Shown one piece after another: positions 1 to 64,000 of a stretch of 64,000 nt of DNA. The translations under genes were made by a program, and so were the position numbers. The DNA is from Microcoleus sp. FACHB-672 (lineage in GTDB: Bacteria > Cyanobacteriota > Cyanobacteriia > Cyanobacteriales > Oscillatoriaceae). Where the stretch lies: contig NZ_JACJOU010000033.1 in the NCBI RefSeq assembly GCF_014695725.1, forward strand, positions 372,001 through 436,000, in the 5' to 3' direction. The first letter of the stretch is position 1; every line of letters begins with the position of its first letter. Under the pieces are notes generated by a model. That model saw only the letters and a list, made by a program, of their open reading frames with translations, did no database searches and was not told the DNA's origin.

Positions 1-302
1 TCAGAATATAACGAATCATAACGATATTATCAACTGGTTGCTTGGCACAAATTTAGGAAGAAACTTTCAAACAGCACTGATAGGTTGTAATCCCCTCGGT
101 GGCTAGAGAAGCGCTGTTTTTTTTTGCGTTGAGCGTCAGATGTCAGCGATGCTTTGCCTAAGCGAGTTTCACCGACATGAGTGCAAGCCGGCAGCAACTT
201 GTGCCGGTGTTCCCTCAAGCAGCATCCGCCTCCATTCCCGAAGCAGGGTAGAATGCAAGGTGAAAACCTTAAACAGCCGAGGGGAAAACAGGGATCTTAA
301 TC
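1..302. other. Window edge, no gene recognised
   Basis: No convincing coding frame was found. Short frames on both strands have no family character and no good ribosome-binding site. The stretch ends with the leader of leuD. A leuC gene, which is often next to leuD, is not visible immediately upstream. Confidence 0.5.
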
Positions 303-848
303 ATGGGCAAAGTGATTCGCGGCCTCATCTTTGTACTAGATGACAACATTGATACCGATCAAATTATTCCGGCTGAATACCTCACGCTAGTTCCCTCGAA
401 ACCGGACGAGTATGAAAAACTGGGAAGCTACGCCTTAGTCGGCTTACCAGACCGCTACGGCAAGTTTATTGATCCGGGTGAAATCAAGACCCGTTACCCA
501 ATTATTATTGCCGGCGAAAACTTTGGCTGCGGTTCCTCACGAGAACACGCACCTATTGCCTTAGGCGCTGCCGGTGTCGAAGCTGTGATCGCCCTCTCCT
601 ACGCTCGCATCTTTTTCCGCAACTGCTCAGCCACCGGCGAACTCTACCCTTGGGAATCCGTTGATCGGCTGTGCGCTCAGTTTGAAACCGGCCAAGAAGT
701 TACCATTGACTTTGAACAAAACCGGCTGGTCAATCACACGCTTGGTAAGACCTACGACCTCAAGCCACTGGGCGAAGTTGGCCCCGTCATTGATGCCGGT
801 GGCATTTTTGCCTATGCCCGTCAAACCGGCATGATTGCTGCCAAGTAA
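303..848 (+). CDS. leuD: 3-isopropylmalate dehydratase small subunit
   Basis: Small subunit of isopropylmalate isomerase, which converts 2- to 3-isopropylmalate in leucine synthesis together with the [4Fe-4S] large subunit LeuC. The 181-residue protein shows the swivelling-domain signatures: DNIDTDQIIPAEYL near residues 13-26, and ENFGCGSSREHAPIAL near residues 72-87, the substrate-binding loop. The length fits the short LeuD type seen in cyanobacteria and archaea rather than the roughly 200-residue proteobacterial type. The ATG follows a purine-rich leader (GAGGGGAAAACAGGG). leuC is not directly upstream. The gene converges on the sugar dehydratase gene at 1035-2963. Family assignment is firm. 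Homoaconitase-type activity is a less likely alternative. Confidence 0.93.
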   Translation: MGKVIRGLIFVLDDNIDTDQIIPAEYLTLVPSKPDEYEKLGSYALVGLPDRYGKFIDPGEIKTRYPIIIAGENFGCGSSREHAPIALGAAGVEAVIALSYARIFFRNCSATGELYPWESVDRLCAQFETGQEVTIDFEQNRLVNHTLGKTYDLKPLGEVGPVIDAGGIFAYARQTGMIAAK

Positions 849-880
849 TCTTGTTAATGTTAATACATTTAAATTGTATA

Positions 881-945
881 AAAAGCGGCACATAAATTTC
901 AATGTTTTTGTTTCATGAAAAGCATTACCTTGATCTGCCGCTTTT
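881..945. terminator. Inverted repeat between convergent genes
   Basis: AAAAGCGGCA (881-890) pairs with TGCCGCTTTT (936-945), a 10-bp stem with a 45-base loop that is itself partly palindromic (TTTCATGAAA). It lies between the convergent leuD and the sugar dehydratase gene, and read from either strand it ends in a short T-run, so a bidirectional terminator is likely. A relic of a small palindromic element is possible. Confidence 0.45.
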
Positions 946-1034
946 ACATTTATGTAATTTAAATGCAAAAATTCTTTCGGATTAGCGTGTATCTGTTAAC
1001 CTCACCCCCTGTTCTCCTAGCTCCTCTCGCCGGC

Positions 1035-2963
1035 TTATTGTGCCGAGACAGGTCTCATTGTGGTCTCAGCAGCTAAAGGTGTTTTTGGCTGATACTCTGG
1101 CACAAGGCCCTGGAGTTCTGTCCGGATGCCGGCGGGATCGGCAAGCCGAGCTTGTGCGAACAGCGCTTCCAGACATGGTTCTAAGCATTTCCAGCGAATT
1201 TTAGATTCATGAGCACAGAAAATCTTGGGATGGTTTGTCGCTTGAGCATTGGCGCTATCAATCAGCAATTCTTCATGAATCTTTTCTCCAGGTCTTAAGC
1301 CGGTGATTTCAATCTCAATGTCCTCTCCCGGTTCCAAACCACTCAAACGAATCATCTGCACAGCTAGATCGTAAATCTTCACAGGTTCACCCATATCCAA
1401 TAAAAACACCTCGCCGCCTTTGGCCATCGCTCCCGCTTGAATTACCAAAGAAGCGGCTTCAGGGATGGACATGAAATAGCGAGTCATCTCTGGATGCGTA
1501 ACTGTAATGGGTTTACCCTCAGCAATTTGCTGGCGGAACCGGGGCACAACGGAACCGCTACTATCTAGCACATTGCCAAATCGAACCATCGTGAAACAGG
1601 TAGGAGTTTTAGGGCGTTCGGCAAGCGCCTGCAAAATCAACTCCGCCACCCGTTTTGTTGCGCCCATAACATTGGTGGGGCGCACCGCCTTATCTGTAGA
1701 AATCAAGACAAATTTGCTGACCCCAGACTCCATCGCACAACGGGCTGCGGTTAGTGTCCCTAAGACATTATTCCAAATCCCCTGAGCGGGATTTGCTTCC
1801 ACTAGGGGAACGTGCTTGTAGGCAGCAGCATGATAAACCGTATCGACCTGATATTTGCTCAAAACATCCTTCAGCTGGACTGAATCGGTTACACTTCCCA
1901 AACAAGCAACTTTATGAAGTGTGGGATAATTTTCAGCCAATTCCATGTCAATGCTGTAAAGGGCAAACTCGCCCATTTCATAAAGCACCAAGCACTTAGG
2001 GTTCTGTAAAGCGATTTGGCGGCACAACTCAGAGCCAATGGAGCCACCCGCACCCGTCACCAAGACCGAGCGGCCCATCACATTCATCTGTAATAACTTT
2101 AAATTCGGCGCAACTTGTTCGCGACCTAACAGGTCGGCAATATCAATGTTGCGAATCTTACTAATAGAAACTTTGCCAGCCAGAATCTCTCCGATGCTGG
2201 GTACAGTCTTGACCACCACCGCTAAAGACTGCAACCGCTCTAAAATTTCAAGCTTGGTTTTCCCGTCCACAGAAGGCATAGCCAAGAGAATCGTATGAAA
2301 ATGCTTTTTCTCTCGAAGTTTGGGTAAATCCTGCGGTGAGTAAACATTCAGTCCCTGAACAACTTGGTGATGGAGAGAGGAATTATCATCCACAAAGGCG
2401 ATCAGGCGATAAGCAGGGTTCGCTGATAAGGATTGTGCCAATTCCGACCCAGATGCCCCAGCTCCGTAAATCACCACTCGTTCTACCGGCACTGTTGTAC
2501 AAGCCATCGAGTTGAGTTTGTAAACGAGCCGGCGCAACGAAAGCCGAAACCCAACCACGAACAGCAGGGTTAGCAGTGCATCTATAATCAGAACCGAGCG
2601 AGGCAGTGACCACAGATCCAGAAAATAAGCAAGGCTAACCAGTGTACCCGAACTAAGCGCGACTGCTTTAAGCGCCGCAGTGAGCAAAAACTCCAAGCTT
2701 GTGTAGCGCAGAATAGGTCGGTAAAGACCCATGACCCGAAAAACAGTGAGTTTAATGCCTATCAGTAAGACGATTAACCCACTGTAGCGATAGATTTCTG
2801 GCACGGAACTCAAAGAGCTAAAGCGCAGTCCCAACGCGCTATAGATGGCGACCAACAGCAGCACAGCGTCGATGGCCATGAGAAAATAGCGTTTTTGCCG
2901 TCTGGATAGTGAAGAAGCCGCACTCAGAAGCACAGCTTTTATCTGTTGGATTAGCAAGTTCAC
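1035..2963 (-). CDS. Membrane-bound nucleoside-diphosphate-sugar dehydratase/epimerase (CapD/WbpM family)
   Basis: The 642-residue protein begins with about four membrane helices (residues ~25-125). A first Rossmann-like domain follows, with VVIYGAGASGSELAQSL near residue 165, and then the catalytic NAD-dependent SDR domain from about residue 295 (TGAGGSIGSEL). The latter contains AAYKHVPLVEANP and LISTDKAVRPTNVMGATKRVAE. In this long membrane-bound class the usual catalytic Tyr of YxxxK is replaced by Met (here MGATK), as described for WbpM. By family it probably makes UDP-4-keto-6-deoxy-N-acetylhexosamine for exopolysaccharide, O-antigen or sheath synthesis. No glycosyltransferase cluster surrounds it, so the product sugar is unknown. 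It is divergent from ndhM. Confidence 0.9.
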   Translation of the reverse strand: MNLLIQQIKAVLLSAASSLSRRQKRYFLMAIDAVLLLVAIYSALGLRFSSLSSVPEIYRYSGLIVLLIGIKLTVFRVMGLYRPILRYTSLEFLLTAALKAVALSSGTLVSLAYFLDLWSLPRSVLIIDALLTLLFVVGFRLSLRRLVYKLNSMACTTVPVERVVIYGAGASGSELAQSLSANPAYRLIAFVDDNSSLHHQVVQGLNVYSPQDLPKLREKKHFHTILLAMPSVDGKTKLEILERLQSLAVVVKTVPSIGEILAGKVSISKIRNIDIADLLGREQVAPNLKLLQMNVMGRSVLVTGAGGSIGSELCRQIALQNPKCLVLYEMGEFALYSIDMELAENYPTLHKVACLGSVTDSVQLKDVLSKYQVDTVYHAAAYKHVPLVEANPAQGIWNNVLGTLTAARCAMESGVSKFVLISTDKAVRPTNVMGATKRVAELILQALAERPKTPTCFTMVRFGNVLDSSGSVVPRFRQQIAEGKPITVTHPEMTRYFMSIPEAASLVIQAGAMAKGGEVFLLDMGEPVKIYDLAVQMIRLSGLEPGEDIEIEITGLRPGEKIHEELLIDSANAQATNHPKIFCAHESKIRWKCLEPCLEALFAQARLADPAGIRTELQGLVPEYQPKTPLAAETTMRPVSAQ

Positions 2964-3026
2964 GGAGACTCTACAAATTGCTATGATTTAATTCGTATTT
3001 GTAAAGATTTGCATAAATCTGGCTCT

Positions 3027-3368
3027 ATGTTGCTAAAATCTACCACTCGCCATATCCACATATTCACCGCCGACGTTGAAAACAACGAACTCGTTCCTAA
3101 CGACCAGGTATTAACCCTTGATGTCGATCCAGACAACGAATTGCTCTGGAAGCAAGACACCTTGCAACAGGTCTACCGCAAGTTTGATGAGCTGGTTGAA
3201 TCCTACGACGGGCAAGACCTAACAGAATATAACCTCCGCCGGATTGGTTCCGATTTAGAACATTTTGTGCGCTCGCTCCTTCAAAGTGGCAAAATCTCCT
3301 ACAACTTGAACAGCCGCGCCCTCAACTACAGCATGGGACTTCCTCAAGTGGTTTCCCAAGATAGTTAG
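3027..3368 (+). CDS. ndhM: NAD(P)H-quinone oxidoreductase subunit M
   Basis: NdhM is a peripheral subunit of the cyanobacterial/chloroplast NDH-1 complex, specific to the oxygenic photosynthetic lineage, and needed for assembly of the cytoplasmic hydrophilic arm. The 113-residue protein has the family core: LTLDVDPDNELLW, VYRKFDELVESYDG, DLTEYNLRRIGSDLEHF and ISYNLNSRALNYSMGLPQ. The reading frame extends to an upstream ATG at 3009, but homologues begin MLLKSTTRH, so ATG 3027 is chosen. It is divergent from the sugar dehydratase gene; the intervening ~60 bases must hold promoters for both. Confidence 0.93.
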   Translation: MLLKSTTRHIHIFTADVENNELVPNDQVLTLDVDPDNELLWKQDTLQQVYRKFDELVESYDGQDLTEYNLRRIGSDLEHFVRSLLQSGKISYNLNSRALNYSMGLPQVVSQDS

Positions 3369-3450
3369 AGCGCTTTCTACTGATCCAAGCCATGCCTATT
3401 TATACCGCAGTCAAGAGCGGCAGCAAAGGAGAGATCAAGCTGAATTTTCC

Positions 3451-3759
3451 TCAGATTTTCTTTCCGTCTCCAAAATAATGGGTTACGATCTCAGCGATCT
3501 CGCTCACCTTACTGCCGCCGCTGTAACAACTGTTTTGTTTGTGGGCAATTTGACGGTTGGCCATAAACCGACTCCAAAAACCCGCGATAAACTGATCCAT
3601 CGTTTCAGAAAGCACCCAAGCGTTGAGGCGCATCATCTGATAATTCATCTCCTGAGACTGCTTCAGCGCTGCGAGTGTTTGATTTATCTCCAGGCTATCA
3701 GGGCATTCTGGCTCCACAATGCTGGGATTGGAAACCGGCTCAAAATTAGGAGTGGGCAT
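3451..3759 (-). CDS. Hypothetical protein, about 102 residues
   Basis: No family recognised. The reading frame can start at TTG 3771, but the internal ATG at 3759 gives MPTPNFEPVSN and is preferred. The protein is soluble, with a helical middle (LEINQTLAALKQSQEMNYQMMRLNAWVLSETMDQFIAGFWSRF) and a short basic/Cys-containing tail. A frame of similar length on the opposite strand (3478-3774) has a less protein-like composition and is treated as its shadow. The gene converges with ndhM. It is plausible as a lineage-specific cyanobacterial protein but unproven. Confidence 0.5.
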   Translation of the reverse strand: MPTPNFEPVSNPSIVEPECPDSLEINQTLAALKQSQEMNYQMMRLNAWVLSETMDQFIAGFWSRFMANRQIAHKQNSCYSGGSKVSEIAEIVTHYFGDGKKI

Positions 3760-4209
3760 GGCAATGACCAATAGAGGTGAATAAATCGATCTGGTAAGAG
3801 GATTCCCTAGGGCTAAGAGAACCTAAAGAGTAAAATCAGGATGAATGCTAGAAAAATACTGGCGCATGGGTGGCTAACATCTTTGAGCAAGTCAATGGAG
3901 CGACTTTAAGTTTTCATTTAAAAGCTCCCTTACCCTTCTGTAAGGGGTAAATTTTTACAACAAAGTAGTGAAAACGCTCCCTGGCATCCTTTTAGGGCGC
4001 TGCAATTACTCGCATCCTGAGCGAAAATGAAGAGAAGCCTTTTGTGCTGTACTTTCACCAGCAATCGCCCACCTTTAAAGAATCAGGCACTACAATAAAC
4101 CACATCTGCAATACTGCAACTTAACAATTAGAGCCTCAACCAGCTAGCCTGATAAGGCGTTTGCTAAGCAAGGCTGTAGCAACAACAGCTGATAGGCGCG
4201 AGGAATCCC
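3760..4209. other. Intergenic region with one hairpin
   Basis: No gene seen. It holds a 7-bp hairpin CCCTTAC-CCTTCT-GTAAGGG at 3927-3946, followed after GTAAA by TTTTT, so it would act on the + strand. The upstream neighbour, however, lies on the - strand. It may end an untranslated transcript. The remainder is the leader of the PP2C gene. Confidence 0.35.
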
Positions 4210-6657
4210 ATGCAAAACGACGCGGCAACAATTGACTGCCCCAAGGCCACCTGTCAGACTTCTAACCCGGAGACTCACAAGTTTTGCCAGAAATGTCGCG
4301 CGCCCTTACCGCGACGATACCTTTGGGCTGTAGGGAAAGGACTACCCGTCTATAAACCCGGACAGATAATAGCCGATCGCTACTTGCGAAAGTCTGAGCA
4401 GATTTTACTGGATACTAAACCAGGATTTCCACCGGCAGTACCCGAAGAAATCCCCGAACCGATCGCCGCCTATCTTAGATTATTCCCTTACCGGCTGCAC
4501 ATCCCTCAAGTGTACGGACAACTGCATCCGCGCTCAGAAGGCCGGCAAACCCCTGACATTTGGCTGTTAGAACCGGCACCCGTTGGTCTCGATTCCGAAA
4601 CAGTCAACCTGCAATTGCGCCCGCAGCTAACCATCGCCTGGAAAAATGCCACTGCTATGCGGCAGATGAATTGGCTGTGGCAGATCGCTCAGTTGTGGCA
4701 GCCGTGTAGCACAGAAAACGTGGCTTCCAGTCTGCTTAATCCAGAACTGCTGCGAGTCGAAGGGCCACTCGTTCGATTGTTACATCTGCAAAGTGATCGA
4801 ACCCCTGCAACCCTAGGGCAACTGGGCCAGATGTGGTCACAATGGGTGCAAACAGCTAAATCCCCGCTCGCTCCCTTTCTCGATAAATTGTGCCAAATGC
4901 TAATAGAAGGGCGAGTGCGAACCGGCGAACATCTCGTCGCTCTTCTAGATCGAGGACTGGCCATCTGCGGGCAAACACAATCTCGCACTTATGAAATTGC
5001 CACACGCACCGACACCGGACCCAGCCGTAGGCGAAATGAAGATGCTTGCTACCCAGTCAGCGGCACCAACCAAAGCTCAGCAACCGAATCTTTAGCCATT
5101 GTTTGCGACGGCATTGGAGGCCATGAAGGGGGCAATGTCGCCTCTGCCATTGCGATTGAGGCTATCCGGCAGCGAGTGAAGCAGTTGCAGTCCCATTCTC
5201 AAGATTTAGAGCCTCAAAGCCTGATCACTGAACTAGAAGAATCAGCCTGTGCCGCCAATGATGCGATCAGTGACCGCAACAACGACGAACAGCGCCAAGG
5301 TCGCCAGCGCATGGGCACAACTTTGGTCATGGCTTTTGCAAAAGCTCACGAACTGTATCTTACCAACATTGGCGACAGTCGAGCTTACTTGATCTCCCAC
5401 AATGGCTGCTATCAAGTAACCCTAGATGATGATGTGGCAACTCGCGAAGTGCGCCTAGGCTACGCTCTTTACCGAGATGCTGTACAACAGCCGGCAGCAG
5501 GTTCCCTGGTTCAGGCACTGGGGATGGCAGCTTCAGGAATGCTACACCCCTCTGTCGGGCGCTTTGTAATCGACGAAGATTGTCTTTTTCTGTTGTGTTC
5601 CGATGGGCTGAGCGACAATGACCGCGTCGAGCAATACTGGGAAAGTGAAATTCTGCCCGTGTTAACCGGCCAGACCAATGTAGCCACGGCAGCGACCCGA
5701 TTAATCGCCCTCGGCAACAGCCAAAATGGCCACGATAACGTCACCGTCGGGATAGTCTGTTGTCGGGTGAAAGAAAACAAGAACGCCAACATCACTCCAG
5801 AATTGCTGCTAGCCCAGCTGGACGCTGCGGACTTACCAGAAAATACAGCAGGGGCAAATCAGACCGCTTTATCCACTGCCCCCACACAGCTAGTAGAGCG
5901 TCCGCGTCGAGCCGGCAGCCCCTTGCCACTATTGTTGCTGATTGCGATGTTACTAGGGCTTCCCGTCCTAGCGTACTGGCTCATCCCAGGAGTCAAAGAA
6001 GGGGTCGATCCCTTGATTGGGCGGGTGCCGGATTCTAATCCCGATCCTGAGCCGGTTACTCCTGTGGTCGATGCCTCTGTAGAGTCCTTAAACGTGGGTT
6101 CTCTGATCCGAATTCAAAATTTGGCACCAGAAGCCGTTGAAGGTCAAACTCAGCTAGCACAGTTACTCAGCCAACCGGGACAACCAGATATTGCCGGCTC
6201 AGTGTCGGCAGGCAGTGTTGTGAAAGTTCTTCGTAAACAGACAACCGCTGATCGGATGAGCTGGTTGCAACTCCAAGTCTGCTGGATACCGCCCCGAAGT
6301 CGGGTTAACTCAGCCGCTAGCCAACCACAGCTAGCTGAACGTGAGGCTGCGCCCGTTAACAATAACACTGAGCAACGCTTGAATAGTCCTACACCCCAGC
6401 AAACGCCGGTAGTTAAACCCAGCGGCAAAGCTACGACTGTCGAACCAGTCACTCGGCCTCCTGTGCGACAAAATCCGATTGGCTGGATGGCAGAGGAGAA
6501 AGTTCGCTCGGTCGCCCTTGCTATTCCCGATCCGAAACCCGAACAGGTGGGTGAGTGTGTTCAAGAGCCGGCTACCTCCCCAGCAGCAACCACCGCCCCA
6601 CCTCCTTCTGCCGCTACGCCGACTCCATCTGCCTCTCCCCAGCCAAGTCAGCAGTAA
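4210..6657 (+). CDS. Membrane-anchored PP2C-type Ser/Thr phosphatase with zinc ribbon
   Basis: The 815-residue protein starts with a zinc-ribbon-like motif (DCPKATC...FCQKCRAPLP, residues 9-36). A conserved cytoplasmic N-terminal region follows, then a PPM/PP2C phosphatase domain at about 262-525. The metal-binding motifs are intact: RTDTGPSRRRNED, VCDGIGGHEGG (Asp300), LLCSDGLSDND and GHDNVTVGIV. One membrane helix lies near 571-592 (PLPLLLLIAMLLGLPVLAYWLI). The roughly 220-residue tail after it is predicted to lie outside the membrane. It has an SH3-like stretch near 620-690 and a Pro/Thr/Ser-rich end. The layout suggests a phosphatase opposing Hanks-type kinases with an extracytoplasmic sensing or anchoring tail. 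No kinase gene is adjacent. Confidence 0.85.
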   Translation: MQNDAATIDCPKATCQTSNPETHKFCQKCRAPLPRRYLWAVGKGLPVYKPGQIIADRYLRKSEQILLDTKPGFPPAVPEEIPEPIAAYLRLFPYRLHIPQVYGQLHPRSEGRQTPDIWLLEPAPVGLDSETVNLQLRPQLTIAWKNATAMRQMNWLWQIAQLWQPCSTENVASSLLNPELLRVEGPLVRLLHLQSDRTPATLGQLGQMWSQWVQTAKSPLAPFLDKLCQMLIEGRVRTGEHLVALLDRGLAICGQTQSRTYEIATRTDTGPSRRRNEDACYPVSGTNQSSATESLAIVCDGIGGHEGGNVASAIAIEAIRQRVKQLQSHSQDLEPQSLITELEESACAANDAISDRNNDEQRQGRQRMGTTLVMAFAKAHELYLTNIGDSRAYLISHNGCYQVTLDDDVATREVRLGYALYRDAVQQPAAGSLVQALGMAASGMLHPSVGRFVIDEDCLFLLCSDGLSDNDRVEQYWESEILPVLTGQTNVATAATRLIALGNSQNGHDNVTVGIVCCRVKENKNANITPELLLAQLDAADLPENTAGANQTALSTAPTQLVERPRRAGSPLPLLLLIAMLLGLPVLAYWLIPGVKEGVDPLIGRVPDSNPDPEPVTPVVDASVESLNVGSLIRIQNLAPEAVEGQTQLAQLLSQPGQPDIAGSVSAGSVVKVLRKQTTADRMSWLQLQVCWIPPRSRVNSAASQPQLAEREAAPVNNNTEQRLNSPTPQQTPVVKPSGKATTVEPVTRPPVRQNPIGWMAEEKVRSVALAIPDPKPEQVGECVQEPATSPAATTAPPPSAATPTPSASPQPSQQ

Positions 6658-6936
6658 GGGAGAGTTTCACCCCTGAGGTATATTTAAACAATTTTTGAGG
6701 GAAACCTTCCCCTTAGGATTAGCACTGACCCGCTCACACTCATCTAGCACCCAACATTTAAGCCCATTGCCACTCTGTGTGGCCGTTTTGTGTTGTGTCT
6801 GCCGGGAATAAATCGGGCAGTCCCAGCCGGAAGTTCTTCTTGCTGTAAAGGTGTAGGCACCTCAGTCGCAATCTAAAATCTCAATCTAAAATTTAAAATG
6901 ATAGGAGCCGGCAATTTCCGAGTATAGAGCTGTCTG

Positions 6937-7398
6937 ATGCCCAAACGTTTGACTATCGAGGCTCACTTAAGCCTTAAAGATTTAGAGACTCGCTATCGTA
7001 AAGCCAAAGACCCCGTCGCTCGCAGTCATTGGCAGATTGTGTGGCTCTTGGCTCAAGGCAAACCCACCCACGCCGTGGTCGAGGCAACCGGCTATTCTGC
7101 CACCTGGGTCAGGAAAATAGCCGGTCGCTATAACCAATGTGGAGCCGAAGGGCTAGGTGATCGCCGGCATGAAAATCCAGGGGGCGAACCCTTGCTGTCA
7201 GAACAGCAGCAGCAAGAACTCTGGGAAGCTCTACAAGGCCCAGCTCCCGACGGTGGGCCGTGGAATAGTCGCAAAGTGGCAGAATGGATGGCCACCCAGA
7301 TCGGGCGTCAGGTATCCGATCAGCGAGGCTGGGATTACCTACAGCGGTTGGACATTAGCGGACAGCGCCCAAGCCGGCGAGAAACGGTTGATAAGTAA
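6937..7398 (+). CDS. Winged-helix HTH protein related to IS630 transposase N-terminus
   Basis: The 153-residue protein matches the N-terminal DNA-binding half of IS630/Tc1-type transposases: a HTH (THAVVEATGYSATWVRKIAGRYNQCGAEGL) followed by the second winged-helix segment (LSEQQQQELWEAL...WNSRKVAEWMATQIGRQVSDQRGWDYLQRLDI). The DDE catalytic domain is absent: the frame stops at 7398 and cobS starts converging 65 bases later. No terminal inverted repeats or TA target duplication were found. It may be a decayed element or a domesticated stand-alone HTH protein. The reading frame is intact, which favours the latter. Confidence 0.7.
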   Translation: MPKRLTIEAHLSLKDLETRYRKAKDPVARSHWQIVWLLAQGKPTHAVVEATGYSATWVRKIAGRYNQCGAEGLGDRRHENPGGEPLLSEQQQQELWEALQGPAPDGGPWNSRKVAEWMATQIGRQVSDQRGWDYLQRLDISGQRPSRRETVDK

Positions 7399-7463
7399 TG
7401 GGGCATTGGGCATTGGGAATGATACATTTCTCCTACTCTCCCACTCAGGACTCAGGACTCATT
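7399..7463. repeat. Short tandem heptamer-type repeats
   Basis: Tandem GGGCATT units (GGGGCATTGGGCATTGGG) are followed by CTACTCTCCCACTCAG (7433-7448) and ACTCAGGACTCAGGACTC. The 16-mer recurs exactly at 10401-10416. The stretch lies between convergent genes. Confidence 0.7.
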
Positions 7464-8258
7464 TCACAAGCCGGTGAGCAGACACAGTAGCAGCGCTTCA
7501 GTCCATTCCACAACTGCGCCGTAGGTATCGCCGGTGTGACCTCCTAATTTGCGATTAAACCAAGCGCCGGTAAGCACGGCAATCGCACCGCCCCCCAAAG
7601 CCATGCCGACGGCAACTAGCCATTGATCACGATTTAGAAGAATTTGTAACCCACTCAAACCGAGGAGTAACACCAAACCCGGCAAAAGATCCAGCGGTGA
7701 ATGCATGGAAGCTTTGTGAATCGCGCCTTTGCCAATGGTTTTGAGATAGGGATAGCGGGCAATCGCCACCAGTTGGCCCCACCGGCCCCAACCTGCAACC
7801 GCCATCAAGGCTAGCCAGCGATAGCCATCTAAGTCGTGCAGGCCGGCTGTTTTGAGCAACAGCAGGGCAACGGCAGCCATGGCCCCAAATGCCCCCGTAA
7901 CGCTATCTGCCATGACTTGCAGCCGCCGCTGAGGGTCAGGCACGGCTAGCCCATCGGCAGTATCCATCGCACCATCAAGATGCAGTCCGCCGGTTAAAGC
8001 GATCCAAGTGACAACGACTAAGACTGATCGCGTTAGCACCGGCATTGCTAGCTGCTGCAAGCCGGCATCTAAAAGTCCCAAAAGTCCCCCAATCATGATG
8101 CCGATCGCTGGGGCCATCCGCGCGATTCCTCGAAATTCAAGCGTCCAAGCCGCTGGCACCGGCAAACAGGTATAGAATGCAATCGCAGCAGCTAGAGTCT
8201 CTCCTTGCCGGCGCATAAACTGGATGCTTTCTCTGGCTAACCTTTGATGCTCCGCCAT
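7464..8258 (-). CDS. cobS: Adenosylcobinamide-GDP ribazoletransferase (cobalamin synthase)
   Basis: Joins adenosylcobinamide-GDP and alpha-ribazole (phosphate) at the inner membrane in the last part of cobalamin synthesis. The 264-residue polytopic protein carries family motifs: [12 protein letters not shown] near the N-terminus, [30 protein letters not shown] and the C-terminal [20 protein letters not shown]. The frame extends to 8462, but the extra 68 residues are unlike the family and overlap the divergent neighbour. ATG 8258 gives the usual length and is preceded by ATAT and a purine stretch. No B12 riboswitch was recognised in the ~185-base leader. Other cob genes are not nearby. Confidence 0.9.
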
Positions 8259-8443
8259 ATAAAAAAAATTCCTATTTTTCCTTGTGCAGGGGACTAGCTT
8301 GCCCCCCTGACCTGTGCCAGAATTGTACCCAGAACACCTATTCGCTGCCTGTTCCGGTGGGTGTGTTAATACAGAAATAAGGCTCCCACTGGATGCCGCC
8401 GGTTTCGCTGCAAGCAAGGATTTGACACCAGAGGCTTTTCCCC

Positions 8444-8896
8444 ATGAATTCTGATCAATCAAACATCAGGGTGCCCGCCCCCTGTATCATAGACACTGGC
8501 ATTGTTGTGAACAAGCTAGATATGCGCCGCTTGCTCGCCGATCTAGGGCGAGTTCACTACATCCACACCCAAGATGGTAAATGGCAAAGCGAGGGTGAAG
8601 GATTTGTGATTGAGGTGTTTGCCGATCCTCATCGCTCTACCCTTGTCGCTAACCATGCTCTTTATCTAAATGTTTATAGTTTTGACTATCTAGAGCTTAA
8701 GCGCTCTGGTGAGCGGGAAAGTTATTTTGAACTTGTTCAGGAGAACCGGCATCTGCAGCTTATCCCCCTCTCTAACCCCCTACAAGAGCAACACACCAGC
8801 CACTTAAATGCTGCTGCCTTGGAGGCTGTACTCACGGAGGTACTTTCCGCCAAGTTGGATGCTGAAATGGACGACGAAGGAACCTTCCCGTTTTAA
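8444..8896 (+). CDS. Conserved hypothetical protein, 150 residues
   Basis: Soluble acidic protein with mixed alpha/beta character ([58 protein letters not shown]) and an acidic end ([12 protein letters not shown]). No signal peptide or membrane helix is present. The even composition and placement just upstream of tgt-psbK suggest a conserved cyanobacterial protein, but I cannot name its family. The start at ATG 8444 follows no strong Shine-Dalgarno; an in-frame start at the ATG of MRRLLADL (codon 27, about 8522) is possible. It is divergent from cobS. Confidence 0.65.
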
Positions 8897-8992
8897 AGTT
8901 AAGGGTGAAGTGCAAACGCACCAGCGTTCAACTGTTAAAGTGCTCAGTTTTTAGCTGACGGATCAATTCAAACCTCTCCAACTGCCTGTTGA

Positions 8993-10123
<1,131 letters not shown>

Positions 10124-10183
10124 GCAGCTCATGTTACGATCCATGTCAATTATTAAAACTGTGTTGGAGAGGTAGGTATCTGT

Positions 10184-10321
10184 ATGGACGCAGCACTGCT
10201 GTTGGCAAAACTGCCTGAAGCTTACGCAATTTTTGACCCCCTGGTAGATGTTCTACCGATCATCCCAGTATTTTTCCTCCTGCTGGCTTTCGTTTGGCAA
10301 GCTGCCGTAGGTTTCAGATAA
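10184..10321 (+). CDS. psbK: Photosystem II reaction centre protein K
   Basis: 45-residue precursor. The mature part begins at about [17 protein letters not shown], and the first eight residues (MDAALLLA) are removed in known PsbK. A single membrane helix follows ([20 protein letters not shown]). PsbK sits at the periphery of PSII near CP43 and supports assembly. The start at ATG 10184 follows GGAGAGGTAGG. It is probably transcribed with or just after tgt and is followed by a large inverted repeat that likely terminates transcription before the convergent GST gene. Confidence 0.95.
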
Positions 10322-10344
10322 GAAGAGGGATTAGGGGGTTAGAG

Positions 10345-10440
10345 GCAAGGGGCTAGAGGTTAGGGAAGAGTGGAAGAGTGGATAAAAATGCCTCATCCCT
10401 CTACTCTCCCACTCAGCACGCCCCTAACCCCTTGCTTTTA
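10345..10440 (+). terminator. Long imperfect inverted repeat after psbK
   Basis: The left arm starts GCAAGGGG then GGTTAGGG (10345-10365) and continues as AGAGTGG repeats. The right arm is CTACTCTCCCACT...CCCCTAACCCCTTGC (10401-10435) followed by TTTTA. The arms are about 40 bases and imperfect, made of short G-rich/C-rich repeat units. Lying between convergent psbK and GST, it probably folds as a terminator built from simple repeats. Confidence 0.6.
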
Positions 10441-10998
10441 CTAAGCGCGGCCTCCCATTGCCTTTTGGAATGCCGGCCTAGAAGATATGCGCTGAATATA
10501 ATCCACCACAGCCGGGTACTCGCTCAGGTCTAGTTTGAGCATCATGGGAATATAAGCCAACATAGACCCAACTGCTGCATCGGCGACACTGAACTCCTCA
10601 CCAAGCAAAAAAGATTGCTGCTGGAAAATTTGATTCAGCGGCGTCATCAACTTCTTCGTTTCACGCTCGCGGCTGGCTTCAACAAAAATCCCTGGGCCTA
10701 AAGTAGCATTGGCAAAAATCACCCACTGGTCGATCTCGGCACGCTGTTCTAAGGAAGAAGGCATCTTGCCATACTTCTCGGCCAAGTAAATCAAAATTGC
10801 CCCAGACTCCCAAAGTTTTAAATCACCATCCACAATGGCCGGCACTTTACCCATCGGGTTGATGGCCAGGAAATCAGGGTTTAAATGCTTACCGGCTTGC
10901 ATATCGAGCAGGACAAACTCGTAAGGAACTTGAATTTCCTCTAAATACCACTGCACGATTGAGGCGCGACTGCGAGCACCGCCATAGAGTTTTAACAC
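10441..10998 (-). CDS. Glutathione S-transferase family protein
   Basis: The 185-residue protein has the N-terminal thioredoxin-like domain (LKLYGGARSRASIVQWYLEEIQVPYEFVLLD; NPMGKVPAIVDGDLKLWESGAILIYLAEKYG, with the cis-Pro and the glutathione-binding Glu-Ser) and a helical C-terminal domain (FSVADAAVGSMLAYIPMML). The catalytic residue is probably one of the Ser residues in ARSRAS. The frame opens at TTG 11025, but GTG 10998 is preferred because it has AAGGA eight bases upstream and matches the family N-terminus. Substrate unknown; a detoxification or peroxide-handling role is inferred from family. Confidence 0.85.
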   Translation of the reverse strand: MLKLYGGARSRASIVQWYLEEIQVPYEFVLLDMQAGKHLNPDFLAINPMGKVPAIVDGDLKLWESGAILIYLAEKYGKMPSSLEQRAEIDQWVIFANATLGPGIFVEASRERETKKLMTPLNQIFQQQSFLLGEEFSVADAAVGSMLAYIPMMLKLDLSEYPAVVDYIQRISSRPAFQKAMGGRA

Positions 10999-11634
10999 GG
11001 ATTTAATCCTTAGCCTTAAACACAACGATTATGATGTTAAGGCAATTCCAGCTAAACCAAAGCAGTGGGTGCTGCCGGTGTGTTACTTCAAAGTAGCCGG
11101 CACAAAAATTTCTTTGCATTGCAAGACCCTATTGCAACAGAACTAAAAAATATTGAGTGGAAAACAGCCCTTTAAAACCGGCTCATTTTGTTTATCGAGT
11201 TCTCTGTAGGATTTCAATATATTATTAATTTTTGTTAAAAATTATGTCTTTAAGTTAGTTTATTGACACTGATGCGAATAATTCCCTAGGGCTATAAATT
11301 ATTAATTTTTGTTAAAAATAACGTTTTAAGCCCGCTTGCTCATATTGATGTGATCGCTTTGCTAGAGATTTCGTCAGTGTTGAACAATCAGTTGAATTAT
11401 TAGCAGCGAAATCACGGATGCTGTGCTGGGTGAGTGCAGTGTAATCTGGAATTCAGACAGAGTCAGTTGTACCGACCACGCCCTGTCTCATTTGCGCCAA
11501 CAGCGTTGAGGAACCAGTTGCCTAATTGTTTTCTTAATCTTGCTGACCATCCAGCTAAAGATTTAGCACCCGATGGTAATTTTCTTGTAACGAATCTAAA
11601 CAATAGTGCCGAGAATGCCAGCTAGGACTTAACT
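10999..11634. other. Long intergenic region
   Basis: No convincing gene was found; a 63-codon frame at 11434-11625 lacks family character. The region is A/T-rich in the middle and holds the direct repeat listed separately. It contains the promoters for the GST gene (to the left) and the GAF histidine kinase (to the right). Confidence 0.5.
11221..11319. repeat. 22-bp direct repeat pair
   Basis: An identical 22-base A/T-rich unit (starting ATTATTAATTTTTG, ending TTAAAAAT) occurs at 11221-11242 and 11298-11319, 77 bases apart start to start. Each copy is followed 8-10 bases later by TTTAAG. Function unknown; the spacing of about seven helical turns would suit a bound regulator. Confidence 0.6.
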
Positions 11635-13917
11635 GTGTGCAATCAATTCACAAGAAACGACATAGATTTGCAGACTCTTAATGAGCAGATGGGAGCGCCT
11701 GCACATTTAAGTTGCTCTTGTCAAGATGGGAGTTCGGGATCTTCAGAACACAGCCCGTTCATACAGGAAGTGTCACTTTCTGGAAGCGCAATGGCAACCA
11801 GAAACAGATGTGTGTGTCAGCATAGTATTCAGCGTTTGGTGACAGCGCCAGTTAGGGTAGAGTCTGTTATGCCACAGGCCCATTGCCCTAGTGAAACCTT
11901 TCCTATGCAGGCACACCGAGTGCAACTCATGCAGCAACCGGCCCGTCCCATCGATTTAGGGCAACAAATTGCTCACATTATCCGGACAATCTCTGATCCG
12001 GAAACGTTGCTAAACGCAATTGCGACTGCGTTGGGGCAAGCGTTTGAGGCAGATGGCTGCCTGGTTGCACTTCAAGACAACCATTTGCCCCAACAGATAT
12101 ATGGATATCCTAGCAGCACTCAAGCGGTGCTGAGTTCAGAGTCAGTTCAGCAGATTGCGCCGGCAGCCATGCAAGCGCTGCTGGAGGATTCTGACCTTCT
12201 GGCCATTTCTAATCTTGAGAGTGATGAGTCCAATCGTGCGAGGGCCGTTTTATGGCAAGCACTAGAAGTTCAGGCGATTTTAGGAATTCAAACACGGTTT
12301 CAAGGTCAGGTAAATGGAGGGATCGTTGTGATGCACTCGCAGCCTTACTGTTGGACAGACTCAAATAAAGAGTTGCTGCAAGAAATTTCAGAGCCGGTGG
12401 CCATCGCCATTTCTCAAGTTTTACAAGCCGGGGTAATCGGGTCTTTGCAGAAGCAGGTGGGGGCCTTCACCCAACACCGAAACCTGATTAACAAGTTAAC
12501 TATGGCTATTCATAATGCCTTAGACCTGAATCAGATTCTCCAGATGGCGATTGATGGAGTCGCACAAACCTTCCAGGTCAATCAAGGTCTGATTTTGCTG
12601 TTGAAATATGCAGATCCCTTATTTGCGACTCGCTCAGTGCCGGCGCAGGGGAAACGCATTCCTAAAGCTAGGGCAACCATCGTTTGTGAGGCGTCTGAGG
12701 TGATCGCTGCCGGGGAACCAGAACCGCAGCAACCGGCGAGCACGCTGTTAAATCAGTCATTTTGGGTCTCCGAGTGTGCTTTGTGTGCTTTAGCCTTTAC
12801 TGACTCCCCCAAGCCCCTGGCCATCGCTGACAAACGCCAGGTCTTGACTTTAGATTCAGACACAAGGATCTCCTCGATTTTTAATCCAGAGGGAATGCCG
12901 GCGCTGCTATTAGTTCCCTTGATAGGGGTGCCCAGCGGTTCGATCTCAGCCGGCACTATCTTAGGGTTTTTAGCCTTACAGCACTCTTCACCCCGCCCTT
13001 GGGCCACAGATGAATTAGAACTCGTAGAATTAGTGAGCGCTCAAGTGAGTACCGCCATTATCCAAACCCAGACAATGCAGCACGTCCAAGCCCTTGTTGA
13101 AGAGCGCACTGCTCAACTGCAAAGCAGCTTGGAAGTTCAAGGCAAATTGTATGAAAAAACGCGCCAGCAAATTGACCAGCTGCGCCGGTTAAATCAGCTC
13201 AAGGATGAATTTTTGGCAACAATGAGTCATGAGCTGCGGACGCCACTGACGAGTATGACATTAGCCATCCGAATGTTACGCCAACCAGGGCTGTCTGAAG
13301 ACCGGCGGGACAGATATCTAGATATTTTGGAGCAGCAATGTAACCAAGAAACGAATCTGATCAACGACTTGCTGACCCTACAGAAGTTTGAATCCAATCA
13401 AGCTGACCTACAGCTGCAAAAGGTAGATTTGAAGCAATTAATCAGCGATATCGGCCAGCCTTTTGAAGAGAAATGGGCTGCCAAGAAATTAACGCTAGTG
13501 TTAGATTTACCCAAGCAAGCATTGAAAATCCAGACTGATAAAGATAGTTTGAACCGGATTCTTGAAGAACTTTTAACCAATGCCGGCAAGTATGCTGAAC
13601 CGGGAAGCGCTGTTGTCTTGCGTGCCCATCAGCAAGTTAATCAAAGCAATCATGAATTTGTCCTGAGTGTGTCCAACACCGGCCAAGGAATTTCTCCCGA
13701 AGAGTTGCCGCATATTTTTGATAAGTTTCGGCGCGGCCAAGGAGTGACTCAACAGGCAATTGCCGGCACCGGCTTAGGGCTGGCTTTGGTCAAGTGTTTA
13801 GTGCAGCATTTAAATGCCACCATTAATGTGTCTAGCAATGCTTTAGACGCTGCCTCTGCTTGGGAAACTTGCTTTACCCTCACCCTTCCCCAGGTTTTTG
13901 ACAGCACCAAAATCTAG
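11635..13917 (+). CDS. Two-GAF sensor histidine kinase
   Basis: The 760-residue soluble protein has a weakly conserved N-terminal ~110 residues, then GAF domain 1 (~120-260), GAF domain 2 (~285-475), a coiled-coil linker, HisKA (LATMSHELRTPLTSM, phospho-acceptor His532) and HATPase_c (~620-755, with VSNTGQGISPEELPHIFDKF and GTGLGLALVK). No membrane helix is present, so it senses a cytoplasmic cue. The GAFs lack the obvious chromophore Cys motifs of bilin-binding domains. GTG 11635 is the first possible start after an in-frame stop at 11623. Later ATGs (codons 19, 52, 79) are possible and would not remove a domain. No response regulator is adjacent. Confidence 0.87.
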   Translation: MCNQFTRNDIDLQTLNEQMGAPAHLSCSCQDGSSGSSEHSPFIQEVSLSGSAMATRNRCVCQHSIQRLVTAPVRVESVMPQAHCPSETFPMQAHRVQLMQQPARPIDLGQQIAHIIRTISDPETLLNAIATALGQAFEADGCLVALQDNHLPQQIYGYPSSTQAVLSSESVQQIAPAAMQALLEDSDLLAISNLESDESNRARAVLWQALEVQAILGIQTRFQGQVNGGIVVMHSQPYCWTDSNKELLQEISEPVAIAISQVLQAGVIGSLQKQVGAFTQHRNLINKLTMAIHNALDLNQILQMAIDGVAQTFQVNQGLILLLKYADPLFATRSVPAQGKRIPKARATIVCEASEVIAAGEPEPQQPASTLLNQSFWVSECALCALAFTDSPKPLAIADKRQVLTLDSDTRISSIFNPEGMPALLLVPLIGVPSGSISAGTILGFLALQHSSPRPWATDELELVELVSAQVSTAIIQTQTMQHVQALVEERTAQLQSSLEVQGKLYEKTRQQIDQLRRLNQLKDEFLATMSHELRTPLTSMTLAIRMLRQPGLSEDRRDRYLDILEQQCNQETNLINDLLTLQKFESNQADLQLQKVDLKQLISDIGQPFEEKWAAKKLTLVLDLPKQALKIQTDKDSLNRILEELLTNAGKYAEPGSAVVLRAHQQVNQSNHEFVLSVSNTGQGISPEELPHIFDKFRRGQGVTQQAIAGTGLGLALVKCLVQHLNATINVSSNALDAASAWETCFTLTLPQVFDSTKI

Positions 13918-14210
13918 ATCCAGCTCAAACACGGTATTCAATCGTGCTTTATATGGATTGTTGGTAGGTTTGGCATTGCTCACTCTATTATTTATTGCCC
14001 GATGGGTGAGAAACTTTTCCTTGTAGTCCGGACAATGGGGGATTTCAAGTCGGCAACAGCATTCATAGATGCCTGAGGGCTTATATAATAGCAGTTTAGA
14101 TGGGTAGCTTTTAAATGTTGCCTTAAACACTTCCTGCCGGCAAATTTCGCCCTGCAAAATCTAGGCAACTATTTTGCAAAAGATGATAAGGGATCTACAA
14201 ATAAGTAATA

Positions 14211-15893
14211 ATGCTTCAAAAGATCACACCACCCAAGCCACTACGCTGGCAACGGCCTCGATATTCTCCCATAGCCCGTCAAATCGATGTTTTTGGGGCT
14301 GCCAGCAAGTTTATCTTTTATCTGTGGTGGGATGCCAATTTTAATCACAAATCTTCAAGGCGGAAAAAGCAACGCGCTCAGTGGTTAGTCAAGACGCTGC
14401 TAAATTTAGGGCCGACTTTTATTAAAATTGGGCAGACGCTCTCTACCCGCGCCGATCTGCTCCCCATAGAGTATGTAGAAGCTTTATCCCAGCTGCAAGA
14501 TCAGGTTCCGCCGTTTAGTGGGGAACAAGCAGCCGCGCTGGTTGAAGCAGAACTCGGCAATTCTATCTTTGCTTTGTATCGGGATTTTGACAAAATCCCC
14601 CTTGCGGCTGCCAGTCTGGGACAGGTACACAGGGCACGGCTGCACACAGGAGAAGAAGTCGTTGTCAAAGTGCAGCGCCCAGGCTTGCAGCAGTTATTTG
14701 ATGTGGATGTGATAGCCATGCGTAAAGTCATGCGCCTTTCGCAGCGTTATTTTTCGTGGACAAAAAAGTACGACTTAGATGCAATTTATAAAGAATTTTT
14801 TACGATTTTATATCAAGAAATTGATTATTTACAAGAGGGAAAAAATGCGGATCGCTTTCGCCAAAATTTCAATGGTTATCGAGATATTATTGTGCCGAAA
14901 GTTTATTGGAAATACACGACCAATAAAGTGCTGACACTGGAATATTTACCAGGAATCAAGATAGATGATCGTCAAACATTGCAAGCGTGTAATATTAACG
15001 TTAAAAAACTTAATCAACTCGGAATTTGTTGTTATTTAAAACAGTTATTGCAGGATGGTTTTTTTCAGGCTGATCCCCATCCGGGAAATCTGGCGGTAAG
15101 CCAGGATGGAAGCTTGATTTTCTATGATTTCGGGATGATGGGGGAGGTACACGCTCTGGCAAAAGACCAGATGATTAAAAACTTTTTTGCTGTTTTGAGG
15201 AAAGATACCGATGAGGTTCTTGAGACATTAGTTAAAATGGGTTTAATTGAGCCGGTGCCAGATATGACGCCAGTGCGCCGGCTCATTACATTTCTTTTAG
15301 ATAAATTCACTGAAAAACCTATAGATGTACAGGCATTTAATGAAATTAAAGGTGAATTGTATGTAATGTTTGAGCAGCAGCCATTTCGCTTGCCGGCGCA
15401 GATGACATTCATTTTAAAGGCATTAACAACGCTTGACGGTATTGCTAGGACGCTTGATCCTGAGTACAATTTAATGACAGCCGTTCAGCCTTTTGTGAAA
15501 AGTATTACTGCCTCTAAGGGACAAGGCAATACAATCGGAGAACTTGCCAGACAAGCACGAGATTTTATTAAATATAAGCTGAATCAGCCAAGTGGCGCTG
15601 AAATTTTAATCGCCCGGTTAGAAAAACGAATTGAAGACGGTGAGTTACAAGTGCGGGTGCGTTCTCTAGAGAGTGATCGCGCCCTCAAGCGCATTCATCT
15701 AGCGCTTAAAAGCTTAATTTATGCGTGTTTTACGGGATTTATCTTTATAGCCGGCGCGGTGATGCTGGTAGGGAATTTTAAGGTTTGGGCAGTCGCGGCT
15801 TTCAGCGTATCGGGAATTGTATTTATGGTGTTGTTGCACTCTTTAATTGTTTTAGGAATTAAAGAAAAACTCGATAAACTAGCTGAAAAATAA
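14211..15893 (+). CDS. ABC1/UbiB (AarF) family atypical kinase
   Basis: The 560-residue protein shows the ABC1 family hallmarks: the KxGQ motif (IKIGQTLSTRADLLP), the Ala-rich nucleotide loop (AAASLGQVHRARL), the VVKVQRPG lysine, EIDYLQEGKNADRF, the HxD-like QADPHPGNL and the metal-binding YDFGMMG. Two C-terminal hydrophobic helices (~505-550) would anchor it. Family members support quinone synthesis and thylakoid/plastoglobule lipid metabolism as ATPases or kinases. Cyanobacteria carry several paralogues, so the exact partner pathway (plastoquinone or tocopherol) is uncertain. It is flanked on both sides by ~290-base gaps without genes. Confidence 0.9.
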   Translation: MLQKITPPKPLRWQRPRYSPIARQIDVFGAASKFIFYLWWDANFNHKSSRRKKQRAQWLVKTLLNLGPTFIKIGQTLSTRADLLPIEYVEALSQLQDQVPPFSGEQAAALVEAELGNSIFALYRDFDKIPLAAASLGQVHRARLHTGEEVVVKVQRPGLQQLFDVDVIAMRKVMRLSQRYFSWTKKYDLDAIYKEFFTILYQEIDYLQEGKNADRFRQNFNGYRDIIVPKVYWKYTTNKVLTLEYLPGIKIDDRQTLQACNINVKKLNQLGICCYLKQLLQDGFFQADPHPGNLAVSQDGSLIFYDFGMMGEVHALAKDQMIKNFFAVLRKDTDEVLETLVKMGLIEPVPDMTPVRRLITFLLDKFTEKPIDVQAFNEIKGELYVMFEQQPFRLPAQMTFILKALTTLDGIARTLDPEYNLMTAVQPFVKSITASKGQGNTIGELARQARDFIKYKLNQPSGAEILIARLEKRIEDGELQVRVRSLESDRALKRIHLALKSLIYACFTGFIFIAGAVMLVGNFKVWAVAAFSVSGIVFMVLLHSLIVLGIKEKLDKLAEK

Positions 15894-16186
15894 AGTATTT
15901 CTTTGTAAGGCAATAGTTGTCGGCTTTTACTGGATAAATCTAATAAATTTATTTAAATCATCTTAATTCTATTTAATGCTTTCATAATTATTAAAATTGC
16001 CAAATAATCCATTTAAAAATATCCGAGCTTGCAACAATCAATTTCGCTTTTTCTAAAAAAATGGTTTTGAAGAAGGCAAATATTTTTTCAATGATATAGA
16101 AATAATTAGTGAAAAATCACCACACGCGGATATCTTCCCTTATTTCTCCTAAAATCTCAATGTAGACCTGTCGGAGAAAAAACACT

Positions 16187-16825
16187 TTGAGTCTAACGCT
16201 TTATTTCCTCCGCCACGGGCAGACAGCCCGCAGTCGAGAAAATGTCTTTTGCGGTTCCATCGACCCAGAATTAACCCCAGAAGGGCTGGAAATGGCACAA
16301 GCTTTTGCGGCTGCCTACCGTTCCACACCCTGGAGTGCTATTTTTTCCAGTCCGATGCAGCGAACGAGGGCAACGGCGCAACCTCTGTGCGATGCAGTGG
16401 GCGTGGAAATGCAACTGCGGGAGGGGCTGAAGGAAATCAACTATGGCAAATGGGAAGCTCAAACAGTAGAAACAGTCAGCCGCGAGTATCACGATGACTA
16501 CATCCGCTGGACAGCCGATCCCGCCTGGTATCCCCCGACTGAGGGAGAATTAGCGGTTGCGATCGCGACTCGCGCTTTGCACGTCATTGAAGAAATCAAG
16601 CAGCACTACAACACCGGCAACGTTTTGATTGTCGCCCACAAGGCAACCATCCGAATTATACTGTGCAGCCTGCTAGGAATTGATGTAGGACGCTTCCGCT
16701 TTCGCTTGGGATGTCCAGTCGGATCGGTTAGCATTGTTGAATTTGGCTCTAATGGCCCATTACTTCAGAACTTGGCAGATCGCACGCATCTCAGTGAGCG
16801 CTTGCGGACATTACCGGGGACATAA
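16187..16825 (+). CDS. Histidine phosphatase family protein (phosphoglycerate-mutase-like)
   Basis: The 212-residue protein belongs to the branch-1 histidine phosphatases. The catalytic RHG (LYFLRHGQTARSREN) is at residues 9-11, ELTPEGLEMAQAFA follows, then SSPMQRTRATAQPL with the second Arg, the Glu region (LKEINYGKWEAQT), and the second His in VLIVAHKATIRIIL. Possible activities include phosphoglycerate mutase-like, alpha-ribazole phosphatase-like or broad sugar phosphatase; sequence alone does not choose. The start is TTG 16187, eleven bases after GGAG, and gives the family N-terminus MSLTLYFLRHG. Confidence 0.85.
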   Translation: MSLTLYFLRHGQTARSRENVFCGSIDPELTPEGLEMAQAFAAAYRSTPWSAIFSSPMQRTRATAQPLCDAVGVEMQLREGLKEINYGKWEAQTVETVSREYHDDYIRWTADPAWYPPTEGELAVAIATRALHVIEEIKQHYNTGNVLIVAHKATIRIILCSLLGIDVGRFRFRLGCPVGSVSIVEFGSNGPLLQNLADRTHLSERLRTLPGT

Positions 16826-16930
16826 ACTGACATTTTGCTTCGGAGTTTTGGCATCTTATCTCAGTGCAAGAGAGGTGCGAAATTTAACGAAAACACTCAG
16901 CCGATATTGTCAGGAAAACAACAGTCTTAA

Positions 16931-16956
16931 ACTGGCAAGCTTCAGAGCTTGCCAGT
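16931..16956. terminator. Perfect 11-bp hairpin
   Basis: ACTGGCAAGCT-TCAG-AGCTTGCCAGT, a perfect 11-bp stem with a four-base loop, lies 105 bases after the histidine phosphatase gene and 39 bases before the next start. It is followed by AACCTTTTG rather than a clean T-run, so it may be a terminator, an RNA-processing hairpin or a protein-binding palindrome. Confidence 0.5.
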
Positions 16957-16995
16957 AACCTTTTGTGTAGAACTATTCACCGTGGAGATTTGCTT

Positions 16996-18330
16996 GTGGA
17001 TGCCAGACTAGAAAGAGCCGCAGAACTCAAGGAAGATTTAATTGAGTTTGTGTTTGAGGCAGAGGGAGATTTGGCAGTTGCCCTAGAGGCGTATGTTGCC
17101 ACGCAGCCCCATCGAGGAGAACAATTTGACAGGGCTGAAAGAGATTTGGTGATTGATACCTTTCTCATCGAAGGAAAAGTTGGCGAGAAAACGCCGATGG
17201 ATTTATTTCTAGAAAGCCGGCCCGAATTATCAGAGAGTGAGCGCAATTTAGTGAGAGGTTGGCAGCGCAGCTTCACCAGTTTATTTGCGGTTAGCCAAAA
17301 TTTACCGGAAGGCTTTGAACTGATGAACTGGTTGACCGCAAAAAACTATACGGTCAAGCCTAATAATGAGCGAGCGCGAGAAGAAATGGCATCCTTTAAG
17401 CAGGGAGAAATTTTACTTACGCGAATTGCGCCGGTAACGGAGACTTACTGGATGTTTTCTGGCCCTTGTACACAAATGGGGAGTTTAGGCAAACCCAAAC
17501 TGGCTGTGGCGATTGGGAATTTTAAGGACAAATACAGGAAACATTTGTACAGCGACGCGCCAGAATTGCTGGAGCAGGCGTGGCAGTCGGTGGAGCAATA
17601 TCACGAAAATTTTCTTGAGTTTTTCGGCAGTGAGGAAGTGACGATGCCGGGATATCAGTTGAGCAAGAAGATTACTGAGTTTCAGGAAGTGATGACAAAA
17701 AAAAGGCTGACGGCAGCCGGCATTGATGAATCTAAATCGCTTTCTGAACTTGCTCAAGAAGCAGGAGTTGACGAAGAAGAAATTAAAGCTGCCGCAGCTT
17801 CTGCCGGCGCTGATTCAAAATCGATTGATCAAATGTTTGATCCGCAACAAGCCGGCAAAATGGTGACACCGAAGATTGAGCTGCCGGCAGAGTTGAAGAA
17901 AGCCGAACAGGTGACGGTACTTGCTCATCCACGTTGGGGTCAGATGTTTCTGCCAACCTACAGTCGGTTTAAAACTTTACTGGAAGCTGAAGACTGGCAG
18001 ACAGTGGAAGGCGCAGAAAAGCTGGTTCGCAAATATCTGGAAGATCCGGCGATTAATGTTTTTATCTGGCGGCGGCTGGCTCAGCAGTATCCAACTGGGA
18101 TGGAAAAGCTCTTGCAAGGCGTTTTAGGGCGTCCTGACTTCACTCTTAAGCAGGATTTAGACGCCCTGATGAAGGAATTTAATAAGCCTTTAGAGCCAGA
18201 ACTTCCAGAAATTGCCAGTGTGCCGGTGCATCTGCACGATCTGTTTCAAGAAGCGATTACAGAGGTCAGTAAATCTCAATCCAAATCCAAAGGAAACAAG
18301 AAGACTGCAAAAGGTTTTCAGCGGTCTTAA
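16996..18330 (+). CDS. Conserved hypothetical protein, about 444 residues
   Basis: No family recognised. The frame opens at TTG 16963; GTG 16996 is preferred because GGAG lies eight bases upstream, with TTG 16990 an alternative. The protein is soluble and mostly helical. The N-terminal two thirds (DARLERAAELKEDLIEFVF; ERDLVIDTFLIEGKVGEKTPMDLFL; RGWQRSFTSLFAV) reads like a small compact domain. An acidic linker follows (QEAGVDEEEIKAAAASAGADSKS), then a C-terminal helical part with HPRWGQMFLPTYSRF and a Lys-rich tail. Even codon use and length indicate a real gene, probably cyanobacteria-specific. The tail could bind nucleic acid, but this is only inference. Confidence 0.75.
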   Translation: MDARLERAAELKEDLIEFVFEAEGDLAVALEAYVATQPHRGEQFDRAERDLVIDTFLIEGKVGEKTPMDLFLESRPELSESERNLVRGWQRSFTSLFAVSQNLPEGFELMNWLTAKNYTVKPNNERAREEMASFKQGEILLTRIAPVTETYWMFSGPCTQMGSLGKPKLAVAIGNFKDKYRKHLYSDAPELLEQAWQSVEQYHENFLEFFGSEEVTMPGYQLSKKITEFQEVMTKKRLTAAGIDESKSLSELAQEAGVDEEEIKAAAASAGADSKSIDQMFDPQQAGKMVTPKIELPAELKKAEQVTVLAHPRWGQMFLPTYSRFKTLLEAEDWQTVEGAEKLVRKYLEDPAINVFIWRRLAQQYPTGMEKLLQGVLGRPDFTLKQDLDALMKEFNKPLEPELPEIASVPVHLHDLFQEAITEVSKSQSKSKGNKKTAKGFQRS

Positions 18331-18866
18331 ACAGCCCTGGAGTAGGCGAAAAAGCTTAGATGGGATTGCCGGCACAACAGCCCTGTGACTCGTGTTGTCG
18401 GCAGCCAAGCGCAAGGGTTCTGGTCTATATCCTGAGAGACTTCTGCGGTTAGATTAGACCGCCGTAGACAAAAATCGGACGAGGGGCGGGGAAGTGAAGA
18501 AAATGTAGGGGCGTTTAATGTTTAATGTTTAATTCGCTTTCGACTTGCCCCTCATCCCACCCTAATCTAAAGGATGAAAAATTACTTGCATAGAAGTAAT
18601 TCAGCATTTTTACAGATAACTTAATTAAACGTTATAACTTGAGACAGATTTTGTATAGGAGAATCTCGCTTTTCTCAAATTCAATGCTTAAATAATAAGA
18701 AGAGGGCAGCCGGAGAAAGGGATTTGCGCCGGCATTAGAAAATGGGCGCAAAGATAACGCAGTGGTTGTGTGGCATTTATCTAGGCTTTAAATCAGCCTC
18801 ATAAGAAATCTTTCCCCACTCCAGCGCCCGTCCAATAACGGATCGGTATGCAAAGGGAGCACTAAT
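18331..18866. other. Intergenic region with hairpins and short repeats
   Basis: No gene seen. An imperfect hairpin (TGCCGGCACAACA at 18367-18379, TGTTGTCGGCA at 18393-18403) may end transcription of the preceding gene. TGTAGGGGCG at 18504-18513 is shared with 52991-53001 and 53136-53146. It runs into a TTTAATG tandem repeat. A palindrome ATTACTT-GCATAG-AAGTAAT lies at 18581-18600. Confidence 0.5.
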
Positions 18867-19232
18867 ATGAAACGACTTTTAACTATCCTTCTGTCTTTGA
18901 GTGGTGTTGTTTTTATCAGCACGAATGCACTTGCTAAGGAAGAAAAGCTTTACATCGCCCTTCAAGACAATCCCAACCCAAGCAACACCCAAGGCGTCAG
19001 TCAGGCAGAACTGCTGAAACCAATTGAGCCGGCAGTTGATCCTGCACCTCTGCAAATTGCTATTGAGGAAGCAAATCAACAGCTACAGTCGCCAGAAAGC
19101 CGGCTAGGCAACTTAAACATTAATAACGAACCGAGCCTTGTTGAGCCGCTGTGTCTCGAGCCTTGCGCTCCAATACAGTCTAGTCCTGCTGATCGTCCGG
19201 ACGGAGTGGGGGTGCAATGGCCGGTGAAGTAG
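18867..19232 (+). CDS. Small exported protein, unknown function
   Basis: 121 residues with a clear Sec signal peptide (MKRLLTILLSLSGVVFISTNALA, cleavage after ALA). The mature chain is acidic and rich in Gln, Pro and Asn. Near its C-terminus a CLEPC motif could form a disulfide. No family recognised. ATG 18867 is supported by GGGAG eight bases upstream. An SLH lipoprotein gene follows 145 bases downstream on the same strand, so both may belong to the cell envelope. Confidence 0.6.
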   Translation: MKRLLTILLSLSGVVFISTNALAKEEKLYIALQDNPNPSNTQGVSQAELLKPIEPAVDPAPLQIAIEEANQQLQSPESRLGNLNINNEPSLVEPLCLEPCAPIQSSPADRPDGVGVQWPVK

Positions 19233-19377
19233 CCGATCTAGAGTGTCCAGTGGGGCGGTTGCAAGAGTACCGAGTGCTCTAAAAAGCTTTCAGAACTTTT
19301 GGGGCTATCCATTAGACCCAATGGGATTGCTTCAATGTACGTTACTCTAGGGAAAGATACTAACTTTCTCATTTGCT

Positions 19378-20748
19378 GTGCTGCCTTATCGACGTTCTGC
19401 TGCATTTGTTGGCTTAGCTGCTTGCTTGCTGATCTCTGTGACGTCTTGTGCCAATAGCCCCACCGGCAAGGCGCTAGAGCAATCTTTAGCGGCAGATCCC
19501 CGACTCCAAGAAAATCCTGCTACCTTTACCCCCCCACCAGCTCAAAGTAGCCGGCCAGATGAGGCTGCTGCTGAGCTGCCGGCTGATTTTCCGAGTGAAA
19601 TTCCCTTATATCCAGACGCGAAACTACAGGAAGCCAAGCCGCTGCTTGATGCCGCCGGCAACCCAGATGAACAAGGGCAGGTGACGCGCTGGACGACTTC
19701 CGACTCAAGTACCTTAGTCCAGAACTTTTACCGCAAGCAGTTTCAAGAAAACAAATGGCAGTTGGTCAGCCAACCGGCAGACGACCGCAAAGGCTCATTT
19801 GAAACCTCCCTGGATAATTTACAGGTAAAAGTGTTTGTGGAGCCGGCAGGGCAAAAATTAACCGATGGCGCGAATTTGGTGATTAAATACCGGCGTGATG
19901 CAGGTGATACAGCCCAGGTAAAACCGGACAAATCACCCAATGCTATGGTCGGCGGATCTCCTAGTTCAACAACCACTTCTGTCGGCGGATCTCCCAGTTC
20001 AACAACCACTTCACCCAGCCCAACGCCAACCAAACCGACTAAGTCCGGAAGCTTTACAGACTTGAATAAAGCGCCGGCAGAATTGCGCCAGTCTGTTGAA
20101 GATTTGGCAGCGCTAGGGGTACTGACGCCTGAAAATGCCGCAGTTAAAACAAAAGAATCGGCTGCCGGTGACAAGTTTGAGCCAAATAAAATCATCACTC
20201 GCCGGGAATACGCCCGTTGGCTGGTTGCGGCAAACAATCAAATTCATAGCAACCAAGCGGCGAGAAAAATTCGTTTGGGATTAGAAACTGCTGAACCGGC
20301 TTTCTCAGATGTCTCCCGCAAAGATCCCGATTTTGCCGTCATTCAAGGACTCGCCGAAGCCGGCATTATTCCTAGCTCACTTTCTGGAGACGGGACAGAT
20401 GTCTCGTTTCGCCCCGATGCCCCACTGACGCGGGAGCAACTGTTGCTTTGGAAAGTACCATTAGATACGCGTCGGTCTTTACCAACCGCCTCGACTGAAG
20501 CAGTGCAGCAAACTTGGGGTTTCCAAGATGCGGCAAAAATCGATCCTAAAGCCTTGCGTGCGGTACAGGCAGATTTCCAAAATGGAGAACTGTCAAATAT
20601 TCGTCGGTCTTTTGGTTATACAACGCTGTTGCAACCCAGCAAGCCGGTGACTCGTGCAGAAGCCGGTGCAGCGCTTTGGTATTTTGGCTTTCAGGGTGAA
20701 GGACTCTCTGCAAAAGATCTGCTGCAAGCCAAGCGTCAGAGCAACTAA
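19378..20748 (+). CDS. Lipoprotein with SLH domains
   Basis: 456 residues. The N-terminus is a lipoprotein signal with lipobox SVTSC (Cys24). A segment FPSEIPLYPDAKL... near 75-170 resembles the small alpha/beta domain seen in other cyanobacterial envelope proteins. A Ser/Thr/Gly/Pro linker (~190-220) carries a duplicated 11-residue unit. The C-terminal half (~225-450) reads as SLH-like repeats (FTDLNKAPAELRQSVEDLAALGVL; ITRREYARWLVAANN; FSDVSRKDPDFAVIQGLAEAGII; LTREQLLLW; VTRAEAGAALWYF). SLH domains bind peptidoglycan-linked polymer, so it probably links outer membrane and wall. The start is GTG 19378 with a weak ribosome site. There is no porin barrel. Confidence 0.8.
   Translation: MLPYRRSAAFVGLAACLLISVTSCANSPTGKALEQSLAADPRLQENPATFTPPPAQSSRPDEAAAELPADFPSEIPLYPDAKLQEAKPLLDAAGNPDEQGQVTRWTTSDSSTLVQNFYRKQFQENKWQLVSQPADDRKGSFETSLDNLQVKVFVEPAGQKLTDGANLVIKYRRDAGDTAQVKPDKSPNAMVGGSPSSTTTSVGGSPSSTTTSPSPTPTKPTKSGSFTDLNKAPAELRQSVEDLAALGVLTPENAAVKTKESAAGDKFEPNKIITRREYARWLVAANNQIHSNQAARKIRLGLETAEPAFSDVSRKDPDFAVIQGLAEAGIIPSSLSGDGTDVSFRPDAPLTREQLLLWKVPLDTRRSLPTASTEAVQQTWGFQDAAKIDPKALRAVQADFQNGELSNIRRSFGYTTLLQPSKPVTRAEAGAALWYFGFQGEGLSAKDLLQAKRQSN
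19948..20013 (+). repeat. Tandem 33-bp duplication within the SLH lipoprotein gene
   Basis: Two adjacent 33-base units (19948-19980 and 19981-20013) differ at two bases and encode VGGSPSSTTTS twice. The repeat lengthens the flexible linker between the lipid anchor and the SLH part and is likely to vary in copy number. Confidence 0.85.
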
Positions 20749-21086
20749 ACGAGCTATAGCCGCCAAAAGCAGGATATACTTTTGGCCCAGGTTGCGGATT
20801 TTAAGGCAAACTACATCTGGGGTTATGTAAATCTAAAGGTTAGTGGGACACATACTTATTGTGTTCCCCTTATCCTTATAATAATGTGGGTCAATCAGCC
20901 TTTAAGGCACTACCTCAAACCGCCTAGTTCGTCTACATAAATTTTTAGATGCTCAAAAACTGCATCAGAGAATTTCTACTAACGAAAGCTGTTCAACGAC
21001 TCCACTGAGCTAGTGAACCGAAAAGCCTAAATAGATGACTCGTACCATAAGTAGCTAAATTCGGGCTAGAGAGAAGGGTCCGTTAT
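20749..21086. other. Intergenic region with terminator-like hairpin
   Basis: No gene seen. GCCAAAAG-CAGGATATA-CTTTTGGC (20762-20786), an 8-bp stem, lies just after the SLH lipoprotein gene and probably ends its transcript although there is no T-run. The rest is the upstream region of the rsbR operon; a leader-like purine stretch AGAGAGAAGGG precedes rsbR. Confidence 0.5.
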
Positions 21087-21953
21087 ATGAACTTGAGCGG
21101 CCAAAGTAAAATCTCAGAGATTATTAAAACTGATCAAAGCCAACTGTTGGCAGATTGGCTCTCTGAGCAAGTATCTGTAGGTATCCGTAAAGACCTAATT
21201 AGGGAGACAGAACTGCGGGAAGAGTGCCGGGAATTTCTTGAGCTGTTAGCAGTTGCAGCTCACGAGGGGAACTTAACCGACATTCAAGCACCGGAGTGGC
21301 GTAGCGTGCGCGAGATGCTTGGGTCAATTTCGCGCTCACGCAGCCAGAAAGGCTTCACGCCATCAGAAACCGCAGTCTTTGTTTTTTCTTTGAAGCAACC
21401 TTTGTTCACCCGGTTGCGCTCACAACTTGCACAGGATAGCGAAAGCCTTCTCGAAGAAATTTGGTTGGTTAGTACGCTCCTGGACAAGCTTGGCCTCTGG
21501 ACAACAGAGAGCTATCAAAAAGCCCGAGAAGAAGTGATCCTGCGCCAGCAAGAGGAACTGATGGAACTGTCAACGCCGGTTGTAAAGCTGTGGGACGGCA
21601 TTTTAGCTCTACCCATCATTGGCACCCTCGATAGCGCCCGCACCCAAGTGATGATGGAGTCACTGTTGCAGAAGATTGTAGAGACGGGATCGGAAGTCGC
21701 CATCATCGATATTACGGGAGTGCCAACCGTTGATACTCTGACGGCTCAGCACTTACTCAAGACAGTGACTGCGGCTCGTCTGATGGGCGCTGATTGCATC
21801 CTGAGCGGAATTCGTCCTCAGATTGCTCAAACGATTGTCTACTTGGGCGTAGATCTCGCTGATGTGATTACCAAGGCGTCCCTAGCCGATGCCTTTCTTC
21901 TAGCCCTCAAGCGAACTGGAGCCACGATCTCTCGCCCGCAAACACGCAATTAA
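21087..21953 (+). CDS. rsbR: RsbR-type stressosome STAS protein
   Basis: 288 residues. The N-terminal helical sensor domain (1-~145, a non-haem, RsbR_N-like fold by context) is followed by a connecting helix and a C-terminal STAS domain (~160-280). Both phosphorylatable Thr positions of Bacillus RsbRA are matched: DITGVPTVDTLTAQ (Thr171 equivalent) and RPQIAQTIVYLGVDL (Thr205 equivalent). RsbR forms the stressosome core with RsbS and is phosphorylated by RsbT. AAGGG precedes ATG 21087 at good spacing. It is first of a colinear cluster: rsbS starts 8 bases downstream. The gene symbol is by homology; the sensed signal is unknown. Confidence 0.88.
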   Translation: MNLSGQSKISEIIKTDQSQLLADWLSEQVSVGIRKDLIRETELREECREFLELLAVAAHEGNLTDIQAPEWRSVREMLGSISRSRSQKGFTPSETAVFVFSLKQPLFTRLRSQLAQDSESLLEEIWLVSTLLDKLGLWTTESYQKAREEVILRQQEELMELSTPVVKLWDGILALPIIGTLDSARTQVMMESLLQKIVETGSEVAIIDITGVPTVDTLTAQHLLKTVTAARLMGADCILSGIRPQIAQTIVYLGVDLADVITKASLADAFLLALKRTGATISRPQTRN

Positions 21954-21961
21954 GGAGTTTT

Positions 21962-22357
21962 ATGGAACGTATCCCTATACTCCAGATGGGCGACTTCCTT
22001 CTGGTGACGATTCAAGTCGATATGCATGATCGCCTAGCGATGGCTTTGCAAGACGACCTGACCAACCGCATTAACCGAACAAGCGCCCGGGGTGTGCTGA
22101 TAGATATTTCAGCACTGGAGATCGTTGATTCTTTTATTGGACGGATACTGGGAAACATTGCCAAAATGTCGCGTGTACTTGATGCTGAAACGGTCGTTGT
22201 TGGAATGCAGCCGGCAGTCGCCATCACTTTGGTAGAGTTGGGACTCTCCTTAACCGGCATTCGCACAGCCTTAAACGTTGAAAAGGGAATGACGCTCCTG
22301 CGTAAATCGTTGGAGGCTTCTCCTGGGGGGAGCATAGATGGTCGTGCAGAGGTCTGA
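21962..22357 (+). CDS. rsbS: RsbS-type stressosome STAS protein
   Basis: 131-residue single STAS domain. The conserved phosphoacceptor serine lies in LEIVDSFIGRILGN (Ser57, matching Ser59 of Bacillus RsbS). The family N-terminus is IPILQMGDFLLVTIQVDMHD. In stressosomes, RsbS holds RsbT inactive until RsbT phosphorylates it. Here GGAG precedes ATG 21962 by 4-5 bases. The gene overlaps the start chosen for rsbT by 20 bases, so production is probably translationally coupled. Confidence 0.9.
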   Translation: MERIPILQMGDFLLVTIQVDMHDRLAMALQDDLTNRINRTSARGVLIDISALEIVDSFIGRILGNIAKMSRVLDAETVVVGMQPAVAITLVELGLSLTGIRTALNVEKGMTLLRKSLEASPGGSIDGRAEV

Positions 22358-22742
22358 AACGATGAGCATCCAGTCCTCCGCAGACGTAGTGCTAGTACGG
22401 CAAGCCGTGCGTCAGTTTGCTGTAGAACTAGGTTTTAGCTTGATAGATCAGACGAAGATGGTGACGGCGGCAAGTGAGCTGGCACGCAACACGTTAGACT
22501 ATGGCGGGGGCGGGACTGTAAAACTTGAAGCCCTACAGGAGGGAATCCGTCGGGTTCTGCGACTGACTTTTGAAGACAGTGGGCCAGGAATTCCGGATAT
22601 TGAGCTGGCACTAAAAGATGGCTTCACAACCGGCGGCGGACTGGGTATGGGCTTAAGTGGGTCAAAGCGACTGGTAAACGAATTCAATATCGTTTCCCGT
22701 GTCGGAGAAGGCACAAAAATCACGATTACAAAGTGGAAGTAA
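22338..22742 (+). CDS. rsbT: RsbT-type serine/threonine kinase
   Basis: 134 residues of GHKL ATPase/kinase fold with all ATP-lid motifs: ASELARNTLDYGGGG (N-box), EDSGPGIPD (G1), GFTTGGGLGMGLSGSKRLV (G2) and GEGTKITI. The close match in length and order to Bacillus RsbT supports the kinase that phosphorylates RsbR/RsbS and, once released, switches on its partner. ATG 22338 has GGGGAG five bases upstream and gives the family length. ATG 22362 is also well placed for translation. In Bacillus the target is the RsbU phosphatase. No RsbU gene is adjacent here, so the partner may be one of the downstream kinases. Confidence 0.9.
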   Translation: MVVQRSETMSIQSSADVVLVRQAVRQFAVELGFSLIDQTKMVTAASELARNTLDYGGGGTVKLEALQEGIRRVLRLTFEDSGPGIPDIELALKDGFTTGGGLGMGLSGSKRLVNEFNIVSRVGEGTKITITKWK

Positions 22743-22749
22743 GTTAATT

Positions 22750-23757
22750 ATGAACGCTCCCGTTGCCTTGCCCATCTTAGAGTCTAGTCAGGTTGGTGAA
22801 GCGCGACGGATAGCGATGGCAATTGCCACGCGTCTCGGCTTCCATGAAACTCAGCGGGCGCAGGTTGGTATTGTCGTAACTGAGGTCGCAAATAACCTAG
22901 TTCGGCACGCGAAAGACGGTTTGCTGCTGCTACAGGCTGTAACTAAAAACGACATAGCGGGGATGGAAATCCTAGCCTTAGACAAAGGGCCGGGAATCAA
23001 CAATATCCAGGATTGTCTGCGCGACGGGTTTTCTACAGGAGGGACTCCTGGAAATGGTTTGGGGGCGGTTAGCCGGCTTTCTGCTTTTTTTGATATTCAG
23101 TCTGCTCCCAAGGTGGGGACAGCTTTATTAAGCCACCTCTGGGCTAGCCCCATGCCGGTAAAGCAATCGAACAACAATCTAGAGATTGGTGTCGTCTGCC
23201 TACCGATGGCCGGGGAGGAGGTGCCGGGTGATGGGTGGGTAACCGACCAACAGGCCGGTCGTAGTTTGCTATTAGTCGTAGATGGTCTGGGTCATGGCCC
23301 TCTAGCCGCCCAGGCATCCTTAGAAGCCGTTCAAATATTTCGAGACAATGTCCGCAAAAGTCCCAAAGAGATTATTGAAGCGGCTCACGCGGCTTTGCGG
23401 AGCACTCGTGGAGCTGCTTTAGCGATCGCCGAAGTGGATTTTGAACGACAAGTTGTTCGTTTTGCCGGCGTTGGAAATATCTCTGGCTGCGTTTTTTCTC
23501 CCGAAGGAAGCTACAGCATGGTTTCTCACAACGGTACTGTGGGGCATGAGGTGCGTAAGATTCAGGAATTTGTCTATCAGTGGCCTAAAGGAGGGCTTCT
23601 GGTGATGCATTCCGATGGGCTGAGTACGCAGTGGCGTTTGGATCGCTATCCTGGTCTTATAACCAGACATCCCAGCCTGATCGCTGGCGTCTTGTACCGA
23701 GATTTCTCCCGAGGTCGCGATGACGTAACTGTGCTGGTTGTTCGCGAAGAAAGCTGA
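22750..23757 (+). CDS. GHKL ATPase-SpoIIE phosphatase fusion (RsbX-like)
   Basis: 335 residues. The N-terminal RsbT/RsbW-like ATPase domain (~10-140) has VVTEVANNLVRHA, LDKGPGINNI and GFSTGGTPGNGLGAVSRL. The C-terminal PP2C-type SpoIIE domain (~145-335) has LLVVDGLGHGPLAAQAS, HSDGLSTQW and GRDDVTVLVV. RsbX removes phosphate from RsbR/RsbS and resets the stressosome; here the same job is likely, with an added ATPase domain. The frame opens at GTG 22699 within rsbT, but ATG 22750, eight bases after rsbT ends, gives the family start. Anti-sigma-like kinase activity of the N-domain is possible. Confidence 0.87.
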   Translation: MNAPVALPILESSQVGEARRIAMAIATRLGFHETQRAQVGIVVTEVANNLVRHAKDGLLLLQAVTKNDIAGMEILALDKGPGINNIQDCLRDGFSTGGTPGNGLGAVSRLSAFFDIQSAPKVGTALLSHLWASPMPVKQSNNNLEIGVVCLPMAGEEVPGDGWVTDQQAGRSLLLVVDGLGHGPLAAQASLEAVQIFRDNVRKSPKEIIEAAHAALRSTRGAALAIAEVDFERQVVRFAGVGNISGCVFSPEGSYSMVSHNGTVGHEVRKIQEFVYQWPKGGLLVMHSDGLSTQWRLDRYPGLITRHPSLIAGVLYRDFSRGRDDVTVLVVREES

Positions 23758-23830
23758 AGGGCAAAGAAGTACAGCAGTAAGGGCTAAGGAACAATTAGCC
23801 ATTAGCAATCCTTCTATTAGCAATTGACCT

Positions 23831-26014
23831 ATGACCAATCTCCTCACTGTAGAAGTACGCTACGAGCAAGATGTTTTTACGATCCGTCAGCGGGCACGGC
23901 AGATTGCTCAAGCTTTGGGGTTTGAGTCTCAGGATCAGACGCGCATTGCCACTGCTGTATCTGAAATTGCCCGCAATGCCTTCCAATATGCCGGCGGGGG
24001 AAAAGTTGAATTTCGGGTGGAAGGCGAATTGCCTCAGAGTTTGCTGATCTGCATTCGTGACCAAGGGCCGGGCATCGCCAATCTGAAGACTATTCTGGAT
24101 GGGCAGTATAAATCAGAAACCGGCGTGGGCTTAGGCATCATTGGCACCAAGCGGCTGATGGATCGCTTTCAGATCACTTCCAAGCTAGGGCAAGGAACAG
24201 AAGTGTTGATAGGAAAAACCTTGTCGAAGCCGGCACCCATCTTGACGGCAACACGCTTGGGGCAGATTCTTGATGAGTTAGTCATGAAATCGCCTCAAAG
24301 TCCATTTGAGGAAATTCAGCAGCAGAACCAAGAACTGCTTCGCACGCTAGCGGAACTCGAAAAGCGTCAAGCCGAGTTGGCCCAGGTCAATCGCGAGCTA
24401 GAAGATACCAATCGCGGTGTTGTGGCATTATATGCCGAGTTAGACGAAAAAGCAGTTTCCCTGCAGCGAGCCAATGAACTCAAAACTCGCTTCCTCTCGA
24501 ATATGAGCCATGAGTTTCGCACGCCGCTCAACTCGATTATGTCCCTCTCCAGAATGCTGCTAGATCGGATGGATGGTGAATTGACCCCCGATCAAGAAAA
24601 GCAAGTAACATTTATCCGTCAATCAGCTGAAGGTCTCTCGGAGTTAGTGAACGACCTTTTAGATTTGGCAAAGGTCGAGGCGGGAAAAATTGTGGTTCAT
24701 CCAAATGAGTTTGAAGTTAGCGATCTATTCGCTGCTCTCAGAGGAATGCTGCGCCCACTTTTGAGTGATAATTCCTCAATTTCTCTGGTTTTTGAAGAAC
24801 CCATTGGCTTTCCCACGCTCCGCACCGATGAGGGCAAGGTTGCCCAAATTCTAAGAAATTTTATTTCTAATGCCTTGAAATATACCGAAAGAGGTGAAGT
24901 TCGCATCAGAGCTGAACTGGATAGCAACACGGTTGTCTTCTCTGTGTCTGATACAGGTATCGGGATTGCACCTGAAGATACTGATCGCATCTTCGAGGAA
25001 TTTATTCAGGTAAATTCTCACCTTCAAAAACAGGTTAAAGGAACAGGTTTAGGACTGCCGCTTTCGCGCAAGTTAGCCGAATTGCTGGGAGGCAGTGTCT
25101 CGATCAAAAGTTTACAAGGAATGGGTTCCACGTTTTTTGCCACCATACCAGTTGTTTACAGAAGTGATATAGATGAGGCAGATGAAACCGATGCTCCTTT
25201 ACAGTTAGATACGACTCGCTATCCGCTATTAGTTATAGAAGATAACCCAGAGACGATCTTCATCTACGAGAAATATTTTGCGGAGTCGATTTATCAGATG
25301 ATTCCAGCGAGATCGCTCAAGCAAGTAAAACAAGCTTTTCAAAAGTTTAAGCCACGAGCTGTGCTATTAGACGTCTTGCTGGAAGATCAAAATACTTGGG
25401 ATCTCCTTTCTGAGATGAAAGAAAACGCTTCGACACGAGAGATCCCGATTGTCGTCATCACTGTTATTGACAACGAGAAAAAAGCTCGCGCCTTAGGTGC
25501 TGATGCCTTCTTTGTTAAACCAGTGGAACGATTATCGCTTCTCGAAAAACTCAATACTTTAATTAAGCGAGAGCATTTGCAAAAAGTTTTGATTGTTGAT
25601 GATGACCCAGTATGCCGCTATCTACTCAAGCAATATTTAGCCGATTGTACGGGGACTGCTACTGAGAAAAATTGCTTTAATTTTAAGATAATTGAGGCAA
25701 ATTCAGGAGACGAAGGCATCCGTTATGCCGGCCAAGAAAATCCTTCTTGCATTTTTCTCGACTTAGTAATGCCAGGTATGAGCGGGTTTGAGGTTTTGGA
25801 ACAGCTAAAAGCCGATCCAGCAACTCAAAATATTCCGGTCATTATTCATACTTCAAAGGTTCTTGAACCAGAGGAGCGCTCGATACTTGTTGAAAACACA
25901 GTAGCAATTCTCTCAAAAGAAAACCCATCACGTGAAGTCGCGACCTCTCATGTGCGAGAAGCTCTTCTTTTAGCTGGACTGGTGCTGCAAACTGGAGTGC
26001 AAGATTATGTCTGA
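23831..26014 (+). CDS. Hybrid histidine kinase with N-terminal RsbT-like ATPase domain
   Basis: 727 residues. An RsbT-like GHKL domain (~5-135: AVSEIARNAFQYAGGG, RDQGPGIAN, GVGLGIIGTKRLMD) is followed by a coiled coil (~160-215), HisKA (LSNMSHEFRTPLNSI, His227), HATPase_c (~335-450) and two receiver domains: ~475-590 (LLDVLLED, Asp514; Lys in FFVKPVE) and ~595-715 (FLDLVMPGMSG, Asp644). The protein has no membrane helix or classical sensor, so its likely input is the stressosome partner protein. It starts 73 bases after the phosphatase gene and overlaps the next kinase gene by 8 bases. The combination with RsbT-like input is unusual. Confidence 0.88.
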   Translation: MTNLLTVEVRYEQDVFTIRQRARQIAQALGFESQDQTRIATAVSEIARNAFQYAGGGKVEFRVEGELPQSLLICIRDQGPGIANLKTILDGQYKSETGVGLGIIGTKRLMDRFQITSKLGQGTEVLIGKTLSKPAPILTATRLGQILDELVMKSPQSPFEEIQQQNQELLRTLAELEKRQAELAQVNRELEDTNRGVVALYAELDEKAVSLQRANELKTRFLSNMSHEFRTPLNSIMSLSRMLLDRMDGELTPDQEKQVTFIRQSAEGLSELVNDLLDLAKVEAGKIVVHPNEFEVSDLFAALRGMLRPLLSDNSSISLVFEEPIGFPTLRTDEGKVAQILRNFISNALKYTERGEVRIRAELDSNTVVFSVSDTGIGIAPEDTDRIFEEFIQVNSHLQKQVKGTGLGLPLSRKLAELLGGSVSIKSLQGMGSTFFATIPVVYRSDIDEADETDAPLQLDTTRYPLLVIEDNPETIFIYEKYFAESIYQMIPARSLKQVKQAFQKFKPRAVLLDVLLEDQNTWDLLSEMKENASTREIPIVVITVIDNEKKARALGADAFFVKPVERLSLLEKLNTLIKREHLQKVLIVDDDPVCRYLLKQYLADCTGTATEKNCFNFKIIEANSGDEGIRYAGQENPSCIFLDLVMPGMSGFEVLEQLKADPATQNIPVIIHTSKVLEPEERSILVENTVAILSKENPSREVATSHVREALLLAGLVLQTGVQDYV

Positions 26015-28364
26015 TAGTAACTTTGTCACGATCTTGCACGTAGACGACAACGAGACCAACCGCTATGTCGTTAATCGGATGCTTCGGAAAGCGGGGTTTG
26101 AGGTTCAAGAGGCTGCCACCGGCGAAATAGCTCTGGAATCGGTCGCGCACCAGCCGCCCGACTTAATTATCCTTGACGTGCAGCTGCCAGGGATTAATGG
26201 ATTTGAGGTTTGCCACCGGCTCAAGGCAAATCCTGCCACTTCATCGATTCCCGTACTGCATCTGTCTGCTAGTTTTGTCGAGAGTAAAGACAAGGCACTA
26301 GGGTTAGACACAGGTGCAGATGGCTATCTAGCCCAGCCGGTGGAGCCAATCGAGTTACTCGCAACGATAAAAGCTCTGCTCCGTATCCGAGAGGCTGAAG
26401 AGTCGGCACTCGCTTTGGCGAAGGAGTGGCAAACGACCTTCAATGCCATGAGCGATGGTGTGTGTTTACTTGATCGCTTGGGCAGAATTTTGCGCTGTAA
26501 CAGCGCCATGACAAATCTTCTAAAAAAACCGTTCGGCAAGATCGAGGGTTGCTTTTATCAAGAGCTAATGCAAGAGATCCTGGGCTGCGTTGAGGTTGCT
26601 CCCTTAACGCGTGTTCAGGAGACCCGTAGCCGGGAGAACGAGGAGTTAAAGTGTGGGGAACGATGGTTTTCTGTAACGACAGATCCCGTGTTCAATGAGG
26701 GTGGAATTTTCACAGGTGCAGTTTATATCGTAGCCGACATTACAGAGCGTAAATGGGCATCAGAAGCGCTGCGGGCCAGTGAAGAGCGGTTCCGCCTATT
26801 GTTAGAGAATGTGAAAGACTACGCTATTTTCTTCCTCGACACAAAGGGGCTTGTTATTCGTTGGAGTCTTGGGGCAGAGCGCATTTTAGGGTATCAGGAA
26901 GCCGAAATGTTGGGTCAATCTGCCTCAATTATCTATACACCTGAAGACCTAGAGTGCAAGGCCGATAAGCAAGAATTGGAAATAGCAGTAATAGAAGGTC
27001 GATCTGAGAATGAACGCTGGCACTTGCGTAAGGACGGCACCCGTTTCTGGGCAAGTGGTATCGTAACGCCCTTACAAGATGAGATTGGGCAACTACGAGG
27101 CTTTTCTAAAATCATGCGCGACTTCACTGAGCGTAAGCAAGCTGAAGATGAGCGCAACCAACTACTGGTTTCGGAACAGGAGGCACGGGCTGCAGCGGAG
27201 TCAGCAAACCGGATGAAGGATGAGTTTTTGGCGACACTGTCTCATGAACTGCGATCACCTCTCAACGCAATGCTGGGGTGGCTTCGATTACTGAATACCC
27301 GCAAATTTGACGAGGCGACGACTGCGCGGGCGATGGAGACGATTGAACGCAGCGCTAGATCACAAGCTCAGCTTGTGGAGGATTTGCTGGATGTTTCCCG
27401 CATTATTCAGGGTAAGTTGTCCCTTAATGTCCGCTCAGTTGAGCTTGCTTTAGTTGTTGAGGCAGCTCTTGATACCGTCCGCCCAGCGGCTGATGCTAAG
27501 GGCATTCGACTCCAAAGCATACTCGATCCGGCGGCAGGGCCGGTTGCCGGTGACTCAAACCGCTTGCAGCAGATCATTTGGAATTTGTTATCCAATGCGA
27601 TTAAGTTCACACCTAAAGGAGGAAGCGTCCAGGTTCGCCTCGAACGAATTAACTCCCATGTTGAAATAACTGTCATTGATACCGGCGTTGGCATCAGTCC
27701 CGACTTTGTGCCCTATGTTTTCGACCGCTTTCGGCAAGCGGATAGCTCGATTACCCGAACATACAGCGGGCTTGGTCTGGGTCTAGCGATTGTCCGCCAC
27801 TTGGTAGAATTGCACGGCGGAACCGTTCGTGCAGACAGTCAAGGGGAGGGACAGGGAGCAGCATTTATCGTAACGCTTCCGCTTATGCCGGTCCTCATCG
27901 AGACGAGGGAAGTAGAAGGGATTCCCTCAAGGGCTGGAAAGAAAGTTCCATTTGATAATTTACCTTCGCTAGAAGGTTTACAACTACTCGTCGTGGACGA
28001 TGAAGCTGATTCACGTGTGTTTCTCACTACGGTTTTGGAACAGTGTGGAGCTTCTGTGCGTGCCGTTGCATCGTCTGATTCAGCAATTGAGGCCATCAAA
28101 TTTCTTAAACCAGATGTTCTATTAAGCGATATTGGGATGCCAGAAGAGGATGGCTACACTTTTATCCGTAAAGTACGGGCACTCTCTCCAGACCAAGGGG
28201 GCAAGATTCCTGCTGTTGCCCTAACCGCATACGCTAGGGCTGAGGATAGGATGCGAGCAATTGCTGCCGGATTTCAAATGCACATCCCTAAACCTGTGGA
28301 GCCGGCAGAATTAGCGACTGTCGTGGCGAGTCTTGCTGGACGAACCGGCATTCCTAAGCCTTAA
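26007..28364 (+). CDS. Hybrid histidine kinase REC-PAS-PAS-HisKA-HATPase-REC
   Basis: 785 residues: N-terminal receiver (~5-125, DLIILDVQLPGING, Asp57), PAS (~145-250), a second PAS/PAC (~255-390, RFRLLLENVKDYAIF...FTERKQAEDE), HisKA (LATLSHELRSPLNAM, His413), HATPase_c (~510-630, IWNLLSNAIKFTPKGG, VIDTGVGI, YSGLGLGLAIVRHL), and C-terminal receiver (~655-770, DVLLSDIGMPEEDG, Asp708). Its start overlaps the preceding gene by 8 bases, so the two kinases are probably translationally coupled. The N-terminal receiver could accept phosphate from the upstream kinase, making a two-step relay. The output regulator is not in the cluster. Confidence 0.9.
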   Translation: MSDSNFVTILHVDDNETNRYVVNRMLRKAGFEVQEAATGEIALESVAHQPPDLIILDVQLPGINGFEVCHRLKANPATSSIPVLHLSASFVESKDKALGLDTGADGYLAQPVEPIELLATIKALLRIREAEESALALAKEWQTTFNAMSDGVCLLDRLGRILRCNSAMTNLLKKPFGKIEGCFYQELMQEILGCVEVAPLTRVQETRSRENEELKCGERWFSVTTDPVFNEGGIFTGAVYIVADITERKWASEALRASEERFRLLLENVKDYAIFFLDTKGLVIRWSLGAERILGYQEAEMLGQSASIIYTPEDLECKADKQELEIAVIEGRSENERWHLRKDGTRFWASGIVTPLQDEIGQLRGFSKIMRDFTERKQAEDERNQLLVSEQEARAAAESANRMKDEFLATLSHELRSPLNAMLGWLRLLNTRKFDEATTARAMETIERSARSQAQLVEDLLDVSRIIQGKLSLNVRSVELALVVEAALDTVRPAADAKGIRLQSILDPAAGPVAGDSNRLQQIIWNLLSNAIKFTPKGGSVQVRLERINSHVEITVIDTGVGISPDFVPYVFDRFRQADSSITRTYSGLGLGLAIVRHLVELHGGTVRADSQGEGQGAAFIVTLPLMPVLIETREVEGIPSRAGKKVPFDNLPSLEGLQLLVVDDEADSRVFLTTVLEQCGASVRAVASSDSAIEAIKFLKPDVLLSDIGMPEEDGYTFIRKVRALSPDQGGKIPAVALTAYARAEDRMRAIAAGFQMHIPKPVEPAELATVVASLAGRTGIPKP

Positions 28365-28457
28365 ATGGCGAGAAAATTATCTAAGTTGATGAGAGCGAAG
28401 AAATTTCTCAATCTCTATTAAAACGTATATAGGATTGCTAGAGATTAACGAGATTAT

Positions 28458-29378
28458 TTATGGGTAGCGCTCTATTTTAATGACCACCGGCGCTCGTCTA
28501 TTTAAAATGAGTTCATTGTGCCTATTTAATAAAATTAATTGGGCTAAAGCTATCAAAACCATTTTTCTCCGACGACCTGTGGGATGAAACCTGGCCGGAC
28601 TCCTAAATCTTCCCATCCAAATTAAAGCTTCTTCTACTTTATATCGGCAGCTTCTTCCGTTTTTGGAGATTTGGAAAAATTGACCCGGTATATACTCTCC
28701 TTGATTTGCCCAATAGGCATACTTTTCTCCCAAAGTAAAGTAGTGGAAGACATTTCTTGCTTGGGATGTTTCTGCTAATTTTTGAGAAACGCCAAGGGAG
28801 TTAAACGTAACGGTTGAGCGAATGCAATCCGGGTACTTCACTGCAATTTGTTGAGCGACTTTTCCGCCTAAACTTTCTCCGATTACGTCTGCCTGGTTTC
28901 CCGCTTCAGATTGTTGCTTCAGCCAATCCACAGCTCCTTGAGTTTCTGCTGATTTAAAATGCCGTTCCATGCCGGCAATAAAAACATCTGGGGTATCTTC
29001 TAGTACGCCCTCGAAAGGATACCAGGAACCGTATCCCCGGATAACCAGAACAGGCGGATTTGTTCCAGAAAGTGGAACTCGACCCTCAGCATAAAAACCC
29101 GTCTGGGGATCTTCAAACACTATTTCAATTTTGTATCCTCCAGCAATTTCTTGTCCTTCTAGATGTCTGATATAAATTGAAGGCTCGTTAGGTTTGAGTA
29201 CGGTACTGAGTTGAGGTTTGGCAAACTGTTCATAGAGTATATCCAGAGAGTGTCTTCCCGTCGCTGGATCGACAAAATCAAGGCCGGCAGTGCTTGTCGT
29301 ATCGTCTTTAACTAAACGTCGGCTCATTGGATCTAGAGCCGATTCATGTTCGTCAAAATCTTCTGTTGAAAAACTCAC
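28458..29378 (-). CDS. Alpha/beta-hydrolase fold protein
   Basis: 306 residues without a signal peptide. The nucleophile elbow GESLGGKVAQQIAVKYP (GxSxG) is near residue 170, and the oxyanion strand LVIRGYGSWYPF near 110. A distal His cannot be assigned with confidence. The C-terminal ~60 residues (GRFRSPARFHPTGRRRKMVLIALAQLILLNRHN...) are basic and unlike the rest. They could be a membrane-associated tail. It converges on the kinase cluster but looks independent of it. The substrate may be a lipid or peptide ester; unassigned. Confidence 0.7.
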   Translation of the reverse strand: MSFSTEDFDEHESALDPMSRRLVKDDTTSTAGLDFVDPATGRHSLDILYEQFAKPQLSTVLKPNEPSIYIRHLEGQEIAGGYKIEIVFEDPQTGFYAEGRVPLSGTNPPVLVIRGYGSWYPFEGVLEDTPDVFIAGMERHFKSAETQGAVDWLKQQSEAGNQADVIGESLGGKVAQQIAVKYPDCIRSTVTFNSLGVSQKLAETSQARNVFHYFTLGEKYAYWANQGEYIPGQFFQISKNGRSCRYKVEEALIWMGRFRSPARFHPTGRRRKMVLIALAQLILLNRHNELILNRRAPVVIKIERYP

Positions 29379-29703
29379 ATTGCAACTTCCTTTAGATGCT
29401 GTCTACACCCAACTTTCCCTGTGTGATAACAGATTACTCTTCGGTTTCGTAACTATATTATTTTGTTTCTATCTTAAAATTGTTTAAGATAAAATATGTG
29501 ACAATTTTATCTAATTCACCAAAAATAGTAAATATATTTTCGCTCTCACTTCGGCTCAGGACAGGAATGCCGGTGATAATAAATTTCAGCAGTTCCCTTT
29601 TGAACTATTTTTCTCATTCAATCCCAGGCTTTAGAAAAAACGCTCTTTCAGTTTTTCTAAAACTGTTGAGCAATAGGCTTAAAAATGAAAAAGACTTTTT
29701 TGT
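29379..29703. other. A/T-rich intergenic region with palindrome
   Basis: No gene seen; short frames on the + strand look like translated noise. ATCTTAAA-ATTG-TTTAAGAT (29471-29490) is a perfect palindrome, and an interleaved pair AAAATTGT (29476-29483) / ACAATTTT (29501-29508) overlaps it, about 95-130 bases upstream of the hydrolase start. An operator role is possible. Confidence 0.4.
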
Positions 29704-29952
29704 TTATTCTTCTCTAATTTTCATTAAATTTAAAGCAATTTTTCTAATTTTCTGACTTACTAATTTTTCAGCGGAAATGCCAATGATCAACCCGCATAAA
29801 AAAACAGTCAGGAGCTTGAGAGACAAATTAAAATCTATAAAGATTGACAGCGCCAGCCCAGCAACACCGGCAGCGATATAAACCAAAATCAAAGCGAGTG
29901 GCTGATTTTTTAAATCTCGAATGAGCGCTGCATCATGATTGCTAAGTTTCAT
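29704..29952 (-). CDS. Small two-helix membrane protein
   Basis: 82 residues. Two hydrophobic segments (LALILVYIAAGVAGLALSIFI and LKLLTVFLCGLIIGISA) are separated by a short polar turn, with a basic tail (QKIRKIALNLMKIREE). No family recognised. The clean two-helix pattern and Met start near a divergent control region support a real gene. The gene is A/T-rich compared with its neighbours. Confidence 0.5.
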   Translation of the reverse strand: MKLSNHDAALIRDLKNQPLALILVYIAAGVAGLALSIFIDFNLSLKLLTVFLCGLIIGISAEKLVSQKIRKIALNLMKIREE

Positions 29953-30243
29953 AGAATCCTGTATTGAATATTTATCTGCGAACTCAAGAAGGTGTTCAAC
30001 TTTTATTGATGTTTGAGTTTCCTAGCGCGGATTCGATTTAAAGAAACCGGCACTCGAAAATTAGGCTAACTCAAAGCCATTCCGAAATTTCCCTGTCTGA
30101 CTCCCCTATTGAACGGGCTGAACTACTTTACTGTGACGGCATTTAATCAAGACGGTTAGGTTGAAAATCAACCCAGACAGAGCCAAAGCCGGCACGCTCA
30201 GAACTTTTATAACTTTATCCGCCTATGCCATCTTACTTAAATA

Positions 30244-30262
30244 AATAATGATAATCATTTAT
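30244..30262. promoter_or_regulatory. Fur-box-like site
   Basis: AATAATGATAATCATTTAT matches the classical 19-base Fur consensus GATAATGATAATCATTATC at about 15 positions, including the central ATAATGATAATCATT. It lies ~65 bases upstream of the psb34 -35 element and ~290 bases upstream of the 29704-29952 gene. Iron control of either gene is inferred, not shown. Confidence 0.5.
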
Positions 30263-30328
30263 TGTGCTTCGATAGGCAGGGCTAATCTCCTGCCAAAGTA
30301 TTTTCTATCTTACGAAGCCGGCAGGGGG

Positions 30329-30357
30329 TTGACACTTTGTAACGATTTCGTTACATT
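30329..30357 (+). promoter_or_regulatory. psb34 promoter
   Basis: A consensus -35 TTGACA (30329-30334) is separated by 17 bases from TACATT (30352-30357, 4 of 6 to TATAAT). The spacer carries a palindrome GTAACGA-TT-TCGTTAC (30339-30354). psb34 starts 34 bases after the -10. Confidence 0.55.
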
Positions 30358-30367
30358 TATTTACATA
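30350..30367 (+). promoter_or_regulatory. HLR1 (RpaB-binding) site upstream of psb34
   Basis: The sequence GTTACATTTATTTACATA is an exact match to the HLR1 consensus (G/T)TTACA(T/A)(T/A)NN(G/T)TTACA(T/A)(T/A), the RpaB site known from high-light-responsive cyanobacterial promoters. It overlaps the predicted -10, a position where RpaB normally represses in low light. Confidence 0.7.
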
Positions 30368-30390
30368 AGGTAACAAACCGGAGCAAACAA

Positions 30391-30558
30391 ATGTACACCA
30401 CCGACGACAATGGCATCCTCAACAACTACGCCACTGAGCCTGATCTGTACTATGCTGAGTTCCCTTCCCCAGAGCAGCAGCGTCAATACGCCTTTGTGGG
30501 CGGGTTTGCGACTTTGTTTGTCAGTTTGCTGGTGTTAGTTGCTTTATCTGCCGGCTAA
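30391..30558 (+). CDS. psb34: Photosystem II assembly protein Psb34 (HLIP-like)
   Basis: 55-residue single-span protein: polar N-terminus MYTTDDNGILNNYATEPDLYYAEFPSPEQQRQYAF then one helix (VGGFATLFVSLLVLVALSAG). The N-terminus and length match the Psb34 (ssl1498-like) family, found in PSII assembly intermediates near CP47 where high-light-inducible proteins also bind. It lacks the chlorophyll-binding ExxNGR motif of true HLIPs. The start follows AACCGGAGCAAACAA. A strong terminator follows ~90 bases later, so the gene is monocistronic. The promoter carries an HLR1 site, suggesting control by light through RpaB. Confidence 0.85.
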   Translation: MYTTDDNGILNNYATEPDLYYAEFPSPEQQRQYAFVGGFATLFVSLLVLVALSAG

Positions 30559-30646
30559 ACGTGAGGTTTTCTCTTTTCTTGTCAATTCTTCTTTAAATTC
30601 TTTTTTAAATGCTTTTTTAAGAAGTCTCTGTAGACTCTGTCTCCTA

Positions 30647-30676
30647 AACTCAGTCGGTTGGCTGAGTTTTTTTTTT
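30647..30676 (+). terminator. Rho-independent terminator of psb34
   Basis: AACTCAG-TCGGTTGG-CTGAGTT, a 7-bp stem, is followed by an uninterrupted T-run of ten. It lies 88 bases after the psb34 stop. Confidence 0.85.
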
Positions 30677-30763
30677 GTTGATTTATCTGATGCTTTAAAG
30701 TAGTAGGCTCGGACACAATAATCTCAGGTAGTGGTATCAGCCAGATTTGTGATCGAGCCTTGT

Positions 30764-32452
30764 ATGGTAATTCTTCATCCGCTTTCAGATTTTATTGACT
30801 GCAATGCTGCAACTGCCGGCTTATCGCCTCACTATTACTATGAAGGGCGCTGTCCTCAAAGTGGTGAGATCCTGAGACTTCCCCGCACTCCTGTGGTAGA
30901 GGCGATCTCCAGAGGTTTAATGCAATCCTTTGCCGGCAATGAGTCTTACTCTGGTGAGGGCAAGATGTATGGAGTATTGCTGGTTGAAATGCCGGCAGGC
31001 GAACAAAGGGTGTTAAAAGCCTTCTCCGGGCTTCTGAATGCTCAAAGTCTTGTGGAGGGCTGGGTTCCGCCCATTCCAGGACGCGATCAAGTTGCCCTAG
31101 AAGAAGCCGGCACATTGGCTGAATTGGAGGCGATCAAACAGCAACTGATTACCCTCAAGCAACTTCCACAACGGCAACAATACGAAATGCGATGTCGTGA
31201 GTTTGACCGGCAATTGCAAGAAATGAGCGATCACCATCGAGATTGTAAGGAGCGCCGGCAGGAAGAACGGCAGAGACTTAGTGAAACGCTGACTGGGGAA
31301 ACACTCACTAATGCGCTTGAACAACTCGATGAAGAAAGCCGCCGGCAAGGAATTGATCGGCGAAGACTCAAACGCCAGCGCGATGAAGCATTACAACCGC
31401 TCAAGCAGCAGATTGAACAGGCGGATACGCGGATGAGAGAACTGAAGCAACAGCGTAAAGCACTTTCCCGGAAATTGCAGGCTCAGATGCACGCTGCCTA
31501 CAGCCTGACGAATTTTTCAGGGCAATCTTTATCGTTGCAACAATTGATGCCAGGAGGCTTAATGCCCACCGGCACAGGAGATTGTTGCGCCCCCAAGCTA
31601 CTCCACTATGCGGCAACCCAAGGTTTAAAACCCCTCGCAATGGCGGAGTTTTGGTGGGGTTCGGCATCTGTCACTCAGGACAAAATTCAGGGAAAATACT
31701 ATGGCGCCTGTGCGGAACGCTGTCAGCCATTGATGGGGTTTTTGTTGTCGGGATTAGGGAAAGTGGGAGAGAGGGAGAAATTCACTCTATCACCGGCTCA
31801 TCGGCTCACGGCTTCCTCTGCTGAGATCCCGATTATTTATGAAGATGAATGGCTGATTGCGGTAAACAAGCCGGCAGGATTACTATCGGTGCCTGGGCGT
31901 TATCGTGATAACCAAGATAGTGTCCTCAGTCGGCTGCGTCATCTGTTGCCGGATGGCATGACACTGGCGGCTGTACATCGTCTAGATCAAGAAACCTCTG
32001 GAATTCTTCTGTTAGCACGCGATCTAGAAACTTATCGTCAACTAAGCCGGCAGTTTCAACACTGGCAGGTTGATAAAGTTTATGAAGCAATCCTTTCGGG
32101 TGTGGTGCCGGTTGAACAAGGTTTAATTGATTTGCCACTGTGGGGAGATCCTGAAAATCGCCCCTATCAGAAAGTGGATCAAGAGCATGGTAAACCTAGC
32201 CTGACTCGGTTTCAGGTGATGGCGAGGGAAGGTGGCTACACTCGTGTAGAGTTTGTGCCGGTGACGGGACGCACCCATCAGCTAAGGGTTCACGCGGTTG
32301 ATGCGCGAGGACTGGGAATGCCTATCTTGGGTGATCGTCTCTATGGATGCGATGCGGTTGCCAGCCGGCTACATTTGCACGCCAGAGAAATCAACTTTGG
32401 ACATCCCCAATCTGGGCAAACTCTGCATCTACAAGCCGATACGCCGTTTTGA
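30764..32452 (+). CDS. RluA-family pseudouridine synthase with coiled-coil N-terminus
   Basis: 562 residues from ATG 30764; an upstream in-frame start at 30731 adds 11 atypical residues. The N-terminal half has SPHYYYEGRCPQSGEILRLPRT and a long charged coiled coil (~120-240). The C-terminal half is a complete RluA domain: IIYEDEWLIAVNKPAGLLSVPGR, the catalytic HRLDQETSGILLLAR (Asp in HRLD), DKVYEAILSGVV, FVPVTGRTHQLRVHA. The enzyme isomerises uridine in rRNA or tRNA. The extended N-terminal half is probably a target-RNA adaptor, known in some bacterial and plant relatives. Exact target base unknown. Confidence 0.88.
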   Translation: MVILHPLSDFIDCNAATAGLSPHYYYEGRCPQSGEILRLPRTPVVEAISRGLMQSFAGNESYSGEGKMYGVLLVEMPAGEQRVLKAFSGLLNAQSLVEGWVPPIPGRDQVALEEAGTLAELEAIKQQLITLKQLPQRQQYEMRCREFDRQLQEMSDHHRDCKERRQEERQRLSETLTGETLTNALEQLDEESRRQGIDRRRLKRQRDEALQPLKQQIEQADTRMRELKQQRKALSRKLQAQMHAAYSLTNFSGQSLSLQQLMPGGLMPTGTGDCCAPKLLHYAATQGLKPLAMAEFWWGSASVTQDKIQGKYYGACAERCQPLMGFLLSGLGKVGEREKFTLSPAHRLTASSAEIPIIYEDEWLIAVNKPAGLLSVPGRYRDNQDSVLSRLRHLLPDGMTLAAVHRLDQETSGILLLARDLETYRQLSRQFQHWQVDKVYEAILSGVVPVEQGLIDLPLWGDPENRPYQKVDQEHGKPSLTRFQVMAREGGYTRVEFVPVTGRTHQLRVHAVDARGLGMPILGDRLYGCDAVASRLHLHAREINFGHPQSGQTLHLQADTPF

Positions 32453-32853
32453 CAACCATTAAAAGGAGTCCCCAATAAGCCTACAGATTCCCCACATCTG
32501 GAAATCTCCCAAAACTGGGGCAACCCTCCTCAACCTAGATAGGGTCATTCTGCCTTTCGCTCTCAAAACTCCCTAATTATTTTTTGCGGAGAAAATAACG
32601 AAACTCACAAACCGCTTTGCGATATTCACCAGCCACAGCAACAATTGCTGAGAGCGTCTTGCTCCCATGTTAAGTTATATGATGATTATCTCCGTGTTTT
32701 CCTAAAATTCAAAGCCTGTGTTAAAGTAATGGATAGGAATGAAATTCGGTGGCAGCGTTTGTTTTTAGTATTGACAGGCATTTTCCTTTTGGTATTGGCA
32801 GGCTCCTCTCCGAAATCTCACCCTCTACACCTCTTAGATTTTGGAGACAACAT
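32453..32853. other. Long leader region upstream of the RRM gene
   Basis: No gene seen. A 74-codon frame (32645-32869) overlaps the next start out of frame and is rejected. A near-repeat TATTG(A/G)CAGGC occurs twice around 32770-32807. The length fits the long, cold-regulated 5' untranslated regions of cyanobacterial rbp genes, but no structure was confirmed. Confidence 0.4.
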
Positions 32854-33162
32854 ATGTCTATTTATGTAGGCAATCTTTCATACGAAGTTACTCAAGAAGA
32901 CTTGAGCGCCGTTTTTGCAGAATACGGTTCTGTGAAGCGCGTTCAGCTACCTACTGACCGGGAAACTGGCAGACTCCGTGGCTTTGGTTTTGTAGAAATG
33001 AGTAGCGATGCTGAAGAAACGGCAGCTATTGAAGCACTTGACGGTGCTGAGTGGATGGGCCGTGACATGAAAGTGAACAAGGCTAAGCCCCGTGAAGATC
33101 GCGGTTCAGGTGGTGGCGGCGGCGGTGGTCGTCGTAACGACAGCTTTTCTCGCCGGTACTAA
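32854..33162 (+). CDS. RRM-type RNA-binding protein with Gly-rich tail
   Basis: 102 residues. One RRM fills residues 1-80, with RNP2 IYVGNL at 3-8 and RNP1 RGFGFVEM at ~42-49. A Gly/Arg/Ser tail follows (EDRGSGGGGGGGRRNDSFSRRY). This is the cyanobacterial Rbp family, single-RRM glycine-rich proteins that resemble plant GRPs. Many are induced by cold and bind mRNA for stabilisation or localisation. GGAG lies nine bases before ATG 32854. The upstream extension of the frame to 32749 is not used. A strong GNRA-loop terminator follows. Confidence 0.92.
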   Translation: MSIYVGNLSYEVTQEDLSAVFAEYGSVKRVQLPTDRETGRLRGFGFVEMSSDAEETAAIEALDGAEWMGRDMKVNKAKPREDRGSGGGGGGGRRNDSFSRRY

Positions 33163-33263
33163 GCTCTAAGATTAATCACATTTAGCTCCTCAGTCCTAGC
33201 TGATCATAAATCACTTGTCGCTGTGTGAGCTTTGTTAATCTTATTCACTGAATAGTTATCTAG

Positions 33264-33294
33264 AAAGGCTCAAGCAGCGATGCTTGGGCCTTTT
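33264..33294. terminator. Strong bidirectional terminator
   Basis: AAAGGCTCAAGCA-GCGA-TGCTTGGGCCTTTT: a 13-bp stem with one T-G wobble and a GNRA tetraloop, ending in TTTTCT on the + strand and AAAGGC..TTTCT on the other. It serves the convergent RRM and DUF29 genes. Confidence 0.85.
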
Positions 33295-33343
33295 CTATAT
33301 TCTTACAGTTGCCAGAAATAATCTCATAAAGCCGGATTAGCGA

Positions 33344-33841
33344 TTATTCCATCACGTCATCCGTCGCCGGTTCGCCTGGATAAAAGCAATCACTCAAAAT
33401 TTCTTCTAACGGATAAGGGCAATTTGTCGGGAAGGTTTTTAGAGGCAGGTTTGTTTCTCCCGAAGCTAATGCCAGTCCTTTGACGTAAGCTGTTTGGAGA
33501 GCTTCTTGTAGATAAGGTTTAAGCCTTGGATTTTCTTTAAGCAGCTCTAATACGTCCATACGCTGGATGCGAATTGTATTCAACCAGCTGCGGCTTCGTT
33601 TTGAGATTTGGTATTCCCATTTAAGCAAATGCCCAATCAAAATACTCAAGCGATTTCTCAATTCCGCGCGTTGTTGTTTTCCCAACGACTCAATTTCCTC
33701 GATTAAATTAGACAGATCGAGCCGGCTCCATTGCTGATCTTTAAGGAGTTTTGCTTGTTCCTGCGTCCAGGCATAAAAGTCAGTTTCATAGAGACTTTGC
33801 ATTGAGGTTTTCGCTGTTTGTTCGGTTTGGGGTGTTTGCAT
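33344..33841 (-). CDS. DUF29 family protein
   Basis: 165 residues with the DUF29 pattern: YETDFYAWTQEQAKLLKDQQWSRLDLSNLIEEIESLGKQQRAELRNRLSILIGHLLKWEY, then a C-terminal segment ending in NCPYPLEEILSDCFYPGE. DUF29 proteins are abundant in cyanobacteria and helical. Their function is not established. It converges on the RRM gene and is divergent from nothing nearby, so it is probably monocistronic. Confidence 0.9.
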   Translation of the reverse strand: MQTPQTEQTAKTSMQSLYETDFYAWTQEQAKLLKDQQWSRLDLSNLIEEIESLGKQQRAELRNRLSILIGHLLKWEYQISKRSRSWLNTIRIQRMDVLELLKENPRLKPYLQEALQTAYVKGLALASGETNLPLKTFPTNCPYPLEEILSDCFYPGEPATDDVME

Positions 33842-33909
33842 AAAAAGGTGAAAACCTAGCTTTCCTTCCTTAATTCTAAAAAATTAGATTCGCTGTCGGT
33901 AAAATCACT

Positions 33910-35421
33910 CTAGCCCAAAAACAATTTGTAAGCAGGATTTTGACTTTCATCCCAATAACGATAGCCGAGGGTGTCAAGAAATGCCTGCCACTCTTGCATC
34001 TCATGAGGAGGAACTTGCATCCCAACAACAATTCGCCCGTAGTCTGCACCGTTGTTGCGATAGTGGAACATACTAATATTCCAATCGGGACTCATGGAAC
34101 TAACAAATTTCATTAATGCACCGGGACGTTCGGGGAACTCGAAACGGTAGAGTAATTCATGATGAGCAAGGCGAGAACGTCCGCCAACCATGTGACGCAG
34201 GTGCAATTTCGTTAGTTCGTCATCCGTTAAGTCAAGCGTTTTGAATCCGCAAGCTTCAAAACTTTCTGCCATTTTTGCAGCATCGGCACGGTTTTGAATT
34301 TGCACGCCGACAAAAATATGAGCTTCTGTTTCATCCGCAATGCGATAGCTAAATTCAGTTAAATTGCGTCTGCCAAGACATTCACAAAACTTGCGAAGAC
34401 TGCCCGGTTCTTCGGGAATTGTGACGGCATAAATGGCTTCGCGGCGTTCGCCAAATTCTGCTCTTTCTGCTACGAAGCGGAGGCGATCAAAGTTCATGTT
34501 GGCACCGCAGGCAATAGCAATTAAAGTTTGCCCTTCAATTTGCTCCCGTTCAACGTATGCTTTGGCACCGGCGATCGCTAAAGCACCTGCCGGCTCTAAA
34601 ATTGAGCGCGTATCTTCAAATACGTCTTTGATCGCGGCGCAGGTGGCATCCGTATCGACCAAAATGATTTCATCAACATACTGTTGACACAGCCAAAAGG
34701 TTTCTTCTCCAACTTCCCGTACCGCTACTCCATCGGCAAATAAGCCAACCTGGGGTAATCTCACTCGTTTGCCGGCTTTGAGGGATCGATACATGGCATC
34801 GGCATCGACAGGTTCCACGCCAATAATTTTGATGTCGGGGCGGATTCGCTTGACGTAGGCTGCAATCCCAGAAATTAATCCGCCCCCGCCAATCGCCACA
34901 AAAATCGCATGAACCGGCTGCTGACATTGCCGCAAAATTTCCATGCCGATTGTACCCTGGCCGGCAATAACGTGGGGATCGTCAAAGGGATGAATAAAAG
35001 TTAAGCCTTTTTCGGCTTCCAGTTGACGTGCAAACGTGTAAGCATCATCGTAAGTATCCCCATGCAATACCACCTCTCCCCCACGGGCTTTAACCGCATC
35101 TACTTTCACCTGGGGTGTGGTTACGGGCATGACGATGATCGCGCGGGTTCCCAGCCGGTTTGCACCGAGGGCAACACCTTGGGCATGGTTGCCGGCGGAT
35201 GCGGCAATGACTCCCTGTGCGAGTTGTGCCGGTGACAAATTCACCATTTTGTTATACGCCCCCCGCAACTTGAAGGAAAACACAGACTGCATATCCTCCC
35301 GCTTCAGCAGGAGTTTGTTATTCAGCCGTGTAGATAAATTTGGGGCATACTCCAGGGGCGATTCCTGGGCAACATCATAGACACGGGCAGTGAGGATTTG
35401 TACCAGGTAGTCGCAATACAT
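33910..35421 (-). CDS. ilvA: Threonine ammonia-lyase, biosynthetic
   Basis: 503 residues. Deaminates threonine to 2-oxobutanoate, the first step of isoleucine synthesis. The catalytic PLP domain (1-~325) has SVFSFKLRGAYNKM with the PLP lysine at residue 51, AASAGNHAQGVA, and the phosphate-binding loop AIGGGGLISG. The C-terminal regulatory part (~330-503) has two ACT-like subdomains (EEPGSLRKFCECLG; EFPERPGALMKFVSSM) expected to bind isoleucine as feedback inhibitor and valine as activator. Two ACT-like domains identify the long biosynthetic type rather than the short catabolic TdcB type. ATG 35421 gives the family N-terminus. Confidence 0.94.
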   Translation of the reverse strand: MYCDYLVQILTARVYDVAQESPLEYAPNLSTRLNNKLLLKREDMQSVFSFKLRGAYNKMVNLSPAQLAQGVIAASAGNHAQGVALGANRLGTRAIIVMPVTTPQVKVDAVKARGGEVVLHGDTYDDAYTFARQLEAEKGLTFIHPFDDPHVIAGQGTIGMEILRQCQQPVHAIFVAIGGGGLISGIAAYVKRIRPDIKIIGVEPVDADAMYRSLKAGKRVRLPQVGLFADGVAVREVGEETFWLCQQYVDEIILVDTDATCAAIKDVFEDTRSILEPAGALAIAGAKAYVEREQIEGQTLIAIACGANMNFDRLRFVAERAEFGERREAIYAVTIPEEPGSLRKFCECLGRRNLTEFSYRIADETEAHIFVGVQIQNRADAAKMAESFEACGFKTLDLTDDELTKLHLRHMVGGRSRLAHHELLYRFEFPERPGALMKFVSSMSPDWNISMFHYRNNGADYGRIVVGMQVPPHEMQEWQAFLDTLGYRYWDESQNPAYKLFLG

Positions 35422-35545
35422 GGGGTCAATAGGTGAGCGAAGGGCGGATGTAAAGAAAATTCTACTTTACTTGCGTTCCCATTCCGTTCACTACGACAGT
35501 TTCTATCGCCTAATCGTTGTACGTTACAATCAACTGGTTAATTAT

Positions 35546-35591
35546 GTTGGTAGCAACCATTTACAATCCCTAAAAGATATTTGTTACCAAC
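35546..35591. repeat. Inverted repeat upstream of ilvA / after the kinase-cyclase gene
   Basis: GTTGGTAGCAA (35546-35556) and TTGTTACCAAC (35581-35591) pair at ten of eleven positions with a 24-base loop. It lies just beyond the stop of the kinase-cyclase gene (which reads leftwards) and about 125 bases upstream of ilvA, and may be a terminator or an operator for ilvA. Confidence 0.4.
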
Positions 35592-35596
35592 TACCG

Positions 35597-38500
35597 CTAT
35601 CTGTCGCGGTGATTTTCATAGCAGCGTTGCCGATAAATCCAGACGACTTTATCGCCTGGATTGAGCCGCAGACACTGTTCAAATAGTTGCGCCGCTTTGT
35701 TGAACTGTTTTAGATTGTAGAGCGATAGGGCTTCTGTAAATAATCGTAGGGTATTTAATTTACCAGCTTTAAGTGCCGGTGGGTCAGCTTCAAAGATTTC
35801 ATAAACTGTGATGGCTTGGGATTTGCCTTTAACATTTACGGTGTCAATGGTGCGAAGTGCATAATCTGCCGGCTTCGTCAATCGCTCATAAGTTTGTTGG
35901 GTTATTAATAATGGCAGGCCATAATTTTTGGTTAAACCTTCTACACGAGAGGCTAAATTTACCGCATCGCTAATCACGGTGCCATCCATGCGATTTTCTC
36001 CACCAACGGTTCCTAACATTAAGGTGCCGGTGTTGATGCCGATGCCAATTTGAATGGGATGATAGCCAGAATTGGTGCGATGTTGGTTGTATTCAGCCAG
36101 CCGGTGGAGCATCGAAATGCCGGCTTTTACCGCATTATCTGCCTCGCCGCTAAATAATGCCATAATTGCATCCCCGATATATTTATCGATAAACCCATTA
36201 TTTTCAACAATTGCAGGTTCCATCCGAGATAGATAAGAATTAATAAACTTAAAATTCTGCTCCGGAGTGATTCCTTCCGAAATCGTTGTAAAATCGCGGA
36301 TATCGGAAAACAAGATCGACATTTCTAATTGGACACAATCTCCTAACTTTGCTTCCGTCAACTTTTGATAACCAAGAAAAGATAAGAATTGATTGGGAAC
36401 AAAGCGACTCGCTGCTCTAGACAGTTCTAATTCTGCTTCTAAAGCTTGCTCTAAATCAAAGTTAAGTTGAGCAAGCCGGCTCTCATTTTTCCTAACTTTC
36501 GTATAAAGTTTGGCATTTTCTAGAGAAACCGCAGCTTGAGAAGATAATAATTTTATCACTTCTACTCGTTCGGCAGTAAATGCACCGGCTATGAGATTAT
36601 TTTCTAAGTAAACAATACTAATTAGTTTTCCTTGATTAATCAGCGGCACGCACAAAACCGATTTAGGCTGATTTTTCTGGATATACGGCTCATTGGTAAA
36701 TTGTCCCTCACGAGCCGCATTGTTCAAAACCACACTTTCTTGAGTCCGACAGACATAATTAATAATTGCTTTAGAAGCGCTCTGAAAGTTCTCAATCGGC
36801 ATTGACTGAAGTACAGTCACCTGCTCAGAATCGATTGCCCCTTCTGCTTCAATCAGTAGCTCTCCCTGCTCCTCTAAAATAAGATAGCCTTGTTGCGCCC
36901 CCGCATTTTCTATCAAAACTTTCATCAAACTAGACAGGAGCTTATCTAGGACAATTTCTCCAGAAATTGCCTGAGAAGCTTTCATCATCGTGGCGATATC
37001 TAGGTTATATCTCGATCCAGTTGTGGTTACTTTTGTGTTCGTTTTAGTATTTTGACTTCTCCCTTGAGTTGCCGTGAAGAACTTGCCATATCGCACTTCT
37101 AAATCCTTAACTTTAGCGGTTGCCCCCCATAGCTGGTAGGAATAACGAGCCTCCTCCATATAAGCCCTAGCAGTTAATTCTTTCTCCCTGGAAAGATAAA
37201 ATTTGGCAGCAAGTTCGTAACCGATAGCAGCTTCATGGATATATTCATTCTTTTTTGCCCCCGCAATGGCACGAGAGTAATAATCCATAGCCACTGCATC
37301 TTTGCCTAGAAGCCGGCAAAGTTCAGCCTCTACCAGATAATATTTGTGTAAGTTATTAGCGGGGGCATGATGCGCCCATTTTTTCATCTTTTTCTGGTTG
37401 CTAACGACCTTCTGTCTTTGACGATTTCGCTCTGGTTGCTGAGAATTTCTTGCGAGTGTCAGACGCGCCAGAGAATCATAAAAATAAAAGTGAGGAACTG
37501 TGACAAGAGCTGTAATTCCATCAAGATACTGTTCAGCTAATTCAGCATTTTCTACCGCCTGCTCTACCTCGCCAAACAGGAAGCAAAGCATCAATTTACT
37601 GAAATATAAAATGCAAGTTGTATCACGATCATTTCTGTTTTGTAGTCTTGGCAGCATCACCTGCTCGTCGAATACTTTACCAATCAAATTACAGGGATTT
37701 TTGGCTTCGCCTAGCAAATTTAAAACTACCTGATGGTATAGCTCTTGCATATTAATGCTTTTTTCTTGTCCGATTTGACGGATGATCTGAGCATATATCT
37801 CCATCTCTGACTTTAATTTCACTAATTCCGAGCCACTCAGAAAGCCAAAGTAGCAGTAGATGTAAGCTGTATAGCTAGCGTATTGTAAATCTCCTGTTTG
37901 CAGTGCAAGAGCGTAAACTTCTCGCAGTGGATTTAATACTTCCTTTGCCGGTTCTACCCAGTGTCTGATGAAGGTATATACTATACACTCTGTCATAGGT
38001 TGAAAAGCTCTTGCATCGAGTCGGGAGAGCAGGTTAAGGGCGAGTTTACCAAATTGAGAACCCAACTCAATATCTCCAACAACTCCACAGAGAATTAACC
38101 CATAGCCACTATAAGCAACAGCCGAATCAGTCGTGTTTCCCCAGTTGATAGATAAGTTTATTTGTTGAAAGATAATGATCGGAAATAAAAGCGGTGCAGC
38201 AAAGAAGCTAGGGGGAGCCATTCTTGTTAGGATACGCATTGCTGCTTTTGGATAAGGAGCAGTCATCACCGGCAAGTCAACTAAGCCGGCAATCGATTTA
38301 AACCCGATCCTTAACTTTGTCTGTAGCAGTCCCCTTAAAACATCAACCTTTTTGGGCTGTTTGGGCAACCTGAATTTCAGTAAATTTAAGACTTCTAATC
38401 CACTATTGATAGCTTCATTAAACTTGCTCTGAGCAGTCTCTGCTAGAATTTTTACTTCATACACTTTCACTTTATCTAACACTGTTTTGGCTTGTGATAA

Positions 38501-40975
38501 CACCAATTCAACAAATTCTTCCATTAAACAAAAGTCTGAATTTAAATAGTAAATTTCAGCAGCTTCTTCGTGGAGTGCGAGGGTGAGTGTGTACTGTTTT
38601 TGCCAGCTATTGGTTGCTAATAGTTTTATGCCCATTTCTAGATAATTTAAAGCCGGCTGATACGCTGCTGATAGTTTCGCTTTCTTGCCGGCAATCAAGT
38701 TTAATTTTGCCAGCTCCTCTCTTTTGGTCTTATGAATTATTAATTTAACGCCAAGATTTAATTGATTAACAATGTCAAATATTTTTTCTTCTTGTTGACT
38801 TTTAGGAGTTTTTTGCAGCAAAATTTCTCCGATTTGACGATGAGTAATCGGCTTATCTTGCTCGGCAATTAACGAATAAGCAGCTTGCTGAATTCTATCG
38901 TGTACAAATTTATACTCGAGAGAGTGGAATGGGAGTGTTGCTAATGACTCAGTGGTTAATTCAGTTGAATCAATGAATAAGTCTATTTCTCCCATATTGC
39001 TAATAGGAACGACTAAATTCTCAGCAACAGCAGGGTATAAATTATCAACAGTTTCTCGCAAAGACTTAGTGCCAATCAAGGCAAGAGTTTTTAAGCTAAA
39101 CTGATTACCAATACAGGCAGCTAGCTTTAACATTTCTTGCGTACTCTCTGACAGCTTTTGAATCTTGTCAGACATGAGTTCGACGACGTTATCTGTAAAG
39201 CCCCGCGATTGAATTTGCTCTAAATTCCACTGCCATTGACGTGCCTGAACATCAAACTCTAACAGCCCTTCTGTATAGAGTGATTTCAAAAACTCATTCA
39301 TAAAGAAGGGATTGCCGCCTGTTTTAAGTCGCACTAATTCAGCCAGAGGCTTGACCCTTTTTGCTTCACAATTGAGTGGATCAGCAATTAGTTGAATGAT
39401 AGTGGGTAAGTCCAAGGGTGATAGGGAAATTCGATTGACAATTGCCCCAGTTTTGGCAATTTTATCGATGGTGAGCATTAAGGGATGTGCGGCGGAAACT
39501 TCGTTATCCCGATAGGCACCAATTAAAAATAGTCCCGGGGTGCCGGCACTCATTAAAAGCTGCATTAATTTTAATGAAGCGCCATCTGCCCACTGCAAAT
39601 CATCAATAAATAATACTAGAGGATGCGCCGATTGTGTAAAAGTTTTTATAAAATTTTGAAACACTAAATTAAAACGATTTAGAGATTCATTAGGGCCGAG
39701 TTCTGGAACAGAAGGTTGCTTTCCAATAATTAATTCTATTTCTGGGATTACATCAGCAATAACTTGACCATTGATCCCCAAATTTTTTAATAACTTCTCT
39801 CGCCATTGATTCAGTTGCGCTTCACTTTCAGTTAACAGATGTTTGATTAATTCTTGGAAAGCGCTGACAAGGGCGCTATAGGGAATATTTTGCTGATATT
39901 GATCGAATTTACCGGAAATAAAATAGCCGCGTTTTTGAGTAATGGGTTTATAAAGTTCCTGCACTAAGGCTGATTTACCGATTCCAGAATAGCCGGCAAT
40001 TAACATTAGTTCGCTCTGCTTTAAACTGACACGCTCAAAAGCGGTTAATAAGCTGGCAATTTCTCGTTCTCTGCCATAAAGTTTTTGCGGGAGTTGAAAT
40101 TTATCAGAAATGTCTTCACTGGCTAAGTCAAAATTTGCTATTTTACCCGTTAAATTTAACTGATTTAAACATTCTTCTAAATCCGCTTTAAGTCCCCAAG
40201 CACTTTGATATCTTTCCTCAGCAGTTTTTGCTAAAAGTTTCATGACGATCTCTGAGAGGATGGGGGGAATTTCTGGATTTAACTCAGACAGAGACATCGG
40301 CACTTTAGCAATATGACAGTGAACTAATTCCATCGCATCATCCGTTTCAAAAGGCAATTGATTCGTCAGCAATTCGTAAAAGGTCATGCCGAGCGAGTAA
40401 AAATCCGTGCGGTAATCTAAAGCGCGGTTCATCCTGCCGGTTTGTTCCGGCGACATATAAGCCAGAGTGCCTTCTAAAACGTTAGGATTTTTTAAAGCCG
40501 GTGTTTCCCGCGTTAACTGGGTGGAAATCCCAAAATCTATAATTTTTAATTGATTGGTTTCTTTGTTAAAAACGATATTAGAAGGGTTAATATCTTTATG
40601 AATAATATTCGCTGCATGAATATGACCTAATGCGTCTGCTGTAGTAATCGCAACTTTGAGAAATTCTGCTAAAGGAAATCGGCATTTCTGCAGCCAATGC
40701 TTCAAAGATTTTCCGCCAAAATCTTCGAGCAACATCACAAGGGTATTTTGATATTTCCGTAAGTCATAAACCTTAACCACCCCGGCCAGATCCAGAGATT
40801 GAGTAATGTGATACTCTGTGCGATAGCGACTGAGTTGAGCCGGCGTCGGGTAATCTTGTTTAAGAACTTTGAGGATCAGGCGTTGATTATCTGACTCTCG
40901 AATTCCTCGATATAGAAGGGAGTTGGCGCTTTCATAGATTTGCTCTTTAACAAAAATGCCAGGGGTAGTCAGCAT
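35597..40975 (-). CDS. Ser/Thr kinase-AAA ATPase-GAF-class III nucleotide cyclase
   Basis: 1792 residues. Hanks-type kinase domain (~10-270): Lys36 in LILKVLK, HKDINPSN (Asp128) and DFG (147-149). AAA/NACHT-like ATPase (~295-640) with Walker A GYSGIGKS near 328 and Walker B LVLFIDDLQWAD. A long helical TPR-like region (~740-1310) follows. GAF domain ~1335-1490. Class III cyclase ~1545-1725 with metal-binding FSDIRDFT (Asp1558), FIDKYIGDAIMALF and the transition-state pair in DAVNLASRVEG. A C-terminal TPR-like tail ends the chain. All catalytic residues seem intact. The Lys of FIDKY favours ATP, hence cAMP, as product. Relatives in this class often end in a histidine kinase; this one ends in a cyclase. 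It is probably monocistronic. Confidence 0.9.
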   Translation of the reverse strand: MLTTPGIFVKEQIYESANSLLYRGIRESDNQRLILKVLKQDYPTPAQLSRYRTEYHITQSLDLAGVVKVYDLRKYQNTLVMLLEDFGGKSLKHWLQKCRFPLAEFLKVAITTADALGHIHAANIIHKDINPSNIVFNKETNQLKIIDFGISTQLTRETPALKNPNVLEGTLAYMSPEQTGRMNRALDYRTDFYSLGMTFYELLTNQLPFETDDAMELVHCHIAKVPMSLSELNPEIPPILSEIVMKLLAKTAEERYQSAWGLKADLEECLNQLNLTGKIANFDLASEDISDKFQLPQKLYGREREIASLLTAFERVSLKQSELMLIAGYSGIGKSALVQELYKPITQKRGYFISGKFDQYQQNIPYSALVSAFQELIKHLLTESEAQLNQWREKLLKNLGINGQVIADVIPEIELIIGKQPSVPELGPNESLNRFNLVFQNFIKTFTQSAHPLVLFIDDLQWADGASLKLMQLLMSAGTPGLFLIGAYRDNEVSAAHPLMLTIDKIAKTGAIVNRISLSPLDLPTIIQLIADPLNCEAKRVKPLAELVRLKTGGNPFFMNEFLKSLYTEGLLEFDVQARQWQWNLEQIQSRGFTDNVVELMSDKIQKLSESTQEMLKLAACIGNQFSLKTLALIGTKSLRETVDNLYPAVAENLVVPISNMGEIDLFIDSTELTTESLATLPFHSLEYKFVHDRIQQAAYSLIAEQDKPITHRQIGEILLQKTPKSQQEEKIFDIVNQLNLGVKLIIHKTKREELAKLNLIAGKKAKLSAAYQPALNYLEMGIKLLATNSWQKQYTLTLALHEEAAEIYYLNSDFCLMEEFVELVLSQAKTVLDKVKVYEVKILAETAQSKFNEAINSGLEVLNLLKFRLPKQPKKVDVLRGLLQTKLRIGFKSIAGLVDLPVMTAPYPKAAMRILTRMAPPSFFAAPLLFPIIIFQQINLSINWGNTTDSAVAYSGYGLILCGVVGDIELGSQFGKLALNLLSRLDARAFQPMTECIVYTFIRHWVEPAKEVLNPLREVYALALQTGDLQYASYTAYIYCYFGFLSGSELVKLKSEMEIYAQIIRQIGQEKSINMQELYHQVVLNLLGEAKNPCNLIGKVFDEQVMLPRLQNRNDRDTTCILYFSKLMLCFLFGEVEQAVENAELAEQYLDGITALVTVPHFYFYDSLARLTLARNSQQPERNRQRQKVVSNQKKMKKWAHHAPANNLHKYYLVEAELCRLLGKDAVAMDYYSRAIAGAKKNEYIHEAAIGYELAAKFYLSREKELTARAYMEEARYSYQLWGATAKVKDLEVRYGKFFTATQGRSQNTKTNTKVTTTGSRYNLDIATMMKASQAISGEIVLDKLLSSLMKVLIENAGAQQGYLILEEQGELLIEAEGAIDSEQVTVLQSMPIENFQSASKAIINYVCRTQESVVLNNAAREGQFTNEPYIQKNQPKSVLCVPLINQGKLISIVYLENNLIAGAFTAERVEVIKLLSSQAAVSLENAKLYTKVRKNESRLAQLNFDLEQALEAELELSRAASRFVPNQFLSFLGYQKLTEAKLGDCVQLEMSILFSDIRDFTTISEGITPEQNFKFINSYLSRMEPAIVENNGFIDKYIGDAIMALFSGEADNAVKAGISMLHRLAEYNQHRTNSGYHPIQIGIGINTGTLMLGTVGGENRMDGTVISDAVNLASRVEGLTKNYGLPLLITQQTYERLTKPADYALRTIDTVNVKGKSQAITVYEIFEADPPALKAGKLNTLRLFTEALSLYNLKQFNKAAQLFEQCLRLNPGDKVVWIYRQRCYENHRDR

Positions 40976-41357
40976 ATTAATAATTTTTTGCCGTCAAGAA
41001 TCACAAAGCTATCTCAAGATAGATGCAATTACCCTAAAACTTTTACTTTTAGCATAACGTCTCCGTAAGGCGGCACCCTCTCATCTGCTATCTATTTAAT
41101 TTTTCTATCGAGATTAAGCGGGAGATGAGGTTATAAGGGTCGGTTATTAAAATTTAGAGGGTGAGGGGGATAGAAGGAGAAGGAAACAGAGAACAAAAAT
41201 ATGAAAGTTTTAGCGTGTTGCTTCGGCGCTGCCGGCAGCCTTTATAAAAAGCCTATTCTTGTTGTAAGCCTTCCCAGTCCCCCACTCCCACCCCAACCGG
41301 CTGATTCACAAAAAGTTGAGGGGGAAGTACACGGTGAACTGTAATTAAACGGCTGAA
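40976..41357. other. Intergenic region, no gene seen
   Basis: Holds the promoter region of the large kinase-cyclase gene (on the - strand). G-rich/C-rich short repeats near 41155-41190 and 41275-41295 resemble other intergenic repeats here. No coding frame was supported. Confidence 0.4.
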
Positions 41358-41825
41358 TCAGTTCGCTTCCGGCTTTCTTGGTTTATTTAATTCTGTGCAC
41401 TTCGCGGCTGCTAAATTATAAGCAGTTTGGTAGTCATTTCCCCCTAGCATGACATCGCCATAATATTCGTAAGGGGGATCTCCATGAATCGGCAGTGGAT
41501 CGTCCTCTGGATAATCTTCTTTTGATTCTTCTAAAATTGCTTTGAGTTGCTTGACTTTCAAACGCTGCGCGGGAAAGTAATAGACATTTTCAGCACTTTG
41601 GCCAAGGTGAGGAAAGGTGGGATCGACAATCTGCCCGTCTATCTCTATCCAGCTATATTCAATCGGTTTGTACGGCCCTCCAGATATCGCTAAAAAGCCT
41701 TGAACATAGATGGCTCCCTCAGTTCCTAGTGCTGCCTTGCAAGCATTGTCAAAGCAGGTTTTAGCTTTGCTCTTAATACGCTTTGCAATTTCTCTCGAAA
41801 GCATTTCATTTAACGGTTCAGTCAT
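41358..41825 (-). CDS. Hypothetical protein with cysteine-protease-like motif pattern
   Basis: 155 residues from ATG 41825; the upstream extension to 41888 is not used. It shows CFDNACKAAL near residue 23, YVQGFLAI, and PIEYSWIEIDGQIVDPTFP near 55-73. This order (Cys-Asn-Ala, YxxG, x-x-W-x-x-x-x-G-x-x-[IV]-D-P-T) resembles papain/transglutaminase-like small proteases, whose middle motif is usually EHAW; here it reads EYSW, so the catalytic His appears replaced by Tyr. The protein may be an inactive relative or a binding protein. The C-terminal part (HGDPPYEYYGDVMLGGNDYQTAYNLAAAKC) is unassigned. Family claim is weak. Confidence 0.6.
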   Translation of the reverse strand: MTEPLNEMLSREIAKRIKSKAKTCFDNACKAALGTEGAIYVQGFLAISGGPYKPIEYSWIEIDGQIVDPTFPHLGQSAENVYYFPAQRLKVKQLKAILEESKEDYPEDDPLPIHGDPPYEYYGDVMLGGNDYQTAYNLAAAKCTELNKPRKPEAN

Positions 41826-42175
41826 AATGCCTTCCCTCCATGTGCGGGGGCTGAATAAGGGGTAAATTGGAGACAACAAACATCTCACATCTCACGCCAG
41901 TACAGATGCTGGGTTTGCTAACTGCCGGCCTAGACGAGAGAAAAGAGCGTGCAAGCAATCGATGAATAAATTTAAGAAGCGGCAGCTCAAAAGTGAAGTG
42001 CCTCAGCGTCTGATATATGATTATAAAATACTTCCTGGATGAGTCTGATAGTCAAGAGATTTTCTGGGTTGATGTATTAATTAATTCTACGACTTTCTTT
42101 ACCGACTCTGGTTTAGATCCTTTTAAAATGAGTTGGCTGAGAAAAAAACTGTCCTATCTCAGGAGTGTATCAAAC

Positions 42176-42583
42176 GTGAAAACAGTCATCCTCGTTCTCT
42201 CTGCTGTAGCTGTGGCCGCTATCGCACCGGCAACCCGAACTTTAGCTGAAATGGCCATTCCCCTTAACGCTTCTTTCGCTCAAGCAATAGACAACACTTC
42301 TGTGCCGGCGATTAATCCGATTCAACTAAATCGCGCTAAAAACATCGCTCGTCAAGCGGCTGAGATGGCAAACGGCGGATTAAACGAGTATCGTGCCGAA
42401 AGTTCCATGCATGGCCCCTCCATCGACTCTCCCTTCGTTGATAACGGCGATGGCACTTGGACGTTCACATTTAAAGGCGGCAGTCCTGGATCGATGACTC
42501 CAACAGTGGAAAGTGTCGTTACTGTTGATCAAAACACGTTTCAAGCAACCGTAGACTACAATGGGCCAATCCAGAACCCCTAG
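42176..42583 (+). CDS. Small exported protein, unknown function
   Basis: 135 residues from GTG 42176, chosen because AGGAG lies ten bases upstream and the product then has a clean signal peptide (MKTVILVLSAVAVAAIAPATRTLAE or cleavage after SFAQA). Upstream in-frame ATGs at 42017 and 42128 give longer products with an atypical N-terminus. The mature part is a short beta-rich domain (FVDNGDGTWTFTFKGGSP...ESVVTVDQNTFQATVDYNGP). No family recognised. It is likely periplasmic. Confidence 0.6.
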   Translation: MKTVILVLSAVAVAAIAPATRTLAEMAIPLNASFAQAIDNTSVPAINPIQLNRAKNIARQAAEMANGGLNEYRAESSMHGPSIDSPFVDNGDGTWTFTFKGGSPGSMTPTVESVVTVDQNTFQATVDYNGPIQNP

Positions 42584-42767
42584 CACTATCACTGATTTGT
42601 TCTCGCGCCACACTTGCACCGCCACCGGATAAAATCAACTCGGCTGGCGCTAAAATTTCGGATTTGCATGGCTGGATTTACATCTTTATCATGCCGTATC
42701 TGGCATTCTTCACAGATCCAGAATCGGCCTGATAGGGACAATGCCGCACATCTCAACATAAAGTAAA

Positions 42768-42840
42768 TCGGCAGTGCAGGAGTTGAACCTGCCTAGGGCG
42801 AATTATGAGTTCGCTGCCTGAACCGCTCGGCCAACTGCCG
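42768..42840 (-). tRNA. tRNA with CAT anticodon (Met or lysidine-modified Ile)
   Basis: 73 bases form a complete cloverleaf: acceptor CGGCAGT/ACTGCCG, D arm GCCGAGCGGTTCAGGC, anticodon stem GCGAA/TTCGC with loop CTCATAA, short variable loop CCTAG, and T arm GCAGG-TTCAACT-CCTGC, discriminator A. The initiator's G-C-rich anticodon stem is absent. The D-arm and anticodon region resemble chloroplast trnI(CAU), favouring Ile2, but elongator Met cannot be excluded. No CCA is encoded. Confidence 0.9.
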
Positions 42841-43117
42841 GAAAGTATTGGTATTACTATAGCGGATTGCTATCGGACTTCAGGATGAGTAGGCAGTTTT
42901 TTGCCGACTTTCCTAGTCCAATCCTCTAATCTTACCAAACGTAAAAAAAATTATAACCTAAATCGGCTGCCGGTGTCCACTTATTTGGGCAGACCGCAAT
43001 CGTTGACTGCGCGTCCTACCGTTTAAATTTCCCGAAGGTCGTGCTAAAACTTTGAAACTACAATAAAGTTTATTGTTGCCCTTAGCATAGCCATTTGGTT
43101 ACTTCCTCACCAACACC

Positions 43118-43420
43118 ATGAAATTGAATCCAACTGTGGCGCTCACGTTCACTCTCCTAGCCCTGATGTTTACAGCCGGCATGGTGAGCGGAACCTGGGG
43201 GTTTGCCTTAGGTCGTGAAGCACTCAAAGGAATTACGCAGCCGGATGTCCGCCCTAATAATAGTAATGTCGGAAACCGCAAGGGAACTCCGGCCAATCGG
43301 GATCAGATGCTCATTCTCAAAGAGCCAGATATCTTGAAAAACGTCAAAGCCCACATGGAAGGCAAAGGGGCGAACACACAAAAAAATCAGGCTGAAAGCG
43401 AAGATGAAAAAACTCAGTAG
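43118..43420 (+). CDS. Small membrane-anchored hypothetical protein
   Basis: 100 residues. One N-terminal membrane helix or uncleaved signal (VALTFTLLALMFTAGMVSGTWGFALG) is followed by a charged region (RKGTPANRDQMLILKEPDILKNVKAHMEGKGANTQKNQAESEDEKTQ). No family recognised. The ATG at 43118 follows TCACCAACACC, a weak ribosome site. The gene is isolated between the tRNA and the CNNM gene. Confidence 0.6.
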   Translation: MKLNPTVALTFTLLALMFTAGMVSGTWGFALGREALKGITQPDVRPNNSNVGNRKGTPANRDQMLILKEPDILKNVKAHMEGKGANTQKNQAESEDEKTQ

Positions 43421-43747
43421 CCTGCTAAACCGACAGATGCCCAGGGGCGACTGCTGAGCGTCAACCTCCAGGGTTTGCCAGAACAATCGCTCCAAATGGT
43501 GAGTGCTTTTCTGGTAAGTTGAAGATTCCAACAGCCCTAGTAAACCAGGCATCACAGCTTTGACTCAAGCTGACAGTCGGTTTTCATCGACCCTGGCATT
43601 TGCAAATGTCTGGCATCCTAGGGGTGAGCTAAGCAATAGGAATGAAGCGGAATAGACTAGGGAGAAGCGAGAATTATCCTGGGGAAACTCCCGTGCAGCT
43701 TCTCGTTTTTTAATTTTCTCTTTTCACGTTTCAGTCCCCAATCATTA
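43421..43747. other. Intergenic region, no gene seen
   Basis: Frames on both strands lack family character. A purine-rich stretch near 43640-43680 precedes the transporter gene. No clear promoter or terminator was identified. Confidence 0.4.
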
Positions 43748-45286
43748 ATGACGCCGGTGCCTGCTTTAAACCCTTTCTCTGTTTGGTGGACGAACACTTC
43801 CGCTGTCGCTGTCTTGGAGGCAGCTAACAGCAGTTTAGTGAATCGAGCCTCTATCGCTTCTGACTTAACGCCGTCAGATGTCACGCTGCGATTGCTAGCA
43901 GTGTTTCTGCTGATTGCAATCAATGCTTTTTTTGTAACCGCTGAGTTTTCGATGGTGTCGGTTCGGCGATCACGAATTAACCAGTTAGTCGATGCCGGCG
44001 ATATCCAAGCAAAAACCGTTCAAGACTTACAGCGCAGTATAGACCGGCTGCTGTCCACCACCCAGTTAGGAATCACCCTCTCTAGTCTCGCCTTGGGCTG
44101 GATCGGTGAGAATACAATGTCTGGACTTGTTGCCGGCACCATTGTTCACCTGCCCCTGCCAATGGCCATGAAGCAGGTGATGGCCCATTCTTTCTCCATC
44201 CCCATCGCCTTTTTCCTGGTTGCTTACCTGCAAATTGTTTTAGGCGAGTTGTGTCCCAAATCTGTTGCCTTGCTGTACTCAGAGCAGCTCGCCCGGTTCT
44301 TAGGTTCGCCCAGTTTGGCTATCGCCCGTATTTTCAACCCCTTTATCTGGATTCTCAATCAATCGACTCGCTGGCTGCTGCGGCTCGTGGGAATTCGCTA
44401 CACCGGCCAAGGTTGGTATCATCAAGTCACCCCAGAAGAGTTACAGCTAATTATCGCCACCTCCAGCGAGTCCACCGGCTTGCAAGCAGAGGAGCGAGAA
44501 CTGCTCAACAATGTCTTTGAGTTTGGGGACGTATCAGCCGGAGAAATCATGGTTCCCCGCACCAGCATTACCGCTCTTCCCACGACAGCCACCTTCCAAA
44601 TGCTACTTGCTGAAGTGGTAGCCACCGACTATTCCCGCTATCCCGTCATGGAGGAATCCTTAGACGATATTCGCGGCATTATTGACTTCAAGGAGCTGGC
44701 TGAGCCTTTATCTCAAGGCATTCTCACCCCAGAAACGCAGGTGCAGCCTTGGGTGCGACCGGCTCGATTTGTGCCAGAATACACCCCTCTGCGCGAACTA
44801 CTACAACTGATGCAGCGATCCAACACTTATATGGTGATGATCGTCGATGAATTTGGCGGGACTGCCGGTTTAGTCACGATTAAAGATGTGATTGCTGAAA
44901 TTATTGGTGATAGCGTTGAGCCGGCAGACACAGAAGAGTTGAACGTGGAAATTTTAGACGAGCAGACATTCATCGTACAGGCCCAACTAGACTTAGAAGA
45001 AGTCAACGATCTGCTCAATTTAAATTTGCCCTTGACCGATGAGTACCAAACTTTGGGAGGTTTCCTGCTTTACGAAATGCAGAAAATTCCCACGGTTGGC
45101 GAGATATTAAAATATGAATATTTGGAACTCACGGTCATCTCAGCCGAAGGCCCGCGCTTGAATAAAATTCAAATTCATCGTCTGGAGTCTTCACCAGACA
45201 GCGAACAGCTCAATCAATATGCAATCGAAGACATTGTAGAAGTGCAGCCGGAACACTCAGAATTTGACGATCCACCCAATCCTTAA
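43748..45286 (+). CDS. CNNM/CorC-type transporter with CBS pair (hemolysin family)
   Basis: 512 residues. The DUF21/CNNM transmembrane domain (~45-235, with LLLIAINAFFVTAEFSMVSVRRSRI, TTQLGITLSSLALGWIGE, LQIVLGELCPKSVAL) is followed by a CBS pair (~250-385, MVPRTSITALP; VMIVDEFGGTAGLVTIKDVIAEIIG) and a CorC_HlyC domain (~395-485). Proteins of this layout export or exchange Mg2+ (YfjD/CorC, CNNM); 'hemolysin' is a historical name. The N-terminal ~40 residues before the first helix are unusual and the true start could be later. The gene ends ten bases from the convergent kinase gene. Confidence 0.9.
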   Translation: MTPVPALNPFSVWWTNTSAVAVLEAANSSLVNRASIASDLTPSDVTLRLLAVFLLIAINAFFVTAEFSMVSVRRSRINQLVDAGDIQAKTVQDLQRSIDRLLSTTQLGITLSSLALGWIGENTMSGLVAGTIVHLPLPMAMKQVMAHSFSIPIAFFLVAYLQIVLGELCPKSVALLYSEQLARFLGSPSLAIARIFNPFIWILNQSTRWLLRLVGIRYTGQGWYHQVTPEELQLIIATSSESTGLQAEERELLNNVFEFGDVSAGEIMVPRTSITALPTTATFQMLLAEVVATDYSRYPVMEESLDDIRGIIDFKELAEPLSQGILTPETQVQPWVRPARFVPEYTPLRELLQLMQRSNTYMVMIVDEFGGTAGLVTIKDVIAEIIGDSVEPADTEELNVEILDEQTFIVQAQLDLEEVNDLLNLNLPLTDEYQTLGGFLLYEMQKIPTVGEILKYEYLELTVISAEGPRLNKIQIHRLESSPDSEQLNQYAIEDIVEVQPEHSEFDDPPNP

Positions 45287-45296
45287 AAATTTTGTT

Positions 45297-47309
45297 TCAA
45301 TAATTTAAAGGAATCGTCACTGTGAATGTAGTGCCGGCTCCCACTTCACTACTTATTGTGATGTTGCCGCCGTGTAATTCCACACACTTTTTCATAACCG
45401 CTAGTCCCAAGCCTGAACCTGAAACTTTGCCAACATTTTCTCCTCGATGAAACAACTCAAATAGCCGTTGCTGGTCTTTTAAAGGAATGCCGATGCCTTC
45501 ATCTTGAATGCGAAAAACAGCAAGGTCTGAAGGTGGGTAATCTTCACCGGCAGCTTCTAGATTTTCCTCAAAATCTCTTTTTGTTTCTGGCAGTTGATAA
45601 GACAGTGTAAACCAAACGGTACTGCCGGCAGGAGAATACTTAATCGCATTTGACAGCAAATTTGTCAAAATAGAATGCAGTAACTTTTCATCCATGCGAG
45701 GCATTCCAAATCCTTTGTCCCCTTCAAGACGTGATTTGTCTTGCACGGTTGAGGGGGCGAGGGTACGTGGCAAAGAAACATCCCCAGCCTTCAAAGTCTC
45801 TCTACCATGACTCACAAAAACGAGCCGGTGCTGATTGTTATCCGCTAACTGCATTTCTTCCACTAAATTAGTACAAAAATTTTCTAAATTTAGCGGCCTA
45901 GGGTTGAACTCAAGTTTTCCAGCTTCTGCCCTAGTAATTGTCATAATATCAGCTAAAAGTTGCGTTAAACTTTTGGCGGCTGATTGAATTCGCAGAATGT
46001 TTCTAAGTTTTTTCTCATCCAGCCATTGGTCATTACAACCTTCAAGAATTTGAGCTGAAATTAGAATTGTGCTCAGAGGCGTGCGAAACTCGTGAGAAGT
46101 CATCGAAAAAAAGCGTAGTTTGAGTTCACTAAGTTCTTGTTCTTTTTCTAACGCCATGCGAACTTCTTCAGCTCGCTTACGTCCTGTGATATCGCGAGAA
46201 TTGATAACAAAATTAATCGCTCCCGAAACATCCAAAAACTTCTGACCGATGGCTTCAAAAATAAGCCAGGAACCGTCTTGATGCTGAAAGCGAAACTCGA
46301 TAGATAAAGCACTCCCTGAATTTTTGATGGCATGAGTGAAAGTCTCAAGGGCAGTTGCCGCATCATCCGGGTGAATATAGCCAAAAAAGTCTTGATTTAG
46401 CAAGTTTTCTGGTTTGTATCCTAAAACTTTTTCAACCGATGGACTTTCATAGCGCACAGTGCCGCGCTCATCCAAAACAGTAATAATATCCAAGGCATTT
46501 TCGATCAAGGAACGAAAGCGTTCTTCGCTCTCTCGCACAGCCGCCTCGGCTCGTTGGCGCTCGATAATTTCAGCTTGGAGTGATTGATTGGTTGTCGCTA
46601 ACTCTGCGGTTCGTTGTTCCACTCTAATTTCTAATTTTTCATTCGCTATGCGAAGCGCCTCTTCTGCCTGCCGGCGTTTTTTGTTCTCGCTATAGAGGAG
46701 AGAGTAAACTAATAACAGCAGCGCAAAACTAAGGCCGGTGCCAATGGAGTCGGTGAGCATTGCCTGTCTGAGGCTAGCCGCAGCGGCGGCTGAGCGTTGT
46801 TTTAACAACTGTTGCTCCTCGTTTTGCATCTGCCGGATCTTCTGGCGGATCTCATCCATGATCCTTGTACCCTCTTCTGTTAGGGCAATCTGCAACGAAG
46901 CGCTATTGCGTTGGCTTTGCGACAAGGCGATCGACTCCTTCAAACCAGCCACTTTCTCGGCAATTAAGGGTTCAAGGATATCGAGCCGGCGCTGCTGGTT
47001 GGGGTTATCCGCAGTTAACTCTCGCAGATTTTGGATTCGTGGGTTAATTGTTTCAATTGCTGCATTGTAGGGTTTGAGCAGATTCTTATCACTTGTGATA
47101 ATGTAGCCCCGCCGCCCCGTCTCTGCATCTTTGATAGTAGAAAGCAAACCTTCTAGGGTTACCTGAACCTCGTAGGTGTGCTGCACCCATTTAAAAGTGT
47201 CAATCAGTCGAGCCATACTTTGATATGAAATCGCACTAACGCCACTCAAAATGAGCAACGCTAAACTAAACCCGCTTGGAATAATGTTTTTTGAAATCAA
47301 CTTTTTCAT
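45297..47309 (-). CDS. CHASE3-PAS sensor histidine kinase
   Basis: 670 residues. TM1 (~8-30) and TM2 (~188-207) enclose a CHASE3 extracytoplasmic domain (~35-180). A coiled coil (~215-255) leads to a PAS/PAC domain (~258-385), HisKA (FSMTSHEFRTPLSTIL, His406) and HATPase_c (~535-668: LTNLLSNAIKYSPAG, IQDEGIGIPLKDQQRLFELFHRG, GSGLGLAVMKKC). An insert of ~50 residues (~480-530, ETLKAGDVSLPRTLAPSTVQDKSRLEGDKG) lies between the two catalytic domains. It is divergent from the OmpR-type regulator 87 bases away, so the two form a likely pair. Confidence 0.9.
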   Translation of the reverse strand: MKKLISKNIIPSGFSLALLILSGVSAISYQSMARLIDTFKWVQHTYEVQVTLEGLLSTIKDAETGRRGYIITSDKNLLKPYNAAIETINPRIQNLRELTADNPNQQRRLDILEPLIAEKVAGLKESIALSQSQRNSASLQIALTEEGTRIMDEIRQKIRQMQNEEQQLLKQRSAAAAASLRQAMLTDSIGTGLSFALLLLVYSLLYSENKKRRQAEEALRIANEKLEIRVEQRTAELATTNQSLQAEIIERQRAEAAVRESEERFRSLIENALDIITVLDERGTVRYESPSVEKVLGYKPENLLNQDFFGYIHPDDAATALETFTHAIKNSGSALSIEFRFQHQDGSWLIFEAIGQKFLDVSGAINFVINSRDITGRKRAEEVRMALEKEQELSELKLRFFSMTSHEFRTPLSTILISAQILEGCNDQWLDEKKLRNILRIQSAAKSLTQLLADIMTITRAEAGKLEFNPRPLNLENFCTNLVEEMQLADNNQHRLVFVSHGRETLKAGDVSLPRTLAPSTVQDKSRLEGDKGFGMPRMDEKLLHSILTNLLSNAIKYSPAGSTVWFTLSYQLPETKRDFEENLEAAGEDYPPSDLAVFRIQDEGIGIPLKDQQRLFELFHRGENVGKVSGSGLGLAVMKKCVELHGGNITISSEVGAGTTFTVTIPLNY

Positions 47310-47396
47310 GAAAGTTATCCTCTTTAAAACTAATATTCTTCCATCCTGTAGCAGGAGAAAGTATGAGCGCTTTCAAATTTCAACACAAATTTAACG

Positions 47397-48089
47397 ATGA
47401 AAATTCTTCTGGTAGAAGATGATGTGCGTCTTGCTGAGGCTTTAGCTGAAGCCATCGGAGATCAGCGGTATACAGTGGATGTTGTAACGGATGGGGAAGC
47501 CGGTTGGCAGCAAGTCACAGGGGTGGATTATGACTTGATTTTGCTAGATGTCATGCTTCCTAAGTTAGATGGAATCGCTCTTTGCCAGCGCCTGCGCTCT
47601 CATGGATATGACCTCCCTATCCTCCTGATTACGGCTCGCGACACCAGCACTGATAAAGTTAGAGGCTTGGATGCCGGTGCCGATGATTATGTCGTTAAAC
47701 CAATCGATCTGGCAGAGTTGCTAGCGCGGATACGCGCTTTGCTGCGCCGGGGGCCTTCAATCCCAGCAATTTTGATATGGGGCGACTTGCGGCTCGAGCC
47801 AAGTACCTATGAAGTCACCTACGCCGGCCAACCTCTGCACTTGACCCCTAAAGAATATTCTCTCCTAGAAACTTTTATTCGTAATGGCCGGCGGGTACTG
47901 AGCCGGCGGGTGCTGCTGGAACAGGTTTGGGATGATCGCGATTTTCCTGAGGAAGAAACGGTCAAAGCCCATATTAAAAGCCTACGACAGAAACTCAAGG
48001 CTGTAGGAGCGCCGAATGATTTGATAGAAACCGTTCACAGCGTGGGCTATCGGCTCAAACAAGTTCCTGAATCTGGCCCTTCTATTTGA
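47397..48089 (+). CDS. OmpR-family response regulator
   Basis: 230 residues: receiver domain (1-~120) with the acidic pair ED (8-9), phospho-acceptor Asp51 in YDLILLDVMLPKLDG, and conserved Thr/Lys (LLITARD; VVKPID), then a winged-helix DNA-binding domain (~130-222, LTPKEYSLLETFIRNGRRVLSR and VKAHIKSLRQKLK). The overall sequence is of the RppA/PhoB-like cyanobacterial type. It is divergent from the CHASE3 kinase and is probably its cognate output regulator, binding the shared 87-base promoter. Confidence 0.93.
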   Translation: MKILLVEDDVRLAEALAEAIGDQRYTVDVVTDGEAGWQQVTGVDYDLILLDVMLPKLDGIALCQRLRSHGYDLPILLITARDTSTDKVRGLDAGADDYVVKPIDLAELLARIRALLRRGPSIPAILIWGDLRLEPSTYEVTYAGQPLHLTPKEYSLLETFIRNGRRVLSRRVLLEQVWDDRDFPEEETVKAHIKSLRQKLKAVGAPNDLIETVHSVGYRLKQVPESGPSI

Positions 48090-48116
48090 GGAAAACTTGA
48101 TTTTTAGCGGCTGAGA

Positions 48117-48183
48117 ATCTTCCCGATATCTTCCCGATTTTTTACCTGATATCTTCCCGATTTCCTGCCGATTTTTTTACCTG
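48117..48183. repeat. Pyrimidine-rich tandem repeat
   Basis: ATCTTCCCGAT occurs at 48117-48127, 48128-48138 and 48151-48161, and CCGATTTTTT(T)ACCTG occurs at 48134-48148 and 48168-48183, so the array has an approximate 34-base period. It begins 27 bases after the response regulator gene; several T-runs might slow or end transcription. Confidence 0.7.
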
Positions 48184-48303
48184 CACCTTCTATCTTTGAA
48201 ATATGGCGGGCGAACTGAATTGAAAGTTCCTAAATGCTTAACTGTTGAGATGCCTTTTTCAATCAGTTGACTAACGCCATGCACAAACAAGATAGAAAAT
48301 TAA

Positions 48304-48900
48304 ATGATGATGAAGGCTAAGCTAGATAACATGAAGGCTGAAGAACTTCTGAAGCGGTATGAAGCAGGAGAAAGAAGTTTTTACAACCTAAAGCTAGAGA
48401 AAGCGGACTTGCGCGGGGCGAAGCTAGTTGAGGCGGATATGCGACGGGCCAACCTAGCTGGGGCGGATTTGCGAAAGGCCAATTTGACTGGGGCAGATTT
48501 AGGGCGGGCAGATCTGCGGGGGGCCAACCTGAGAGGGGCAACTTTAACGAGGGCCAACTTGGCTGGGGCAGACTTGACAAATGCAGATTTATCTAGCGCA
48601 AAGTTGGTTGAAACCAACATGGTTCAGGCAAACTTGAGTGCGGCACTGCTGTTTGAGGCAGATTTGTTTATGGCAAATTTGACTGAAGCAATACTAGCTG
48701 GGGCAAACTTGACCAAAGCGATCCTGATAGGGGCAATTTTGGTTGAGGCAATTCTGGTGGCATCGATCCTAGTGAGGGTTAACCTGACAGAAGCGGATCT
48801 CAGAGGCGCAAATTTGCTAGAGGTCGATTTGACAGATACAGATTTAACTGTGGCAAAACTGAAGGGGTTGGTGATGCCGAATGGCAGTATTTATCACTAA
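48304..48900 (+). CDS. Pentapeptide-repeat protein
   Basis: 198 residues. After a short helical N-terminus (MKAEELLKRYEAGERSFYN), about 30 tandem pentapeptides of the A(D/N)LxX pattern run from residue ~30 to the end (KADLRGAKLVEADMRRANLAGADL...). Such repeats fold as a right-handed quadrilateral beta-helix. Function is unknown in most cyanobacterial members; some bind other proteins or DNA gyrase. ATG 48304 or ATG 48331 is the start; the second matches related proteins better but has a weaker ribosome site. Confidence 0.9.
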   Translation: MMMKAKLDNMKAEELLKRYEAGERSFYNLKLEKADLRGAKLVEADMRRANLAGADLRKANLTGADLGRADLRGANLRGATLTRANLAGADLTNADLSSAKLVETNMVQANLSAALLFEADLFMANLTEAILAGANLTKAILIGAILVEAILVASILVRVNLTEADLRGANLLEVDLTDTDLTVAKLKGLVMPNGSIYH

Positions 48901-48912
48901 CTTGGCACTGTC

Positions 48913-49614
48913 TCAAACAAAACGGTCGGTTCCCTCTGGTGGTGTATAGGGCAAGGGATCTGTTAAGCCTAATTCTGCAAAGGCTGCCAGACGCAACCGA
49001 CACGAGTCACACACGCCACAAGCTTCTTCTGTGCCGGCGTAGCAAGACCAAGTTTGCTGCCAAGGAACTCCCAATCGATTGCCCAGTTGGATAATTTCAG
49101 TTTTCTTAAGGTCTAGTAGGGGTGTGACAATGGTAATTGCCTGTCCTTCTCGCCCCTGTTTAGTTCCCAAGCGGTACACTTCCTGCATAGCTTGGATATA
49201 GTCAGGCCGGCAGTCCGGATAGCCGGAATAGTCTAAAGCATTCACGCCAATATAAACCCGCTCCGCACCGATTGCCTCAGCATAGGCGACGGCAAAACTT
49301 AAAAAGATTGTATTGCGGGCGGGGACATAAGTGATGGGGATATTTACAGCCATTTCTGCCAAACTGCGTTCAGAAGGCAAATCTAGCCGGTCATCCGTCA
49401 AGGCAGAACCGCCCCACTGACGCAAGTCAAAGCTGACAATTTGATGTTCTACAACACCGGCAGAGTGGGCGATTTCTGCAGCGGATTCTAACTCTCGCCA
49501 GTGTCGCTGTCGGTAATCAAAAGAAAGGGCATAACACTCACAACGATCCGCTTTGGCTTGATACAAAACGGTGGAGGAATCCAATCCTCCAGATAATAAA
49601 ATAACTGCTTTCAT
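48913..49614 (-). CDS. queC: 7-cyano-7-deazaguanine synthase
   Basis: 233 residues. Converts 7-carboxy-7-deazaguanine to preQ0 with ATP and ammonia, the precursor used by QueF and then Tgt. The ATP pyrophosphatase PP-loop is LLSGGLDSSTVLYQ at residues 6-19, YVPARNTIFLSFA and IGVNALDYSGYPDCRP follow, and the zinc site CYAGTEEACGVCDSCRLR is near residues 198-215. It converges on the pentapeptide gene. tgt is present ~39 kb upstream; QueD, QueE and QueF are not in the window. Confidence 0.95.
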   Translation of the reverse strand: MKAVILLSGGLDSSTVLYQAKADRCECYALSFDYRQRHWRELESAAEIAHSAGVVEHQIVSFDLRQWGGSALTDDRLDLPSERSLAEMAVNIPITYVPARNTIFLSFAVAYAEAIGAERVYIGVNALDYSGYPDCRPDYIQAMQEVYRLGTKQGREGQAITIVTPLLDLKKTEIIQLGNRLGVPWQQTWSCYAGTEEACGVCDSCRLRLAAFAELGLTDPLPYTPPEGTDRFV

Positions 49615-49766
49615 TCAGTTCTGAGCTTTTGAGTTTTGACTTCTGAGTATACCGAGTGCCGGCCAATTTAGAGTTATTTTATCGAGTAAATTTTTCCTGG
49701 CTAAGCCTCACAGACACCCAAATCCTCAAATCCCAGAGTTTCCTAATCCCGCCCTTCTCGGCAATT

Positions 49767-50327
49767 TCAAAATCCTCCATCACTGCTGCTGTAGAAATGA
49801 AGCCGGCCATATCCAAGAAATTGAGCATGAGCTTTTTCGCCGGCAGGAAAAGCGGTGACGCCAAAAAGATAGATGCCGCTATAACGTGGGTTTTGGTACG
49901 GACGCAGGCCAATTGTGACGGTTTTGCCAGGAGGTATGGGCGGGTCAAACCTGACTGAAATACTTTCCGTTTGCGGATCTTTCGCAACCGGCCCTAGGGC
50001 TAATTTTGTGCCTTTGTCCCAGCGCGTTCCTTCAAATGAGCGGGTGTCTTCCAGCTCAAATCGCACCCTGTCTGTGCCTTCAGCTTGGTTGAATGTTACC
50101 TGCTGAAGCGGTTCGCCGGCATTTTCTGGGACACTCAGGGTGAAATAGTAGGTTGCGCCCCAAACATAGGTATCTTTTTGGGTTGTGGTTGCTTCAACCA
50201 AGCGGGGTGGCTGAACAAAATAGACGGTGCCATCTGCCAGCTGCACTGCCGGTGCTGGTGGGCCGATTATTGCCCAACTTGCTGCGGAAATTGCTAAGCT
50301 TGCTCCAAATACCGATGCAACACGCAT
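49767..50327 (-). CDS. DUF2808 exported protein
   Basis: 186 residues with a signal peptide (VASVFGASLAISAASWAIIGPPAPAVQ). The mature chain has the DUF2808 pattern: DGTVYFVQPPRLVEATTT, ATYYFTLSVPENAGEPLQQVTFNQ, RFDPPIPPGKTVTIGLRPYQNPRYSGIYLFGVTAFPAG. The family is almost confined to cyanobacteria, beta-rich, and its function is unknown. It is probably periplasmic or on the cell surface. No companion gene is obvious. Confidence 0.85.
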   Translation of the reverse strand: MRVASVFGASLAISAASWAIIGPPAPAVQLADGTVYFVQPPRLVEATTTQKDTYVWGATYYFTLSVPENAGEPLQQVTFNQAEGTDRVRFELEDTRSFEGTRWDKGTKLALGPVAKDPQTESISVRFDPPIPPGKTVTIGLRPYQNPRYSGIYLFGVTAFPAGEKAHAQFLGYGRLHFYSSSDGGF

Positions 50328-50566
50328 ATTTCAATTCCCCATTGGGTTTCAATGCGATCCGCTCTGATAGGGTTAAACCGGATTTTTATCAATTATAGTT
50401 TTCGGCAAGCCGGTGCTGCAAAAATGTCTTAAGAATTCCTAGAATAAATCAGCAGAAATTAACACAATTTTTTCTAAATTGATTGCAGCTTTATTCGTAA
50501 AAATACTTCATATTTGTTCGGTCGAATCTTGGCTAAGCTAAAGATAAGGCAGCAAGAGGAAGTTCT

Positions 50567-51082
50567 ATGGCGGCTATTTCTCAAGATGAATTCAAGCGAC
50601 CCTCCTGGCAAACCGTTGTCATTTTTACGCTAGCATTCTGGCTCGGTGCCAGCTTGCTTGTTGATTTCGTAATGATGCCCGGTCTTTACACGGCAGGGAT
50701 GCTCACTCAACCGGGGTTTGCTTCGGCAGGCTATTCTATTTTCTGGGTGTTTAATCGCCTAGAGTTAGTCGGTGCAGCTTTAGCGCTGACGGGGTCATTA
50801 GTTCTTCTCAACACCCACTATCTACCGATCTCACGGGGGCGCACAGCAATTATTTTATCTCTGCTCCTGTTGGCGGTTGCTTTGGTGGATACTTATGGCC
50901 TAACCCCTCACATGAGTGCTTTGGGAATGCAGCTAAATTTGTTTGAGCCGGCATCCGAAGTTCCCACCGCAATGAATCAGATGCACGGCAGTTATTGGGC
51001 CTTAGAAGCGCTCAAAATAGCATCTGCAGCGATGCTTTTGAGCTTGTGCTACCGGCAATCACCGGCTGAAGCCATCAGTTAA
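50567..51082 (+). CDS. Four-helix membrane protein (DUF4149-like)
   Basis: 171 residues with four predicted helices (VVIFTLAFWLGASLLVDFVMMP; VGAALALTGSLVLL; TAIILSLLLLAVALVDTYGL; LEALKIASAAMLLSLC). The pattern FWLGASLLVDFVMMPGLYTAGMLTQPGFASAGYSIFWVFNRLE fits the DUF4149-like/TMEM205-like family in cyanobacteria, of unknown function. Start ATG 50567 follows AAGAGGAAG at good spacing. Confidence 0.75.
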   Translation: MAAISQDEFKRPSWQTVVIFTLAFWLGASLLVDFVMMPGLYTAGMLTQPGFASAGYSIFWVFNRLELVGAALALTGSLVLLNTHYLPISRGRTAIILSLLLLAVALVDTYGLTPHMSALGMQLNLFEPASEVPTAMNQMHGSYWALEALKIASAAMLLSLCYRQSPAEAIS

Positions 51083-51102
51083 TTGTGTTTTTGATAATTT
51101 TT

Positions 51103-51129
51103 AAAGCTCCTGTGATCGCAGGGGCTTTT
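51103..51129. terminator. Bidirectional terminator
   Basis: AAAGCTCCTG-TGATCG-CAGGGGCTTT: 10-bp stem with one T-G wobble, followed by TTGCTTTTT on the + strand and preceded by AATTTTT; it serves the convergent DUF4149-like and GDT1 genes. Confidence 0.8.
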
Positions 51130-51167
51130 GCTTTTTGTGGGGTCAAAGAGGAATCACGCACTCTTGC

Positions 51168-51476
51168 CTAATCCCCAACGCCTTCTTCCAAATTTTCAGG
51201 CGAATCTTCCTTGGGCCAAAGTAGACGCAAAGCCATAAGTGCAAAGCCAACTGCGGCAACTGTCTTAACCAAACGAGCCGGTAAAAGTTGAGCTGCGCCT
51301 TCTCCAACAATCACACCCAGAAAACTAGCTAATAACAAGGCGGCAACGCTTCCCCAAAATACTGTCCAAGGCGATTTAGAACTGCCACTGAGTGCGATCG
51401 CTGCTAATTGGCTTTTGTCTCCTAATTCAGACAAAAATACCGTTATAAAACTTAATCCGATCAGTTGCCAGTCCAT
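51168..51476 (-). CDS. UPF0016/GDT1 cation transporter, half-size
   Basis: 102 residues, three helices, a single GDT1 (TMEM165) motif ELGDKSQ in WQLIGLSFITVFLSELGDKSQLAAIALSG. GDT1 proteins move Mn2+ or Ca2+ by exchange with H+. Most full-length members have two such motifs in inverted repeats. This one-motif protein should pair with the next gene (51572-52033) to form the transporter. A 95-base spacer with short repeats separates them. Confidence 0.85.
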   Translation of the reverse strand: MDWQLIGLSFITVFLSELGDKSQLAAIALSGSSKSPWTVFWGSVAALLLASFLGVIVGEGAAQLLPARLVKTVAAVGFALMALRLLWPKEDSPENLEEGVGD

Positions 51477-51571
51477 AATTGCCAGTCCTGAGTGCTTAGT
51501 GCTTGGTGTTGAGTGGTAGAAAGTAGTAACTAATCAGTGCTGAGTTATAAAGTATTAATGGATTGAGCTTT

Positions 51572-52033
51572 TTAACGCAATACATCCCAAAGCAGCAGTA
51601 CGGAAATCAGCAGCATACTTACACCGGCTGAGGTTTCCAAAGTTTTCGGAGAAAGCCGCTTTGCTAGCCATTGACCTAATAGAACGCCGACTAAGCTGGT
51701 AGCAACCAGTGCTGTACCGGCACCCGCAAAAACTAGCCAAGGCGAGTGAGATTCTGCACTCATTAGCAGTGTTGTCACTTGGGTTTTGTCCCCGAGTTCA
51801 GCTAGGAAAATAGTTATAAACGTAGACCAAAAAACGGATAATCCCTTGCGCGTCTTCGGTTTTGCCGCCCGTTCTGCTGTCTGAAAACTTTTAATTTCGC
51901 TACGTTCAGCCGACAATGCCTCACCACTATCGTTCAATTTTCGCTTGCTTAAGTGTTGGGGGCTATCTACTCCAGAAACCGGGAACTCAGGTGCCGGCAA
52001 GGTTGAAGGCGCAGACAAAGGTTTCACAAACAA
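51572..52033 (-). CDS. UPF0016/GDT1 cation transporter, half-size with N-terminal extension
   Basis: 153 residues. A ~65-residue polar N-terminal extension (KRKLNDSGEALSAERSEIKS...) precedes the single GDT1 unit with WSTFITIFLAELGDKTQVTTLLMSAESHSPW (motif ELGDKTQ) and two further helices. It is immediately upstream of the other half-size gene on the same strand; together they would supply the two antiparallel motifs of a complete transporter. Mn2+ export from the cytoplasm to thylakoid or periplasm is the known role of cyanobacterial relatives. A later start within the extension is possible. Confidence 0.82.
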   Translation of the reverse strand: MFVKPLSAPSTLPAPEFPVSGVDSPQHLSKRKLNDSGEALSAERSEIKSFQTAERAAKPKTRKGLSVFWSTFITIFLAELGDKTQVTTLLMSAESHSPWLVFAGAGTALVATSLVGVLLGQWLAKRLSPKTLETSAGVSMLLISVLLLWDVLR

Positions 52034-52205
52034 TTTTGCTCACCGCTATTTTTCATATTCCTTTCATTTTCTCAGAAAAGGGGATCAAATATCAAGCCTG
52101 CCGGCAGAGATTGCTGGTGTGAGGGATGGGGGATGGGGCATAGGGCATAGAGAGTGAAAATATCGGAGTTTTATTCAGGCACTTCTGTCTTGCCGATAGA
52201 CCAAA

Positions 52206-52255
52206 CGAAAAACTTACCCTCGTCAGGTATAGGGTAGTAAGCATTTGACGGTAAG
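52206..52255 (-). terminator. Rho-independent terminator after the YkgJ-type gene
   Basis: Read on the - strand: CTTAC-CGTCA stem (52255-52246) pairs with TGACG and GTAAG (52225-52213, three-base bulge), then TTTTT (52212-52206). Ten base pairs with a 20-base loop. Confidence 0.65.
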
Positions 52256-52287
52256 AGTAAAAAAGCCGGCAACGCCAGAAAATCGCT

Positions 52288-52638
52288 TTAAATCCCCACT
52301 GCCTCGTCAAATCGGTGCATTTCCAAGCTGCGCTCGCCGTACATATCTTCAATATGCTCCCGGCAGCAATCAATCGCAAACTCGTTTAATTCTTCTGCCT
52401 CAATGCCGTATAAATCTTGAAAAACATTAACTTGCACGCGGCAGAAGCGAGGCCGCTCTTCGTAAATGCGACATTCTCGCGTCGCGCGATCAAAATTAAC
52501 GCACCACCCATCCACGCCCACCATGCTGAGGTAACGCTCTAGCTCTTCTGGCGATAAATACTCATCCAAATCGGGACGCTCTGAGGGTTCGAGGTAGCAG
52601 CACGCCCCACATTGCTTCACACATCGCCAAGTGGCCAT
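52288..52638 (-). CDS. YkgJ-family cysteine-cluster protein
   Basis: 116 residues from ATG 52638; an in-frame TTG adds two residues and is not used. The family Cys pattern is CVKQCGACCYLEPSERPDL, CVNFDRATRECRIYEERPRFCR and IDCCREHI. These Cys residues are thought to bind a zinc ion or iron-sulfur cluster. Function is unproven. A proper terminator follows. The gene is divergent from psb30. Confidence 0.88.
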   Translation of the reverse strand: MATWRCVKQCGACCYLEPSERPDLDEYLSPEELERYLSMVGVDGWCVNFDRATRECRIYEERPRFCRVQVNVFQDLYGIEAEELNEFAIDCCREHIEDMYGERSLEMHRFDEAVGI

Positions 52639-52821
52639 TGTCAAAACTCACTTTTACGCCTTGTCATTTGAGCTTAGCAGGTGGGACTGCGGACTTCCAT
52701 ATTTTGCATTTTATTGATTTTTGTAAACTTAATTAAAAAAAATGAGCACCCAACAGGTAAAATCAAAAGCGGATTTTTAAGCTTAGCCATCCAAATCTGT
52801 TGGGTCAAGTCGGGAGGAAGA

Positions 52822-52953
52822 ATGGACTTTTTAACGAGTTTTGTCAGCAACGTCAATTGGGAAGCAATTTTTCAGCTAACGTTTGTTGCTCTGATCATGC
52901 TTTCTGGGCCGATCGTCATCTTTTTGCTGGCTGCTCGCGGCGGCGATATGTAG
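52822..52953 (+). CDS. psb30: Photosystem II protein Psb30 (Ycf12)
   Basis: 43 residues: MDFLTSFVSNVNWEAIFQLTF then one helix (VALIMLSGPIVIFLLAARGG). It matches Psb30/Ycf12, a small PSII subunit near cytochrome b559 and PsbJ/PsbK. GGGAGGAAG ends two bases before ATG 52822, rather close but strong. It is divergent from the YkgJ gene. Confidence 0.93.
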   Translation: MDFLTSFVSNVNWEAIFQLTFVALIMLSGPIVIFLLAARGGDM

Positions 52954-52988
52954 GTAGCTACCCAGCACCAGCAAATACGAGATTTACC

Positions 52989-53146
52989 GGCTGTAGGGGC
53001 GAATTCTGGCATTGGTGTCAATTTAAGCTTGGCGGTTTCAACCGCACTCATACAGCCCAAACCCTCGCAGCGTAGGGTGAAAAACCCTTGATGCTTTCTC
53101 CTGCCAAGTTGCGCGAGCGATGTGTGATCTTCTGGCTGTAGGGGCG
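52989..53146. repeat. Intergenic short repeats between psb30 and usp
   Basis: GGCTGTAGGGGCG occurs at 52989-53001 and 53134-53146; TGTAGGGGCG also occurs at 18504-18513. The region contains other G/C-rich, partly palindromic pieces and no gene. Confidence 0.6.
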
Positions 53147-53239
53147 TCAGCCGGCGTGGGCATCGTCTCCCCGGTCGCGTAGCGAAGAGAATATTGCGCT
53201 TCGCCCAGATGCTTACAGTTGACACCAATGCTTTCGCCT

Positions 53240-53764
53240 TTACGCCTGTGCTGCCAGCTTCGTTCCTTGCACCACGAGAACGGAACAGGGAGCGTGATGC
53301 AAAACATGATTGCTCACACTTCCCATCAACATCTCCGTCAACACTGTATGGCCTTGACGCCCGAGCACAATTAAGTCTGCACCCCAGTTTCGAGCGACTT
53401 CACAAATGCTCTGACCGGCATCGCCGACTTTGTAATAAGATTCGGTGGCAATTCCCAACTTTGCCGCTCTTTGTCCATAGGTGTCTATCCATCCTTGCAC
53501 TTGCTGGAGTTCCTGTTGCAAACGCTCCTGCTGCAACGTTTGTTCCATGACTCCGCCGGTTGGATCGAGACCCATACCACTCCCAACATCAAACCCGATA
53601 GAAGACCCCGTTAGCGGCGTGATCTGTCCCTCGTTTTGCCAGTTGATGCAGTGAAACACCATCAGGCTAGCACCTTGTTTTTGGGCAAGCTCTAGGGCTT
53701 CCTCAAACACTGTTTCACTTAGGGTTAAGCGATCAATGGCAACCAGCATTTTTTTAAAGCTCAT
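53240..53764 (-). CDS. Universal stress protein (UspA family)
   Basis: 174 residues, one Usp domain: KKMLVAIDRLTLSETVFEEALELAQ at the N-terminus and the ATP-binding motif GRQGHTVLTEMLMGSVSNHV (G-2x-G-9x-G-S) near residues 135-155. An internal insert (~45-75, TPLTGSSIGFDVGSGMGLDPTGG) is Gly-rich. It binds ATP, by family, and supports survival under stress; partner unknown. Probably a single-gene unit. Confidence 0.9.
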   Translation of the reverse strand: MSFKKMLVAIDRLTLSETVFEEALELAQKQGASLMVFHCINWQNEGQITPLTGSSIGFDVGSGMGLDPTGGVMEQTLQQERLQQELQQVQGWIDTYGQRAAKLGIATESYYKVGDAGQSICEVARNWGADLIVLGRQGHTVLTEMLMGSVSNHVLHHAPCSVLVVQGTKLAAQA

Positions 53765-53940
53765 GGTTTGTTTGTCCTTAGAGTTAGGCTTAAGTTTAGT
53801 AAAGGCGTTGCGTTCGCTAGAAGTTTAACGCCTGTTTTTATAAAACTTTACACTGTTGTTATATTGAGCTGTATTAACTTTGTTGCTTTTAATAGATTTT
53901 TATAAATATCCCAAATTAAAACAGCACGGTTGTTGCTCCG

Positions 53941-54084
53941 CTAGATCAGTTGCTCAACTATGCGATTGAAGGCGAGTTTGAGTCGGGCGAGCACTGCAAC
54001 AAGGCTTAAGAGAACGATCCCAACCGGCAGCATCAAGCCGCCGACCTGTAGTATTCGAGGAGGGACCGCAAGTGTTGCCGGCAC
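53941..54084 (-). CDS. Possible small membrane protein, 47 residues
   Basis: An open frame with GTG start gives MPATLAVPPRILQVGGLMLPVGIVLLSLVAVLARLKLAFNRIVEQLI: one hydrophobic helix (GLMLPVGIVLLSLVAVLA) and a basic amphipathic end. It is too short for usual gene calling. The G-run AGGGGGG sits directly against the GTG, so translation is uncertain; the frame stays open upstream to a TGA but has no ATG. It resembles small photosynthetic or membrane subunits in build only; no family was recognised. Confidence 0.35.
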   Translation of the reverse strand: MPATLAVPPRILQVGGLMLPVGIVLLSLVAVLARLKLAFNRIVEQLI

Positions 54085-54224
54085 CCCCCTTGAGAATTGA
54101 GCAAATTGGCAACTCTTTGCCAGATAACTTGTTAGATTAATAAGGTAGTTTTGTCAGTTTATCTTTACAATTAAAGCGATTTTCAGCTAGATCAGCTGAA
54201 TTTAAACCCTAACGACCCATCCCT

Positions 54225-54416
54225 ATGAGCCAACCCTCTTCACCGTCCCCAACTTCTGAGCAGCCGGCCCCAGGCTCAGAATCAAAAAAAGATAGTTATG
54301 TCAAGCTGGCGATGCGAAACATGGTGCGTAAGCGTGGCACCTCTGTGAAGCATTTTGTGATGACCAGTGCCGGCCTGTTGGCTGTCCTGGTTGGTTTGGC
54401 TTATCTGACTCGTTAA
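54225..54416 (+). CDS. DUF3285 small membrane protein
   Basis: 63 residues: polar Ser/Pro N-terminus ([20 protein letters not shown]), conserved [43 protein letters not shown] with a single C-terminal helix. This is the DUF3285 family, short proteins in cyanobacteria of unknown function. It lies 17 bases upstream of ybeY on the same strand and is probably cotranscribed with it. Confidence 0.85.
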
Positions 54417-54433
54417 TAACAAAGCGAGGCGGC

Positions 54434-54961
54434 ATGGGAAGCGTAGAATTTGAAGTCAGTGTGCAGGATTATTTCTATGGTGATGACCCGTCAGCCAGCC
54501 CAATTAGCGAGGAAACCTGGCAGGATTGGTTCTGTGATTGGCTAGAAATCTTGCACCCGGATATGCCGACGGCACCGACTTATGAACTGAGCTTGCGTCT
54601 GAGTGACGATGCTGAAATCCAAAGCCTCAACGCTCAGTACCGGCATCGAGATCAAGCGACAGATGTTTTGGCGTTTGCGGCTTTAGAGGTAGAATGTCCT
54701 CCAGCAGCTATGGTAATCGAGGAGCTGCCCTTATATTTGGGTGATATCGTCATTTCTGTCGATACCGCAAGCCGGCAAGCCCAACAGCAGGGGCACAGCT
54801 TAAAAACCGAGCTTGCATGGCTGGCTGCCCACGGTCTTCTGCATCTTTTGGGCTGGGATCACCCAGACGAAGAAAGTTTAACTGAAATGTTAAACCAGCA
54901 AGCAACTTTACTGCAGAAAATAGGTCTTATCACTGAAAGCGCAAAAGACGTTCAGTCCTAA
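54434..54961 (+). CDS. ybeY: Endoribonuclease YbeY
   Basis: 175 residues. The signature [15 protein letters not shown] with three zinc-binding His (H-x3-H-x5-H) is near residue 137, and [13 protein letters not shown] near 73. YbeY acts in 16S rRNA 3'-end maturation and ribosome quality control. An N-terminal 40-residue extension is longer than in E. coli. GAGG precedes ATG 54434. Followed by dgkA, then trpG, all on the same strand. Confidence 0.93.
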
Positions 54962-55023
54962 GAGTGCAGGCGTACCAAACTTTCAATGAGTAATCCGTCG
55001 GAGGCGCGTTAAGCTTAATCGTT

Positions 55024-55563
55024 ATGCAATTAAATGAACGGCCCATCTCATCCGCAACGGCCCACTCTATTTGCGACCAACCTTTACCTCCAACTCCCCT
55101 GCCTATGCCCCAAGATATTTCCACTCCGCCTGTCAACAAATCGAATCAGGTGGGAAAAATCAAGCGGGAATTTGCCTGGCGGGTTGCGCCAAACTTACTC
55201 ATTAGTTTTAAATACGCTTGGGCCGGCCTTTACTACGCCTTCCGCACTCAACGCAACTTTCGCATCCATGTGATTATTGGCAGTTTGGCCATTGCTTTGG
55301 GTATTTTTTTAGATCGAAATGCAGTGGAAATGGCCGTTATCGGTCTAACAGTTGGGGCAGTATTGGCAATGGAATTGTTAAATACTGCAATTGAATCGGT
55401 CGTTGACTTAACGGTTCAGCAGGCTTACCACGACCTCGCTAAAATAGCCAAAGACTGTGCGGCTGGGGCAGTGCTGGTTGCAGCATTTGCCGCTATACTC
55501 GTGGCCGGCTCAATTTTGCTGCCGCCACTCATAGCCTTGGTTCAAGAATTAGCAATGAGCTAA
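55024..55563 (+). CDS. dgkA: Diacylglycerol/undecaprenol kinase
   Basis: 179 residues. The C-terminal ~120 form the three-helix DgkA domain: FKYAWAGLYYAFRTQRNFRIHVIIGS, then MELLNTAIESVVDLTVQQAYHDLAKIAKDCAAGAVLVAA with the conserved Glu/Asn of the active site. In Gram-positives this fold is an undecaprenol kinase; cyanobacterial substrate preference is not known. The N-terminal ~45 residues are polar and Pro-rich. The Shine-Dalgarno GGAGG is far from ATG 55024, so the start is uncertain; ATG 55105 is an alternative. Confidence 0.87.
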   Translation: MQLNERPISSATAHSICDQPLPPTPLPMPQDISTPPVNKSNQVGKIKREFAWRVAPNLLISFKYAWAGLYYAFRTQRNFRIHVIIGSLAIALGIFLDRNAVEMAVIGLTVGAVLAMELLNTAIESVVDLTVQQAYHDLAKIAKDCAAGAVLVAAFAAILVAGSILLPPLIALVQELAMS

Positions 55564-55583
55564 TTGCGAGAGGAGTGCAAGTT

Positions 55584-56174
55584 TTGATTATTGTCATTGA
55601 TAACTACGATAGCTTTACCTACAACCTGGTGCAGTATCTTGGAGAAATCGGCATAGAATTGCCGGTGGCTGCGGAAATTCAGGTTTATCGCAACGACCAA
55701 ATTTCTGTAGAGGAAATTCGCAACTCTGGTGCGGCTGGAGTCGTGATTTCCCCTGGCCCAGGTCGCCCGGAAGATGCCGGTATTTCTGTAGAAACCATCG
55801 AACAGCTTGGCCCGACAATGCCAATTTTGGGCGTTTGTCTGGGCCATCAAAGCATCGGTCAAGTGTTTGGGGGCAACATTGTCTCTGCCCCAGAGTTAAT
55901 GCACGGCAAAACTTCCCAGGTGACACACACCGGCGTCGGAGTTTTCCGGGGATTGGAAACACCCATGACCGCAACCCGGTATCATAGTTTGGTGATTGAC
56001 CGGCAGAGTTGTCCAGATGTGCTGGAAATTACCGCCTGGGTCGATGATGGCACGATTATGGGTGTGCGACACCGGAACTATCCGCACATCGAAGGTGTCC
56101 AATTTCATCCAGAAAGTATTCTCACGAATGCCGGTAAACAGTTGTTGCGAAATTTCCTCGAACAGCTGTCATAA
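55584..56174 (+). CDS. trpG: Anthranilate/aminodeoxychorismate synthase glutaminase subunit
   Basis: 196 residues. A class I glutamine amidotransferase: IIVIDNYDSFTYNLVQYLGE at the N-terminus, nucleophile Cys in ILGVCLGHQSIGQVFGG near 78, and the His-Glu pair in VQFHPESILT near 170. Supplies ammonia for TrpE (tryptophan) and PabB (folate) partners, so trpG/pabA can be one gene. The longest frame begins at GTG 55575, but TTG 55584 has AGGAG eight bases upstream and matches the usual MI(I/L)VIDNYDSF start. No trpE gene is adjacent. It follows dgkA by 20 bases. Confidence 0.92.
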   Translation: MIIVIDNYDSFTYNLVQYLGEIGIELPVAAEIQVYRNDQISVEEIRNSGAAGVVISPGPGRPEDAGISVETIEQLGPTMPILGVCLGHQSIGQVFGGNIVSAPELMHGKTSQVTHTGVGVFRGLETPMTATRYHSLVIDRQSCPDVLEITAWVDDGTIMGVRHRNYPHIEGVQFHPESILTNAGKQLLRNFLEQLS

Positions 56175-56279
56175 TCATCGATGATTTGTCATTGGTCATT
56201 TGTTATCTATGATTTTCAACTGACAAACGACAACGACAAATTAAGAAACTACAAACTCACCCACGACAATTAGCAATTA

Positions 56280-57059
56280 ATGATGAAGCGGCGACAGTTA
56301 ATGCGCTATGCGCGGACAGTTTTTTTGGCGACGTTAGCAACTGGTTTAGCGTCTGGATTGCAAACCTATCAGGCTCAAACCAACGACACGCTTTCTGTCC
56401 AATGGCTAGGTCATACTTGCTTTTTGTTTACGAGTGCCGGTCAAAAGGTTTTAGTAAATCCCTTCCGCACTCAAGGTTGCACGGCAGGATATCGTCCGCC
56501 TAATGTTGGCTCTGATCTAGTATTAATTAGCTCTCAGCTATTAGATGAAGGAGCAACCGAGCAATTACCCGGCGACCCTCGCTTGCTGTATGAATCGGGG
56601 GTTTATCAGCTCAATGGCAACCAAGTTCAAGGCATTCAAACCCCTCATGATCGTGAGGGTGGCCGGCGATTTGGTACGAATACAGCTTGGCGCTGGACTC
56701 AAGGAGGAATTAATATTTTACACTTGGGAGGTGCAGCATCACCCATCAGTGTAGAGCAAAAAATCCTCTTAGCACGCCCCGATTTACTGTTGCTGCCGGT
56801 GGGGGGTGGGCCTAAAGCTTACACGCCTCAAGAAGCCAAGCAGGCGATGCTCGCGCTTAATCCCAAAATGGTAATTCCGACCCATTATCGCACCCAAGCG
56901 GCTGATGCGAATAGTTGCGATCTTGTGGCCATAGAAGAATTTTTAGGCTTGATGACTGAAGCTTCAATTCGCAGGATTAGCAGCGATACGATGACAATCA
57001 GTTCGGCAGATTTACCGGCAACGGGTTCAGTTATTTCAGTTTTAAGTTATAACTTTTAG
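56280..57059 (+). CDS. Exported MBL-fold metallo-hydrolase
   Basis: 259 residues. The N-terminus MKRRQLMRYARTVFLATLATGLASG has a twin-arginine-like signal. The MBL fold follows: VQWLGHTCFLFTSAGQKVLVNPF, where the canonical HxHxDH is largely degenerate, QTPHDREGGRRFGTNTAWRW, INILHLGGAASP, and the C-terminal VIPTHYRT. This belongs to the UPF0173/YtnP-like side of the superfamily. One or more metal ligands may be absent, so activity is uncertain. Convergent with the acyltransferase pair. Confidence 0.8.
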   Translation: MMKRRQLMRYARTVFLATLATGLASGLQTYQAQTNDTLSVQWLGHTCFLFTSAGQKVLVNPFRTQGCTAGYRPPNVGSDLVLISSQLLDEGATEQLPGDPRLLYESGVYQLNGNQVQGIQTPHDREGGRRFGTNTAWRWTQGGINILHLGGAASPISVEQKILLARPDLLLLPVGGGPKAYTPQEAKQAMLALNPKMVIPTHYRTQAADANSCDLVAIEEFLGLMTEASIRRISSDTMTISSADLPATGSVISVLSYNF

Positions 57060-57093
57060 GCAAGTCTAAAAGAATCGCCGGCATCTGTGAGAT

Positions 57094-58299
57094 TTAAGAC
57101 TTTTTATAAGTTTTAAATTTAACTGCCGGTGTTTCCACAAAGTAATAAGTGACGGTGGCGAGCAATCCTGAAGCGATTAGGGTTGCTCCCAATCTTTTAA
57201 AATAGGCTTCTAGGGGAATTTCAGACGTAAAAATCGGGTTGAAATTGGCAATAATGGGAAGATGCCACAGATAAACCCCATAAGATAAGTTTCCAAAAAC
57301 TTCAAATACTCTCAAGGGATTTCTTAAGCAAGCTTTGAATGAAAGCTTTTCATTGATATAAAATTCTTGATAATTTCTGCCAGATTCAAAGGTAAAGATA
57401 AAAAAAGATGTGAGTGATGCACTTAGAGCCGGCGCAATAAATAATAAAAGTTTTTGATTATAATATTTGCAATAAGCAGTTAATAAATACAAGAGAATCA
57501 TCAAAATAACTGCGATTGGGATTTTGATGGTTTTTAAATAACTTCTGAAATCCACTTTTTCTGAAAAATTTTGAGCATTTTTTTCACTATAAATTAAAGC
57601 ATTAATGAAAAATCCACACAAGAACGAATCTAAGTTCGTTACTAATGGTGTGTAAATATATCTAACAAAATCAGCAGATTGAGCTTCTGGCGCTTGAGAT
57701 TGAGCAACGATAATGATCCAGATTGTATATCTTAAAGCAAAAGAGAAAATGAGCGTTATAAAAATACTCCCTAAGATTTTATTTTGACTGATTAAGCGAG
57801 GCTTGAAATAAGTAAATATAAACGGGATAAGTAAATAAAATTGAACTTCTGTTGACAACGACCAAAACGCACCGTTAAAGGTTACGGGTAAAGCTTGATT
57901 GTAAGTAAAGGTGCAAATTCTAACTAAATAACCCCAATTTTCATGTTTTAAAAGTTCAGGGTAAACAAATAAAATTAAAATGAATACGATAAAATAGTAA
58001 AGTGGAAAAATTCTCAGCGCTCTGTTACGGCAAAATTTAATTAATCCCGGCACATCTGTTGAGTAACGATCCGTGTAAAAAGCTTTCCCCATCAAATAGC
58101 CAGATAGACAAAAGAAAATCCGAACTGCGACGCCGCCGGCGCTGAAAAGTAACCAACTAAAATCATAATTTTGATAATATATTGAGGCTCTGGGTGGATC
58201 GCAGTGGGCGATGACAACCATTAAGCAGGCAAACCCTCGCAGCGAAAGCAGTGCATCTAAGCGGTTGGATGTTTTTTTGTTCTGATCAGAGAAACTCAC
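57094..58299 (-). CDS. Acyltransferase family 3, membrane (second of tandem pair)
   Basis: 401 residues, about ten helices. The family motif RLDALLSLRGFACLMVVIAHCDPPR, with the catalytic His in IAHC, is near the N-terminus, then LFSAGGVAVRIFFCLSGYLMGKAFYTDRY and NRALRIFPLYYF follow. Such enzymes O-acetylate or otherwise acylate surface polysaccharides. It is highly similar in order to its neighbour at 58307-59575, eight bases away, so the two arose by duplication and are probably cotranscribed. A/T-rich relative to flanking genes. Confidence 0.9.
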   Translation of the reverse strand: MSFSDQNKKTSNRLDALLSLRGFACLMVVIAHCDPPRASIYYQNYDFSWLLFSAGGVAVRIFFCLSGYLMGKAFYTDRYSTDVPGLIKFCRNRALRIFPLYYFIVFILILFVYPELLKHENWGYLVRICTFTYNQALPVTFNGAFWSLSTEVQFYLLIPFIFTYFKPRLISQNKILGSIFITLIFSFALRYTIWIIIVAQSQAPEAQSADFVRYIYTPLVTNLDSFLCGFFINALIYSEKNAQNFSEKVDFRSYLKTIKIPIAVILMILLYLLTAYCKYYNQKLLLFIAPALSASLTSFFIFTFESGRNYQEFYINEKLSFKACLRNPLRVFEVFGNLSYGVYLWHLPIIANFNPIFTSEIPLEAYFKRLGATLIASGLLATVTYYFVETPAVKFKTYKKS

Positions 58300-58306
58300 T
58301 ATTTTT

Positions 58307-59575
58307 TTAGGGTTTTTTATAAGTTTTCAGTCTGCCGGCAGGAATTTCTACGAGAGAGTAGGTAACTGCTGCAAGTACGGTGGATAAAATCAGCGTTGCC
58401 GTTAATCTTGAATAAAATGCTTCAATGGGAATCTCTGAGGTAAAAATTGGGGCGATATTTTTATTAATGGGTGTGTGCCAGATATAAACACCATAGGATA
58501 AATGACCGAAAATTTCTAAAATTCTTAAAGGATTTTTCAAGCAAGCATAAAATGAAAGTTTTTCGTTATTTTGAAATGTCCAGTAAGAATTCCCATACTC
58601 AAAGGCATAAATGAAAAAAGAGGTGATAACAGCCGTTAAAACCGGCAACACAAAAAAGAAGGTAGAAGTTCTGATCCCGCCACCTCGCCCTGGCAGTCTC
58701 CAAAGTTCTTGAAAGTAAATATGATGAGCGGTAAATAAATACAGGAAAATTATTAACCCAATGGCTATCGTTTTTAAAGGTAATCGATGCAATCTCAGTT
58801 TTTTTCTTAATTTAGGTAAAATTAATAAATTGGAACTGGCTTGTTTTTGACAGTGAATCCAGGGATTGACTAAAAACCCTAACAAAAAAATATCTAAATT
58901 TGTGAAAAGCGGGTTGTAAGTATACTTATAATAATAAAAACTTTTTGTTTGCAAGGAATCTTTTAACGCAATCCAAACTCCCAGCCTCAAAAAGAAGGAT
59001 AAAGCAATAATTGCGCCAGCAGCCAGTAAAATTTGCTTTTTGTTTAACAAGCGGTATCTAAATAAATTATAAATAAACGGCACAATTACGTAAAACTGCA
59101 CTTCTGATGAAATTGCCCAAAAAGTAATATTAAAGTCTGCCGGCGGTAAAACTTGGTTGTAAGTAAATGTTAGAATTCTTACCAAAGAACCCCAATTTTC
59201 TAACTTGAGAATGACTGGGTAAACAAATATACATGAAATTAAAAGGGCAAAATAATAAAGCGGACAAATTCTTAACAGTCGATTGCGCCAAAAACTCAGC
59301 ACCCCAGAAACATCTGTGGTGTAACGCTCTGTATAAAAAACTTTCCCCATCAAGTACCCAGAAATCCCAAAAAAAATCCAAACAGCTACAATTCCGTGGC
59401 TGAATAACAGCCAACTAAAATCATAATTTTTATAAATGATCGCATTTCTAGGCGCAGCACAATGAAAAATCACAATCGCTAAACAAGCAAATCCTCGAAG
59501 CGCTTGAAGTGCATCTAAGTGATTAGAGTTATTTTGGAATTGTGCAGTAGAGGGTGCTGCTACGGGTTGAGCCAT
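58307..59575 (-). CDS. Acyltransferase family 3, membrane (first of tandem pair)
   Basis: 422 residues, about ten helices. DALQALRGFACLAIVIFHCAAPRN with catalytic His, LFSHGIVAVWIFFGISGYLMGKVFYTERY, NRLLRICPLYYF. The N-terminus has a ~20-residue polar lead. It shares many motifs with the downstream paralogue (KNPLR(I/V)(L/F)E(I/V)FG(H/N)LSYGVY(I/L)WH). The gene is A/T-rich, like its paralogue. A role in exopolysaccharide acylation is inferred. It is divergent from the M24 peptidase gene. Confidence 0.9.
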   Translation of the reverse strand: MAQPVAAPSTAQFQNNSNHLDALQALRGFACLAIVIFHCAAPRNAIIYKNYDFSWLLFSHGIVAVWIFFGISGYLMGKVFYTERYTTDVSGVLSFWRNRLLRICPLYYFALLISCIFVYPVILKLENWGSLVRILTFTYNQVLPPADFNITFWAISSEVQFYVIVPFIYNLFRYRLLNKKQILLAAGAIIALSFFLRLGVWIALKDSLQTKSFYYYKYTYNPLFTNLDIFLLGFLVNPWIHCQKQASSNLLILPKLRKKLRLHRLPLKTIAIGLIIFLYLFTAHHIYFQELWRLPGRGGGIRTSTFFFVLPVLTAVITSFFIYAFEYGNSYWTFQNNEKLSFYACLKNPLRILEIFGHLSYGVYIWHTPINKNIAPIFTSEIPIEAFYSRLTATLILSTVLAAVTYSLVEIPAGRLKTYKKP

Positions 59576-59700
59576 TAGGAAATTGGTAAAGAAAGGGAAA
59601 AGAAAATTTTATCAAGCCTTGGCAATTTTTTAATTGCCTGTCTTATTTAGGGCGATACAAAGGTTAAGATATCACAAGAAGTTGAAAAATATGAGTCGTT

Positions 59701-60987
59701 ATGCAAGCAGAATACCGGCAGCGTCGTGAGCAGTTGATGGCGAAGATAGGCACCGGCACTGCAATCTTTCGCAGTGCACCAACAGCCGTGATGCACAATG
59801 ATGTGGAATATGTTTACCGGCAGGAAAGTGATTTTTTCTATTTAACAGGGTTTAATGAACCGGAAGCCGTTCTAGTTTTAGCCCCCCATCACGAAGAACA
59901 CAAGTTTGTGTTATTCGTACAAGCGAAAGATCCGGAGAAAGAAATATGGACGGGATATCGTGCCGGCGTCGAAGGCGCAAAAGAACTTTATGGCGCGGAT
60001 GAGGCATATCCCATCGCCGAATTAGAAGAAAAACTGCCTAAGTATATACAAGATTCAGACAGAATTTATTATCGTTTAGGGCGAGATCGCGGTTTTAATG
60101 AAACAATTCTTAAACACTGGCAGCGCTTCATGGGGATGTATCCCAAGCGCGGAAAAGGGCCAATTGCGATTGAAGATCCAAGCCCTATTTTACACGCAAT
60201 GCGGCAGATTAAAAGCCCTGCCGAATTAGATTTGATGCGAAAAGCTGCGGTGATTTCGATTGAAGCGCATAACTATGCACGAGAAATTGCGAAACCAGGA
60301 CGCTATGAATACGAAATTCAGGCAGAAATGGAACACATTTTTCGTTTGCGGGGTGGCAACGGGCCGGCTTATCCCTCAATTGTTGCCTCAGGCGAAAATG
60401 CGTGTGTTCTGCATTATATCGAAAATAACCGGCAGCTACAAGAGAATGATTTACTCCTCATAGATGCCGGCTGCGCTTACGGTTACTACAACGCCGATAT
60501 TACCCGCACATTTCCAGTTAGCGGCAAATTTACCTCCGAACAACGGGCAATTTATGAGATTGTATTAGAAGCACAATCGCAAGCGATGGAACAAGTTAAA
60601 CCAGGAAATCCTTGGAATCAAATGCACGATGCAGCCGTGCGAGTGATCGTAGAAGGATTGCTGGAATTAGGATTGCTAGATGGTGATATAGAGGAAATTA
60701 TCAAAGAGGAGAAATACAAACCATTCTATATGCACCGCACAGGACACTGGTTAGGGTTAGATGTCCATGATGCCGGTGTTTATCAACATGGGGAGCAAGC
60801 GCAAACATTGCAACCCGGACAAGTGCTAACAGTTGAACCGGGAATTTATATTAACCCCAATATTAAACCGGCAGAAGGACAACCTGAAGTTGAGAGCCGG
60901 TGGCGTGGTATTGGCATTCGCATAGAAGATGATGTTTTAGTAACATCAAATGGGCAGGAAATTTTGACTGCCGGCGTGCCAAAGTAG
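59701..60987 (+). CDS. pepP: Aminopeptidase P-type metallopeptidase (M24B)
   Basis: 428 residues. N-terminal AMP_N domain (1-~165, YRQRREQLMAKIGTG..., QESDFFYLTGFNEPEAVLVL) and pita-bread catalytic domain with all five ligands: LLIDAGCAYGYYNADITRTF (two Asp), HRTGHWLGLDVHDAG (His), TVEPGIYI (Glu) and RGIGIRIEDDVLVT (Glu). Removes an N-terminal residue before proline. ATG 59701 gives the usual length. No neighbour suggests a special role. Confidence 0.92.
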   Translation: MQAEYRQRREQLMAKIGTGTAIFRSAPTAVMHNDVEYVYRQESDFFYLTGFNEPEAVLVLAPHHEEHKFVLFVQAKDPEKEIWTGYRAGVEGAKELYGADEAYPIAELEEKLPKYIQDSDRIYYRLGRDRGFNETILKHWQRFMGMYPKRGKGPIAIEDPSPILHAMRQIKSPAELDLMRKAAVISIEAHNYAREIAKPGRYEYEIQAEMEHIFRLRGGNGPAYPSIVASGENACVLHYIENNRQLQENDLLLIDAGCAYGYYNADITRTFPVSGKFTSEQRAIYEIVLEAQSQAMEQVKPGNPWNQMHDAAVRVIVEGLLELGLLDGDIEEIIKEEKYKPFYMHRTGHWLGLDVHDAGVYQHGEQAQTLQPGQVLTVEPGIYINPNIKPAEGQPEVESRWRGIGIRIEDDVLVTSNGQEILTAGVPK

Positions 60988-61148
60988 AAATCCGATTTTC
61001 TCAGAGAGTCGTTGGGTATTGCCCACCTCACTTGTTGAGCTAAAGTTAAGTTTGATGGGTGCCTGTCCTGCCACAGCCGCCATTTTCTTTGCGTCTGGGC
61101 TTCATGCCAGTTTGATAGTTTATTTTTGGTTGATTTCACCCTGCAAAG

Positions 61149-61817
61149 ATGCTCAAAAAGATTTCCCTGTCGGCACTGATGTTGCTGCTGCTAGTAGCTT
61201 GTCGCCAACCCCCTTACCGCACTAAAGACGTTGGACCGGCAGCAGCGCCACCCCAACTGCCTGATATCCAGTGTCAAGGACAACTCCCCGAAGCCCTCAA
61301 AGAGAAGCTAGAAAATTACCGACTGGCGCAAGAAGCCGACTTTGTCACGTCTATTCGCGAGTATGACGGGCAAACTGAAGGGAATTTCACTTGTAGCATC
61401 TTCACAGCTGACTTTAACAACGATGGAGCTAAGGAATACGCCCTGTTGCTAGTCGATCCCAAAACATCAAACTTTCGGTTTGAGCTGCTAGTAAATCGCG
61501 GCACCGGCAAGTTAGGCACCGCAGTCGTCAAAACCTTCCAACCGACAACCAAATCAGAAGATGGCCTTGTTTACACCTCCATGAACTTCAAGCCGGCAGG
61601 AGAAAGTGGCCCAGCCCAGCGAGATAGCTTTCCCCTTAAAGCTGGAACACCCGAACGAAAAAACTTTGAAGCGCAACCAGCAATAGAATTGTGGCGGGCG
61701 CTAGACACCGCTGAAAACGGGTTGCCAACAAATTTAGAAGTCAGCACCCTTGCGTATTGTTCGGATCTTTTTTATTTTGTGAATGGCAAACTAGAAAGAA
61801 CCAGCGTTTGCGATTAA
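61149..61817 (+). CDS. Lipoprotein of unknown function
   Basis: 222 residues. The signal peptide ends in the lipobox LLVAC (Cys18), so the mature protein is lipid-anchored. The rest has a central segment (FTCSIFTADFNNDGAKEYALLLVDPKTSNFRFELLVN) resembling FG-GAP/DNDGxxE-type calcium loops. Contains Cys pairs that may form disulfides. No named family was recognised. Start ATG 61149. Confidence 0.7.
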   Translation: MLKKISLSALMLLLLVACRQPPYRTKDVGPAAAPPQLPDIQCQGQLPEALKEKLENYRLAQEADFVTSIREYDGQTEGNFTCSIFTADFNNDGAKEYALLLVDPKTSNFRFELLVNRGTGKLGTAVVKTFQPTTKSEDGLVYTSMNFKPAGESGPAQRDSFPLKAGTPERKNFEAQPAIELWRALDTAENGLPTNLEVSTLAYCSDLFYFVNGKLERTSVCD

Positions 61818-61957
61818 TTGTCGTAGACACAAAATCTATACTTTTGGTTTAATAAAGCATTCGGTGATCACTTTTTAGGCTTAACCGGCTCATGATTCCC
61901 CGAATGCTTCCCCCTAAAACCCATCCCTAGTTGTCATTCATCGGGAGAGTACAGACT

Positions 61958-63919
61958 TTGTTACAGCGCATTGCATTACCTCTGCTTTCAGTTCTGGTAA
62001 TTGGCCCAACCGCAGCCCTCGCTCAACCGGCAGCCCTCGAAGAACCCGCCATCCCTGCGCCTGCCGTAACAAAAGTCTTGCCGGCGGATATCGTCGGTGT
62101 ACTGCTACTCAATACCACCAAAGACAACTGGGGCACCTTAAATCGATTTAATCCCCTGCCCTTCGAGCTTTCTGGGCCAGGTTTTCTACCTCTATTGCCG
62201 GCAGGGACTAACTTTTCCGCAGATGTCCAACCTTGGGTGGGCGAATGGGCCGCCGTCGCACTGATGATCCCCCAACCACCGACAGAGGGAGAATTGCCCA
62301 ATTTTGCCGACAGCACTCTAACGGTTGCGTCGGTGACAGATGTGGAAGGTGTTAATGCCTATGTCGCCAAAGTTAGAGAAACTCAGGCGGAACCCCCGAT
62401 TGAGCGTGAGTACAATGGGGTTACAATTTTAGAGTGGCCGGCACAAGAACCCCCGGTTTTAGAGGAGCCGGTAGAAGCACCTCTCCCGACAGAATCACCG
62501 GAAACACTTCCGGAAGAAGAGTTGCCGGCACCAACCCCATCGCCGGAGGGAGAACAGTCGCCACCGGCAACGAATCCACCCCAATCCTTATCGTTCTTCA
62601 GTCGATTTTTACCCAGCAGTACTTTACCCCTGCCTTTAGCGCGATTTCTGCCGGCGCAAAGCCAGCAAATCGCAGTCGGAAGTGAGCCGAGTGAACCGGA
62701 GGAAGTCCCAGAACCCGTACCCCTTGGGAGAGCCGGTTTAGCAATAGCCGTCTTACCCGGATATTTCGCAACATCCACCACCGGCAAAGCCATCGAACAA
62801 TTTATCGATTCTCAAGCCGGTATCAAACCCCTCGCCGAAGCCGCAAAGTTTCAGCGCACCCTCAAGCACCCGCAGTTTTCAACCTCATTAATGGTGGGAT
62901 ATAGCAATATTGCTTCCGCCGCCCAGATTGTCCCCACCGTCAGCCTTCCCACACCCCCAGAGGGAAGCCTCCCTTTGCCTCTACCTTCAGGCGAATTCTA
63001 CACAGCTTTGCTAAAAAACCTAGCAGAAACTTACGACACTTTAGAAGGCTTTGTTTGGGTGCAACCCGAAGGAATTCGCGCTCAATCTGCTGCTTATTAC
63101 ACCACTCCCAACCCAGAAAACGCCACAGAACTCACACCCAATGGCGATGGAATTCTGGCAAAATTACCCGCCTCCACTTATATGTCAAGCAGCAGCCGCA
63201 ATTTCCAAAAGCAGTGGAGCAGAATGGTAAAGCTATATGGTGAAGAAGGACAATCATTTCTAGATATATTCAGAGACGGCATCCGCAGCGTGACTGGGCT
63301 GGATCTCGAAGAAGATATTATCTCTTGGATGGATGGCGAATTCTCCTTATTTTTCTTCCCTAGCGCTCAAGGATTATTTCCCCAAGCCGCTCCAGCGTTC
63401 AAGCTCGGAATGGGATTGATGATCCAAACCAGTGATCGCCCCGCCGCCGAGAGAATGTTAAACCAGCTGGAAGAATCTGTAACAACATCATCGGGTAGCA
63501 CCGTCAGCATTACCCGTCGGGAGGGATCGTCCCCCCTTACCAGTTGGGAAGCTCCCATGCCAGGAAAAGCGCCTCAAAGCTTTTTTGCTTACCGCTGGGC
63601 AGATGACAACACCCTCATCCTCACCAGCGGCAGCGGCCCGATGAGCTTGCTAACCCCCGAACCGAGTCAGCCTCTCGCCAACTCCTACATCTTCCAAACT
63701 GCTACAGAATCTTTCCCACGCCCGAATGAAGGCTACTTTTATCTCAACTGGGGCGCTACACTTTCATTTATTTACACGTTCTTTCCGCTCGACGACAGCG
63801 AGTCATCCCGTTTTATCAAACAAGGTTTAGGAATGATCCGCAGCTTCAGTGGTAGCAATTCCGCCACTCCAGAAAAAGAACAGTCAGATATTTTATTCGT
63901 CATAGCGCCGGCGCAGTAA
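61958..63919 (+). CDS. DUF3352 exported protein
   Basis: About 653 residues from TTG 61958, chosen because GGGAG lies ten bases upstream and a signal peptide begins at once (LLQRIALPLLSVLVIGPTAALAQPA). TTG 61931 would add nine residues. The mature protein has the DUF3352 pattern common in cyanobacteria (LPADIVGVLLLNTTKDNWGTLNRF; STYMSSSSRNFQKQWSRM; DLEEDIISWMDGEFSLFFFP; AFKLGMGLMIQTSDRPAAERML) with a long Pro/Glu/Ser-rich insert near residues 165-250. Function unknown; periplasmic location is expected. Confidence 0.82.
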   Translation: MLQRIALPLLSVLVIGPTAALAQPAALEEPAIPAPAVTKVLPADIVGVLLLNTTKDNWGTLNRFNPLPFELSGPGFLPLLPAGTNFSADVQPWVGEWAAVALMIPQPPTEGELPNFADSTLTVASVTDVEGVNAYVAKVRETQAEPPIEREYNGVTILEWPAQEPPVLEEPVEAPLPTESPETLPEEELPAPTPSPEGEQSPPATNPPQSLSFFSRFLPSSTLPLPLARFLPAQSQQIAVGSEPSEPEEVPEPVPLGRAGLAIAVLPGYFATSTTGKAIEQFIDSQAGIKPLAEAAKFQRTLKHPQFSTSLMVGYSNIASAAQIVPTVSLPTPPEGSLPLPLPSGEFYTALLKNLAETYDTLEGFVWVQPEGIRAQSAAYYTTPNPENATELTPNGDGILAKLPASTYMSSSSRNFQKQWSRMVKLYGEEGQSFLDIFRDGIRSVTGLDLEEDIISWMDGEFSLFFFPSAQGLFPQAAPAFKLGMGLMIQTSDRPAAERMLNQLEESVTTSSGSTVSITRREGSSPLTSWEAPMPGKAPQSFFAYRWADDNTLILTSGSGPMSLLTPEPSQPLANSYIFQTATESFPRPNEGYFYLNWGATLSFIYTFFPLDDSESSRFIKQGLGMIRSFSGSNSATPEKEQSDILFVIAPAQ

Positions 63920-64000
63920 GTGCTTAGTGCTCAGTGGGAGAGGGAAATAGTGCTGAATCTGCGTTTATCTGCGGTTAATAAATCAATATAAATCTATTCA
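63920..64000. repeat. Short tandem repeats at the window end
   Basis: TGCTTAGTGCTCAGTGGGAGAGGG (63921-63944) carries CTCAGTGGGAGAG, the reverse complement of the CTCTCCCACT(C/G)AG unit found at 7433-7448 and 10401-10416. No gene is seen to the window end. Confidence 0.6.

Follow-up and report, generated by a model that had tools for sequence, protein, structure and literature searches.

The promoter of a psb34-like gene in Microcoleus sp. FACHB-672 raises the question of which protein controls it, and in which direction. The locus lies within a 64,000-nucleotide stretch of the genome, referred to here as the window. The original prediction placed psb34 under the control of RpaB, through an HLR1 site overlapping the -10 element, and suggested that another regulator may compete by binding a second palindrome in the promoter spacer.

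An HLR1 array fused to the core promoter

The promoter has a consensus -35 hexamer, TTGACA, at 30329-30334 (plus strand), followed after a 17-bp spacer by a -10 hexamer, TACATT, which a promoter scan located at 30352-30357 (plus strand). The predicted transcription start, about 7 nt past the -10, falls at 30364-30365 (plus strand), and GGAG at 30380-30383 (plus strand) is the likely ribosome-binding site. Lying across the -10 we find an exact HLR1 site, GTTACATTTATTTACATA (30350-30367, plus strand), with no mismatches to KTTACAWWNNKTTACAWW. It is made of two direct KTTACAWW repeats, GTTACATT (30350-30357) and TTTACATA (30360-30367), with 2 nt between them, and every position fits KTTACAWW-N2-KTTACAWW. 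The first half-site contains the -10 hexamer and the second the predicted start. In its letters and coordinates the original description of a TTGACA promoter with an exact HLR1 across its -10 was accurate. The site is the sole exact HLR1 in the window, where a dinucleotide model expects 0.0028; under the same type of model the whole genome would be expected to hold 0.28 exact sites and contains 11, with a reversed-pattern control giving one.

We also observed a third direct half-site, GTAACAAA (30370-30377, plus strand), which was absent from the original prediction. It begins 10 bp past the second and creates an overlapping second HLR1 at 30360-30377 with a single mismatch. The direct half-sites thus start at 30350, 30360 and 30370, a spacing of exactly 10 bp. 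On the upstream side, a further RpaB-type half-site, GTTACAAA, lies on the minus strand at 30336-30343, with an overlapping plus strand reading, GTAACGAT, at 30339-30346. The -35 hexamer itself doubles as a KTTACA-like half-site with one mismatch, in phase with the others. Relative to the start predicted from the -10, the HLR1 spans approximately -14 to +4, with the third half-site at approximately +7 to +14, while the array extends upstream to about -28.

The element is conserved among orthologues

The promoter match alone is not above chance, with two promoter-like matches observed in the region against 2.5 expected, and it is conservation that makes it convincing. We gathered the regions upstream of genes of the same protein clade, the MYTT clade described below, from whole genomes of the order, which gave 93 non-redundant sequences. 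The alignment of upstream regions, proposed as a check on the original prediction, placed the HLR1 at a fixed position on the strand of the gene, mostly beginning between -46 and -39 relative to the ATG. With at most one mismatch it is present in 81 of the 93, where dinucleotide shuffles give 0.27, and with at most two mismatches in 89 of the 93 (2.5 expected from the shuffles); as related genes are not independent, these counts exceed the true number of independent observations.

The column profile of 100 orthologous promoters reads TTGAC..TTtGTAAyaaT..GTTAnATTwrTTTACATAARkTAACAAA, with TTGAC at columns -21 to -17. The second half-site, TTTACATA, is nearly invariant. The first doubles as the -10, and its C is commonly A or T; in 70 of 77 orthologues the -10 is TAAATT, TATATT or TACATT (26, 23 and 21, respectively). 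The third half-site matches KTWACAWW with no more than one mismatch in 59 of the 77, and the left half-site is retained with no more than one mismatch, in one reading or the other, in 75 (direct in 69, inverted in 63 and both in 57). Within the genus, G389 has two changes in the 49-bp element against 16 in the 63 bp immediately upstream (Fisher p 0.0017). Neither of the two changes in the element affects a half-site base of the direct array, and nor does the single change in G388.

Several features were noted upstream of the promoter. A TGTCAA (or AGTCAA) motif about 33 bases before the HLR1, upstream of the -35, is found in 67 of the 77 orthologues (L066, L070 and L072, for example), frequently as an inverted pair with TTGACA, and is missing from the genus of the window. 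A Fur-box-like sequence, AATAATGATAATCATT (30244-30259), precedes the predicted start by around 105-120 bp and is identical in G388. We rejected it as part of the HLR1 element, as 6 positions of the 26-bp stretch around it are changed in G389, where the HLR1 array is preserved. Between this box and the promoter is a hairpin, GGCAGG-loop-CCTGCC (30275-30294), whose arms differ in G389.

The promoters of 37 orthologues, none of them from the genus of the window, were used to build a sequence model, with which we then scanned the 6.37-Mb genome. The site in the window ranked first, at 54.1 bits (E 6.9e-14). Second was the promoter of another psb34-like gene, on contig C7 (39.6 bits), and third that of a psb35-related gene (L006, NF047380; 31.6 bits), which has the identical HLR1 18-mer roughly 30-47 bases before its ATG (G000:C15:498737-498754). 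The fourth site (L256, G000:C2:31908-31947) has no obvious protein gene near downstream and may mark an unannotated small gene or RNA. The fifth is the promoter of an hli gene (22.9 bits), hli being a known class of RpaB target. Separately, an exact HLR1 at G000:C20:13287-13304 (L009) lies about 250 bp upstream of crtW, the gene for a beta-carotene ketolase, on the strand opposite to the gene. A chance match in an A+T-rich promoter was considered, given that the half-sites are themselves rich in A and T and that the region contains many promoter-like matches. However, the rarity of exact sites, the rank of the site under the held-out model and conservation over dozens of genera make this explanation vanishingly improbable, and we consider it refuted by the conservation.

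The palindrome is built from the half-sites

The palindrome in the spacer is also present as originally described. It reads TGTAACGA-TT-TCGTTACA (30338-30355) and shares the bases GTTACA with the HLR1. The left arm, TTTGTAAC, gives GTTACAAA when read on the minus strand, a perfect KTTACAWW, and the first HLR1 half-site forms the right arm, so that the palindrome consists of an inverted and a direct half-site. The idea that a separate regulator binds here and competes with the HLR1 over the promoter draws on the perfect 8-bp arms of the inverted repeat, which are intact in both G388 and G389, only the central two bases being altered in the latter. The symmetry itself is not conserved among the 77 orthologues. 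The symmetric pair at -11/+4 is complementary in 12 of them, against 22 by permutation; the G is fixed while its partner turns to A or T, and the symmetry is broken because that partner changes to suit the -10. A slight excess of complementarity at the inner pair, -6/-1 (48 against 39.8 permuted, p 0.0015), would fit a palindrome-binding protein but may be explained by shared ancestry, and the remaining pairs show no excess over permutation. The palindrome was rejected as a separate operator by this test. An NtcA-type site was rejected too; the NtcA consensus is GTA-N8-TAC, and the spacing here is wrong, at GTA-N10-TAC. With both arms accounted for as RpaB-type half-sites, a competing regulator is quite unlikely, and this part of the original prediction is not supported. 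Adjacent half-sites best explain the palindrome, as a by-product, and no competing regulator is needed.

The downstream gene belongs to a separate Psb34 clade

The gene behind the promoter (30391-30558, plus strand) encodes 55 amino acids and matches the NCBIfam family NF033486, 'Psb34', with 88 bits (E 2.7e-25), against a curated equivalog cut-off of 45. Read by eye, the protein has one apparent hydrophobic membrane segment, and the same reading of the sequence did not find the chlorophyll-binding ExxN motif. Three genes in the genome exceed the cut-off for NF033486. Besides the window gene, they are a canonical copy on contig C16, whose product begins MPYINEEGGRLNNF, and the C7 gene, which encodes a 140-residue protein with the Psb34 domain at its end.

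In a tree of 91 proteins a split with 100/100 support divides the canonical clade from the MYTT clade, which holds the window gene and whose proteins mostly begin with MYTT. There is one exception to the labelling, a protein starting MKYTT that had been called canonical from its first letters and is placed inside the MYTT clade. The Psb34 of solved structure, Tsl0063 (7dxa, 7nhp), starts MRYTTDEGGRLNNFAIEPKVY, a canonical-type N-terminus; it is not among the proteins of the tree, and the C16 copy gives it a higher score than the window gene does. The name 'psb34' in the original prediction is correct at the level of the family, but the gene belongs to a paralogous clade and the canonical psb34 is the copy on C16. 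On its sequence, the window gene stands apart from the clade of the structurally characterised Psb34, and 'psb34-like, MYTT clade' describes it more precisely than 'psb34'. We also observed MYTT-clade genes in tandem, in two to five copies (L080, L078 and L117, in G074, G507 and G600). In L078 and L080, the arrays where the later copies were read, these have a weak operator or none.

The canonical psb34 genes (Tsl0063, ssl1498 and the C16 copy) belong to the same protein family, and the C16 copy also has a three-half-site HLR1 array, in a different arrangement. Of 37 canonical upstream regions, 15 have an HLR1-like site with at most two mismatches on the opposite strand, beginning 80-98 bases ahead of the ATG (0.83 expected). 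In the C16 copy, the array is reversed relative to that of the window gene, and its three half-sites occupy about -73 to -46 relative to the predicted start, which is a position of the activator type.

RpaB as the probable reader and the proposed direction of regulation

The genome encodes an orthologue of RpaB (L046, NF045944; 397 bits against a cut-off of 330). Together with the conserved HLR1, this makes the window gene very probably an RpaB target, as the original prediction proposed. An HLR1 at -38 to +23 is associated with repression and one at -66 to -45 with activation (PMC13421787), and in scp/hli genes the HLR1 lies within the core promoter (PMC6331805). From these positions, we propose that the element at 30329-30377 combines, with good probability, a compound RpaB operator and a sigma-70-type core promoter, and that the operator would keep the gene repressed in low light and free it in high light. 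The anatomy of the element, its conservation and the RpaB gene are observed directly; RpaB as the binding protein, the preference for repression over activation, the response to high light and the role of the protein are all carried over from other strains.

The mechanism that we envisage uses the direct half-sites at 30350, 30360 and 30370, which share one face of the helix, and the fourth in the spacer (30336-30346), readable on either strand; jointly they span the promoter from the spacer to slightly beyond the start. With HLR1 and third half-site placed over and just past the predicted start, bound RpaB should exclude polymerase, so that in low light its occupation of the operator would block transcription. 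In high light RpaB would leave, and the psb34-like gene would be expressed alongside the hli and psb35-related genes; its Psb34-like product would be available to CP47-containing photosystem II intermediates.

It is also conceivable that RpaB binds here and activates the gene in low light, given that it is able to activate (PMC13421787) and that the half-site array reaches upstream of the HLR1. This seems very unlikely, however, as the HLR1 lies at -14 to +4 of the predicted start and not at -66 to -45, and a half-site is also the -10, so RpaB and polymerase should be mutually exclusive. RpaA and RpaB have some sites in common in S. elongatus (PMC13421787), and the genome encodes several other OmpR-type regulators, about 41-43% identical to the RpaB query, which could read similar repeats. 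Against a different OmpR-type protein, such as RpaA or an SrrA-like regulator, as the main reader stand the exact match to the RpaB consensus and the presence of the same element at the hli and psb35-related promoters of this genome, and we regard it as unlikely. Repression by RpaB is the reading that we retain.

Discussion

The site belongs to a known class, the RpaB/HLR1 core-promoter operators. The hli (scp), psbA and nblA promoters of Synechocystis and S. elongatus likewise carry KTTACAWW-N2-KTTACAWW over the core promoter near the start, and are those of photoprotection or photosystem II genes repressed by RpaB. The element in the window differs in its psb34-like target and in having three direct half-sites in phase and another in the spacer, all conserved together as one block, and its RpaB site is putative. 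Multiple HLR1 elements at one gene are also seen at psaAB in Synechocystis, where they serve two promoters, whereas the overlapping registers here form one compact array at one promoter. Three aspects seem to be new: a conserved array of several half-sites, a psb34-like gene as the target, and the difference from canonical psb34. A full-text literature search returned no paper naming Psb34 together with RpaB, in a scope that did not include the main RpaB regulon study, so ssl1498 may already be listed there; a further search returned none naming Psb34 and Nostoc together.

One published observation speaks against the proposed light switch: in Synechocystis, Psb34 stayed at a stable level in one photosystem II complex (PMC9458560). 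That protein, however, is the canonical paralogue. Judged from HLR1 position only, the two psb34 paralogues may respond oppositely to light. More tentatively, it is possible that in cyanobacteria with both kinds of psb34 their RpaB wiring is opposite, the canonical psb34 being activated and the MYTT paralogue repressed in low light, that a shift in light would swap the Psb34 forms on CP47 modules, and that RpaB would occupy the array, with its four to five helically phased half-sites, as a cooperative oligomer and not as a single dimer.

The RpaB high-light regulon gains from this element a conserved and widespread candidate target. Psb34-like and Psb35-related proteins are linked to CP47 assembly, and their genes would come under the same type of switch as the Hlips with which these proteins work. 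Annotation at the level of the family masks the existence of two psb34 clades that differ in where their HLR1 sites lie, and this suggests a testable regulatory divergence of the paralogues.
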